Assembly (NCBI GenBank): GCA_016930215.1
Contig: JAFGHH010000307.1
Span: 1-35,030 of the forward strand
DNA length: 35,030 nucleotides
Direction of reading: 5' to 3'
Source: Deltaproteobacteria bacterium
Lineage (GTDB): Bacteria > Myxococcota_A > Polyangia > DRWM01 > JAAZOP01
Shown here: positions 1-35,030 of the stretch, piece after piece
Layout of the letters: the number at the start of each line of letters is the position of its first letter
Numbering within the stretch: the stretch's first letter is position 1
Notes under the pieces: generated by a model
What the model saw: the letters and a program-made list of their open reading frames with translations, nothing else
The model's database searches: none
What the model was told of the DNA's origin: nothing
Made by a program: the position numbers and the translations under genes

Positions 1-2
1 CG

Positions 3-2063
3 GAGATCGGGCGGATCGGCAAGCTGATCAACGAGATTGCCGCCGACAAGTCGCCGCTGGAGAAGCGGCTCGCGCGTTTCTCGCAGCAGATCCTGTGGGT
101 CTGCCTCGGGCTGTCCGGCACGCTGTTCGCGCTCGGCCTGCTGCGCGGCGGCTTCGACCTCTGGACGCTGCTGCTGCTGGCGGTCTCGCTGGCGGTGGCG
201 GTGATCCCCGAGGGGCTGCCGGCGATCACGACGATCACGCTCGCGCTGGGGATGCAGCGGATGGCCCGGCGCGGCGCGCTGATCCGGTCGCTGCCCGCGG
301 TGGAGACGCTGGGCAGCGCCACGGTGATCTGCACCGACAAGACCGGCACGCTGACGCAGAACGACATGCAGGTCCGGGAGCTGGCGACCTTCCGGCAGGC
401 GTACGGCTTCGTCGAGGGGACGTCGATCGGCGACGGGGTGCTGACGCGCGACGGCCGGCCGGCGCGGGTCGACGACGATGCCGACCTGCGCGAGCTGGTG
501 CGGGCCGCGGTCGTGCCGAACACCGCTTCGGTGCGGGTCGGCGCCGACGGCCGGCTGCACGGCGACGGCGACCCGACCGAGGTGGCGATCGTGATGTGCG
601 GCGCGAACCTCGGGCTGCCGCGGGAATCGATCCTGGCCGATCTGTCCCTGGTGGGCCACAACCCGTTCGATTCCGACCGGCGGCGGATGTCGCTCGTGTT
701 CCAGCACAGCGCGTCCGGCATGATGCAGAGCTTCGTCAAGGGCGGCGTGAACGAGATCCTCGAGCTGTGCTCGACGGTCCTCGACGTCGGCCGGAACCGG
801 CCGCTCCGCGCCGAGGACCGCCGGGAGATCGTCGACCGGGCGGAGGCGATGGCGGGGCGGGCGCTGCGGGTGCTGGCGGTGGCGCACCGGCACGGCGCGC
901 GCGGCGCGGGGGCCGAGGCGGAGGCCGAGCTGGAGTTCCTGGGGCTGATCGGGATGCAGGACCCGCCGCGCCCCGAGGCGATCGCCGCGGTGGCCGAGTG
1001 CCGGGCGGCGGGAATCCGCGTCGTGATGATCACCGGCGACCACGCCGTCACCGCGCGCGCCATCGCCCGGGAGATGGGCTTCTGGGAGGAGGGCGACGAG
1101 GTGCTCACGGGGGTCGAGCTCGAGCAGCTCGACGAGGGGCAGCTCGCCGAGCGGATCGAGCGGGTGCGGATCTTCGCGCGCGTGACGGCCGAGCAGAAGC
1201 TGCTGATCGTGCGGGCCTGGAAGCGCCGCGGCGGCGTGGTGGCGATGACGGGCGACGGCGTCAACGACGCCCCCGCGCTCCGCGAGGCCGACCTCGGCGT
1301 GGCGATGGGCAAGGGCGGCACCGACGTGGCGCGCGAGGCGGCGAAGATGGTGCTGGTGGACAACAACTTCGCGTCGATCGTCGCCGCCGTGGAGGAGGGC
1401 CGGACGATCCTGCGCAACATCCGCAAGTCGATCGTGTTCCTGCTGTCGTCCAACGCGGGCCTGGTCGTCACCGTGTTCTTCTCGTTCTTCTATCCGGAGC
1501 TGCTGGTGCTCACGCCCCTGCAGATCCTGTGGATCAACCTCGTGACCAACGGCGCCCCGGCGCTCGGTCTGGGCGTCGACCCGCCCGAGCCGGGGCAGAT
1601 GGCCCAGCGGCCGCGACCGGTGGGCGCCGGGCTGCTGGACCGGGAGGACCAGTGGTTCATGCTGGCCTTCGGCCTGCTGATCGGCGCCCTCGGCGTGCTG
1701 TTCTACCTCATGCCGTCCTCGATCCTGCCGGACACCGCCACGCGCGAGGGAGCGCGCACGCTGGCCTTCGCCGGCCTGGCGCTGCTGCCGTTGGTCCACG
1801 CCTTCAACTGCCGCGCGCAGCGCGCCAGCCTGTTCTCCGCGGCGCTGCGGCCCAACCGCTTCCTGTGGATCGCCGTTGGTGCGTCGCTCGCCCTCCAACT
1901 CCTGGCCCTGGTCGTCCCGCCGCTGCACGCGGTGTTCCGCGTCGTGCCGCTGTCGCTCCAGGACGGGCTGGTGCTCGCCGCGATCGCGCTGGTCCTGCTG
2001 CCGGTCTGGGAGGCGGCCAAGGCGGTGCTGCGGGCGCGCGACCGGCGGGCCGCCTCAGGGTGA
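3..2063 (+). CDS. P-type cation-transporting ATPase, type II, 5'-truncated
   Basis: The reading frame is open from base 3, so the N-terminus, including the actuator-domain TGES region, lies outside the window. Visible in order are the actuator-to-M3 linker (EIGRIGKLI), M3/M4 with the PEGLP motif, the phosphorylation motif DKTGTLT (Asp at partial residue about 112), the nucleotide-binding domain with KGGVNEIL, the hinge (MITGDHAVTARAI and TGDGVNDAPAL), and the M5-M10 helices. This is the type II layout (Ca2+, or Na+/H+ type pumps) of the inner membrane, which uses ATP to move a cation. Compared with SERCA, M4 keeps the Glu of PEGLP and M5 keeps the Asn (SSNAG). However, the M5 Glu is Leu and the M6 Asp is Asn (NLVTNG), so the transported ion cannot be assumed to be Ca2+. 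The ORF-track start at 195 (inside M4) is not the real start. The 3' end overlaps the convergent apbE by 9 bases. Confidence 0.93.
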   Translation, partial: EIGRIGKLINEIAADKSPLEKRLARFSQQILWVCLGLSGTLFALGLLRGGFDLWTLLLLAVSLAVAVIPEGLPAITTITLALGMQRMARRGALIRSLPAVETLGSATVICTDKTGTLTQNDMQVRELATFRQAYGFVEGTSIGDGVLTRDGRPARVDDDADLRELVRAAVVPNTASVRVGADGRLHGDGDPTEVAIVMCGANLGLPRESILADLSLVGHNPFDSDRRRMSLVFQHSASGMMQSFVKGGVNEILELCSTVLDVGRNRPLRAEDRREIVDRAEAMAGRALRVLAVAHRHGARGAGAEAEAELEFLGLIGMQDPPRPEAIAAVAECRAAGIRVVMITGDHAVTARAIAREMGFWEEGDEVLTGVELEQLDEGQLAERIERVRIFARVTAEQKLLIVRAWKRRGGVVAMTGDGVNDAPALREADLGVAMGKGGTDVAREAAKMVLVDNNFASIVAAVEEGRTILRNIRKSIVFLLSSNAGLVVTVFFSFFYPELLVLTPLQILWINLVTNGAPALGLGVDPPEPGQMAQRPRPVGAGLLDREDQWFMLAFGLLIGALGVLFYLMPSSILPDTATREGARTLAFAGLALLPLVHAFNCRAQRASLFSAALRPNRFLWIAVGASLALQLLALVVPPLHAVFRVVPLSLQDGLVLAAIALVLLPVWEAAKAVLRARDRRAASG

Positions 2064-3188
2064 CGGGTCGAGCGACGCGCGCCGGGCCGCGTCGGGCTCG
2101 AACCGTTCGCGGAGGTCCGGCGTGACGCGGATGCGCAGGCCGTCCGGCGCCGCCGGGTCGCCGACCACCAGCACCGCCCCGGCGTCCGGCGTGCGCGCCA
2201 GGAACGCCCACCCGTCGCGCTCGCCCAGCACCATCACCGCCGTGGCCAGGGCGTCGGCCCGGGCGCCGGTCGGCGCCTGGAGCGTCACGGCGCGCAGGCC
2301 GGACGCGGGCCGGCCGCTGCGCGGGTCGATGATGTGGTTGAAGTGCCGGCCGCCGACGTCGTACCCGCGCTCGTAGTCGCCGGAGGTCACGACGCTGCCG
2401 CCATCGATGGCCAGCGTGCCGAGGAAGCCGTCGGTGCGGCTCGGGTCGCGCACGCCGACCCGGAACGGCTCCGGCTGCGGCCGGTCGTCGTAGGCCGACA
2501 GGTCGCCGCCCAGCTCGACGAGGCCGCGACGGAGGCCGGCGGCGCGCAGGCGCGCGAGCCCGAGGTCCGCGAACCAGCCCTTGGCGATGCCGCCGAGGTC
2601 GAGGGTGGTCGGGGGCTCGAGTCGCACGGTGCCGCCGGAGCGCCCGTCGTCGTCGGCGTGGACCCGCTGCATGCCGACGGAGGCCCGCGCCGCGGCGATC
2701 CGCTCGGCGGTCGGCTCGACGCCGCTGCGGGCGGCCTCCTTCCAGGCCGCGAGGAGCGGGCCGACGGTGGGGTCGAAGGCGCCCCCGGTCTCCGCGGCGC
2801 ATTCCGCGGCCAGCTCGAGCAGCGCGAGCGTGTCGGGGGCGACGGGGACCGCGGCGCCCCCGGCGCCGTTCAGCCGCGAGAGGGTGCTGCCGGCGCGGTG
2901 GACGCTGAGGATCGACTCCTGGCGCTCGAGCTCGACGCGGAACCCGTCGACGGCCGCGGCGAAGGCGACCGGGTCGGCGTCCCAGGCGCGGACGTGGATC
3001 GGGATCCCGCCCATCGCGAGAAATCCGGCCTCGAGCTTGGGGGCGCGCGCGGGCGTCCCGGCGTCGCGCCGGCAGGCGGTGCCGGCGGCCAGGGCGAGAA
3101 GGGCCAGGAGCAGGACGGTCGGGGCGCGGGCCGGTCGTGGGGGTCGGCGGGTCGTGCGGCACCCGCCGGTGCGTCCGCGGTGGTCCAC
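2055..3188 (-). CDS. apbE: FAD:protein FMN transferase (ApbE family lipoprotein)
   Basis: This enzyme transfers FMN from FAD to a Thr of exported or membrane proteins. In Rnf and Nqr complexes the targets are RnfG/NqrC and RnfD/NqrB. ApbE landmarks are visible: ETGGAFDPTVGPL, the glycine-rich TLDLGGIAKGW, VELGGDLSAY, and HIIDPRSGRP near the active site, followed by the Ala-rich ADALATAVMVLG region. The N-terminus has a hydrophobic leader ending LAAGTACRR, a plausible but imperfect lipobox, so I expect an envelope-facing lipoprotein. The GTG start at 3188 lies 4 bases after the rnfA stop. It has no strong Shine-Dalgarno sequence, which suggests translational coupling as the last gene of the rnf operon. 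Its length of 377 residues is usual. Its function is well supported by the flavinylation sites in the neighbouring RnfD and RnfG. Confidence 0.93.
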   Translation of the reverse strand: MDHRGRTGGCRTTRRPPRPARAPTVLLLALLALAAGTACRRDAGTPARAPKLEAGFLAMGGIPIHVRAWDADPVAFAAAVDGFRVELERQESILSVHRAGSTLSRLNGAGGAAVPVAPDTLALLELAAECAAETGGAFDPTVGPLLAAWKEAARSGVEPTAERIAAARASVGMQRVHADDDGRSGGTVRLEPPTTLDLGGIAKGWFADLGLARLRAAGLRRGLVELGGDLSAYDDRPQPEPFRVGVRDPSRTDGFLGTLAIDGGSVVTSGDYERGYDVGGRHFNHIIDPRSGRPASGLRAVTLQAPTGARADALATAVMVLGERDGWAFLARTPDAGAVLVVGDPAAPDGLRIRVTPDLRERFEPDAARRASLDPSP

Positions 3189-3192
3189 GGCG

Positions 3193-3795
3193 TCAGGTGC
3201 CCAGGCCTGCGAAGCCCATGAAGGCCATCGCCAGGATGCCGGCGGTGATCAGGCCGATCGGGACCCCGGCCAGGCCGCGCGGGACGTTGCGCATCGCGAG
3301 CCGCTCGCGGACGCCGGCGAACAGGATCAGCGCCAGGGCGAAGCCGGTGGCGGAGGCGGCGGAGAACACGATGTCCTCCACGTACGTCAGCTTCTGCTGC
3401 ACGCTGAGGATCGCGATGCCGAGGATCGCGCAGTTGGTGGTGATCAGGGGCAGGTAGATGCCGAGGGCCTGGTACAGGCCCGGGGCCGTCTTCTTGAGCA
3501 CGATCTCGACCAGCTGCACGAGCGAGGCGATGACGAGGATGAAGACGATGGTTCGCAGGTATGACAGATCGATGCCGGGGCCGAGGGCGCCGGGGTCGAG
3601 GACGTACTCTTGCAGGGGCCAGGTGATGGCGCCGCACAGCGTCATGACGAAGATCACGGCGAGGCCCATGCCGAGGGCGGTGTCCTGGCGCTTGGAGACG
3701 CCGAGGTACGGGCAGATCCCGAGGAACCGCGAGAAGATCACGTTGTTGACGAGGATCGCCCCGAGGATCAGGGAGAAGATCGAGCCCTCAGACAC
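3193..3795 (-). CDS. rnfA: Rnf complex subunit RnfA
   Basis: This is a 200-residue polytopic inner-membrane subunit of the Rnf ion-translocating ferredoxin:NAD+ oxidoreductase. The N-terminal stretch LVNNVIFSRFLGICPYLG is the RnfA/NqrE signature. About six membrane helices follow, with the second conserved block LITTNCAILG in the middle. RnfA and RnfE are paralogues that pack as a pseudo-symmetric pair; the Cys in the two half-helices are known in the family to bind an iron cluster between RnfA and RnfE (here ICPY and TNCA). The start is GTG at 3795, overlapping the rnfE stop by 8 bases, so translation is probably coupled. It is followed directly by apbE. Confidence 0.96.
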   Translation of the reverse strand: MSEGSIFSLILGAILVNNVIFSRFLGICPYLGVSKRQDTALGMGLAVIFVMTLCGAITWPLQEYVLDPGALGPGIDLSYLRTIVFILVIASLVQLVEIVLKKTAPGLYQALGIYLPLITTNCAILGIAILSVQQKLTYVEDIVFSAASATGFALALILFAGVRERLAMRNVPRGLAGVPIGLITAGILAMAFMGFAGLGT

Positions 3796-4390
3796 GGCGC
3801 TTCCTCCTCAGGTCCAGCTCGTTCATGAGCCACAGCATGCAGCCCAGGGACATGAAGGCCCCCGGCGGCAGGATGAAGATCAGCACGCGCGGCACGTCGG
3901 CGGCGAACAGCGGCATGCCGAAGATCGAGCCGCTGCCGAGCACCTCGCGCACGCTGCCCAGCACGAACAGTGCGAGGGTGAAGCCGAGTCCCATCCCGAG
4001 CCCGTCGATGATGCTCGAGCCGATGCCGTTCTTGGAGGCGAAGGCCTCGGCGCGGCCGAGGATGATGCAGTTGACGACGATCAGCGGGATGAACACGCCG
4101 AGGCTCTTGGAGAGCGCGGGGAAGTAGCCCTGGAGCACCAGGTCGACCACGGTGACGAAGGTCGCGATCACCACGATGAACACCGGGATCCGCATCTGGC
4201 CCGGCACGACCTTGCGGATGCTCGAGATGACGGTGTTCGACCCGAGCAGCACGAAGGTGGTGGCGGCGCCCATGCCGAGGGCGTCGATCGCGGAGGTGGT
4301 GACCGCGAGGGTGGGGCAGAAGCCGAGCAGGATGCGCAGGACGGGGTTCTCGCGCCACAGCCCCTTGGTGAAGTTCTGCAGCTGGCTCAT
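3788..4390 (-). CDS. rnfE: Rnf complex subunit RnfE
   Basis: This is a 200-residue integral membrane subunit of Rnf. It begins MSQLQNFTKGLWRENPVL, followed by the conserved LGFCPTLAVTT block and later IPLIVVNCIILGRAEAFA, the two RnfE/NqrD hallmarks carrying the Cys that pair with those of RnfA. About six hydrophobic helices are visible, and the C-terminus is basic (LRRKRRV). I chose the ATG at 4390, which overlaps the rnfG stop as ATGA. The longer ORF starting at 4816 merely runs through rnfG in another frame and should be ignored. It belongs to the rseC-rnfBCDGEA-apbE operon. Confidence 0.96.
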   Translation of the reverse strand: MSQLQNFTKGLWRENPVLRILLGFCPTLAVTTSAIDALGMGAATTFVLLGSNTVISSIRKVVPGQMRIPVFIVVIATFVTVVDLVLQGYFPALSKSLGVFIPLIVVNCIILGRAEAFASKNGIGSSIIDGLGMGLGFTLALFVLGSVREVLGSGSIFGMPLFAADVPRVLIFILPPGAFMSLGCMLWLMNELDLRRKRRV

Positions 4391-5181
4391 GGCGTTCCTC
4401 CGGTCGCCTCGCCGTCGCAGGTCCGGTCGCGCAGCAGCGTCAGCGCCTCCTCGATCGCGCCGGCGACCGCGCGGGAGCTGATCGTCGAGGCGGTGATCGC
4501 ATCGACCTGGCCGCCGTCCTTCCGGACGCGGAAGTCGAACGCGCCGAGCCGCTTGCCGGCGAACTGCAGGATGAACGGCCGGTCGGCCGCGGCGACCGCG
4601 GCGGCGTTCTTCCAGTCCCGGTGCCCCTCGACGATCTTGGCGCCCAGCCCCGGCGTCTCCTGCTGTGACAGGACGTAGGTGCCGGTGACCGCGTAGTCGG
4701 CCGAGCAGCCGATCAGCAGGTCGATCCGCGGGCCGTAGCCCGCGGTGGTGTACGTCTCCAGGGCGTAGCCGACGGGACGGCCGTCGCGCAGCGCGGTGTA
4801 CATCGTGCGTCGGCACGCGTCGCCGAGCGGGGCGCCGTCCGGGTCCGCGCAGCGGCCGGTGTCGAGGATGGCGTTGTCGAAATCCGGCAGGATGTTGGCC
4901 AGCGCGGCAATCTTCTCGGGCAGCTTGGCCGCATCGATCCGCGGCTTGGCCTGCCGGTAGACGAAGCCGAGCAGCGCGCCGGAGAGCAGCGTGAACAGCG
5001 CGACCGTCAGCACCATCTTGATCCCCTCGGCGACGCTGCCGGACTCCGGGATCTTCTCGGCCGGCCGGTCGGCCGGTGGCGCCGCCTCGACGGACGGCTG
5101 AGGCGGCGCTTCGGCCGGCGGCGGTGCGGCCACCGCGGCGGCGGGCGCTTCGGCCGGGGCCTTCGGGTCTTCGGTGCTCAT
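4387..5181 (-). CDS. rnfG: Rnf complex subunit RnfG (FMN-binding, covalent flavin)
   Basis: This is a 264-residue subunit with one N-terminal membrane anchor (about residues 55-75, MVLTVALFTLLSGALLGFVY) and a periplasmic FMN-binding domain. The flavinylation region near the C-terminus reads DAITASTISS, matching the (S/T)xxT site where ApbE attaches FMN in RnfG/NqrC. The family block GYGPRIDLLIG and the QQETPGLGAKI segment are both present. An Ala/Pro-rich extension of about 45 residues precedes the anchor and is longer than in the gamma-proteobacterial protein. The start is ATG 5181, overlapping the rnfD stop as ATGA. The 1043-residue ORF of the track joins unrelated antisense-like frame sequence to this gene and is wrong upstream of 5181. 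Confidence 0.95.
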   Translation of the reverse strand: MSTEDPKAPAEAPAAAVAAPPPAEAPPQPSVEAAPPADRPAEKIPESGSVAEGIKMVLTVALFTLLSGALLGFVYRQAKPRIDAAKLPEKIAALANILPDFDNAILDTGRCADPDGAPLGDACRRTMYTALRDGRPVGYALETYTTAGYGPRIDLLIGCSADYAVTGTYVLSQQETPGLGAKIVEGHRDWKNAAAVAAADRPFILQFAGKRLGAFDFRVRKDGGQVDAITASTISSRAVAGAIEEALTLLRDRTCDGEATGGTP

Positions 5182-6308
5182 GCGGCGGCCCTCCTCGTCT
5201 CGCCGAACTTGCGGCCCTTGGTGTAGCGGTCGATCAGCGGCACCAGGGCGTTCATGATCAGGATCGAGAACGCCACGCCTTCGGGGTAGCCGCCCCAGAG
5301 GCGGATCACCGCCGTGATCAGCCCGCAGCCGGCGCCGAAGACCAGCATCCCGGTCCGACTGACCGGGGACGTGACCATGTCGGTGGCCATGAAGCAGGCC
5401 CCCAGGATCAGGCCTCCGCTCAGGAGGTAGACCAGGGGCTCGGCGTAGAGCTCGGGGTGGACCGCCCAGGCGATGCCGGTCACGACGGCGGTCGTGCCGA
5501 GGAAGCTGAGCGGGATGTGCCAGGTGATGATGCGGCGCCACAGCAGCAGCGCGGCCCCGAGCAGCAGGGCGAGGGCGGAGGTCTCGCCGAGCGCACCGCC
5601 GGTGCGGCCGAGGAACAGGTCGGCCACCGGGTAGCGCTCGGCGACCTCGGCGCGGATCGCCTCGACCTTCGCCGGGTCGGCCTGGGCGCGCACGGCGTCC
5701 TTCAGCCGGCCGAGCGGGGTGGCGTAGGTCTGGCCGTCGAACTCGGCCAGGTCCAACTCGAGCCGCTCGGCGGACGACTGCGTGAACGAATCGACCGGCG
5801 AGATGTAGACGGCCATCTGCGTCGGGAACGAGATCACCAGGAAGATCCGGGCGACGAGCGCCGGGTTGAACGGGTTGTGGCCCAGGCCGCCGAAGACGTG
5901 CTTGCCCAGGCCCATCGCGACGAAGGCGCCGACGAGGACGATCCACCAGGGGGCGGTGGCGGGGAGATTGAATGCCAGCAGCACGCCCGCGACGATCGCG
6001 CTGCCGTCGAACGCCAGGTGGCGGACCTCGTCCCAGGCCAACCCGCGGGCCTTGAGCATCAGCGCCTCGAAGCCGACGCAGGCCGCGACGGTCAGCCCGA
6101 TCACGAGCAGCGCGTCGTAGCCGAACAGCCAGACCGCGGCGGCGGCGGCGGGCAGCAGGGCCAGCCACACGGTGTGCATGATCCGCGGCACGCTCTCCGG
6201 CGTGCCGACGTGGGGCGAGCTGGTGACCAGCAGCCGGTGCTCGGCGGGCGCGGCGGACTTGGCCGGGGCCGGCGCCGCTTCCGTCGTGGGGGTCGTGGGT
6301 TCCGCCAT
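5178..6308 (-). CDS. rnfD: Rnf complex subunit RnfD (covalent flavin)
   Basis: This is a 376-residue polytopic subunit of the NqrB/RnfD family. Typical blocks are HVGTPESVPRIMHTVW at the N-terminus, KHVFGGLGHNPFNPALVAR in the first half, and CFMATDMVTSPVSRTGM near the end. The loop DGQTYATPLG corresponds to the SGATPL-type site where FMN is esterified to Thr by ApbE. About nine or ten hydrophobic helices are seen. The first 27 residues are Ala/Pro/Thr-rich and look unstructured, like the extension of the RnfG next to it. The start is ATG 6308, 6 bases after the rnfC stop. Within Rnf this subunit passes electrons across the membrane and is part of the ion-pumping module. Confidence 0.96.
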   Translation of the reverse strand: MAEPTTPTTEAAPAPAKSAAPAEHRLLVTSSPHVGTPESVPRIMHTVWLALLPAAAAAVWLFGYDALLVIGLTVAACVGFEALMLKARGLAWDEVRHLAFDGSAIVAGVLLAFNLPATAPWWIVLVGAFVAMGLGKHVFGGLGHNPFNPALVARIFLVISFPTQMAVYISPVDSFTQSSAERLELDLAEFDGQTYATPLGRLKDAVRAQADPAKVEAIRAEVAERYPVADLFLGRTGGALGETSALALLLGAALLLWRRIITWHIPLSFLGTTAVVTGIAWAVHPELYAEPLVYLLSGGLILGACFMATDMVTSPVSRTGMLVFGAGCGLITAVIRLWGGYPEGVAFSILIMNALVPLIDRYTKGRKFGETRRAAA

Positions 6309-6314
6309 CGCGCG

Positions 6315-7634
6315 CTATCCCTTCTTCTGCAGCCGCCGGAACTCGCTCTTGCCGAGCCGAAGCAGGTGGACCAGCCGCCGGTGGGCGGGGCAGGTGAACT
6401 GGCACGAGCCGCACTCGACGCAGTCCAACGCGTCCGCGAACCCGGCGTACTGGCCGTGCTCGGCCTGGTCGCCCAGGTCGCACGGCACGAGTCCTTGGGG
6501 GCAGGCGGCGACGCAGCGACCGCAGCGGATGCACGGGAACTCGCGGACCGCGGCGGCCTCCTCCCGGTCGAAGAACAGGATCCCGGAGGTCGACTTGACG
6601 ATCGGCACGTCCTCGAACCGCAGCGCCTTGCCCATCATCGGGCCGCCGAAGATCAGCTTGCGCAGGTCGTCGGCGGCGCCGCCGCAGAAGGCGACCAGGT
6701 CGGACAGCGGGGTGCCGATGCGGACCCGCAGGTTCTTCGGCTCCCGGATCGCGCGACCCGAGACGGTCAGCACCCGCTCGACCAGCGGCTTGTGCCGCGC
6801 CACCGCCTCGAAGGCGGCGAACGCGGTGCCGACGTTCTGCACCACGCAGCCGACGTGCATCGGGAGCTTGCCCGGCGGCACCTCGCGGCCCGTGAGCGAC
6901 TTGATCAGCTGCTTCTCCGCGCCCTGCGGATACCGGGTCCGGCAGACCGCCACCTCGACCCCCAGCGTGCCGGCGAGGGCCTGCCGCATCGTCGCCGCGG
7001 CGTCCGGCTTGTTGTCCTCGATCCCCACGTAGGCCCGGTCGACCTTCAGCACCGCCATCAGGATCTGCAGCCCGAGAGCGATCTCGGGGGCGCGCTCGAG
7101 CATCAGGCGATGGTCGGCGGTGAGGTACGGCTCGCACTCCGCCCCGTTGAGGATCAGGGTATCGACCTTCACGTCCTTGGGCGGCTTGAGCTTGACGTGC
7201 GTGGGGAACGCGGCGCCGCCCATGCCGACCAGACCGGCGTCGGTCAACGCGGGGAGGAAGTCGTCGGGCCTGGTGAAATCGACCTCGCGGCTCTCGAGGT
7301 CGATCCCCTCGACCCATTCGTCCTTGCCGTCCGACTCGATCTCGACGCTCAGGATGCGGGCCCCGACGGCGGTGGGGTAGAGGTCGACCTTCTTGACGGT
7401 GCCGGAGATGGAGGCATGGACGGGGGTGGAGACGAAGCCCTTGGGCTCGCCGATGCGCTGGCCGGCCTTGACCGCGTCCTTCGGCTTGACCGTCGGCTCG
7501 GCGGGGGCGCCGAGGCACTGGGCCATCGGGATCACGACGCGCTTGGGGAGCGGCAGCGTCTCGATCGGCTTGCGCTCCGTCAGTTGCTTGTGCTCGGGAG
7601 GGTGAACGCCGCCCCGTTTGAACGTCCGGACCAT
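6315..7634 (-). CDS. rnfC: Rnf complex subunit RnfC (NADH/FMN and 4Fe-4S)
   Basis: This 439-residue protein is the peripheral Rnf subunit that binds FMN and NAD(H). It starts with the standard MVRTFKRGGVHPPEHK. A NuoF-like Rossmann region follows, with the Gly-rich AGLVGMGGAAFPTHVK and ILNGAECEPYLTADHR (flavin and NADH binding). A SLBB-type segment comes next. Two ferredoxin-like 4Fe-4S motifs end the protein: CIRCGRCVAACPQGLVPC and CVECGSCQFTCPAHRRL. The length matches short RnfC without the repeat-rich C-terminal extension of enterobacteria. The true ATG is at 7634; the 652-residue ORF upstream to 8273 is read-through in the frame opposite rnfB. It is 59 bases downstream of rnfB. Confidence 0.96.
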   Translation of the reverse strand: MVRTFKRGGVHPPEHKQLTERKPIETLPLPKRVVIPMAQCLGAPAEPTVKPKDAVKAGQRIGEPKGFVSTPVHASISGTVKKVDLYPTAVGARILSVEIESDGKDEWVEGIDLESREVDFTRPDDFLPALTDAGLVGMGGAAFPTHVKLKPPKDVKVDTLILNGAECEPYLTADHRLMLERAPEIALGLQILMAVLKVDRAYVGIEDNKPDAAATMRQALAGTLGVEVAVCRTRYPQGAEKQLIKSLTGREVPPGKLPMHVGCVVQNVGTAFAAFEAVARHKPLVERVLTVSGRAIREPKNLRVRIGTPLSDLVAFCGGAADDLRKLIFGGPMMGKALRFEDVPIVKSTSGILFFDREEAAAVREFPCIRCGRCVAACPQGLVPCDLGDQAEHGQYAGFADALDCVECGSCQFTCPAHRRLVHLLRLGKSEFRRLQKKG

Positions 7635-7693
7635 CCGTGTTCCGCTCCGTTGCGCGGCCCCGCGGCCGGGGTCGTCGCCGTCGTGTGCTGCCG

Positions 7694-8587
7694 TCACGCC
7701 CCGGCCGCGGGCGGTGCGGCCGCCGCGGTCGACTCCGCCGCCGGTTTCTTCTCCTTGGGCGGCGGATGGGCCTTGGCGTGGGCCTCGCCGACGAGGCCCA
7801 CCTCTTCGATCACCTTCTGCGGACACGTGCCGACGCACGCGCCGCACGCGGTGCACTTGTCGTGGTCGACGCGCGCCAGGTTGCGGTCGAACTGGATCGC
7901 GTCGAAGGCGCAGGCCTTGACGCAGCGCTTGCAGCCGATGCAGCCGACCTTGCAGTACTTGCGCACCGCCGCGCCGGCGTCGTGCGAGACGCAGGCCACG
8001 TACACGCGGACGTCGCGCGGGGCCATGCGGATGATCCCGCGCGGGCAGGCCTGGACGCACGCGCCGTCGCCGATGCACCTCTCGGGGAGCACGACGGCGA
8101 CCCCGTCCCGGATCACGATCGCGTCGTAGCTGCAGGCCTTGACGCACGAGCCGAGCCCGACGCAGCCGTAGGGGCAGACCTTGGTCGCGCCGTCGACGAG
8201 CGTGGCGGCCCGGCAGTCGGACAGTCCCTGGTATTCGCCGGCGAAGTTCGCCACGCCGCGCGAGCCGCGGCACATCACGACCGCCACCGGCGGGTCGCGC
8301 CCCTCGACCGCCATCCCGAGCAGCGAGCCGACCTTGGCGGCCGTGTCCTTGCCGCCGGGCGGACAGAACATCTTCTCGTCGCGGGTGGCGACGATCTTGG
8401 TCGCGAAGTCGTGGCAGCCCGCGAAGCCGCAGGCGCCGCAGTTGGCGTTCGGCAGCGCCGCCTCCACGGCCGCGACCAGCGGGTCCTCGTAGACCGCGAA
8501 CTTGCGCGCCGCCACCAGCAGCACCACCGCCAGCAGGCCGCCCAGGCCGCCCAGCACCGCGGCGGGAATCAACACCGCTTCAAGCAC
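7694..8587 (-). CDS. rnfB: Rnf complex subunit RnfB (multi-cluster ferredoxin)
   Basis: This 297-residue protein is the ferredoxin-accepting subunit of Rnf. It has one N-terminal membrane helix (LIPAAVLGGLGGLLAVVLLV). The 4Fe-4S (DUF) domain follows with NCGACGFAGC, its fourth Cys being in KMFCPPGG. After it come at least four Cys motifs: CPYGCVGLGSCVKAC, CIGDGACVQACP, CIGCKRCVKAC and CTACGACVGTCP. I count 23 Cys, more than the short E. coli RnfB (three cluster motifs) needs; long RnfB of Bacteroidetes and clostridia are similar. The C-terminus is Ala/Pro/Lys-rich. The GTG at 8587 (encoding VLEAVLIP in frame) overlaps the end of rseC by 8 bases and is preferred over the arginine-rich extension to 8641. 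Confidence 0.94.
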   Translation of the reverse strand: MLEAVLIPAAVLGGLGGLLAVVLLVAARKFAVYEDPLVAAVEAALPNANCGACGFAGCHDFATKIVATRDEKMFCPPGGKDTAAKVGSLLGMAVEGRDPPVAVVMCRGSRGVANFAGEYQGLSDCRAATLVDGATKVCPYGCVGLGSCVKACSYDAIVIRDGVAVVLPERCIGDGACVQACPRGIIRMAPRDVRVYVACVSHDAGAAVRKYCKVGCIGCKRCVKACAFDAIQFDRNLARVDHDKCTACGACVGTCPQKVIEEVGLVGEAHAKAHPPPKEKKPAAESTAAAAPPAAGA

Positions 8588-9065
8588 CGCTCGACTCCTC
8601 CGTCCCCGCCGGCAGCGCCGCGGCCGGCAGCACCTCGGCAATCCGCACCCGGAACGACGGCCGCCGTGCCAGCCGCCGGCCGAGCCACCGGACGCAGACC
8701 AGCGCGCCCACGAGGAACGTCCCCAGGAACAGCCCGACCGACGCGTCGGCGCCGACCCCCAGCAGCCGGGGCCCCACGGTCGCCCCGAGCGCCGCGCCTG
8801 CCAGCACGGCGGCGGTCGGGATGCCGTACAGCACCACGGCGCTCGCCAGCACGGCCCGCGGGACGACTTCCAGCGCCACCAGGTCGCCCACGCGCGCCCC
8901 CGCCGCGTTCCACGCCTCGACCGTCCGTTCGCCCGTGCCGCCGAACACCGATTCGCCGCACGCGCCCTTGGCGTGGCACGCCTCGCACGTCGGGAGCGCC
9001 ACGGCGCTCACGAGGGCCCTGTCGTCCGGGAACAGACCGATGACCTTGGCGCACGCGCGATCCAT
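8580..9065 (-). CDS. rseC: RseC/MucC family protein (SoxR-reducing system type)
   Basis: This 161-residue protein has a Cys-bearing N-terminal domain (CEACHAKGACG, the CxxC...C arrangement of RseC) followed by two membrane helices (about residues 75-100 and 115-135). RseC is known with RsxABCDGE (the E. coli name for Rnf) as part of the system that reduces SoxR, and as a modulator of SigE signalling. In Bacteroidetes and other groups it commonly leads the rnfBCDGEA operon, as here. The ATG at 9065 gives the normal RseC start (MDRACAKVIG). The track's longer start at 9119 is a TTG that is itself part of the predicted -35 box, so it is unlikely. Its precise role outside enterobacteria is unknown. 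Confidence 0.87.
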   Translation of the reverse strand: MDRACAKVIGLFPDDRALVSAVALPTCEACHAKGACGESVFGGTGERTVEAWNAAGARVGDLVALEVVPRAVLASAVVLYGIPTAAVLAGAALGATVGPRLLGVGADASVGLFLGTFLVGALVCVRWLGRRLARRPSFRVRIAEVLPAAALPAGTEESSGA

Positions 9066-9091
9066 CTCATTCCGACCCCGCGCGAGCCCGG

Positions 9092-9119
9092 CTTGTACCA
9101 CTTTCGCCCGTGGTGTCAA
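9092..9119 (-). promoter_or_regulatory. Predicted sigma70-type promoter of the rnf operon
   Basis: On the minus strand the sequence reads TTGACA, 16 bases, TACAAG. The -35 is a perfect consensus and the -10 matches at four of six positions. The start of transcription would fall near 9085, leaving a leader of about 20 bases before the rseC ATG at 9065. No other good promoter is seen between rubrerythrin and rseC, so it probably drives all eight genes down to apbE. Confidence 0.6.
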
Positions 9120-9190
9120 CAGAACGGGGAGGGCCGACCGGGGCGATGTCGTGGGTCGCCGGTCGTCGGCTCTCGGCCCGGCCGGGTCGC

Positions 9191-9219
9191 CGTCGTCGTC
9201 GTCGTCGCCGTCGTCGTCG
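9191..9219. repeat. (CGT/CGC) trinucleotide microsatellite
   Basis: The + strand carries nine CGT-like units with one CGC interruption between the rnf promoter and the rubrerythrin stop codon. It is non-coding in my annotation. It may vary in length between strains, but no function is evident. Confidence 0.75.
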
Positions 9220-9246
9220 GCGGTCGGGCCGCGATCGGCCGTGCGG

Positions 9247-9738
9247 TCAGCGCGGCTGGCGGGCCAGGAGGTCCTGCAGGATCGCCATGTGGCGCAGCTC
9301 CTCGTCGATCAGCGCCTCGATCTTGTCCCGGCCCAGTCGCTCGGGGACGAGGTGCCGCATCGACGAGTAGACCACGACCGAGTCCTTCTCGAAGCCGATC
9401 GCCGCTTCCAGCGCCTCCGCGGGGCTCTGGCAGCCCGCGGCGAGCGCGGCGGGGTCGTGCCGGCGGACGAAGACGTGGGTGTCGGCGATGGCCTTGAGGT
9501 AGCTCTCGACCTCGCCGAGCTGGTCCTCGAGGCCGACCGGCGGGGCGCCGACCGCCGCCGCGCGCAGCTCCTCGAAGACCGCGACGTGCTGGCGTTCCCA
9601 GTTGGCCAGGTCGGCGAACACCTTGCGGCAGGCCGGGTCCGTGCTGCGGCGGGCGGCCTCCTCGTAGAACGCCTGGCCGTTCTTCTCGATCTCGATGCCG
9701 ATGCGGAAGATCTCGTCGGCGGAGTAGGCGTCGCCCAT
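9247..9738 (-). CDS. Rubrerythrin-like ferritin-fold diiron protein
   Basis: This is a 163-residue cytoplasmic protein predicted to be a four-helix bundle. Two half-motifs carry the diiron ligands: a helix with EKNGQAFYEEAA then WERQHV (ExxH), and EAAIGFEKDSVVVYSS then DEELRHM (ExxH). This is the rubrerythrin/ferritin-like arrangement seen in peroxide-reducing or iron-handling proteins. The C-terminal rubredoxin domain of classical rubrerythrin is absent. The ATG at 9738 has a good Shine-Dalgarno (AAGGAG, 6 bases upstream), so the track start at 9825 is rejected. Its neighbour is the ferredoxin-linked Rnf operon, which fits a redox or oxidative-stress role, but this is inference. It has its own promoter. 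Confidence 0.85.
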   Translation of the reverse strand: MGDAYSADEIFRIGIEIEKNGQAFYEEAARRSTDPACRKVFADLANWERQHVAVFEELRAAAVGAPPVGLEDQLGEVESYLKAIADTHVFVRRHDPAALAAGCQSPAEALEAAIGFEKDSVVVYSSMRHLVPERLGRDKIEALIDEELRHMAILQDLLARQPR

Positions 9739-9796
9739 CGTCGGCTCCTTCGGCCCGCCATCGCCGCCGGCGCGTCCGGCGCGCGGGACCGGGCGC

Positions 9797-9825
9797 ATCC
9801 TGCGGTCGGCTTCGGGCGGTGTCAA
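9797..9825 (-). promoter_or_regulatory. Predicted sigma70-type promoter of the rubrerythrin-like gene
   Basis: The minus strand reads TTGACA, 17 bases, CAGGAT. The -35 is perfect and is followed by CC, as in the rnf promoter (TTGACACC in both). The -10 is weak (three of six). The predicted leader is about 50 bases and ends in AAGGAG before the ATG at 9738. Confidence 0.5.
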
Positions 9826-9871
9826 GGAGCGCGTCTCGCGCGTCTCGCGCCAGGAGCGAGTCTCGCGCCGA
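9826..9871. repeat. Imperfect direct repeat with AGGAGCG(C/A)GTCTCGCGC units
   Basis: In the divergent gap between the rubrerythrin-like gene and the beta-helix lipoprotein gene, the + strand contains two copies of AGGAGCGNGTCTCGCGC, with an extra GTCTCGCGC between them. The repeats begin just upstream of the rubrerythrin -35 box. They could be a protein-binding site, but this is not established. Confidence 0.4.
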
Positions 9872-9935
9872 GCCGCTGGCGCGGAGTGCCGGATCCTGCC
9901 AGACTGTCGGCAACGGCGAGGACAGGGAGGTTGCG

Positions 9936-11447
9936 ATGGGTTCGATTCGGGTCGGACGATCGTGTCGCAACGGCGGCGGGTGGTACCGGTCGGTGGCGGC
10001 GACGTTGGTCGCGGCGCTGTTCGGCTGCGGGGACGGCGGCGGCACGCAGACCCGCAGCGACGCCCCGCTCGGCTTCGAGTACGCCTACGACTACGACGCG
10101 AACCTGTACGTCGACGAGCCGGGGACCCCGATCGGCGAGGACCCGGGCGAGCCGGAGCCGGTCGGCGCCTGGGACGAGGTGCCGCGAGCCTACTCCCGCA
10201 CGCTGCACGTGCGACCGCCGGGGGCGACCTACGGTGCCGGCGACGGCTCGACGTGGGCCGACGCGCTGTCGGGATTGCCCGGGACGCTCGAGCGCGGCAC
10301 GCGCTACCTGCTCGCCGCGGGCGACTACTACGACGGTCCGTGGCCCGACCGCTTCTTCCAGCTCGAGTTCGAGACCCCGGAGGACGGCGACCGGTTCGTC
10401 GGCATCCTGAAGGCCACCGCGGACGACCACGGCAGCGAGGTCGGCTGGGAACCGGCGTTCGGCGAGGGCCGGGCGCGGCTCGGGCCGCTGGCGGTCGTCA
10501 CCGGCCGGCTGGAGGTGGACGGTCGGGCCGGTCTCGGCGGCGACGACGACGCCCACGGCATCCAGATCGCCGCGCGCGAGTGCGACGGCGAGCCGCCGGG
10601 GATGCCGATCACCTTTCCCTGGAACTGCGAGGCGACCGACGTCGCGTTCCGGCACGTCGACGTCCGCGGCTGCGGACACCGGCCCGACCCCACGCACTCG
10701 TCCGAGGACGCGATCTACAGCTACGCCGCGGGCGTGACGCGTTTCGCGCTCCGGCACGCCTACGTCCACGACTCGTTTCGCGGGCTGCTGTTCCTGCAGA
10801 ACTCGCGCGACGTGCTGGTCGAGGCGACGACGTTTGCGCGGGCGGGGCTGCACCACGAGGCGTTCACGATCGCGCTGCGCGAGGTCCGGGACGTCGTCGT
10901 CCGGCGCTGCGTGCTGATCGATTCCTACGGGGTGTTCGTCGGCTTCCAGGGCGTCGACAACGTCCGGTTCTACGGCAACGTGCTGCGCCGCACGCGCGCC
11001 GACTGGCCGATCTGGGCCGCGATCCACCTGACCGAGCACGGGGACGGGGTGCTGATCGCCAACAACACGTTCTACGATCTCCAGGGGCTGAACACGGGCG
11101 TGCGCGAGTCGCCCGAGGGGCTGGTGGACGGCCTGGAGGTGGTGAACAACCTGTGGGCCGGGACGCGGGCGGGCCAGATCATGCTGCACGGCGACCACGC
11201 ATACAATGCGTTCTGGAGCAACTACCGGGACGACGGCACGACCAGCCTCGACGACCGGATCGAGGAGGCCACGAAGCAGGTGCTGCCGGGCGACCCGTTC
11301 GTCGGCGCCGCGGCCGGCGATCTGCGCCTTGCCGGGCCGACGGAGTCGGGACGGACGCTGGCGCCGCCGGCCGACTGGGACCTGGCGGGCGTCCGGCGCG
11401 GCGAGGACGGCGTGTGGGACCGCGGCGCCTACGAGCATCGGGAGTGA
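9936..11447 (+). CDS. Lipoprotein with predicted right-handed parallel beta-helix
   Basis: This is a 503-residue secreted protein. The leader ends in the lipobox ALFGC, with the lipidated Cys at residue 31, and is followed by a Gly/Asp-rich linker. The N-terminal half contains VRPPGATYGAGDGSTWADAL, the usual opening of surface beta-helix proteins of the DUF1565/Beta_helix type (pectate-lyase fold). Short repeating strands follow (VEATTFARAGL, VVRRCVLIDSYGVF, VRFYGNVLRRT, VLIANNTFYDL, LEVVNNLWAG), typical of the coils of such helices. The C-terminus DRGAYEH is a common end of this family. Catalytic residues cannot be named; it may bind or cleave a polysaccharide. The ATG at 9936 has GGGAGG 5 bases upstream, so the earlier in-frame start at 9819 is rejected. 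It is followed after 29 bases by the Cys-rich lipoprotein gene, probably one transcript. Confidence 0.82.
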   Translation: MGSIRVGRSCRNGGGWYRSVAATLVAALFGCGDGGGTQTRSDAPLGFEYAYDYDANLYVDEPGTPIGEDPGEPEPVGAWDEVPRAYSRTLHVRPPGATYGAGDGSTWADALSGLPGTLERGTRYLLAAGDYYDGPWPDRFFQLEFETPEDGDRFVGILKATADDHGSEVGWEPAFGEGRARLGPLAVVTGRLEVDGRAGLGGDDDAHGIQIAARECDGEPPGMPITFPWNCEATDVAFRHVDVRGCGHRPDPTHSSEDAIYSYAAGVTRFALRHAYVHDSFRGLLFLQNSRDVLVEATTFARAGLHHEAFTIALREVRDVVVRRCVLIDSYGVFVGFQGVDNVRFYGNVLRRTRADWPIWAAIHLTEHGDGVLIANNTFYDLQGLNTGVRESPEGLVDGLEVVNNLWAGTRAGQIMLHGDHAYNAFWSNYRDDGTTSLDDRIEEATKQVLPGDPFVGAAAGDLRLAGPTESGRTLAPPADWDLAGVRRGEDGVWDRGAYEHRE

Positions 11448-11476
11448 CGCGGCGTGCCGGAGCGGAGGTGGAACCG

Positions 11477-12031
11477 ATGAGGCGGGACGACGTGCGATGC
11501 GGCCGGGCGGCGGGGGCGTGGCCGGTGCTGGCCTGCGTCGCGGCGGGCCTGGCGTGGGCCGGCTGCGAGGACGCCGGGGACGCACCGGCCTGCCGCTACC
11601 ACGAGGGCGACTGCAGCCTGTCGTGCGGCGACGGCTGCGAGCCGGAGTGCATGTACGTCGAGGGCGTCTGCAACATCGAGTGCGGGGACGACTGCGCGCC
11701 GACCTGCCGGGACAGCATCGATTGGGGGCCGTGCAACCTCCGCTGCGGGGACGACTGCACGCCGTACTGCTGGATCGGCGAGCGCTGCAACCTGGAGTGC
11801 GGGGAGCGCTGCGCGGCGCGCTGCCGCTATGTGCAGTCCTGCGACTTCGTCGTCGGCGACGGCTCCACCGTGGAGTGCGAGCTGGACGAGTACTGCGTGG
11901 TCGAGTGCCGCGGGTCGTGCCGGGTCGACTGCACCCACGTGCCGGCCTGCGACGTGACCTGCGCGACGGGCTCGCCGGTCTCCTGCCCCGACGGCAGCCT
12001 GGCCTGCGGGTCGGGTTGCGACCTGGACTGA
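11477..12031 (+). CDS. Cysteine-repeat lipoprotein of unknown function
   Basis: This is a 184-residue protein. The leader ends AWAGC with the lipidated Cys at residue 30. The mature part of 155 residues has 29 Cys by my count. About four tandem units follow the pattern C-x-L/I-x-C-G-D/E-x-C-x-P/A-x-C (for example CSLSCGDGCEPEC, CNIECGDDCAPTC, CNLRCGDDCTPYC, CNLECGERCAARC). Three looser Cys-rich units follow. The paired spacing suggests a stack of small disulfide-bonded repeats on the outer surface, or a metal-binding surface, but I do not recognise a named family. The ATG at 11477 has GGAGGTGG 6 bases upstream. The longer ORF from 9962 is a shadow of the beta-helix gene. Confidence 0.82.
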   Translation: MRRDDVRCGRAAGAWPVLACVAAGLAWAGCEDAGDAPACRYHEGDCSLSCGDGCEPECMYVEGVCNIECGDDCAPTCRDSIDWGPCNLRCGDDCTPYCWIGERCNLECGERCAARCRYVQSCDFVVGDGSTVECELDEYCVVECRGSCRVDCTHVPACDVTCATGSPVSCPDGSLACGSGCDLD

Positions 12032-12069
12032 CCCCGGTCGGGTCCGCGCGCCCTCGCCGCATTCCGCGT

Positions 12070-12098
12070 TTGACGGTCGGGGGTCGCGCGCCTATCCT
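12070..12098 (+). promoter_or_regulatory. Predicted sigma70-type promoter of the MYXO-CTERM-like protease gene
   Basis: The sequence is TTGACG, 17 bases, TATCCT: five of six and four of six matches at ideal spacing. Transcription would start near 12105, about 27 bases before the GTG start. GGAGGAGG lies 5 bases before that GTG. Confidence 0.6.
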
Positions 12099-12131
12099 AC
12101 CTTCGCGGGACGGGGGCCGGAGGAGGCGAAC

Positions 12132-14159
<2,028 letters not shown>

Positions 14160-14165
14160 AGATCG

Positions 14166-14352
14166 AACTGCGTCGCAGGCCCCGCGAGGGCGCCTGCCGG
14201 GAGTTCGGCCGGCGAAGGGAACCCCGTGCGAATCGGGGGTGGACCCGCCGCTGTGACCGGGGACTCCGCGCCGCAACAGGCCACTGCCGGCTTCGGGCCG
14301 GTGGGAAGGCGCGGCGCGGGGGGCGATCCGGGAGCCAGAAGACCTGCCTGCG
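14166..14352 (+). ncRNA. Cobalamin (B12) riboswitch
   Basis: Conserved blocks of the cobalamin aptamer appear in the correct order. They are GAAGGGAACCCCGTGCGAAT, then GGTGGACCCGCCGCTGTGACC, then the B12 box AACAGGCCACTGCCGG, then GGGAAGGCGC, and finally CCGGGAGCCAGAAGACCTGCC. The closing GCAGG (near 14175) can pair with CCTGC (near 14345) as P1. The element sits between a predicted promoter and a lipoprotein-TonB receptor-propeller operon. In this family cobalamin binding switches the downstream uptake genes off. I infer translational control from the hairpin that follows. The edges are good to about 10 bases; the ligand class (adenosyl- or hydroxo-cobalamin) cannot be decided by eye. Confidence 0.93.
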
Positions 14353-14418
14353 ACCATGCCGGATGCGTCTCCGCGGAACGAGGCGCGTGCCGGGCTTCCC
14401 CAGGGGACGAAACAGGGG

Positions 14419-14446
14419 CCTCCCCGGGTCGTGCACGACGCGGAGG
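14419..14446 (+). promoter_or_regulatory. Candidate Shine-Dalgarno-sequestering hairpin (riboswitch expression platform)
   Basis: CCTCC at 14419-14423 is complementary to the GGAGG Shine-Dalgarno at 14442-14446. The loop contains its own stem, GTCG-TGCA-CGAC. Together they form a two-part stem that would hide the ribosome-binding site of the first B12 gene. No run of T follows, so translational rather than terminator control is likely. Confidence 0.5.
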
Positions 14447-14450
14447 TGCC

Positions 14451-15152
14451 GTGTTGCGATCGAAGGGCGGGAGGATCGAGGGCGGGACGGAGGGCGACCG
14501 GCGCCGGCGGCGTGGCGCGCGGGCGGCGCTCGCGGCGGGGCTGCTCGCGGCGGCGACCGCCTGCCTCGTCGAGGGCGACGACGGGGCGCCGTGCGACCCG
14601 CACGCCGTGCGCGTGGTCTCGTTCGCTCCGGGTCCCGGCGCCGGATTCGGCGCGGCGGAGCTGCCGGGGATCGTGCTCGGTCCCCCGTCGGGCGGGGGAG
14701 CCGAGCGGGGGAGCACCGACGTGGTTTCGCTCGGGGTCGGCGGCGAGATCGTCCTCGAGCTGGGCGGCGCGGGGATTCTCGACGGTCCCGGCGCGGATCT
14801 GCTCGTCTTCGAGAACGCGTTCTACGCCGGCGGCGACCCGACGCGGCCGTTCGTCGAGCCGGGCGTCGTGGGGGTCAGCGCGGACGGGACGACGTTCGTC
14901 GAGTTCCCGTGCGGCGGCGCCGCGCCCTGGGAGGGATGCGCGGGCCGGGCACCGGTGTTCGCGGCGCCCGGCAACGGCATCGACCCGGCCGACCCGGCGG
15001 CGGCGGGCGGCGATGCCTTCGACCTGGCGGACCTCGGCCTGTCGTCCGCGCGGTTCGTGCGGGTCCGCGATCGGGGGCTCGGCCCGGCCTTCCCCGACAC
15101 CGCGGGGTTCGACCTCGACGCGGTGGTCGCGGTCCACGCCTGCGGCGAGTGA
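14451..15152 (+). CDS. Riboswitch-controlled surface lipoprotein, candidate B12-binding accessory
   Basis: This is a 233-residue protein. A basic N-region (RRRRRGAR) and a hydrophobic segment end LLAAATAC, a plausible lipobox with Cys38. The mature domain is compact and beta-rich, with blocks VVSFAPGPGAGFG, DVVSLGVGGEIVLELG, GPGADLLVFENAFY, EPGVVGVSADGTTFVEF and the C-terminal GFDLDAVVAVHAC. From memory, surface proteins with the pattern SLG-GG-I-F then FENAF/GNAF then EPG-V-VS-DG also occur in B12 loci of Bacteroidetes. I therefore suggest a cobalamin-binding or receptor-accessory role; this is inference. The start is GTG 14451 (GGAGG 4 bases upstream) or TTG 14454 (7 bases). The TonB receptor gene begins 4 bases after the stop. 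Confidence 0.78.
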   Translation: MLRSKGGRIEGGTEGDRRRRRGARAALAAGLLAAATACLVEGDDGAPCDPHAVRVVSFAPGPGAGFGAAELPGIVLGPPSGGGAERGSTDVVSLGVGGEIVLELGGAGILDGPGADLLVFENAFYAGGDPTRPFVEPGVVGVSADGTTFVEFPCGGAAPWEGCAGRAPVFAAPGNGIDPADPAAAGGDAFDLADLGLSSARFVRVRDRGLGPAFPDTAGFDLDAVVAVHACGE

Positions 15153-15156
15153 GCGG

Positions 15157-17259
15157 GTGCGGGCACCGACCGGCCGTCTCGGCTTCCCGGCGTTCTGGGG
15201 CGCGTGGCCGCGGTTCGCCCTCGTCGCGCGGCTCCTCGCGGCCGGCTCGGCCGCGGCGCAGCCGGCGGTCGAGGAGGCCGAGGGCGTCGTCGGGCTGGAG
15301 CCGATCGAGGTCGTCGCCCCGCCGGAGCCGGTGCCGGCGGCGGCGGCGGAGAACCCCTCGCGCTTCGTGGAGGTGCTCGACGGCGCGCCGGTGCGCGAGG
15401 GGACGGGTTCGGTGGCCGACGTCGTGGAGGACGCGGCCGGCGTGCGCGTACGCCGCCATGGCGGTCTCGGGTCGTTCGCGACGATCTCGATCCGCGGGGC
15501 GGCGCCGTCGCAGGTGCCGGTGTTCATCGACGGCGTGCCCGCGGGCGACGCGCGCTCGGGCGTGGTGAGTCTCGAGGAGCTGCCCGCGGGGGAACTGGAG
15601 CGGATCGAGGTCTACCGCGGCTTCGCACCCGCGACGCTGGGCGACGCGGGGATCGGCGGCGCGCTGCAGCTCGTGACGCGCGCCGCGCCGGCCGCGGGCG
15701 GCCTGCGGTTGTCCACGGGGATGCTCGCGGGGTCGTTCGAGACCTGGAGGGGCTGGGTCGCAGGCGCGGGCGTCCCGGGTCGCGTCGGCGGCGAGCCCGT
15801 GGGCCTGCGGCTGCATTTCTCGCATCGCCGCAGCGCGGGGAACTACCGCTTCCTTTCCGACCACGGCACCCCGTTCGAGCCGGACGACGACGAGGTGCTG
15901 GTGCGGCGGAACAACGACGCGTCGCAGACGGTCGCCTCGGCGCGCCTCGCCGTGCCGCTCGGCGAGTGGAGCCTCGACGCCGCCCTGTCGCTCGTCGCCG
16001 CCGACCAGGGACTGGCGGGACTGGACTACGACCAGGCCGAGGCGGTGCGGCTGTCGGGGACCGACGGCCGGGTGCGGCTGGTCGCCGCGGCGCCGATGCT
16101 GGCCGACGGCCTCGCGGCGCTGGAGCTGGGCGGCTTCGGGGCGGTCCGCGGAGACCGGTTCTCGGACCCGCGGGGCGAGATCGGCGTCGGCCGGCAGGTC
16201 GAGGAGGACCTCGGCGGCGGCGGCGGTCTCTGGGGGATGCTCCGGCTGTTTCCCGGCGACGGCTCGCACCTGGTGCGCCTGCGCCTCGAGACGTCCTACG
16301 AGACGTTCCGGGCGGCGTACGAGCTGCCGGCGGCCGCGGAAGGCCCGCGACAGGGGCGCTGGGTCGCGCGGCTGGCCGGCGGCTACGAGGTCTCGCTGTG
16401 CGACGACGAGCTGGTGTTGCTGGCCGACCTGCGGGCCGACGCGCACGTGGACGATTTCTCCGGCGACCCGTACTTCCCGACCCGACCGGACGCGGTGGTC
16501 GGCGGCGCGTGGGACGTGCTGTTCTCGCCGTCCGCCGGCTTGCGTTGGGCCCCGCTCGCGGGACTCGAGCTGCGGGGCAACGTCGGGTGGTTCCACCGCG
16601 TACCGACGTTCGGCGAGCTGTTCGGCGATCGGGGGACGGTGATCGGCAACGCCGGGCTGCGGTCCGAATCGGCGGTCAACCTGGACCTCGGACCGGCCTG
16701 GCGCGGTCGAGACGAGGGGACCGGGCTGCACCTGCGGCTCGGCGCGGCGTTCTTCGCGTCGTTCGCCGACGACCTGATCGTCTTCGTGCCGCAGTCGCAG
16801 AGCGTGTTCCGGGCCGAGAACATCGGCGCCTCGCGCACGCTGGGCCTCGAGGCCACGCTCTGCGCCGGGTGGCGCGAAACCGTGGGCCTCGACCTGGCCT
16901 ACACGTTCCAGGAGGCGCGCGACACGGGGGACGCGCCGTACTGGTCCGGCCTGCGGCTGCCGGGCCGCGCCCCGCACGACCTGTCGGCGCGGCTCGCGCT
17001 GCGGCGCTGGGGCCTTGAGCTGTGGTACGAGCTCGATTGGCTCGCGGAAGCGCCGCTCGACCGCGCCAACTTGCGCACCGTGCCGGGCCGCGTCCTGCAC
17101 GGCGTGGGGCTTGGCTACCGGCTGCGCGCCGGCGATCGGAACGTGGTCGTGGCGGTCGAGGGGCGCAACCTGTCGGACGAGTGGGTCTACGACGCGTTCC
17201 GCTACCCCTTGCCGGGCCGGTCGGTGTTCGCGTCGTTCGTGATCGAGCTGGGGGAATAG
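15157..17259 (+). CDS. btuB: TonB-dependent outer-membrane receptor, BtuB-like
   Basis: This is a 700-residue protein. The signal peptide is cleaved after about Ala34 (GSAAA-QPA). A TonB-box-like EPIEVVA lies at 48-54. The plug domain spans about 65-190 with SVADVVEDAAGVRVRR, ISIRGAAPSQVPVFIDGVP and ELERIEVYRG...GIGGALQLVTR. A 22-strand barrel follows to the end, with the usual landmark GLRSESAVNLDLG. The family imports vitamin B12 or siderophores with energy from TonB-ExbBD. The cobalamin riboswitch upstream makes B12 or another corrinoid the likely substrate, and the gene symbol rests on that context. The GTG at 15157 is 4 bases after the preceding stop, suggesting coupling. The ORF from 14356 starts inside the riboswitch region and is rejected. 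The C-terminus (FASFVIELGE) does not end in the usual aromatic residue. Confidence 0.88.
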   Translation: MRAPTGRLGFPAFWGAWPRFALVARLLAAGSAAAQPAVEEAEGVVGLEPIEVVAPPEPVPAAAAENPSRFVEVLDGAPVREGTGSVADVVEDAAGVRVRRHGGLGSFATISIRGAAPSQVPVFIDGVPAGDARSGVVSLEELPAGELERIEVYRGFAPATLGDAGIGGALQLVTRAAPAAGGLRLSTGMLAGSFETWRGWVAGAGVPGRVGGEPVGLRLHFSHRRSAGNYRFLSDHGTPFEPDDDEVLVRRNNDASQTVASARLAVPLGEWSLDAALSLVAADQGLAGLDYDQAEAVRLSGTDGRVRLVAAAPMLADGLAALELGGFGAVRGDRFSDPRGEIGVGRQVEEDLGGGGGLWGMLRLFPGDGSHLVRLRLETSYETFRAAYELPAAAEGPRQGRWVARLAGGYEVSLCDDELVLLADLRADAHVDDFSGDPYFPTRPDAVVGGAWDVLFSPSAGLRWAPLAGLELRGNVGWFHRVPTFGELFGDRGTVIGNAGLRSESAVNLDLGPAWRGRDEGTGLHLRLGAAFFASFADDLIVFVPQSQSVFRAENIGASRTLGLEATLCAGWRETVGLDLAYTFQEARDTGDAPYWSGLRLPGRAPHDLSARLALRRWGLELWYELDWLAEAPLDRANLRTVPGRVLHGVGLGYRLRAGDRNVVVAVEGRNLSDEWVYDAFRYPLPGRSVFASFVIELGE

Positions 17260-17309
17260 GGAACAAGGAACGAGGAACAGCGAACGCGAGCAGGAGCGAG
17301 GGCGGAATC

Positions 17310-18416
17310 GTGGTGAGGATGGGTCGGGTCGTCGTCGGTCGGCGTACGGTGGTGGCATGGTTGGCCTGGGCAGGTCTCGCCGCGGGTTGCGGGGACGCGC
17401 CGCGGCGGGACCCGGCGGCGGAAGGGACGCTGTTCGTGCTGACGACCGACTTCGAGACGGGCGCGTTCTCGATCGTCGACCACGAGGCGGAGACCGCGGC
17501 CGTCAACGTCGGGCTGACGCACTCGGACGCCGTGGCACGCGTTCGCGGCTCGCGGGTCTACGTCGTCAACCGGCTGGGACAGGACAACGTCACCGCGCTC
17601 GACGCCGCGGACGGGTTCCGCGTGCTGTGGCAGCGTTCGACCGGGCCCGGGTCGAACCCTCAGGACATCGCCTTCGCGTCGGACGAGAAGGCCTACGTTC
17701 CGCGGCTCGAGCTGCCCGCCGTGCTGGTGCTCGACCCGCGCGACGGCACGCGGCTCGGCGAGGTCGACCTGTCGGGTCTGGCCGACGCGGACGGGGTGCC
17801 GGAGGCGTCGTGGGCCGTCGCCGTCGCGGACCGGATCGTGGTCGCCGTCGGCCGGCTCGACCGCAACGACGCCTACCGGCCGACCGGCCCGGGAGCGCTG
17901 GCGGTGCTCGACCCGGCGACCGACACGGTGGAGCGGACGATCGAGCTCTCGGCGGCGAACCCGTGGGGCGAGCCGGTGGTCGCGACCGACGGGCGCCTGC
18001 TGGTGGGCCTGGCGGGCCGGTTCGGCGAGTTGGACGGCGGCATCGAAGGAGTCGACCTGCCGGCGGGACCGTCGTACGGGCTGGTGGTGACCGAGGCGGA
18101 GTTGGGCGGCGACGTGCTGTCGTTCGTCGCGGGCGACGACCGGGCGCTGTGGATCCTGGTTTCCGACGCCGCGAGCGTGACCTCGCTGGTGCGTTGGGAG
18201 CCGCCGGCGGGACCGCCGCGGACGATCGTGCGGGGCAGCGGGTTCACGCTGTCCTGCGTGGCGGAGGTCGCACCCGGGCTGCTGGCGGTGTGCGACCGCG
18301 AGCGGACGGCTCCGGGCGTGCGGCTGTTCGAGCTGCCGTCGGGTGTCGAGCGGACGGTGCGGCCGATCGACGTCGGCCTGCCGCCGTGGCAGGTGCGTGT
18401 CCTCTCGCGGGAGTAG
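17310..18416 (+). CDS. Beta-propeller lipoprotein of the B12 operon, BtuG-like candidate
   Basis: This protein has 368 residues from GTG 17310, or 365 from ATG 17319. The leader ends in the good lipobox GLAAGC. The mature part consists of repeated short blade-like segments of the YncE/surface-propeller type: LFVLTTDFETGAFSIVD, VYVVNRLGQDNVTALD, AYVPRLELPAVLVLDP, WAVAVADRIVVAVGRL, GALAVLDPATDTVERTIEL and LLVGLAGRFGELDGGIEG. In Bacteroides, BtuG is a surface lipoprotein of propeller fold that binds B12 very tightly and caps the BtuB receptor. A propeller lipoprotein directly downstream of a BtuB-like gene under a B12 riboswitch is therefore a good candidate for the same role. Orthology versus convergence is unproven. 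The gap to the receptor gene is 50 bases. Confidence 0.75.
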   Translation: MVRMGRVVVGRRTVVAWLAWAGLAAGCGDAPRRDPAAEGTLFVLTTDFETGAFSIVDHEAETAAVNVGLTHSDAVARVRGSRVYVVNRLGQDNVTALDAADGFRVLWQRSTGPGSNPQDIAFASDEKAYVPRLELPAVLVLDPRDGTRLGEVDLSGLADADGVPEASWAVAVADRIVVAVGRLDRNDAYRPTGPGALAVLDPATDTVERTIELSAANPWGEPVVATDGRLLVGLAGRFGELDGGIEGVDLPAGPSYGLVVTEAELGGDVLSFVAGDDRALWILVSDAASVTSLVRWEPPAGPPRTIVRGSGFTLSCVAEVAPGLLAVCDRERTAPGVRLFELPSGVERTVRPIDVGLPPWQVRVLSRE

Positions 18417-18485
18417 ACCGGATGGTGCCGCCCGTGGAGGTCGCGGCGCGGCGCTGGGCCGCGCGCAGCGCGGGCCGAGCCGCCG

Positions 18486-18501
18486 GCCTCGCCGGCGAGG
18501 C
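18486..18501. terminator. Perfect 16-base palindrome after the B12 operon, possible terminator
   Basis: GCCTCGCCGGCGAGGC is a perfect inverted repeat 70 bases downstream of the propeller gene and upstream of the next promoter. It lacks a T-run and a loop, so a DNA-binding site is equally possible. Confidence 0.25.
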
Positions 18502-18541
18502 GGCATCGAACGGCTCGCGGCGCCACACGCGGCGCCGACGG

Positions 18542-18570
18542 TTGTCGGAGGCGGGTTCGGCGCGTACACT
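18542..18570 (+). promoter_or_regulatory. Predicted sigma70-type promoter of the vWA lipoprotein gene
   Basis: The sequence is TTGTCG, 17 bases, TACACT (four of six matches in each box, ideal spacing). It predicts a leader of about 29 bases containing GGAGGT 5 bases before the ATG at 18606. Confidence 0.55.
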
Positions 18571-18605
18571 CCCGACGTCGAGCCTTGCGGGGCAGGAGGT
18601 GTGCG

Positions 18606-19730
18606 ATGTCGATTCGGCGATTGGCCGCCCTGGTGTTCGTGGTGCCGGCGACGTTCGGCACGGCTTGTTCGGATCCGTCGGACGACCCGGTCGACTACGG
18701 TCACGTCGACGTGCGGGACGGCGACACGCCGGGCGACCCCGGGACCGAGGATCGGGTCATCCCCGACACGTCGATGGACATGATCTGCGACGAGCAGGAC
18801 TTCGACCTGCACCACGAGATCGTGCGGATCATGATCCTGCTCGACCAGTCGTCCTCGATGGAGGGCTCGCGCTGGAGCGGCGCGACCGACGCGTTGCAGG
18901 CGCTGTTGGAGAATCCGGCCTTCTACGACATGTATTTCGGGCTGGACGCGTTCCCCGACGGCTATCCGGGCAGTTGGACCGACTGCAACTCGGGGATGCT
19001 GCCGTGCATGAGCTGCCGGGAAGACGAGTGCGGGACGCTGTTCCCGCCGCAGGTGGCGGTGAACATCAGCTACCTCTCGGCGCCGGACATCGTGGCGCAC
19101 ATGAACGACCCGGCGTACCCGCAGTTCTGCACCTTCACGCCGCTGGTGAACCAGCTCGCGTACTACGACAGCGGCCCCGGGCCGACCGACGCCCCGGAGA
19201 TCTACTCCGACGACAGCGACAACTACCTCGTCGTGGTCTCGGACGGCGAGGACACCGGCTGCTACGACGGCGACCCGGTGTCGGCGCTGCGAACCCACAC
19301 GGCGAACATCCTGGCGACGCACGGCATCAAGTCGATCGCCATCGGCTTCGGCTCCACAGGGGGCGAGATGGCCTCCGAGTTGAACGCGATCGCCGGCGCC
19401 GGCGGCACCCCGTTCACGACGTTCCTCCACGCCGAGGACGGCCCGGCGCTGGCTGCGGCGTTGGAGTCGATCGCCTCCTCGATGATCACCTGCCGCTACG
19501 TGCTGGATGCCGTGGAGCCGACCGCCGACCCCGAGCAGGTCAACTTCTACCTCGACGGCGTCGTCGTGCCGATGGACGAGGACTGCACGGAGAGCTCGGG
19601 CGCCGGCTGGCACTGGTACGACGCCGACCACACCACCGTGGAGTTCTGCGGCACGTACTGCGAGCAGATCCGCGGCGGCACGATCGGCACGATCACCGCT
19701 ACCTTCGGCTGCCCGACGATCCTGATCTGA
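18606..19730 (+). CDS. von Willebrand factor A domain lipoprotein
   Basis: This is a 374-residue protein. The leader ends ATFGTAC (Cys21), followed by an acidic linker (DVRDGDTPGDPGTEDR). The vWA domain has the MIDAS motif DQSSSM (Asp80, Ser82, Ser84). Further inside are VVVSDGEDTGC and GIKSIAIGFGSTGGEM, typical of the later strands of the fold. Extra Cys (CNSGMLPCMSCREDEC) form an insertion of the kind seen in myxobacterial surface vWA proteins. The domain usually mediates metal-dependent protein contacts at the cell surface; the partner is unknown. The ATG at 18606 is fixed by GGAGGT; the TTG at 18585 is rejected. The stop codon lies within an inverted repeat shared with the convergent lptE gene. 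Confidence 0.86.
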   Translation: MSIRRLAALVFVVPATFGTACSDPSDDPVDYGHVDVRDGDTPGDPGTEDRVIPDTSMDMICDEQDFDLHHEIVRIMILLDQSSSMEGSRWSGATDALQALLENPAFYDMYFGLDAFPDGYPGSWTDCNSGMLPCMSCREDECGTLFPPQVAVNISYLSAPDIVAHMNDPAYPQFCTFTPLVNQLAYYDSGPGPTDAPEIYSDDSDNYLVVVSDGEDTGCYDGDPVSALRTHTANILATHGIKSIAIGFGSTGGEMASELNAIAGAGGTPFTTFLHAEDGPALAAALESIASSMITCRYVLDAVEPTADPEQVNFYLDGVVVPMDEDCTESSGAGWHWYDADHTTVEFCGTYCEQIRGGTIGTITATFGCPTILI

Positions 19731-19777
19731 ACCGCCCTTCGGGGTGCGGCGGCCGCGGGCCGAGGCCCGCGGTTCAG
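19727..19777. terminator. Candidate bidirectional terminator spanning both convergent stop codons
   Basis: Arms CTGAACCGC (19727-19735) and GCGGTTCAG (19769-19777) are perfect inverted copies, and each contains the stop codon of one of the two convergent genes. Nested inside are CCC-TTCG-GGG and the 8-base stem CCGCGGGC-CGAG-GCCCGCGG (19753-19772). The inner stem and the outer arms compete for GCGG. There is no T-run, which is common in very GC-rich genomes. Confidence 0.5.
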
Positions 19778-20292
19778 AGTCGCGACAGGAGCGCAGCGAC
19801 GATGCGCGCGGCGAGCCCACGGGCGGCGAGCGCGCAGGCCGAGGTGTGGGCGCGGTCGGCCGCGGCGGCGTCGGTGCCCGTCGCCTCCGCGCCCGAAGCC
19901 TCGAACGTGCCGAGCTCCTCGGCCGTCCCGTCCCCGCGGCGCAGGGTGGCGCGGGCGAGGAGTCGCAGGTCCCACGCCGCCGGCTCGAACCGCCCGGTGT
20001 CGTCCTCCGCCGGGAGCGCCGGCGCCTCGCCCGCGCCCGACACCACGACCGCCAACTCGGTCGAGGCGTCCGCGGTCGCGAGCCGCAGCCCTTCGTCGCG
20101 CAGTCGCTCGGAGAGCGCCTGCTCCACGGCGGGCAGCGCCTCGGGGTGCACCGGGCCCTCGCCCGACAGCGCGAGGTGCACGGTGCGGTCGGTGGGGACC
20201 AGGCGGTAGCCGCAGCCGGGAGCGGCGAGGGCGAAGGCCAGGGCGGCCGCGAGGGCGGCCGGACCGAGGCGACGGTGCATCCCCCGGGGCAC
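19774..20292 (-). CDS. lptE: LptE-like LPS-assembly lipoprotein
   Basis: This is a 172-residue protein. The leader ends AAPGC and is followed at once by GYRLVP, the GCGYRL-type start of mature LptE. The family plugs the LptD barrel and delivers LPS to the outer leaflet. The rest diverges strongly, with the VHLALSGEGPVHPEALPAVE segment resembling the first strand and helix of the LptE fold. It lies directly downstream of leuS, the position of lptE in many proteobacteria, which is strong support for a sequence this divergent. The GTG start at 20292 has AGGAG 7 bases upstream, overlapping the leuS stop. An ATG at 20280 is the alternative. Confidence 0.76.
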   Translation of the reverse strand: MPRGMHRRLGPAALAAALAFALAAPGCGYRLVPTDRTVHLALSGEGPVHPEALPAVEQALSERLRDEGLRLATADASTELAVVVSGAGEAPALPAEDDTGRFEPAAWDLRLLARATLRRGDGTAEELGTFEASGAEATGTDAAAADRAHTSACALAARGLAARIVAALLSRL

Positions 20293-20302
20293 GCCGCGGC
20301 TC

Positions 20303-22957
20303 CTACTTCACGACGAAGTTGACGAGCTTGCCGGGCACGAAGACCGTCTTCACGATCTTCTTCCCCTCGAGGAACCGGGCGACGTTCGGCTCGGCCTGCG
20401 CCCGCTCCACGACCTGCTCCCGGGTCGCGTCGGGCGGCACGCGGAGCTGGCCGCGCAGCTTTCCCAGTACCTGGACCACGACGGTGAGGACCTCCTCGGC
20501 GGCCGCGGCCTCGTCGAACGCGGGCCAGCCGGCCTCGAGCACGGTGCCGGTCTGTCCGATGCGCTGCCACAGCTCGTCGCAGAGGTGCGGGGCGAAGGGC
20601 GAGAGCAGACGCAGCAGGGTCAGGACCGCCTCGCGGCGCACGGCCGGTCCGGCGGTCGGGTCGCCGGCGGGCTCCGGGCCGCAGTCCGACCGGGCGGGGT
20701 CGGCGGCTTCCGGCACGCCGGCGTCGGCGAGCGCGTTGGTCAGCTCCATGATCGCGGAGACGGCGGTGTTGAGGTGGAACCGGCCGTCGATGTCGCGGGT
20801 CACGCGGCGGATCGTCTGGTGCACCAGGCGGCGCAGCGCCTGCCAGCGCGGCGGCAGCTCGCCCGGCGGGAGCGTTGCGGGCGCCGCGCGCACCGCCTCG
20901 GCCGCCTCGTTGGTGATGCGCCAGACGCGGGCCAGGAAGCGCCAGCACCCTTCGACCCCCTCGTCGCGCCACTCGAGGTCCTTCTCCGGCGGGGCGGCGA
21001 ACAGCGTGAACAGTCGTGCGGTGTCGGCGCCGTAGCGCTCGACGAACGCCTCGAGCCCCACGACGTTGCGCTTGGACTTGGACATCTTCTCGATCCGCCC
21101 GACGGTCACCGGCGCGCCGTTGACCTTGCTCTTCCCGTCCTCGACCTCCTCGGGGTAGTGCCAGACCGGGTTCCCGTTCTCGTCGGGGGTGAAGTAGGTC
21201 TCCTTGCAGACCATGCCCTGCGTGAGCAGCCGCGCGAACGGCTCGTCGGGAACGGAGGCCGGCAGGAAGCCGAGGTCCTTGAGCACCATGTGGTAGAAAC
21301 GGGCGTACATCAGGTGGCCCACGGCGTGCTCGATGCCGCCGATGTACTGGTCGACGGGCATCCAGGCGGCGACGCGGTCGTGGCGCACGGGCGCCTGGTC
21401 CCACTGCGGGTCGCAGTAGCGCAGGAAGTACCACGACGACTCGACGAAGGTGTCGAGGGTGTCGGTCTCGCGGCGGCCGGGGCCGCCGCACTTCGGGCAG
21501 GCGATGTTCGGGAAGGTCGGATGGCGCGCGAGCGGGTTGCCGCCGCGGACGTCGAACGCGAGGTCGGGCGGCAGCACGACGGGGAGCTCCGCCTCGGGGA
21601 CCGGCACGACGCCGCAGGCCGCGCAGTGGACGACGGGGATCGGGCAGCCCCACGAGCGCTGGCGGGAGACGCACCAGTCGCGCAGGCGCCAGGAGACCGT
21701 CGCGCCCCCCTGGCCGCGCTCGGCGAGCCACGCCGTGATGCGCTGCATCCCCTCGGAGTTGGGCAGGCCGTCGAACTGCGCGGAGTTCACCTGCCGGCCC
21801 TCCTCGACGTAGGCGCAGTCCATCGTTGCCGGGTCGAGCCTGGTGCCGTCGGGGGGCGCGATCACGACCTTGATCGGCAGCTCGAACTTGCGCGCGAACT
21901 CGAAGTCGCGCTGGTCGTGGGCCGGGACGGCCATCACGGCGCCGGTGCCGTAGTCCATCAGCACGAAGTTGGCGATGAAGATCGGCACGCGCCCGCCGGT
22001 GGCGGGGTTGGTGCAGTACGCGCCGGTGAACACGCCGTCCTTGGTCAGCTCGTCGGCGCGCATCCGGCGCAGGTCGTTGCGGGTCCGGTCGACGAACGCC
22101 CGCACCTCGGACTCGCGGCCGCCGCCGCGGGCCAGCTCGAGCGCCAGGGGGTGTTCGACGGCGAGGCTCATGAAGGTCACGCCGAACAGGGTGTCGGGGC
22201 GCGTGGTGAACACCAGCAGCTCGCTCGTCCCGCCGGCGGGCTGCTCCAGCGGGAAGCGGATCTCGGTGCCGTGGCTCTTGCCGATCCGGGCCCGCTGCTC
22301 GAGCAGCACGCGCTCGGGCCACGCCCCGGCCAGCGCCTCGACGCCGGCCAGCAGCCGCTCGGCGTAGGCGGTGGTGCGGAGGAACCACTGCTCGAGCTCC
22401 CGTTGCACGACGGGCTCGCCGAGCTTGTAGTCCCGGCCGTCGATCACCTGCTCGTTGGCCAGCACGGTCTGCAGCGCGTCGGACCAGTTGACCAGCGACT
22501 TCCGGCGGTAGGCCAGGCCGCGTTCGAGCATCCGGACGAAGACGAGCTGTTCCCAGCGGTAGTACTCGGGGACGCAGGTGGCGAGCTCGCGGTCCCAGTC
22601 GTAGGTCAGGCCGAGCAGCTTGAGCTGGCGGCGCATCTCATCGATGTTGTCGAAGGTCCACTGCTTGGGGTCGAGTTGGCGCTCCATCGCGGCCTGCTCG
22701 GCGGGCAGGCCGAAGGCGTCCCAGCCCATCGGGTGCAGCACCGCCTTGCCGCGCATGCGGTGGAAGCGTGCGGCGACGTCGCCGATCGCGTAGTTGCGGA
22801 CGTGGCCCATGTGCAGGCGGCCGGAAGGGTAGGGGAACATCTCGAGCAGGTAGAACTTGTCGGCGCCGGGGAGGTCCGCGGCGCGGAACAGGCCCCGCTC
22901 GGCCCACGTCCGCTGCCACTTCGCCTCGAGCTCGCCCGGCACGTACTTGTCGGCCAT
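20303..22957 (-). CDS. leuS: Leucyl-tRNA synthetase
   Basis: This 884-residue class I aminoacyl-tRNA synthetase charges tRNA-Leu in the cytoplasm. The HIGH motif is in PYPSGRLHMGH (about residue 42-52) and the KMSKS motif is in EKMSKSKRN. Between them lie the zinc-like Cys pairs (HCAACG, CPKCGG) and the CP1 editing domain with its TTRPDT motif and MAVPAHDQRDFEFA. The C-terminal domain ends FVPGKLVNFVVK, as is usual. Length and order match bacterial LeuS. The ATG at 22957 has GGAGG 8 bases upstream. The leader shows no T-box or attenuator. It is followed by lptE. Confidence 0.98.
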   Translation of the reverse strand: MADKYVPGELEAKWQRTWAERGLFRAADLPGADKFYLLEMFPYPSGRLHMGHVRNYAIGDVAARFHRMRGKAVLHPMGWDAFGLPAEQAAMERQLDPKQWTFDNIDEMRRQLKLLGLTYDWDRELATCVPEYYRWEQLVFVRMLERGLAYRRKSLVNWSDALQTVLANEQVIDGRDYKLGEPVVQRELEQWFLRTTAYAERLLAGVEALAGAWPERVLLEQRARIGKSHGTEIRFPLEQPAGGTSELLVFTTRPDTLFGVTFMSLAVEHPLALELARGGGRESEVRAFVDRTRNDLRRMRADELTKDGVFTGAYCTNPATGGRVPIFIANFVLMDYGTGAVMAVPAHDQRDFEFARKFELPIKVVIAPPDGTRLDPATMDCAYVEEGRQVNSAQFDGLPNSEGMQRITAWLAERGQGGATVSWRLRDWCVSRQRSWGCPIPVVHCAACGVVPVPEAELPVVLPPDLAFDVRGGNPLARHPTFPNIACPKCGGPGRRETDTLDTFVESSWYFLRYCDPQWDQAPVRHDRVAAWMPVDQYIGGIEHAVGHLMYARFYHMVLKDLGFLPASVPDEPFARLLTQGMVCKETYFTPDENGNPVWHYPEEVEDGKSKVNGAPVTVGRIEKMSKSKRNVVGLEAFVERYGADTARLFTLFAAPPEKDLEWRDEGVEGCWRFLARVWRITNEAAEAVRAAPATLPPGELPPRWQALRRLVHQTIRRVTRDIDGRFHLNTAVSAIMELTNALADAGVPEAADPARSDCGPEPAGDPTAGPAVRREAVLTLLRLLSPFAPHLCDELWQRIGQTGTVLEAGWPAFDEAAAAEEVLTVVVQVLGKLRGQLRVPPDATREQVVERAQAEPNVARFLEGKKIVKTVFVPGKLVNFVVK

Positions 22958-23007
22958 CGCACCCGCCTCCGCGCCCGCGCCCCGGCCCCCGGCGGCGCGG
23001 CGCGCGG

Positions 23008-23037
23008 AACCTAGCACCGGCGGGCGGGGCTTGTCGA
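23008..23037 (-). promoter_or_regulatory. Predicted leuS promoter, back to back with the MBL promoter
   Basis: The minus strand reads TCGACA, 18 bases, TAGGTT. Its -35 box overlaps the -35 box of the divergent MBL-fold gene at TTGTCGA (23031-23037), so the two promoters may compete for RNA polymerase. Confidence 0.4.
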
Positions 23038-23059
23038 ACCGGCGGCGAGCCGCCAGAAT
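23031..23059 (+). promoter_or_regulatory. Predicted promoter of the MBL-fold gene (leaderless transcript)
   Basis: The sequence is TTGTCG, 17 bases, CAGAAT (four of six matches in each box). The -10 box ends 7 bases before the ATG at 23067, which therefore coincides with the expected first transcribed base. This agrees with the absence of any Shine-Dalgarno. Confidence 0.5.
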
Positions 23060-23066
23060 GCCGTCC

Positions 23067-23678
23067 ATGATCGTGCGACAGCTGCTGCTCGGACCGATGG
23101 CCAACTTCGGCTACCTCGTCGGCGACGAGTCCACGAAACGCGCCGCCGCGATCGATCCCTCCTTCGACGGGCGGCCGCTGGAGCGGGAGGCGAAGAAGCT
23201 GGGCCTGACGATCGACCTCGTGCTCGCCACCCACGGCCATCCCGACCACGTGCAGGATCTGGAGCGGCTTGCCCGCGCCACCGGCGCGAAGGTCGGCGCG
23301 CACCGCAGCTCGCGCATCCGCAAGGACCTCGAGCTGGAAGACGGACAGCGTCTGTCGCTCGGCGAGGTGACGCTCGAGGTGCTCCACACCCCGGGACACA
23401 CGCCGGACGGCGTGTGCTACCTCGCCGGCGACGCGCTGTTCACGGGCGACACGCTGTTCGTCGACGCCTGCGGCCGGGTGGACCTGCCGGGAAGCGACGT
23501 GCGGGCGATGCACCACAGCCTGTTCGTGCGCCTGCGCGGGCTGCCGGACCAACTGATCGTCCACCCGGGGCACGACTACGGCCATGCGCCCACGGCGAGG
23601 CTCGGCGAGCAGAAGCGGGACAACGTGACGATGCAGCCGCGCACGCCCGAGGAGTTCGCGGAGCTGATGGGGCCGTAG
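23067..23678 (+). CDS. Metallo-beta-lactamase-fold hydrolase, ETHE1/persulfide dioxygenase-like
   Basis: This 203-residue cytoplasmic enzyme carries the canonical motif HGHPDH (His56, His58, Asp60, His61). A third His follows in HTPGHTPDG, and the bridging Asp is in GDTLFVDACGR. The last His is in VHPGHDYG. The stretch CGRVDLPGSD...LFVRLRGLPDQLIVHPGHDYG resembles ETHE1-type sulfur dioxygenases (CGRTDF...LP...YPGHDY) more than glyoxalase II. ETHE1 enzymes oxidise glutathione persulfide in sulfide detoxification. Substrate use here is inference; a glyoxalase II or generic thioester hydrolase remains possible. I prefer ATG 23067 (MIVRQLLLG) to 23058, because the promoter places the transcript start at this codon. 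Confidence 0.85.
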   Translation: MIVRQLLLGPMANFGYLVGDESTKRAAAIDPSFDGRPLEREAKKLGLTIDLVLATHGHPDHVQDLERLARATGAKVGAHRSSRIRKDLELEDGQRLSLGEVTLEVLHTPGHTPDGVCYLAGDALFTGDTLFVDACGRVDLPGSDVRAMHHSLFVRLRGLPDQLIVHPGHDYGHAPTARLGEQKRDNVTMQPRTPEEFAELMGP

Positions 23679-23688
23679 GGGAGGGCGC

Positions 23689-24555
23689 TCAGCCGTCCTC
23701 GAGCAGCACGAGCAGCGCCTGGTAGTACGCCCGCGGGAGGTCCACGCAGGTCATCTCGTGGTAGCGGGACGCGACGCCGACGTGGACCCAGAGCCGGCCG
23801 TGCGTGCCGAGCGTCCCCTGGTAGCCGTCGAAGAAACGCCCCGCGTCGGAGCCGAAGGAGACGTCCAGCGCCTGGCGCTCGCGGGTCCCGCACGGGTCGG
23901 GCCGCACGGGGCAGACGTCCCCGGCCAGCTCGACCGAGTACGGATGGTACCAGTCGGAGGCCGCGATCTCCCGGGGGCTCAGGTTCTCGGAATCGATCCC
24001 CGCCAGCAGGAGGGTGCCCGAGGCGTCGGTCTGCCGCAGCAGCACGTGCCGCTCGGTCCACTCGAACCACGTCTCCGCCACGTGGCGGAAGTGGACCCGG
24101 CGGCCTTCGAGGCTCGCCAGCGGCGGGTGGGGGTTGGCGCGGATCGTGATCCGGTGCAGCGGGTAGCCCGACGGGTCGTCGCACTGCAGGACGACGGCGG
24201 ACGTGTCGGCCGAGATCGCGGTGACGGCGGAGACCTCGCAGTCCAGCGCCAGGTCGACCGCCGCGTAGGGGTCGTCGTCGACAGAGAACGAAAGCCACGT
24301 GCCGTCGCCGGGCTCCGGCGGGCACTCCGGGAAGACCTCGGCCTCGGGGCCGGCGTCGTCGGCGACGGAATCCTCGAGTCCCGCGTCCTCGGTCCGATCG
24401 GGCCGCGCGTCCTCGACGGTTGCGTCGTCGGCCCGGTCCGGCCGGGCGTCCAGCCCGCCGTCGCCCTCGTCGCTCCAGCTCTGGTAGCAGCCGAGGAGGG
24501 CAACGCCGGCGAGCGCGAGGGTCCGGCGGCGGGACGCAATTCGTCTTCGGGGCAT
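23689..24555 (-). CDS. Lipoprotein of unknown function with Asp-rich repeat linker
   Basis: This is a 288-residue protein. A very basic N-region (RRRIASRRR) and a leader end VALLGC (Cys23). An acidic, partly repeated linker follows (DARPDRADDATVEDARPDRTEDAG). The mature domain of about 220 residues carries Cys pairs (FPECPPEP, VCPVRPDPCG) and a C-terminal part with DVSFGSDAGRFF and TLGTHGRLWVHVG; I recognise no family. The linker style matches other lipoproteins in this window. The ATG at 24555 is supported by GAGGAG 8 bases upstream, and the long upstream extension to 25317 is a shadow of the OmpA-like gene. It is divergent from that gene and convergent with the MBL gene, with 10 bases between stops. 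Confidence 0.78.
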   Translation of the reverse strand: MPRRRIASRRRTLALAGVALLGCYQSWSDEGDGGLDARPDRADDATVEDARPDRTEDAGLEDSVADDAGPEAEVFPECPPEPGDGTWLSFSVDDDPYAAVDLALDCEVSAVTAISADTSAVVLQCDDPSGYPLHRITIRANPHPPLASLEGRRVHFRHVAETWFEWTERHVLLRQTDASGTLLLAGIDSENLSPREIAASDWYHPYSVELAGDVCPVRPDPCGTRERQALDVSFGSDAGRFFDGYQGTLGTHGRLWVHVGVASRYHEMTCVDLPRAYYQALLVLLEDG

Positions 24556-24604
24556 GGATCGAACTCCTCGCGGCATTCGTAGCATCGGCCGCCCGGCGCG
24601 TCCA

Positions 24605-24638
24605 GGTTTCGCCGCGGGTTTCGCCGCGGTTGCGCAAC
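24605..24638. repeat. Tandem 12-base repeat plus palindrome in a divergent promoter region
   Basis: GGTTTCGCCGCG occurs twice in a row (24605-24628) and is followed at once by the perfect palindrome GTTGCGCAAC (24629-24638). The element lies midway between two divergent lipoprotein genes, a typical place for an operator. Confidence 0.45.
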
Positions 24639-24705
24639 GCGGGCGTTGCGGCCATCCTCGGCGCCGCGGGCCGGTCGACGGTCGCCGCCGAACGGGAGGA
24701 TCATG

Positions 24706-25344
24706 ATGCGTGAGACGGTGCTGTGGACGACCTGGTTGCTGGCGACGGCGGCGTGCGGGCCGGCGACGACCGAGGGCGGCGGGGCGAACGAGCCGACGAC
24801 GACGGATCCGGCCGCGGCGGTCGGGCCGGCGGGCGACGCGCCCGACCCCGGCGCTCCGGCGCTCTCCGCGGCGGATGTCGAGGCGCGGTACCGGTTCGTG
24901 GAGCCGATCGAGTTCGACGGCGGCTCGGACGACCTGACGGTGGAGGGCGAGGCGGCGCTGCGGCGGACGGCGGAGCGGCTCGGGTCGCACCCCGAGTGGC
25001 TGGTAGTGGAGCTCGAGTCGCATTCGGACCCTCGCGGGGCCTCGGGGCACAACCTGGACCTGACGCGGCATCGCGCGGGGCTGATTCGCGAGAAGCTGAT
25101 CGCGCTGGGGATCGACGGCGAGCGGCTGATCGCCACCGGCTACGGCGAGACGTGCCCGCGGGATCCGCGCCCCGGCTCCCGCGGCGACCGGAGGGTCGAG
25201 CTGGTGGTGCTGGAGACGACGGACGGCTGCACGGGCGAGCCGATCGGCTGTCCGGCGGCGGTCGAGCAGCTCGTGCTGTCGTCGCGGCTGCGCGAGTACC
25301 TCCCCGGGTCCGAGCACTGCGGGGGCGCGGAGGCCGCCCCGTGA
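24706..25344 (+). CDS. OmpA/Pal-like peptidoglycan-associated lipoprotein
   Basis: This is a 212-residue protein. A short leader ends LLATAAC (Cys17), followed by a Thr/Pro/Ala linker. An OmpA C-terminal-like domain spans about residues 60-170. Recognisable features are FDGGSDDLTVEGEAALRRTAERL, VELESHSDPRG, the peptidoglycan-binding block NLDLTRHRAGLIREKL, and ATGYGETCP...DRRVELVVL. Such proteins tie the outer membrane to peptidoglycan. No tol genes are adjacent, so it is probably one of several Pal-like paralogues. A Cys-containing tail of about 45 residues follows the domain. Of two consecutive ATG codons, the second (24706) is better spaced (6 bases) from GGAGG. The stop overlaps the next start as GTGA. 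Confidence 0.85.
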   Translation: MRETVLWTTWLLATAACGPATTEGGGANEPTTTDPAAAVGPAGDAPDPGAPALSAADVEARYRFVEPIEFDGGSDDLTVEGEAALRRTAERLGSHPEWLVVELESHSDPRGASGHNLDLTRHRAGLIREKLIALGIDGERLIATGYGETCPRDPRPGSRGDRRVELVVLETTDGCTGEPIGCPAAVEQLVLSSRLREYLPGSEHCGGAEAAP

Positions 25345-26822
25345 GCCTGGGACGCCGGGGGTCGGCGGCGCGGGTCGTCCGCGGCGCGGTCGCGGCCGTC
25401 GTGCTGCCGGCGCTCGCCGCCTGCTGTGCCGGCGCCTGGAGCGGCGTCCCGTGCCTGACCGGGGACGACCCGCGGGCCGCGGATGCGCGGCGGCAATGGA
25501 CGCTGGCCCGGGAGGCCTCCGGCGCCGACCAGATCTGCGCGCTCGAGCAGGTGCCGTCGTTCTTCCACGACTACAGCGACCAGCTCGACGCGCCGACCTG
25601 CGCCCCGGAGTTCGTCGAACGGATGGAGGAGGCGATCTTCGCGGACGAGCCGATCGAGTTCTCGCGGCTGCTCCTGGCCCGCATCCGCGCGGTGGGCGCC
25701 GTCGGCGACACCACCGACGTCATGCCGCAGAAGGCGGCGCTGCTGCTGCGTCTCGTCGAGCTGCCGGACGAGGCGCTGAGCGACTACCGGCCGCTGTCCG
25801 GCGAGCCGGGGCCGCCGCCGGAGAAGGACCTCGTGCGCCGCGTCGCGCTGTTCGAGCTGGCGGGGTCGAACCTGTACCTCAACGTGCCCGAGGCGCGGGC
25901 GTGGCTCGCCGCGCGGGTCGCGGCCCCGCGGGACGACGGCGAGGCGCTGGCGGTGCGCTCCGCCGCCGACCACCTGCTGTCCGACACCCTCTGGGGCCAT
26001 CCGGAACAGGCGATCGACAACGGCGCGTTCGCCGTGCTCCGGGGCTGGATCGACGACGTCCCGCGGCGCTGCGCCGGCGCGTGGGCGCCGGAGTCGTTCG
26101 AGCTGCTGCTGGTGGAGCTCGAGGCGCTCGGACACTACGCGGGCCGGTTCGGCATGTCGGAGGCCGCCCGCGCGGCCCTCGAGGCCGTCCTGGAGCCGCG
26201 GGCCCGCGTGCCGCTCGTCGAGGGCCGTCCGGCGGCGCGGCACGACCTGTACGTCGCCGCGACGCTCGCCCGCTTCGACCTCGACGGATCGCCCGAAGGC
26301 GTGTCGCCGCCCGGCTCCTTCCGCCCGTGGCGCGAGCAGCCGAAGTTCTACGGCATCGATCGGCTCGAGCCCGCGCTGTACGGCGACCGGGGGGTCGACT
26401 GCGGCCCGCGCCCCGAGCGGCCGCGAGGGACGGACGAGCACGCGGCGCCGCTGGCCGCCGGGCTGGCCGGCGACGAGCAGGCCTTCGCGGCCGGCCGCCA
26501 GACGCTCGCGGGGCTGCTCGAGCTGGCCCGGCAGGGCGTCGAGGGTCCGCCGGACACCAACCTGTACGACGTGGTCGCGCGGACCCAGGCGGTCCAGACG
26601 CTCGGTCGCTGGGCCGACGCCTACGGCCTGTCGGCCGAGCAGGACCTGCTGCTGGAGCGGCTGTCGTCGTCGTCCGCGCCCCACGTGATGCCCGCGACGG
26701 TCTTTCAACGCGCCGCCGCGGTCGCGCGGGCGGAACGCGAGCTGGCGGCGGAGGCTGCGGCGCGGGATGCGGAGGCGACCGCCGGCATTCCGATGCCCGG
26801 CTCGGCCGGCACGACTCCCTGA
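25341..26822 (+). CDS. Large lipoprotein of unknown function, coupled to the OmpA-like gene
   Basis: This is a 493-residue protein starting at GTG 25341, which overlaps the stop of the OmpA-like gene (GTGA), so the two are almost certainly co-translated. The leader ends VVLPALAACC, a lipobox with two adjacent Cys. The mature part is Ala/Glu/Leu-rich and mostly helical, with segments such as FVERMEEAIFADEPIEFSRL and DVVARTQAVQTLGRWADAYG that could be HEAT/TPR-like helical repeats. No catalytic motif is recognised. It may act with the Pal-like protein in the cell envelope, which is inference from coupling only. The track start at 24723 belongs to the shadow frame of the upstream gene. Confidence 0.78.
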   Translation: MSLGRRGSAARVVRGAVAAVVLPALAACCAGAWSGVPCLTGDDPRAADARRQWTLAREASGADQICALEQVPSFFHDYSDQLDAPTCAPEFVERMEEAIFADEPIEFSRLLLARIRAVGAVGDTTDVMPQKAALLLRLVELPDEALSDYRPLSGEPGPPPEKDLVRRVALFELAGSNLYLNVPEARAWLAARVAAPRDDGEALAVRSAADHLLSDTLWGHPEQAIDNGAFAVLRGWIDDVPRRCAGAWAPESFELLLVELEALGHYAGRFGMSEAARAALEAVLEPRARVPLVEGRPAARHDLYVAATLARFDLDGSPEGVSPPGSFRPWREQPKFYGIDRLEPALYGDRGVDCGPRPERPRGTDEHAAPLAAGLAGDEQAFAAGRQTLAGLLELARQGVEGPPDTNLYDVVARTQAVQTLGRWADAYGLSAEQDLLLERLSSSSAPHVMPATVFQRAAAVARAERELAAEAAARDAEATAGIPMPGSAGTTP

Positions 26823-26934
26823 CGGCCTTTCGGAGCGCCGGTCGGCCGGGCCGGTCGAGGTGCCGAAGCCCTGCGGCCCTTCTCCCGGCCCGGCGGGCGT
26901 GCTACCGATGCGGGTCGGGGGGCGAGGTCTGCGG

Positions 26935-28185
26935 ATGGACGCCCCGACGCTGCTGTTCGCCTACGGCCTGCTGTGCGCGCTGCTCTCCGTCAACGCGCTC
27001 CGGCCGCTCTACCGCCCCTCGCCGCTCGCCGCATTGAGCTTCTTCCCCGGTTGGCTCGTCGGCGAGCTGGCGCTGCACCACCTGTGGTTCGAGTGCCTGG
27101 TCGGCGCGCTGCTGGTGGGGTGGGGCGCGCTGCGCGGGCCGCTCGGCTGGGCCGGCTTCGGGCTGCTGGGCGTCTCCGAGGTCGTGCTGGTGGTGCTGTG
27201 GACGCGCGGCCGGAGCGCCGGCCCCGCCGTCGAGGCGGCGCTGGCCGCGGCGCTGGGCCCGGCGTGGCGGCGCGGGATCCCGCCGGAGGTCGCGGCGCGG
27301 CTGCCGACGACCGTGGAGCCGGGACGCTGGGTCGTGCCGTTCGCGATGCGGCGGCTCGGGGTCGAGCTGCGACGGAACCTCGAGTTCGCGAAGCTCGAGG
27401 ACGGAACGGTCCTGCGGCTCGACCTGTTCCGTCCGCGGACGCGCAGCGGACCGTGTCCGGTGCTGGTGTTCGTCCACGGCGGCGGCTGGGTCATCGCGCA
27501 CAAGGAGTTCCAGGGGCTGCCGATGCTCTACAACCTGGCGGCGCAGGGGTGGCTCTGCGTGTCGGTCGACTACCGGCTGAGCCCGCGGGCCACCTTCCCC
27601 GACCACCTGATCGACGTCAAGCGTGCGCTGGCCTGGGTGCGCGAGCGGGGCGCCGGGCACGGGGCCGACCCGTCGTTCGTGGTGGTCTGCGGCAACTCCG
27701 CGGGCGGGCACCTGGCGGCGCTGGCGGCGCTGACGCCGAACGACCCGGCGTACCAGCCCGGCTTCGAGTCCGTCGACACCTCGGTCGCCGGCTGCGTCGG
27801 GCTGTACGGGGTCTACGACTTCGTCGACCGCGACCGGCTCTGGCCGCACCGCGACGGGTTGTGGCTGGTGCAGCGGCTGGTGATGAAGACGACGCCGGAG
27901 CGGGACCCCGAGCTGTACGCGCGGGCCTCGCCGCTCGCGCAGGTGCGGGCGGACGCGCCGCCGTTCCTGCTGCTGCACGGGACGCTGGACAGCCTGGCGC
28001 CGGTCGCGGGGGGCCGGGCGTTCGCGAAGGCGCTGCGGGCGGTCTCGCGGAGCCCGGTGGTCTGGGCGGAGATTCCCGGCGGCCAGCACGCGTTCGAGGT
28101 ATTCCACTCGCCGCGCGCCGACCACGCGCTGCTCGGGGTGTTCGGCTTCCTGGCGTGGCTGCGGGGGCGGGTCAGTCGAGCTTGA
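26935..28185 (+). CDS. Alpha/beta-hydrolase esterase with N-terminal membrane domain
   Basis: This is a 416-residue protein. The first 100 or so residues contain three or four hydrophobic helices (LLFAYGLLCALLSV, ALSFFPGWLVGELAL, LGVSEVVLVVLW). A carboxylesterase/HSL-type alpha/beta-hydrolase domain follows. It has the oxyanion motif HGGGW, the nucleophile elbow GNSAGG, the acid in LLLHGTLDSLAP and the His in GGQHAFE. These residues make a complete catalytic set for ester hydrolysis; the natural substrate is unknown. The membrane domain suggests action on lipids. The ATG at 26935 has GAGG 7 bases upstream; 26908 is a possible earlier start. The 3' end overlaps the convergent DGQHR gene by 14 bases. 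Confidence 0.88.
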   Translation: MDAPTLLFAYGLLCALLSVNALRPLYRPSPLAALSFFPGWLVGELALHHLWFECLVGALLVGWGALRGPLGWAGFGLLGVSEVVLVVLWTRGRSAGPAVEAALAAALGPAWRRGIPPEVAARLPTTVEPGRWVVPFAMRRLGVELRRNLEFAKLEDGTVLRLDLFRPRTRSGPCPVLVFVHGGGWVIAHKEFQGLPMLYNLAAQGWLCVSVDYRLSPRATFPDHLIDVKRALAWVRERGAGHGADPSFVVVCGNSAGGHLAALAALTPNDPAYQPGFESVDTSVAGCVGLYGVYDFVDRDRLWPHRDGLWLVQRLVMKTTPERDPELYARASPLAQVRADAPPFLLLHGTLDSLAPVAGGRAFAKALRAVSRSPVVWAEIPGGQHAFEVFHSPRADHALLGVFGFLAWLRGRVSRA

Positions 28186-29293
28186 GGGCGCGGGCGAGGT
28201 AGCGGCGGACCTTGTCGACCCGCTCGACCTGGCCCCGCGCCGCGAACCGCTCGTAGAACCCGTCGCGGCGGAAGTCGTGGACCAGGCCGGCGAGCGGCTC
28301 GAGGCGCCGGACGAGCAGCTCGGCGGGCTCGGCGCGTCCGGCGAGCTCCTTGCCCCAGATCGCGGCGACGTCGCCGGCGAGCCGGACGAGCGCCTTGAGG
28401 ACGACGTCGCGGGTGACCATGTAGCGCTTGTTGTCGCCCCAGGCGTCGTCGGTGTGGCGGCGCACGGCCGCGAACAGGTCGCGCAGGTAGCGGTAGGCGC
28501 GCTCGCGGCTCCAGCCGCGGCCGTCGCGCACGAACGGCTCCATCTCCGGGCGGCGCACCAGCCGGTGGACCTCGGAGAACAGCTGGGCCTGGTTGATCCA
28601 CAGGTCCTGGCGCGAGCGGCCGCCGAGCATGTTGATGTGGTAGCGCAGGGGCGAGTCGCTCTCGGCGTACAGCCGCTTGAGCACGTCCGCCGCGACCTTC
28701 TTCTCCTCGTCGGTGCCGAACTCGATCCGGTCGTAGAGGTCGATCAGGTGCGACTTGTTGATGCGGGTGTGGGTCGAGTTGATGATCACGAACATCTCGG
28801 TCGCGAACTCGGCGGTCTTGCCGTCGAAGATCACGCACGGGATATCGATCCGCTGGTGCGCGTCCGGCTCGGAGAGGTAGAAGTGGAGGCCGGCGAGGCG
28901 GTGCTGGCCGTCGATCACCAGGAAGCGGCCCTTCGGCTCGTCGAGGTCGCCGGTACGATCGTGGCCGCGCAGCGGGTGGAACTCGAGCTCCTCGGTGGTG
29001 AACAGCAGGACCGCGCCGGGGACGAGCGGCTGGCCGGTCTCGTTGCGGAAGAAGTCGCGGATCTGGCGCACCTTGCGGCGGTTCAGGTCGCGTTGGAAGG
29101 CGCCGGTCGAGCGTTCGATGGCGCGGATGAAGCGTTCGACGTCGTCGGGCTCCTTCGCGGTCTCGCCCCCCACCGCCTCGCCCCGCTCGCCGTAGAACCG
29201 CGAGATGAACTGCACCTTCCGCAATACGTCCTCGGCCGGGTAGCTGACGAAGTAGAACTCGGCGTCCTTCTGGCGCATCCGCAGCGCGAGCAT
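28172..29293 (-). CDS. DGQHR-domain protein (DndB-like)
   Basis: This is a 373-residue cytoplasmic protein. The name-giving motif appears as FLVIDGQHRLAGL, followed by IPCVIFDGKTAEFATEMFVIINSTHTRINKSHLIDL, the usual second block of the DGQHR family. An N-terminal block (YFVSYPAEDVLRKVQFISRFYGERG) and a helical C-terminal half with WINQAQLF and WSRERAYRYLRDL complete it. The family includes DndB, the regulator of DNA phosphorothioation, and many orphan members of unknown role near defence or mobile genes. No dndACDE or restriction genes are present here. The ATG at 29293 follows AAAGGAGG, with a rather long spacing of 10 bases. Confidence 0.84.
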   Translation of the reverse strand: MLALRMRQKDAEFYFVSYPAEDVLRKVQFISRFYGERGEAVGGETAKEPDDVERFIRAIERSTGAFQRDLNRRKVRQIRDFFRNETGQPLVPGAVLLFTTEELEFHPLRGHDRTGDLDEPKGRFLVIDGQHRLAGLHFYLSEPDAHQRIDIPCVIFDGKTAEFATEMFVIINSTHTRINKSHLIDLYDRIEFGTDEEKKVAADVLKRLYAESDSPLRYHINMLGGRSRQDLWINQAQLFSEVHRLVRRPEMEPFVRDGRGWSRERAYRYLRDLFAAVRRHTDDAWGDNKRYMVTRDVVLKALVRLAGDVAAIWGKELAGRAEPAELLVRRLEPLAGLVHDFRRDGFYERFAARGQVERVDKVRRYLARALKLD

Positions 29294-29320
29294 GTCGGTC
29301 GGGCCTCCTTTCGCGATGCC

Positions 29321-29349
29321 ATCATCGAGTCCCGGACCGGAATGCGCAA
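29321..29349 (-). promoter_or_regulatory. Weak predicted promoter of the DGQHR gene
   Basis: The minus strand reads TTGCGC, 17 bases, GATGAT. Both boxes are weak (three and four of six matches), but the spacing is ideal and no other candidate is visible in the 108-base gap after ygbA. Confidence 0.3.
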
Positions 29350-29401
29350 GCCCCAACCGGGACGGGCCGGCTCGCCTCGGGCGGTCGGGAGCGGGCGGCC
29401 G

Positions 29402-29833
29402 TCATCCCCGGCCGGACGGCCTGCGGGCGGGCGGCGGACGTCGGCCGTCGAGCAGGTGGCGCAGGGCGAGGACGGGATGGCGCCAGGTGATGCGCGGTCC
29501 GGCGTAGCGCATCACCTCGCGGATCCGCTCGCGCATCGCCGGCCGGAAGCAGTGCACGTTGCACCGGAGGCAGGTCGGCTTGTCGGCGGCGAACGGGCAG
29601 TGGGCGAGGCGCTCCTGCACGTAGCGCCACAGCTCGTCGCACGCCGCGCAGGGGACCCGACCCGGACCATGGTGGTCCCGGCAGTACAGCTCGAGCATCA
29701 GGCGCACGGTGCGCGCCTCCCGGTCGAGCCGCCGGCGGGCGCGGCGGGCGTCGCGGTCGGCGGGCCGCGGCGCGGGCGTGGCGACCGGTGTTTCGCGGTC
29801 CGCGCGGGGCCGGTCCGCGTCGTGGTCGCTCAC
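29402..29833 (-). CDS. ygbA: YgbA family (nitrous oxide-stimulated promoter) Cys-rich protein
   Basis: This is a 143-residue protein. After an Arg/Asp-rich N-terminus of about 40 residues, the sequence follows YgbA closely: MLELYCRDHHG, CAACDELWRYVQERLAHCPF, KPTCLRCNVHCFRP, then MRYAGPRITWRHPVLALRHLLDGRRP. The Cys/His set (CxxC, CPF, CxxCxVHC) looks fit to bind an iron-sulfur cluster or zinc. In enteric bacteria ygbA is induced by nitric oxide through NsrR and is linked to recovery from nitrosative stress. The GTG start overlaps the stop of the upstream serine hydrolase gene as GTGA, so it is translated with it. The long upstream ORF to 31246 is a shadow. Confidence 0.88.
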   Translation of the reverse strand: MSDHDADRPRADRETPVATPAPRPADRDARRARRRLDREARTVRLMLELYCRDHHGPGRVPCAACDELWRYVQERLAHCPFAADKPTCLRCNVHCFRPAMRERIREVMRYAGPRITWRHPVLALRHLLDGRRPPPARRPSGRG

Positions 29834-31104
29834 ACCGGGACCTCGCGCGGGCAGCGGGCGGCGATCACGCGGCTGACGTTGAGCCACCAGATCAGGTCGG
29901 GGTTGATCATCGGCTTGCCGTTGTTGAGCAGCGCCACGGCGATGTCGCGCTCCGGGTCGGCCCACACCAGCAGGTTGGTGAAGCCGATGTGGCCGAAGGC
30001 GCGCGGCGCGCCCGGACCGAACAGGCTGGCCCACTCGTGCCCCAGCATGAACCCCATCCCGTAGCCGAGCGGCAGCCACATCGTGAAGTCGAAGTTGAAG
30101 TGCGACTGCTCGCCGATCGCCCGCCGCACCGTCGGCCGCTCGAAGACGCGGACGCCGTCGAGCTGCCCGCCGCCGAGCAGCAGCTGGAAGAACCGCGAGG
30201 CCTCGTTCGCCGTGCAGTGGATGTTGCCCGACGGCACGACGGCGGTGAGGAACCGCGGGTCGTTCGACAGCCTGACCGTCTCCTCGAGCCCGGCGCCGAG
30301 GGCGCGGCGCAGCAGCCAGGAGACCGGGAAGATCGGCCGCAGGCCGGTGCAGACGTTCTTCGCCGTGCGCGGGAAGTCGGCCGGCGAGACGCCGAACGAC
30401 AGGTTGCGGAACCCCAGCGGCCGCAGCACCTCCCGCTCGAGGAACTCCTTGACCTCGACCCCGGCCACCCGGCGGATCAGCTCGGCCAGGATGTAGCCGC
30501 CGGTCAGCGCGTGGTAGGCCAGCCGGCGCCCCGGCGGCGTGAGCGGCTTGGCGTCGCAAAGCAGCCGGAGGATCCGGTCGGGGTCGGCCAGGATGTCGAG
30601 GTCCAGCTCGACGTCGGGGAGCACCGGGATCCCGGCGGTGTGCGTCAGCACGTGCCGGATCGTGATCCAGTGCTTGCCGTGCCGCCCGAACTCCGGGATG
30701 TAGTCGACGACCGCGTCGTCGACCCGCAGCAGGTTCCGCTCGTTGCACAGGTGGATCAGCATCGAGGTGATCGATTTCGAGGCCGACATCAGGCTGTACA
30801 GCGTGTCCGGCGAGGCGACGAGCTTCGGGGCGTCGGCGGGGAGGTCGGGCTCGTTGCCGACGAGGTGGCCGACCGTGCGGTCGAGCACCACCTTGCCGCG
30901 GCGGCGCAGGCAAAGCGCGATCGAGGGCTGCAGCCCCGTCCGGTAGAAGCGGATCACGGCGTCCCAGATCGCCTCGACGTCGGCCCGCGTCAGCCCGGCC
31001 TCCGCCGGGTCGCACTCCGCCTCGCTGCGGCGCGTGACCTCCTCCGGCGGGTAGACGCGGACGTGGTGGAACGGGTTGCCGGGGAGCGGCTCCGAAGGCG
31101 TCAT
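29830..31104 (-). CDS. Serine hydrolase, beta-lactamase class C / EstB type
   Basis: This is a 424-residue protein without an obvious signal peptide. It has the beta-lactamase/penicillin-binding fold motifs: nucleophile SxxK in LMSASKSITSML, the second motif as YHALTGGY (Ala replaces the usual Asn of YxN), and HIGFTN in place of KTG. Supporting blocks are ITIRHVLTHTAGIP and GYGMGFMLG. Such proteins are usually esterases or D-aminopeptidases rather than resistance enzymes. The ATG at 31104 lacks a good Shine-Dalgarno. A possible promoter ends 7 bases before it, so the transcript may be leaderless. It is translationally coupled to ygbA. Confidence 0.87.
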   Translation of the reverse strand: MTPSEPLPGNPFHHVRVYPPEEVTRRSEAECDPAEAGLTRADVEAIWDAVIRFYRTGLQPSIALCLRRRGKVVLDRTVGHLVGNEPDLPADAPKLVASPDTLYSLMSASKSITSMLIHLCNERNLLRVDDAVVDYIPEFGRHGKHWITIRHVLTHTAGIPVLPDVELDLDILADPDRILRLLCDAKPLTPPGRRLAYHALTGGYILAELIRRVAGVEVKEFLEREVLRPLGFRNLSFGVSPADFPRTAKNVCTGLRPIFPVSWLLRRALGAGLEETVRLSNDPRFLTAVVPSGNIHCTANEASRFFQLLLGGGQLDGVRVFERPTVRRAIGEQSHFNFDFTMWLPLGYGMGFMLGHEWASLFGPGAPRAFGHIGFTNLLVWADPERDIAVALLNNGKPMINPDLIWWLNVSRVIAARCPREVPV

Positions 31105-31111
31105 CCGGCCG

Positions 31112-31141
31112 ATGGTGCCCGGGAACGGGCCCGCGGTGCAA
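31112..31141 (-). promoter_or_regulatory. Weak predicted promoter of the serine hydrolase-ygbA operon (leaderless?)
   Basis: The minus strand reads TTGCAC, 18 bases, CACCAT, then 7 bases to the ATG at 31104. The match is weak, but the geometry is the same as at the MBL-fold gene. Confidence 0.3.
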
Positions 31142-31215
31142 CGCCCGCGAATGTGCGCTAGGCTCCGGCCCACCGGGCACCGGGGGATGCGGGCCGGCCT
31201 GCGGGAGGCGGAGCG

Positions 31216-32559
31216 ATGAGACGGACGCTGTGGGCCCTGACGGCACTGCTGCTGGCCGGGACGACGACGGCGGGCTGCGGGGACGACGACACCTCGAGCA
31301 CGGACGACGGCGGCCTCGACGTGGACGGCGCGGACGCGGATGCGGACGCGGATGCGGATGCGGATGCGGATGCGGATGCGGATGCGGATGCGGACGCGGA
31401 TGCGGATGCGGACGCGGACGCGGATGCGGACGCGGATGCGGATGCGGATGCGGACGGCGGGCACCTCTGCCCGCGCGATCCGGCGCCGGCGGACCGTGAG
31501 CGGTACGTGGTGGTCTCGCGGCCGTACGACGCGGACGGGGTCGGGGCGTCGACCTACGAGGTGCTGACGCTGGGGACGGACGGGACGCTGGCGCGCGACG
31601 GGGCGACGTTCGAGATGGGGCGTAGCGTGATGGGGGAGATCGCGTTCACGCCGGACGGCGAGCTGGGGTTCGTGGCGCAGGAGGACGGGACGGTGGGCGT
31701 GTTCCGGCTCGACGGGGCGGGGACGCCGGAGGTGCTCGAGGCGGGGTTGTCGGGGGCGTTCTACGCCGCGTCGGTGGTGATCGACCCGCAGGGCGACGTG
31801 GTCTACGTGCTGGACAGCGAGTGGCGGCGTGCGGACGGTGGCGGCGGGATCTACGCGTTGCGGATCGGTTGCGACGACTCGCTGGTCGACTCCGGGATGG
31901 TGGCGCCGGCCAAGTTGCCGTACACGATGGACTTCGTGCCGGGGCGGCCGGACCGTGCGGTGGTGTCGGCGAAGGACATCCTCGAAGTGACGACGGGGCC
32001 GGACGTGCACCTGCTCGACTGGGGCACGCCGCCGGCGGTCCTGGCGCGGGCCGACGCGTTCGCCGACGACGAGCAGATCGTCTCGGCGGCGGCGGTGACG
32101 TTCGACGGGCGGTACGCGCTGGTGGCCGACAACGCGGCCTACTCGGGGCTCCCGAACCGGATCGCGGTCGTGGCGTTGGACGGGGACGCGCTGCGGACGG
32201 TGGGGATGCTGGCGCCGTTCGACGACCCGGTGGCGCTCGTCGCCTCGCCGTTCGACGATGCGGTGCTGGTGGCGCTGGGGTTCGGCGACGCGCTGGAGTG
32301 GCTGGGCTACGACCCGGCGGACGCGGTGGAGCCGTTCGTGGAGATGGGGCCGCCGGCGTACGTGGGGGGCGGTCCGCAGCTTCCCTCGGCGGCGGTGCAG
32401 GTGGAGCGTGGGGCGCTGGCGGGGCTGGTGCTGGTGGCGGAGGTCTCGGGGATCCGGCGCGTGCGGTTCGACGGTGCCGGCGGGGTCACGGACCTGGGGC
32501 GGACCGACTTCGGTTCGGGGCTGCAGAACATCGTGGGGACGATCGGAGTGCAGCCGTGA
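31216..32559 (+). CDS. Propeller-like lipoprotein with (Ala-Asp)21 linker
   Basis: This is a 447-residue protein. The leader ends TTTAGC (Cys21), followed by DDDTSSTDDGG and an uninterrupted run of 21 Ala-Asp dipeptides. The folded part of about 365 residues begins near HLCPRDP. It shows repeated blade-like segments with beta-propeller character: EIAFTPDGELGFVAQEDGTVGVFRL, VVIDPQGDVVYVLDS, VTFDGRYALVADNA and NRIAVVAL. It lacks enough motif to name a function. The run would form a long, negatively charged spacer holding the domain away from the membrane. The ATG at 31216 follows GGAGGCGGAGCG. Similar acidic linkers occur in the lipoproteins at 18606 and 23689. Confidence 0.85.
   Translation: MRRTLWALTALLLAGTTTAGCGDDDTSSTDDGGLDVDGADADADADADADADADADADADADADADADADADADADADADGGHLCPRDPAPADRERYVVVSRPYDADGVGASTYEVLTLGTDGTLARDGATFEMGRSVMGEIAFTPDGELGFVAQEDGTVGVFRLDGAGTPEVLEAGLSGAFYAASVVIDPQGDVVYVLDSEWRRADGGGGIYALRIGCDDSLVDSGMVAPAKLPYTMDFVPGRPDRAVVSAKDILEVTTGPDVHLLDWGTPPAVLARADAFADDEQIVSAAAVTFDGRYALVADNAAYSGLPNRIAVVALDGDALRTVGMLAPFDDPVALVASPFDDAVLVALGFGDALEWLGYDPADAVEPFVEMGPPAYVGGGPQLPSAAVQVERGALAGLVLVAEVSGIRRVRFDGAGGVTDLGRTDFGSGLQNIVGTIGVQP
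31330..31455. repeat. Hexanucleotide minisatellite GCGGA(T/C) x21 inside a gene
   Basis: There are 21 in-frame copies of GCGGAT or GCGGAC, encoding Ala-Asp. Copy-number change by slippage would lengthen or shorten the linker without shifting the frame. Confidence 0.95.
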
Positions 32560-32574
32560 CGGCGGCCCGGTGGG

Positions 32575-32603
32575 TTGCCGTCGGGGCCGGAAGACGGTAA
32601 GGT
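32575..32603 (+). promoter_or_regulatory. Predicted promoter of the 345-residue lipoprotein gene
   Basis: The sequence is TTGCCG, 17 bases, TAAGGT (four and three of six matches). The leader of about 83 bases contains a GC hairpin, CGCGCCG-TG-CGGCGCG (32654-32669), and GGGAGGG before the ATG. Confidence 0.35.
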
Positions 32604-32692
32604 CGCGGCGTTCGTTCGGGCGGGGTCCGGGTCCCGGCGTGGTGTTCCGGGAGCGCGCCGTGCGGCGCGTCGTGGACCTCCGGGAGGGCGCG

Positions 32693-33730
32693 ATGACGAA
32701 GCGGATGCTGGTGCTGGGTCTGGTGGCGGCGGCGCTCGCCGCGGCGGCGAGTTGCAAGAAGGACGACGGCAAGGACGCGGTGAAGAAGTTCCATGCCGAG
32801 TTCGCCGGGCTGCACGAGGACGGCGTGAAGGACGGCTTCTTCCAGTGCCTGTACGGCGAGCCGAACCTGCCGACGGAGTCGGGGAAGTTCATCGAGCAGA
32901 TCAAGCGGCGGTTCGACTCCGACCCGGCCGGCTTCATCGAGGAGAAGTCCGAGGGGTGCCGTGTGGCGCTCGAGGCGACGGTCGACAAGGTGCGGCTGAT
33001 GACGGCGCCGACGGCCGAGCTGGGTTCGGCGCGCGACGCCTACACCGACGCGGCGACGGCGATGGCCGACGCCTGGACCAAGGTCCACCAGACCTTCGTG
33101 GACTTCAAGACCGTCGACGACGCGCGGATCGAGTTCAACGGCACGTACGCGCCGCTGCTGGAGAAGGCGGGCAACCGCGGTTGGGCGGTGATCCAGAAGT
33201 TCGAGAAGCCCGAGGAGCTGCAGGCGTTCCTGGAGCTCGACCCCGGGAACAAGGACGCGCTGCTGGGCGCCTACCGCTACCTCAACTTCGTCCTCTGCAT
33301 CCTCAAGGTCTACGACGTCGACCCGAACTCGCTGCTGATCGAGGACACCAAGGCGGCGGACGAGGGGCGGGCGTACCTGTTGGGGGTCAAGGCGCTGCGC
33401 GACAAGCTGACCAGCCTCTGCACCGGGGCCTACGGGACCTCGACGAACATCCTCGAGTGGGTGCAGCGGATCTCGACGCAGTGCTACGGTTCGCTCGAGG
33501 CGGTCGAGCCGGCGAAGCCGGAGTTGTTCGAGAAGATCATGCTCTGGTGGTCCAGCGACGGGGCGCGGGACCGGTCGGGCGAGGCCTACTCCTCGTACGC
33601 CGCGATCGGCGACACCTGCCTCAAGCAGACCATCGACCTCGACGAGCCGCTCAAGGAGTTCCTCAAGGTCTATGGCGAGTTCGTCAAGGCGGCCTCGGGC
33701 ATGGATCAGGCGCTCCGCGCCGCCCAGTAG
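32693..33730 (+). CDS. Lipoprotein of unknown function, helical
   Basis: This is a 345-residue protein. The leader ends ALAAAASC (Cys21), followed by KKDDGKD. The mature part is rich in Glu/Lys/Ala and predicted mostly helical, with Cys at FFQCLYG, SEGCRVAL, FVLCILKV, SLCTGAYG, TQCYGS and DTCLKQ that may pair in the periplasm. Codon use and GC match the neighbours. I recognise no family or catalytic motif. The ATG at 32693 is supported by GGGAGGG. The gene is convergent with the PilZ gene, with 12 bases between stops. Confidence 0.8.
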   Translation: MTKRMLVLGLVAAALAAAASCKKDDGKDAVKKFHAEFAGLHEDGVKDGFFQCLYGEPNLPTESGKFIEQIKRRFDSDPAGFIEEKSEGCRVALEATVDKVRLMTAPTAELGSARDAYTDAATAMADAWTKVHQTFVDFKTVDDARIEFNGTYAPLLEKAGNRGWAVIQKFEKPEELQAFLELDPGNKDALLGAYRYLNFVLCILKVYDVDPNSLLIEDTKAADEGRAYLLGVKALRDKLTSLCTGAYGTSTNILEWVQRISTQCYGSLEAVEPAKPELFEKIMLWWSSDGARDRSGEAYSSYAAIGDTCLKQTIDLDEPLKEFLKVYGEFVKAASGMDQALRAAQ

Positions 33731-33742
33731 CGCGTTCCCCGG

Positions 33743-34156
<414 letters not shown>

Positions 34157-34259
34157 CGTCTCGTCTCCCTTCCGCGTCCCGCGGACCGCCCGCCGCTCCC
34201 GGCATTCCGGGTCGGGTGCCGTGCGCTTTCGGCGCGGATTCGGACGCGCAGTGGCTCGA

Positions 34260-34290
34260 ACTGTACACGGGTGGGTGGGGGGTGAGTCAA
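34260..34290 (-). promoter_or_regulatory. Tentative promoter of the PilZ gene
   Basis: The minus strand reads TTGACT, 19 bases, TACAGT. The boxes match five and four of six positions, but the spacing is longer than ideal. It would leave a leader of about 95 bases. Confidence 0.3.
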
Positions 34291-34378
34291 GCGCGGCCGT
34301 CGTCTTCCGGGACTCCGTGCGCCTGCGGCACGGGGAGGGCGTCGGCACGGGGCGGTGCGGGCCGGGTGTCGGGCCGGG

Positions 34379-34407
34379 TTGCTCCGGGCGGGCGGGTCTC
34401 GTACGGT
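34379..34407 (+). promoter_or_regulatory. Tentative promoter of the DUF1847 gene
   Basis: The sequence is TTGCTC, 17 bases, TACGGT. Both boxes are weak (three of six) but the spacing is ideal, and the site is 57 bases before the ATG. Confidence 0.3.
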
Positions 34408-34464
34408 GCGGTCTCGCCGCGGCGCGGGGGAGACCGGGCCCGTGGGCGAAGGGGTGAGGCGACG

Positions 34465-35030
34465 ATGAAGCTCCAGTGTGCGACGTGTCGGGTGCAGTCG
34501 TGTCGTCAGCCGTCCGGCGGATCCGACCCGCCGTCGTTCTGTCCCGTCGTCGGGGCTCCCGACGTGCTGGCGCGGGCGCGGACGGTCTACGAGACGTCGC
34601 CGGCGACGCGGGAGCTGGCGGCGGCGGCGGCGCGGGTCGAGGCGGCGGGCTACTGTCGGTGGCCGCGGGTCGAGGAGGTGATGGAGTTCGCGCGGCGCCT
34701 CGGCACCGCGCGGCTGGGGATTGCGGCCTGCGTCGGCCTGTTGCGGGAGGCCGCGCTGCTGCAGGAGATCCTGGAGGCGAACGGTTTCGAGGTTCACAGC
34801 GTCTGCTGCAAGGTCGGTTCGATTCCGAAGGAGGCGATCGGGCTGGCGGACGGGGAGAAGATCCGCCCCGGTCGGTTCGAGGCGCTGTGCAATCCGGTGG
34901 CGCAGGCGGAGTTGTTGAACGAGGCGGGGACGGGTCTCAACGTCGTCGTCGGGTTGTGCGTCGGGCACGACAGCCTGTTCTTCAAGCACGCCGAAGCCCT
35001 GACCACCACGCTGGTCGCCAAGGACCGGGC
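34465..35030 (+). CDS. DUF1847 Cys-rich metal-binding protein, 3'-truncated
   Basis: The open frame runs off the window edge after 188 residues, so the ORF track does not list it. The N-terminus MKLQCATCRVQSCRQ begins the Cys-rich region, with more Cys at FCPV and YCRW. The core has RLGIAACVGLLREAALLQEIL, VHSVCCKVGSIPKE, ALCNPVAQAELLN and GLCVGHDSLFFKH. These are the conserved blocks of the DUF1847 family, annotated as metal-binding proteins, often found in anaerobes; the function is unknown. The conserved Cys would suit an iron-sulfur cluster. The ATG at 34465 follows GGGGTGAGG. Confidence 0.88.
   Translation, partial: MKLQCATCRVQSCRQPSGGSDPPSFCPVVGAPDVLARARTVYETSPATRELAAAAARVEAAGYCRWPRVEEVMEFARRLGTARLGIAACVGLLREAALLQEILEANGFEVHSVCCKVGSIPKEAIGLADGEKIRPGRFEALCNPVAQAELLNEAGTGLNVVVGLCVGHDSLFFKHAEALTTTLVAKDR

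Follow-up and report, generated by a model that had tools for sequence, protein, structure and literature searches.

A probable cobalamin-controlled corrinoid uptake operon of the BtuBG type in a Myxococcota genome

Introduction

The closest described systems are the BtuB-BtuG transporters of Bacteroides (B. thetaiotaomicron loci 1-3), in which a riboswitch, a TonB-dependent receptor and a propeller lipoprotein are combined in one operon, and some of these operons also include BtuFCD genes and additional lipoproteins (PMC6143338, PMC10404256). Based on a BlastP search in 313 gut strains, Wexler et al. reported BtuG as exclusive to Bacteroidetes (PMC6143338). The accessory lipoprotein BtuH adjoins BtuB/BtuG (PMC8941943), and BtuG1 is a fusion of BtuG and BtuH (PMC10404256). 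The DUF4465/BtuJ jelly rolls are secreted beta-sandwich proteins encoded behind cobalamin riboswitches and are also found in Myxococcota (PMC12751083, PMC13398666), while BtuL does not bind cobalamin (PMC12751083). A TonB-dependent receptor is likewise paired with a propeller lipoprotein in the XusA/XusB system of xenosiderophore piracy, the ligand of which is iron (PMC13142918). Our literature search returned nothing on a myxobacterial BtuG or on riboswitch-controlled B12 capture in myxobacteria.

Here, we describe an operon from a window of 35,030 nucleotides (the whole stretch of DNA that was analysed), which belongs to a groundwater genome of 6.4 Mb (a metagenome-assembled genome, MAG, 84% complete). 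The genome had been called myxobacterium-like, in agreement with its nearest public relatives, which are Myxococcota MAGs; Corallococcus and Myxococcus strains are more distant. The operon shares with the Bacteroides loci the set of components under one riboswitch, the BtuG fold, the additional lipoprotein and, in some relatives, the BtuFCD genes. In contrast to them, it occurs in Myxococcota, its propeller is only about 15% identical to BtuG, and the gene order is variable among its relatives, with the P0001 gene often being the first. It should be noted that the Bacteroidetes export signal cannot predict surface export of these Myxococcota lipoproteins.

Results

The preliminary description, made from the sequence alone, had recognized a clear cobalamin riboswitch followed by three tightly spaced genes. 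An Rfam search of the window bore this out: the RF00174 covariance model was matched over its full length (model positions 1-189) with 75.3 bits (E 5.4e-17; gathering threshold 31.5 bits), this being the sole Rfam match in the window. The core of the riboswitch was conserved in an alignment with 16 other riboswitches. P0001, P0002 and P0003 follow downstream in this order on the same strand, with intergenic gaps of 4 and 50 bases (Table 1), and the positions given earlier were accurate to about 30 bases. The genome contains two cobalamin riboswitches in total, the second of which is located upstream of a second P0003-like gene. No intrinsic terminator was detected by a scan of positions 14000-18700, and RNA folding of the expression platform (14330-14480) was uninformative (z 0.16). 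Because no terminator was found, one may guess, and only guess, that the riboswitch acts by translational control.

Table 1. Features of the operon, in positions of the window
Feature	Positions	Strand	Evidence
Cobalamin riboswitch aptamer, operon leader	14160-14365	+	RF00174 (Rfam)
P0001, lipoprotein, proposed accessory B12-binding surface lipoprotein	14451-15152	+	Lipobox, family alignment A1, AlphaFold2 model
P0002, BtuB-like TonB-dependent receptor, proposed outer-membrane corrinoid transporter	15157-17259	+	Plug and barrel Pfam matches, clade, family profile
TonB-box-like motif LEPIEVVA, past the signal peptide	15295-15318	+	Read from translation; position fits
P0003, BtuG-type beta-propeller lipoprotein, proposed receptor lid/B12 capture protein	17310-18416	+	AlphaFold2, Foldseek, profile

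P0001 has a GTG start with GGAGG immediately 5' of it and a lipobox ending in AATAC, with the Cys codon at 14562. The AlphaFold2 model is a beta-sandwich (pLDDT 93, pTM 0.90). The motifs SLG-GG, FENAF and EPG-V-VS-DG, which the preliminary description had likened to a pattern in surface proteins of Bacteroidetes B12 loci, are present in P0001 and conserved across its family (alignment A1). Neither P0001 alone nor its family corresponds to a Pfam entry, and a plasmid search with P0001 gave no match. Of the 290 genomes of its class, 151 encode relatives of P0001. The 80 relatives listed stem from records labelled Myxococcota or 'Deltaproteobacteria', apart from a few with odd labels. It is worth noting that P0001 is the component most regularly found behind the riboswitch, often as its sole gene. 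Of the 114 copies collected, 87 were preceded on the same strand by a cobalamin riboswitch. In some relatives, the propeller and P0001 are fused into a single chain.

The only named relative of P0001 was the LIC_13355 family of Leptospira (NF033170, E 5e-13). This identity was rejected, the score of 48.8 bits being far under the curated cut-off of 120 bits; in addition, the Leptospira family has been studied as a host-binding protein, LIC_13355 having been investigated for laminin and plasminogen binding (PMC11891782). DUF4465/BtuJ, which P0001 resembles as a beta-sandwich behind a cobalamin riboswitch, was rejected as well: a PF14717 match and the NTPAY loop are missing, and profile-profile comparison gave no match, with a template of two sequences only. 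DUF4465 occurs in 3 of the 290 class genomes, far fewer than P0001. Similarly, P0001 was not assigned to BtuH. The family profile A1 matched nothing among the PDB sequences at E<=1 (the library contained 8blw_B, including its H-domain), and P0001 is much shorter than BtuH2 and has no PKD/Ig-like domains. The fold evidence on this point is ambiguous: the BtuG1 chain 8blw_B ranked sixth in the Foldseek search (E 3e-3, rmsd 9.2) and had the highest query TM-score (0.53) among the 50 matches listed, which is a weak and not decisive match; no BtuG-only chain was among them. Like BtuH and the H-domain of BtuG1, P0001 adjoins the receptor and propeller and occurs standalone or propeller-fused.

Thus, Pfam, PDB and profile-profile comparisons indicated no sequence kinship of P0001 to any known B12 binder. 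This, together with the laminin and plasminogen work on its sole named relative, would fit an operon for B12 uptake in which P0001 does not bind B12 itself and is instead a BtuL-like structural or delivery factor or an adhesin-like surface protein. However, its regular and often solitary position behind the riboswitch, its fusion with propellers in certain genomes and the fact that, among the matches listed, the top query TM-score went to BtuG1, a chain with a BtuH domain, argue against such a role, which we consider possible but rather unlikely. By analogy with the Bacteroides systems, P0001 is probably an accessory corrinoid/B12 binder that hands corrinoids to the receptor-lid complex.

In the translation of P0003, a lipobox LAAGC was read by eye, with the Cys codon at 17388. 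P0003 alone had no Pfam match at all, DUF5074 (PF16819) included, and 2 of 28 relatives matched this domain weakly. The BtuG-like propeller character proposed earlier is supported by the AlphaFold2 model, which is a beta-propeller (pLDDT 89), and by a Foldseek search against the PDB. The best 14 matches were all BtuG1/2/3 and 3DSM, with TM-scores over the query of 0.69-0.77 and E-values from 3e-14 to 1e-12, at a sequence identity of 13-17%.

The low identity raises the possibility that the resemblance reflects merely the common YVTN propeller fold, P0003 being unrelated to BtuG and having another role. The propeller profile matched BtuG chains at about 1e-7 but, by sequence, favoured a generic YVTN surface-layer protein (1l0q), which topped the comparison. 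On the other hand, the next non-BtuG propeller was behind the BtuG structures by about two orders of magnitude, and the gene neighbourhood of P0003, with a receptor and a riboswitch, is the same as that of btuG. That only the common fold is shared is, in our opinion, improbable.

P0002 carries a signal peptide, a plug (PF07715, E 1.5e-16) and a barrel (PF00593, E 1.1e-28), as expected from the earlier reading of a TonB-dependent receptor with a TonB-box-like motif. When the receptor family profile (A4) was compared with the PDB, the best match was B. theta BtuB1 (3e-55), followed by E. coli BtuB (3e-53), with CirA, PqqU and siderophore receptors ranking behind them. As a single sequence, P0002 best matched the myxochelin receptor MxcH among NCBIfam models, mainly via the plug, and its score against the TonB-B12 model TIGR01779 was far under the cut-off and below that for MxcH. 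In the phylogenetic tree, the riboswitch-linked receptors formed a single clade (support 99/99), separate from the other receptors of the genome; in the tree with E. coli references, this clade was not placed beside E. coli BtuB. Profile comparison indicates kinship of the receptor family with BtuB, which supports the earlier suggestion of the component types known from Bacteroides.

The MxcH match could also mean that a different substrate (iron-siderophore, heme, PQQ or a cobalt complex) is taken up by the receptor-propeller pair, with the riboswitch merely tying this import to B12 status. Receptor-propeller pairs for other ligands do exist (XusA/XusB and PqqU/YncE; pqqU adjoins yncE in E. 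coli), and XusB structures were among the Foldseek matches of P0003 (E 5e-9). Nevertheless, the E-values of the BtuG structures were more than 1000-fold lower than those of XusB, the receptor family profile favours BtuB, most related loci carry a cobalamin riboswitch, and two relatives (L122 and L119) have an operon extending into btuF, btuC and btuD homologues, which makes a different ligand quite unlikely.

The same components after a cobalamin riboswitch were sought in other genomes. Among 105 unique loci, which are not phylogenetically independent, receptor, propeller, P0001 and riboswitch recur together in 22. Receptor and propeller are adjacent under a cobalamin riboswitch in relatives such as L073, L074, L117 and L140, and many loci have the riboswitch and P0001, with receptor and propeller absent nearby. 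In 23 of the 105 loci, P0001 was found with neither a partner nor a riboswitch, partly owing to contig ends. The riboswitch was present in 80 of the 105 loci and pointed toward the nearest downstream marker gene in 99 cases to 0, so that chance adjacency of a riboswitch belonging to another transcript can practically be dismissed.

The combination of propeller, receptor and cobalamin riboswitch also occurs in cultured Corallococcus and Myxococcus. Up to three cobalamin riboswitches were found in Corallococcus loci, which suggests that competition for B12 matters to these bacteria. In one Corallococcus locus (L086), long lipoproteins of 452 and 475 aa, not recognised as propellers, are located between the riboswitch and the P0001 orthologue, which occupies positions 5887-6564 of that locus.

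The preliminary description had noted the absence of BtuF, BtuCD and cobalamin-using enzymes. This is correct for the window but not for the genome, which encodes MetH, three B12-dependent mutases and a BtuCDF/Fec-like cluster, nor for the relatives with btuFCD inside the operon. The corrin-synthesis marker CbiC was not found in the genome, which is weak evidence because the MAG is only 84% complete.

Discussion

Based on the above results, we suggest that the locus very probably serves corrinoid uptake across the outer membrane in Myxococcota, as an operon of the BtuBG type that is repressed by cobalamin. The view that component types of the Bacteroides B12 loci are combined here in another phylum is supported by the riboswitch, the BtuB-like receptor and the BtuG-fold propeller; at the family level, none of the propeller fold, the receptor profile and the riboswitch search spoke against it. 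The piracy-grade affinity suggested earlier, in contrast, finds no support in these results.

The following scheme can be proposed. At high cellular cobalamin, the leader RNA would bind cobalamin and switch expression off, and when B12 is scarce, the three envelope proteins would be produced. P0002 would serve as the TonB-driven corrinoid channel, and P0003, as a BtuG-like propeller lipoprotein over P0002, would act as a capture lid. Both lipoproteins are presumably exposed on the surface and may bind B12, with P0001 taking the part held by BtuH/BtuJ in Bacteroides. The inner-membrane step would be carried out by the BtuFCD-type system encoded elsewhere in the genome.

In our estimation, the chances are even that P0001 defines a novel class of extracellular lipoproteins that bind corrinoids and are unrelated in sequence to known binders, and that it is the principal accessory B12 binder in Myxococcota. 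It would then partner a BtuBG-type transporter with a lid, a kind that would extend beyond Bacteroidetes and might be ancestral or spread by horizontal transfer. P0001 is in any case an unannotated protein family, and its linkage to the riboswitch makes B12 binding directly and cheaply testable.

The combination of a BtuG-fold propeller, a BtuB-like receptor and a cobalamin riboswitch is widespread in Myxococcota, in contrast to the reported restriction to Bacteroidetes. Lipoprotein-assisted, lidded TonB transport would thereby extend to predatory and soil/groundwater bacteria.

Organization of the riboswitch operon

The Rfam search gave a single match in the window, a cobalamin riboswitch, which is followed by genes for a lipoprotein (P0001), a TonB-dependent receptor (P0002) and a propeller lipoprotein (P0003). 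The successive gaps from the riboswitch to P0003 are about 85, 4 and 50 bases, and a scan for intrinsic terminators within this block found none. The preliminary description of the block was accurate.

Features of the operon and its neighbors
Feature	Position	Strand	Characteristics
Trypsin-like protein	12132-14159		cysteine-rich, secreted
Cobalamin riboswitch	14160-14365	+	Rfam, 75.3 bits, E 5.4e-17, full length
P0001 lipoprotein	14451-15152	+	signal sequence, lipobox cysteine
P0002 receptor	15157-17259	+	signal sequence, TonB-box-like motif, plug, barrel
P0003 propeller lipoprotein	17310-18416	+	signal sequence, lipobox cysteine
Downstream lipoprotein	18606-19730		weak CglB (gliding lipoprotein) similarity, E 2.6e-9, under cut-off

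The trypsin-like protein had no match in NCBIfam; its C-terminus (Cys, hydrophobic stretch, Arg-rich tail) resembles the MYXO-CTERM signal by eye. The downstream lipoprotein lies, as far as seen, outside the conserved B12 set.

Receptor and lipoproteins

The cobalamin type proposed for the receptor was favored by its family profile but not by the single sequence. P0002 alone was matched best by the MxcH model, with TonB-B12 next, whereas among solved structures the A4 profile, built from a family of 23 receptors, matched BtuB1 of B. theta best (3e-55), with E. coli BtuB second (3e-53). Next in rank stood BtuB3, the TonB-linked receptor of structure 9gbc, which carries no name, and BtuB2; CirA came close after, and PqqU and the heme and enterobactin receptors scored much lower. 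In a maximum-likelihood tree, 22 riboswitch-linked receptors, including P0002, formed one clade (support 99/99) separate from the other placed receptors of the same genome and six E. coli receptors.

The AlphaFold2 model of P0003, based on an alignment of 22 relatives, is a confident propeller (pLDDT 89, pTM 0.89). Its first 14 Foldseek matches in the PDB were BtuG1, BtuG2, BtuG3 and the BtuG homologue 3DSM (E 3e-14 to 1e-12), followed by generic YVTN (1e-10) and XusB (5e-9). Sequence kinship was weaker: the P0003-family profile matched BtuG chains at about 1e-5 in one search and 1e-7 in another, 1l0q scored better, and DUF5074 was matched by 2 of 28 relatives. The proposed BtuG likeness of P0003 thus holds for fold and gene context; sequence does not prove family membership.

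P0001 had no match in Pfam, and a search of the PDB with its 54-member profile gave no match with an E-value of 1 or lower. Its model (pLDDT 93, pTM 0.90) is a beta-sandwich resembling CBM32/discoidin domains. BtuG1 (8blw_B) ranked sixth in the fold search, with the top query TM-score (0.53) among the 50 matches listed and a poor rmsd; no propeller-only BtuG chain is among these 50, so the fused BtuH domain is the probable basis of the match. Of the 290 class genomes, 151 have homologues, and scanning genome contigs with a pattern gave 421 confirmed relatives, the best 80 of which were retrieved. We lean slightly towards P0001 being an accessory B12 binder.

Assignment of P0001 to DUF4465 was ruled out by Pfam and profile comparison. 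DUF4465 itself was present in just 3 of the 290 genomes, directly downstream of a cobalamin riboswitch in two. Such BtuJ-type genes, each preceded by a cobalamin riboswitch, were seen in Myxococcota at L179 (G062:C501) and L180 (G056:C280).

Conservation of the locus

A cobalamin riboswitch was found in 80 of 105 unique loci, which are related by descent. Of 114 P0001 copies, 87 are preceded by a same-strand riboswitch at a distance of no more than 6 kb. Riboswitches pointed toward the nearest downstream marker gene in 99 cases against 0. As the surveyed genomes hold about two riboswitches each, we estimate that chance would place one before well under 1% of genes. The R1 covariance model was trained on 17 of these same riboswitches. 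The Rfam model, which does not derive from them, recovered a cobalamin riboswitch in 14 of 20 loci in one set and 7 of 16 in another, where some loci include no more than 1.5 kb of flank.

All four elements occur together in 22 of the 105 loci. The order of the window, riboswitch-P0001-receptor-propeller, recurs elsewhere (L073, L074, L117, L140, L142, L085); other orders are riboswitch-receptor-propeller-P0001 (L068, L069, L052) and riboswitch-propeller-P0001 (L078, L097, L100), and some loci carry the riboswitch and P0001 alone. In L122 and L119 the operon extends into genes with BtuF, then BtuC, as best model, followed in L119 by an ABC ATPase nearest to heme/corrinoid ATPases. A propeller-like N-terminal part and a C-terminal P0001 domain are joined in one protein in L059 (3837-5705), L060 (9989-11839) and L119 (4912-6585), which parallels the fused BtuG-BtuH arrangement of BtuG1.

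Further riboswitch loci were observed in relatives. Corallococcus loci (L086, L087, L091, L102, L107, L131, L139) have up to three cobalamin riboswitches in about 9 kb, each ahead of a lipoprotein or receptor set: a receptor with a 538-aa propeller-like protein, and 452- and 475-aa lipoproteins, with a P0001 copy after each. A Myxococcaceae MAG (L094) is arranged likewise. L111, recorded as Comamonas sp. KCTC 72670, resembles Corallococcus/Myxococcus loci and is probably mislabelled or contaminated. In Labilithrix-like genomes (L035, L037, L075, L077, L092, L118, L151), a lone riboswitch-P0001 unit is followed by a conserved lipoprotein and by a protein of 428-451 aa resembling, by eye, seryl-tRNA synthetase. 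Cobalamin riboswitches in L057, L058, L070 and L071 head another unannotated family pair (clusters c11 and c12; about 210-530 and 240-490 aa); in the first three of these loci the riboswitches are arranged back to back, with both strands occupied.

B12 use by the host genome

The assembly to which the window belongs as contig C433 (6.4 Mb, 84% complete) has, judged by P0001, groundwater Myxococcota MAGs as closest public relatives (65% identity). It encodes MetH, three methylmalonyl-CoA-mutase-type enzymes and a BtuCDF/Fec-like cluster, and a search of this 84% complete assembly for CbiC gave no match: the organism is a B12 user and possibly not a producer. On contig C227, a second cobalamin riboswitch precedes a second P0003-like gene truncated at the contig end. 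A MetH activation domain (L170, G000:C36:7766-8356) reads with one in-frame TGA, a broken gene or an assembly error.

Based on the above results, the reading that fits best by a wide margin is an operon in Myxococcota for corrinoid capture of the BtuBG type, repressed by cobalamin, and we consider it highly probable. Ligand, affinity and localisation are those we infer from homology and context, which the tests covered; the suggestion of "piracy" found no support in them. The principle is already known, and what is new is the phylum and one component, P0001, of an unannotated family.
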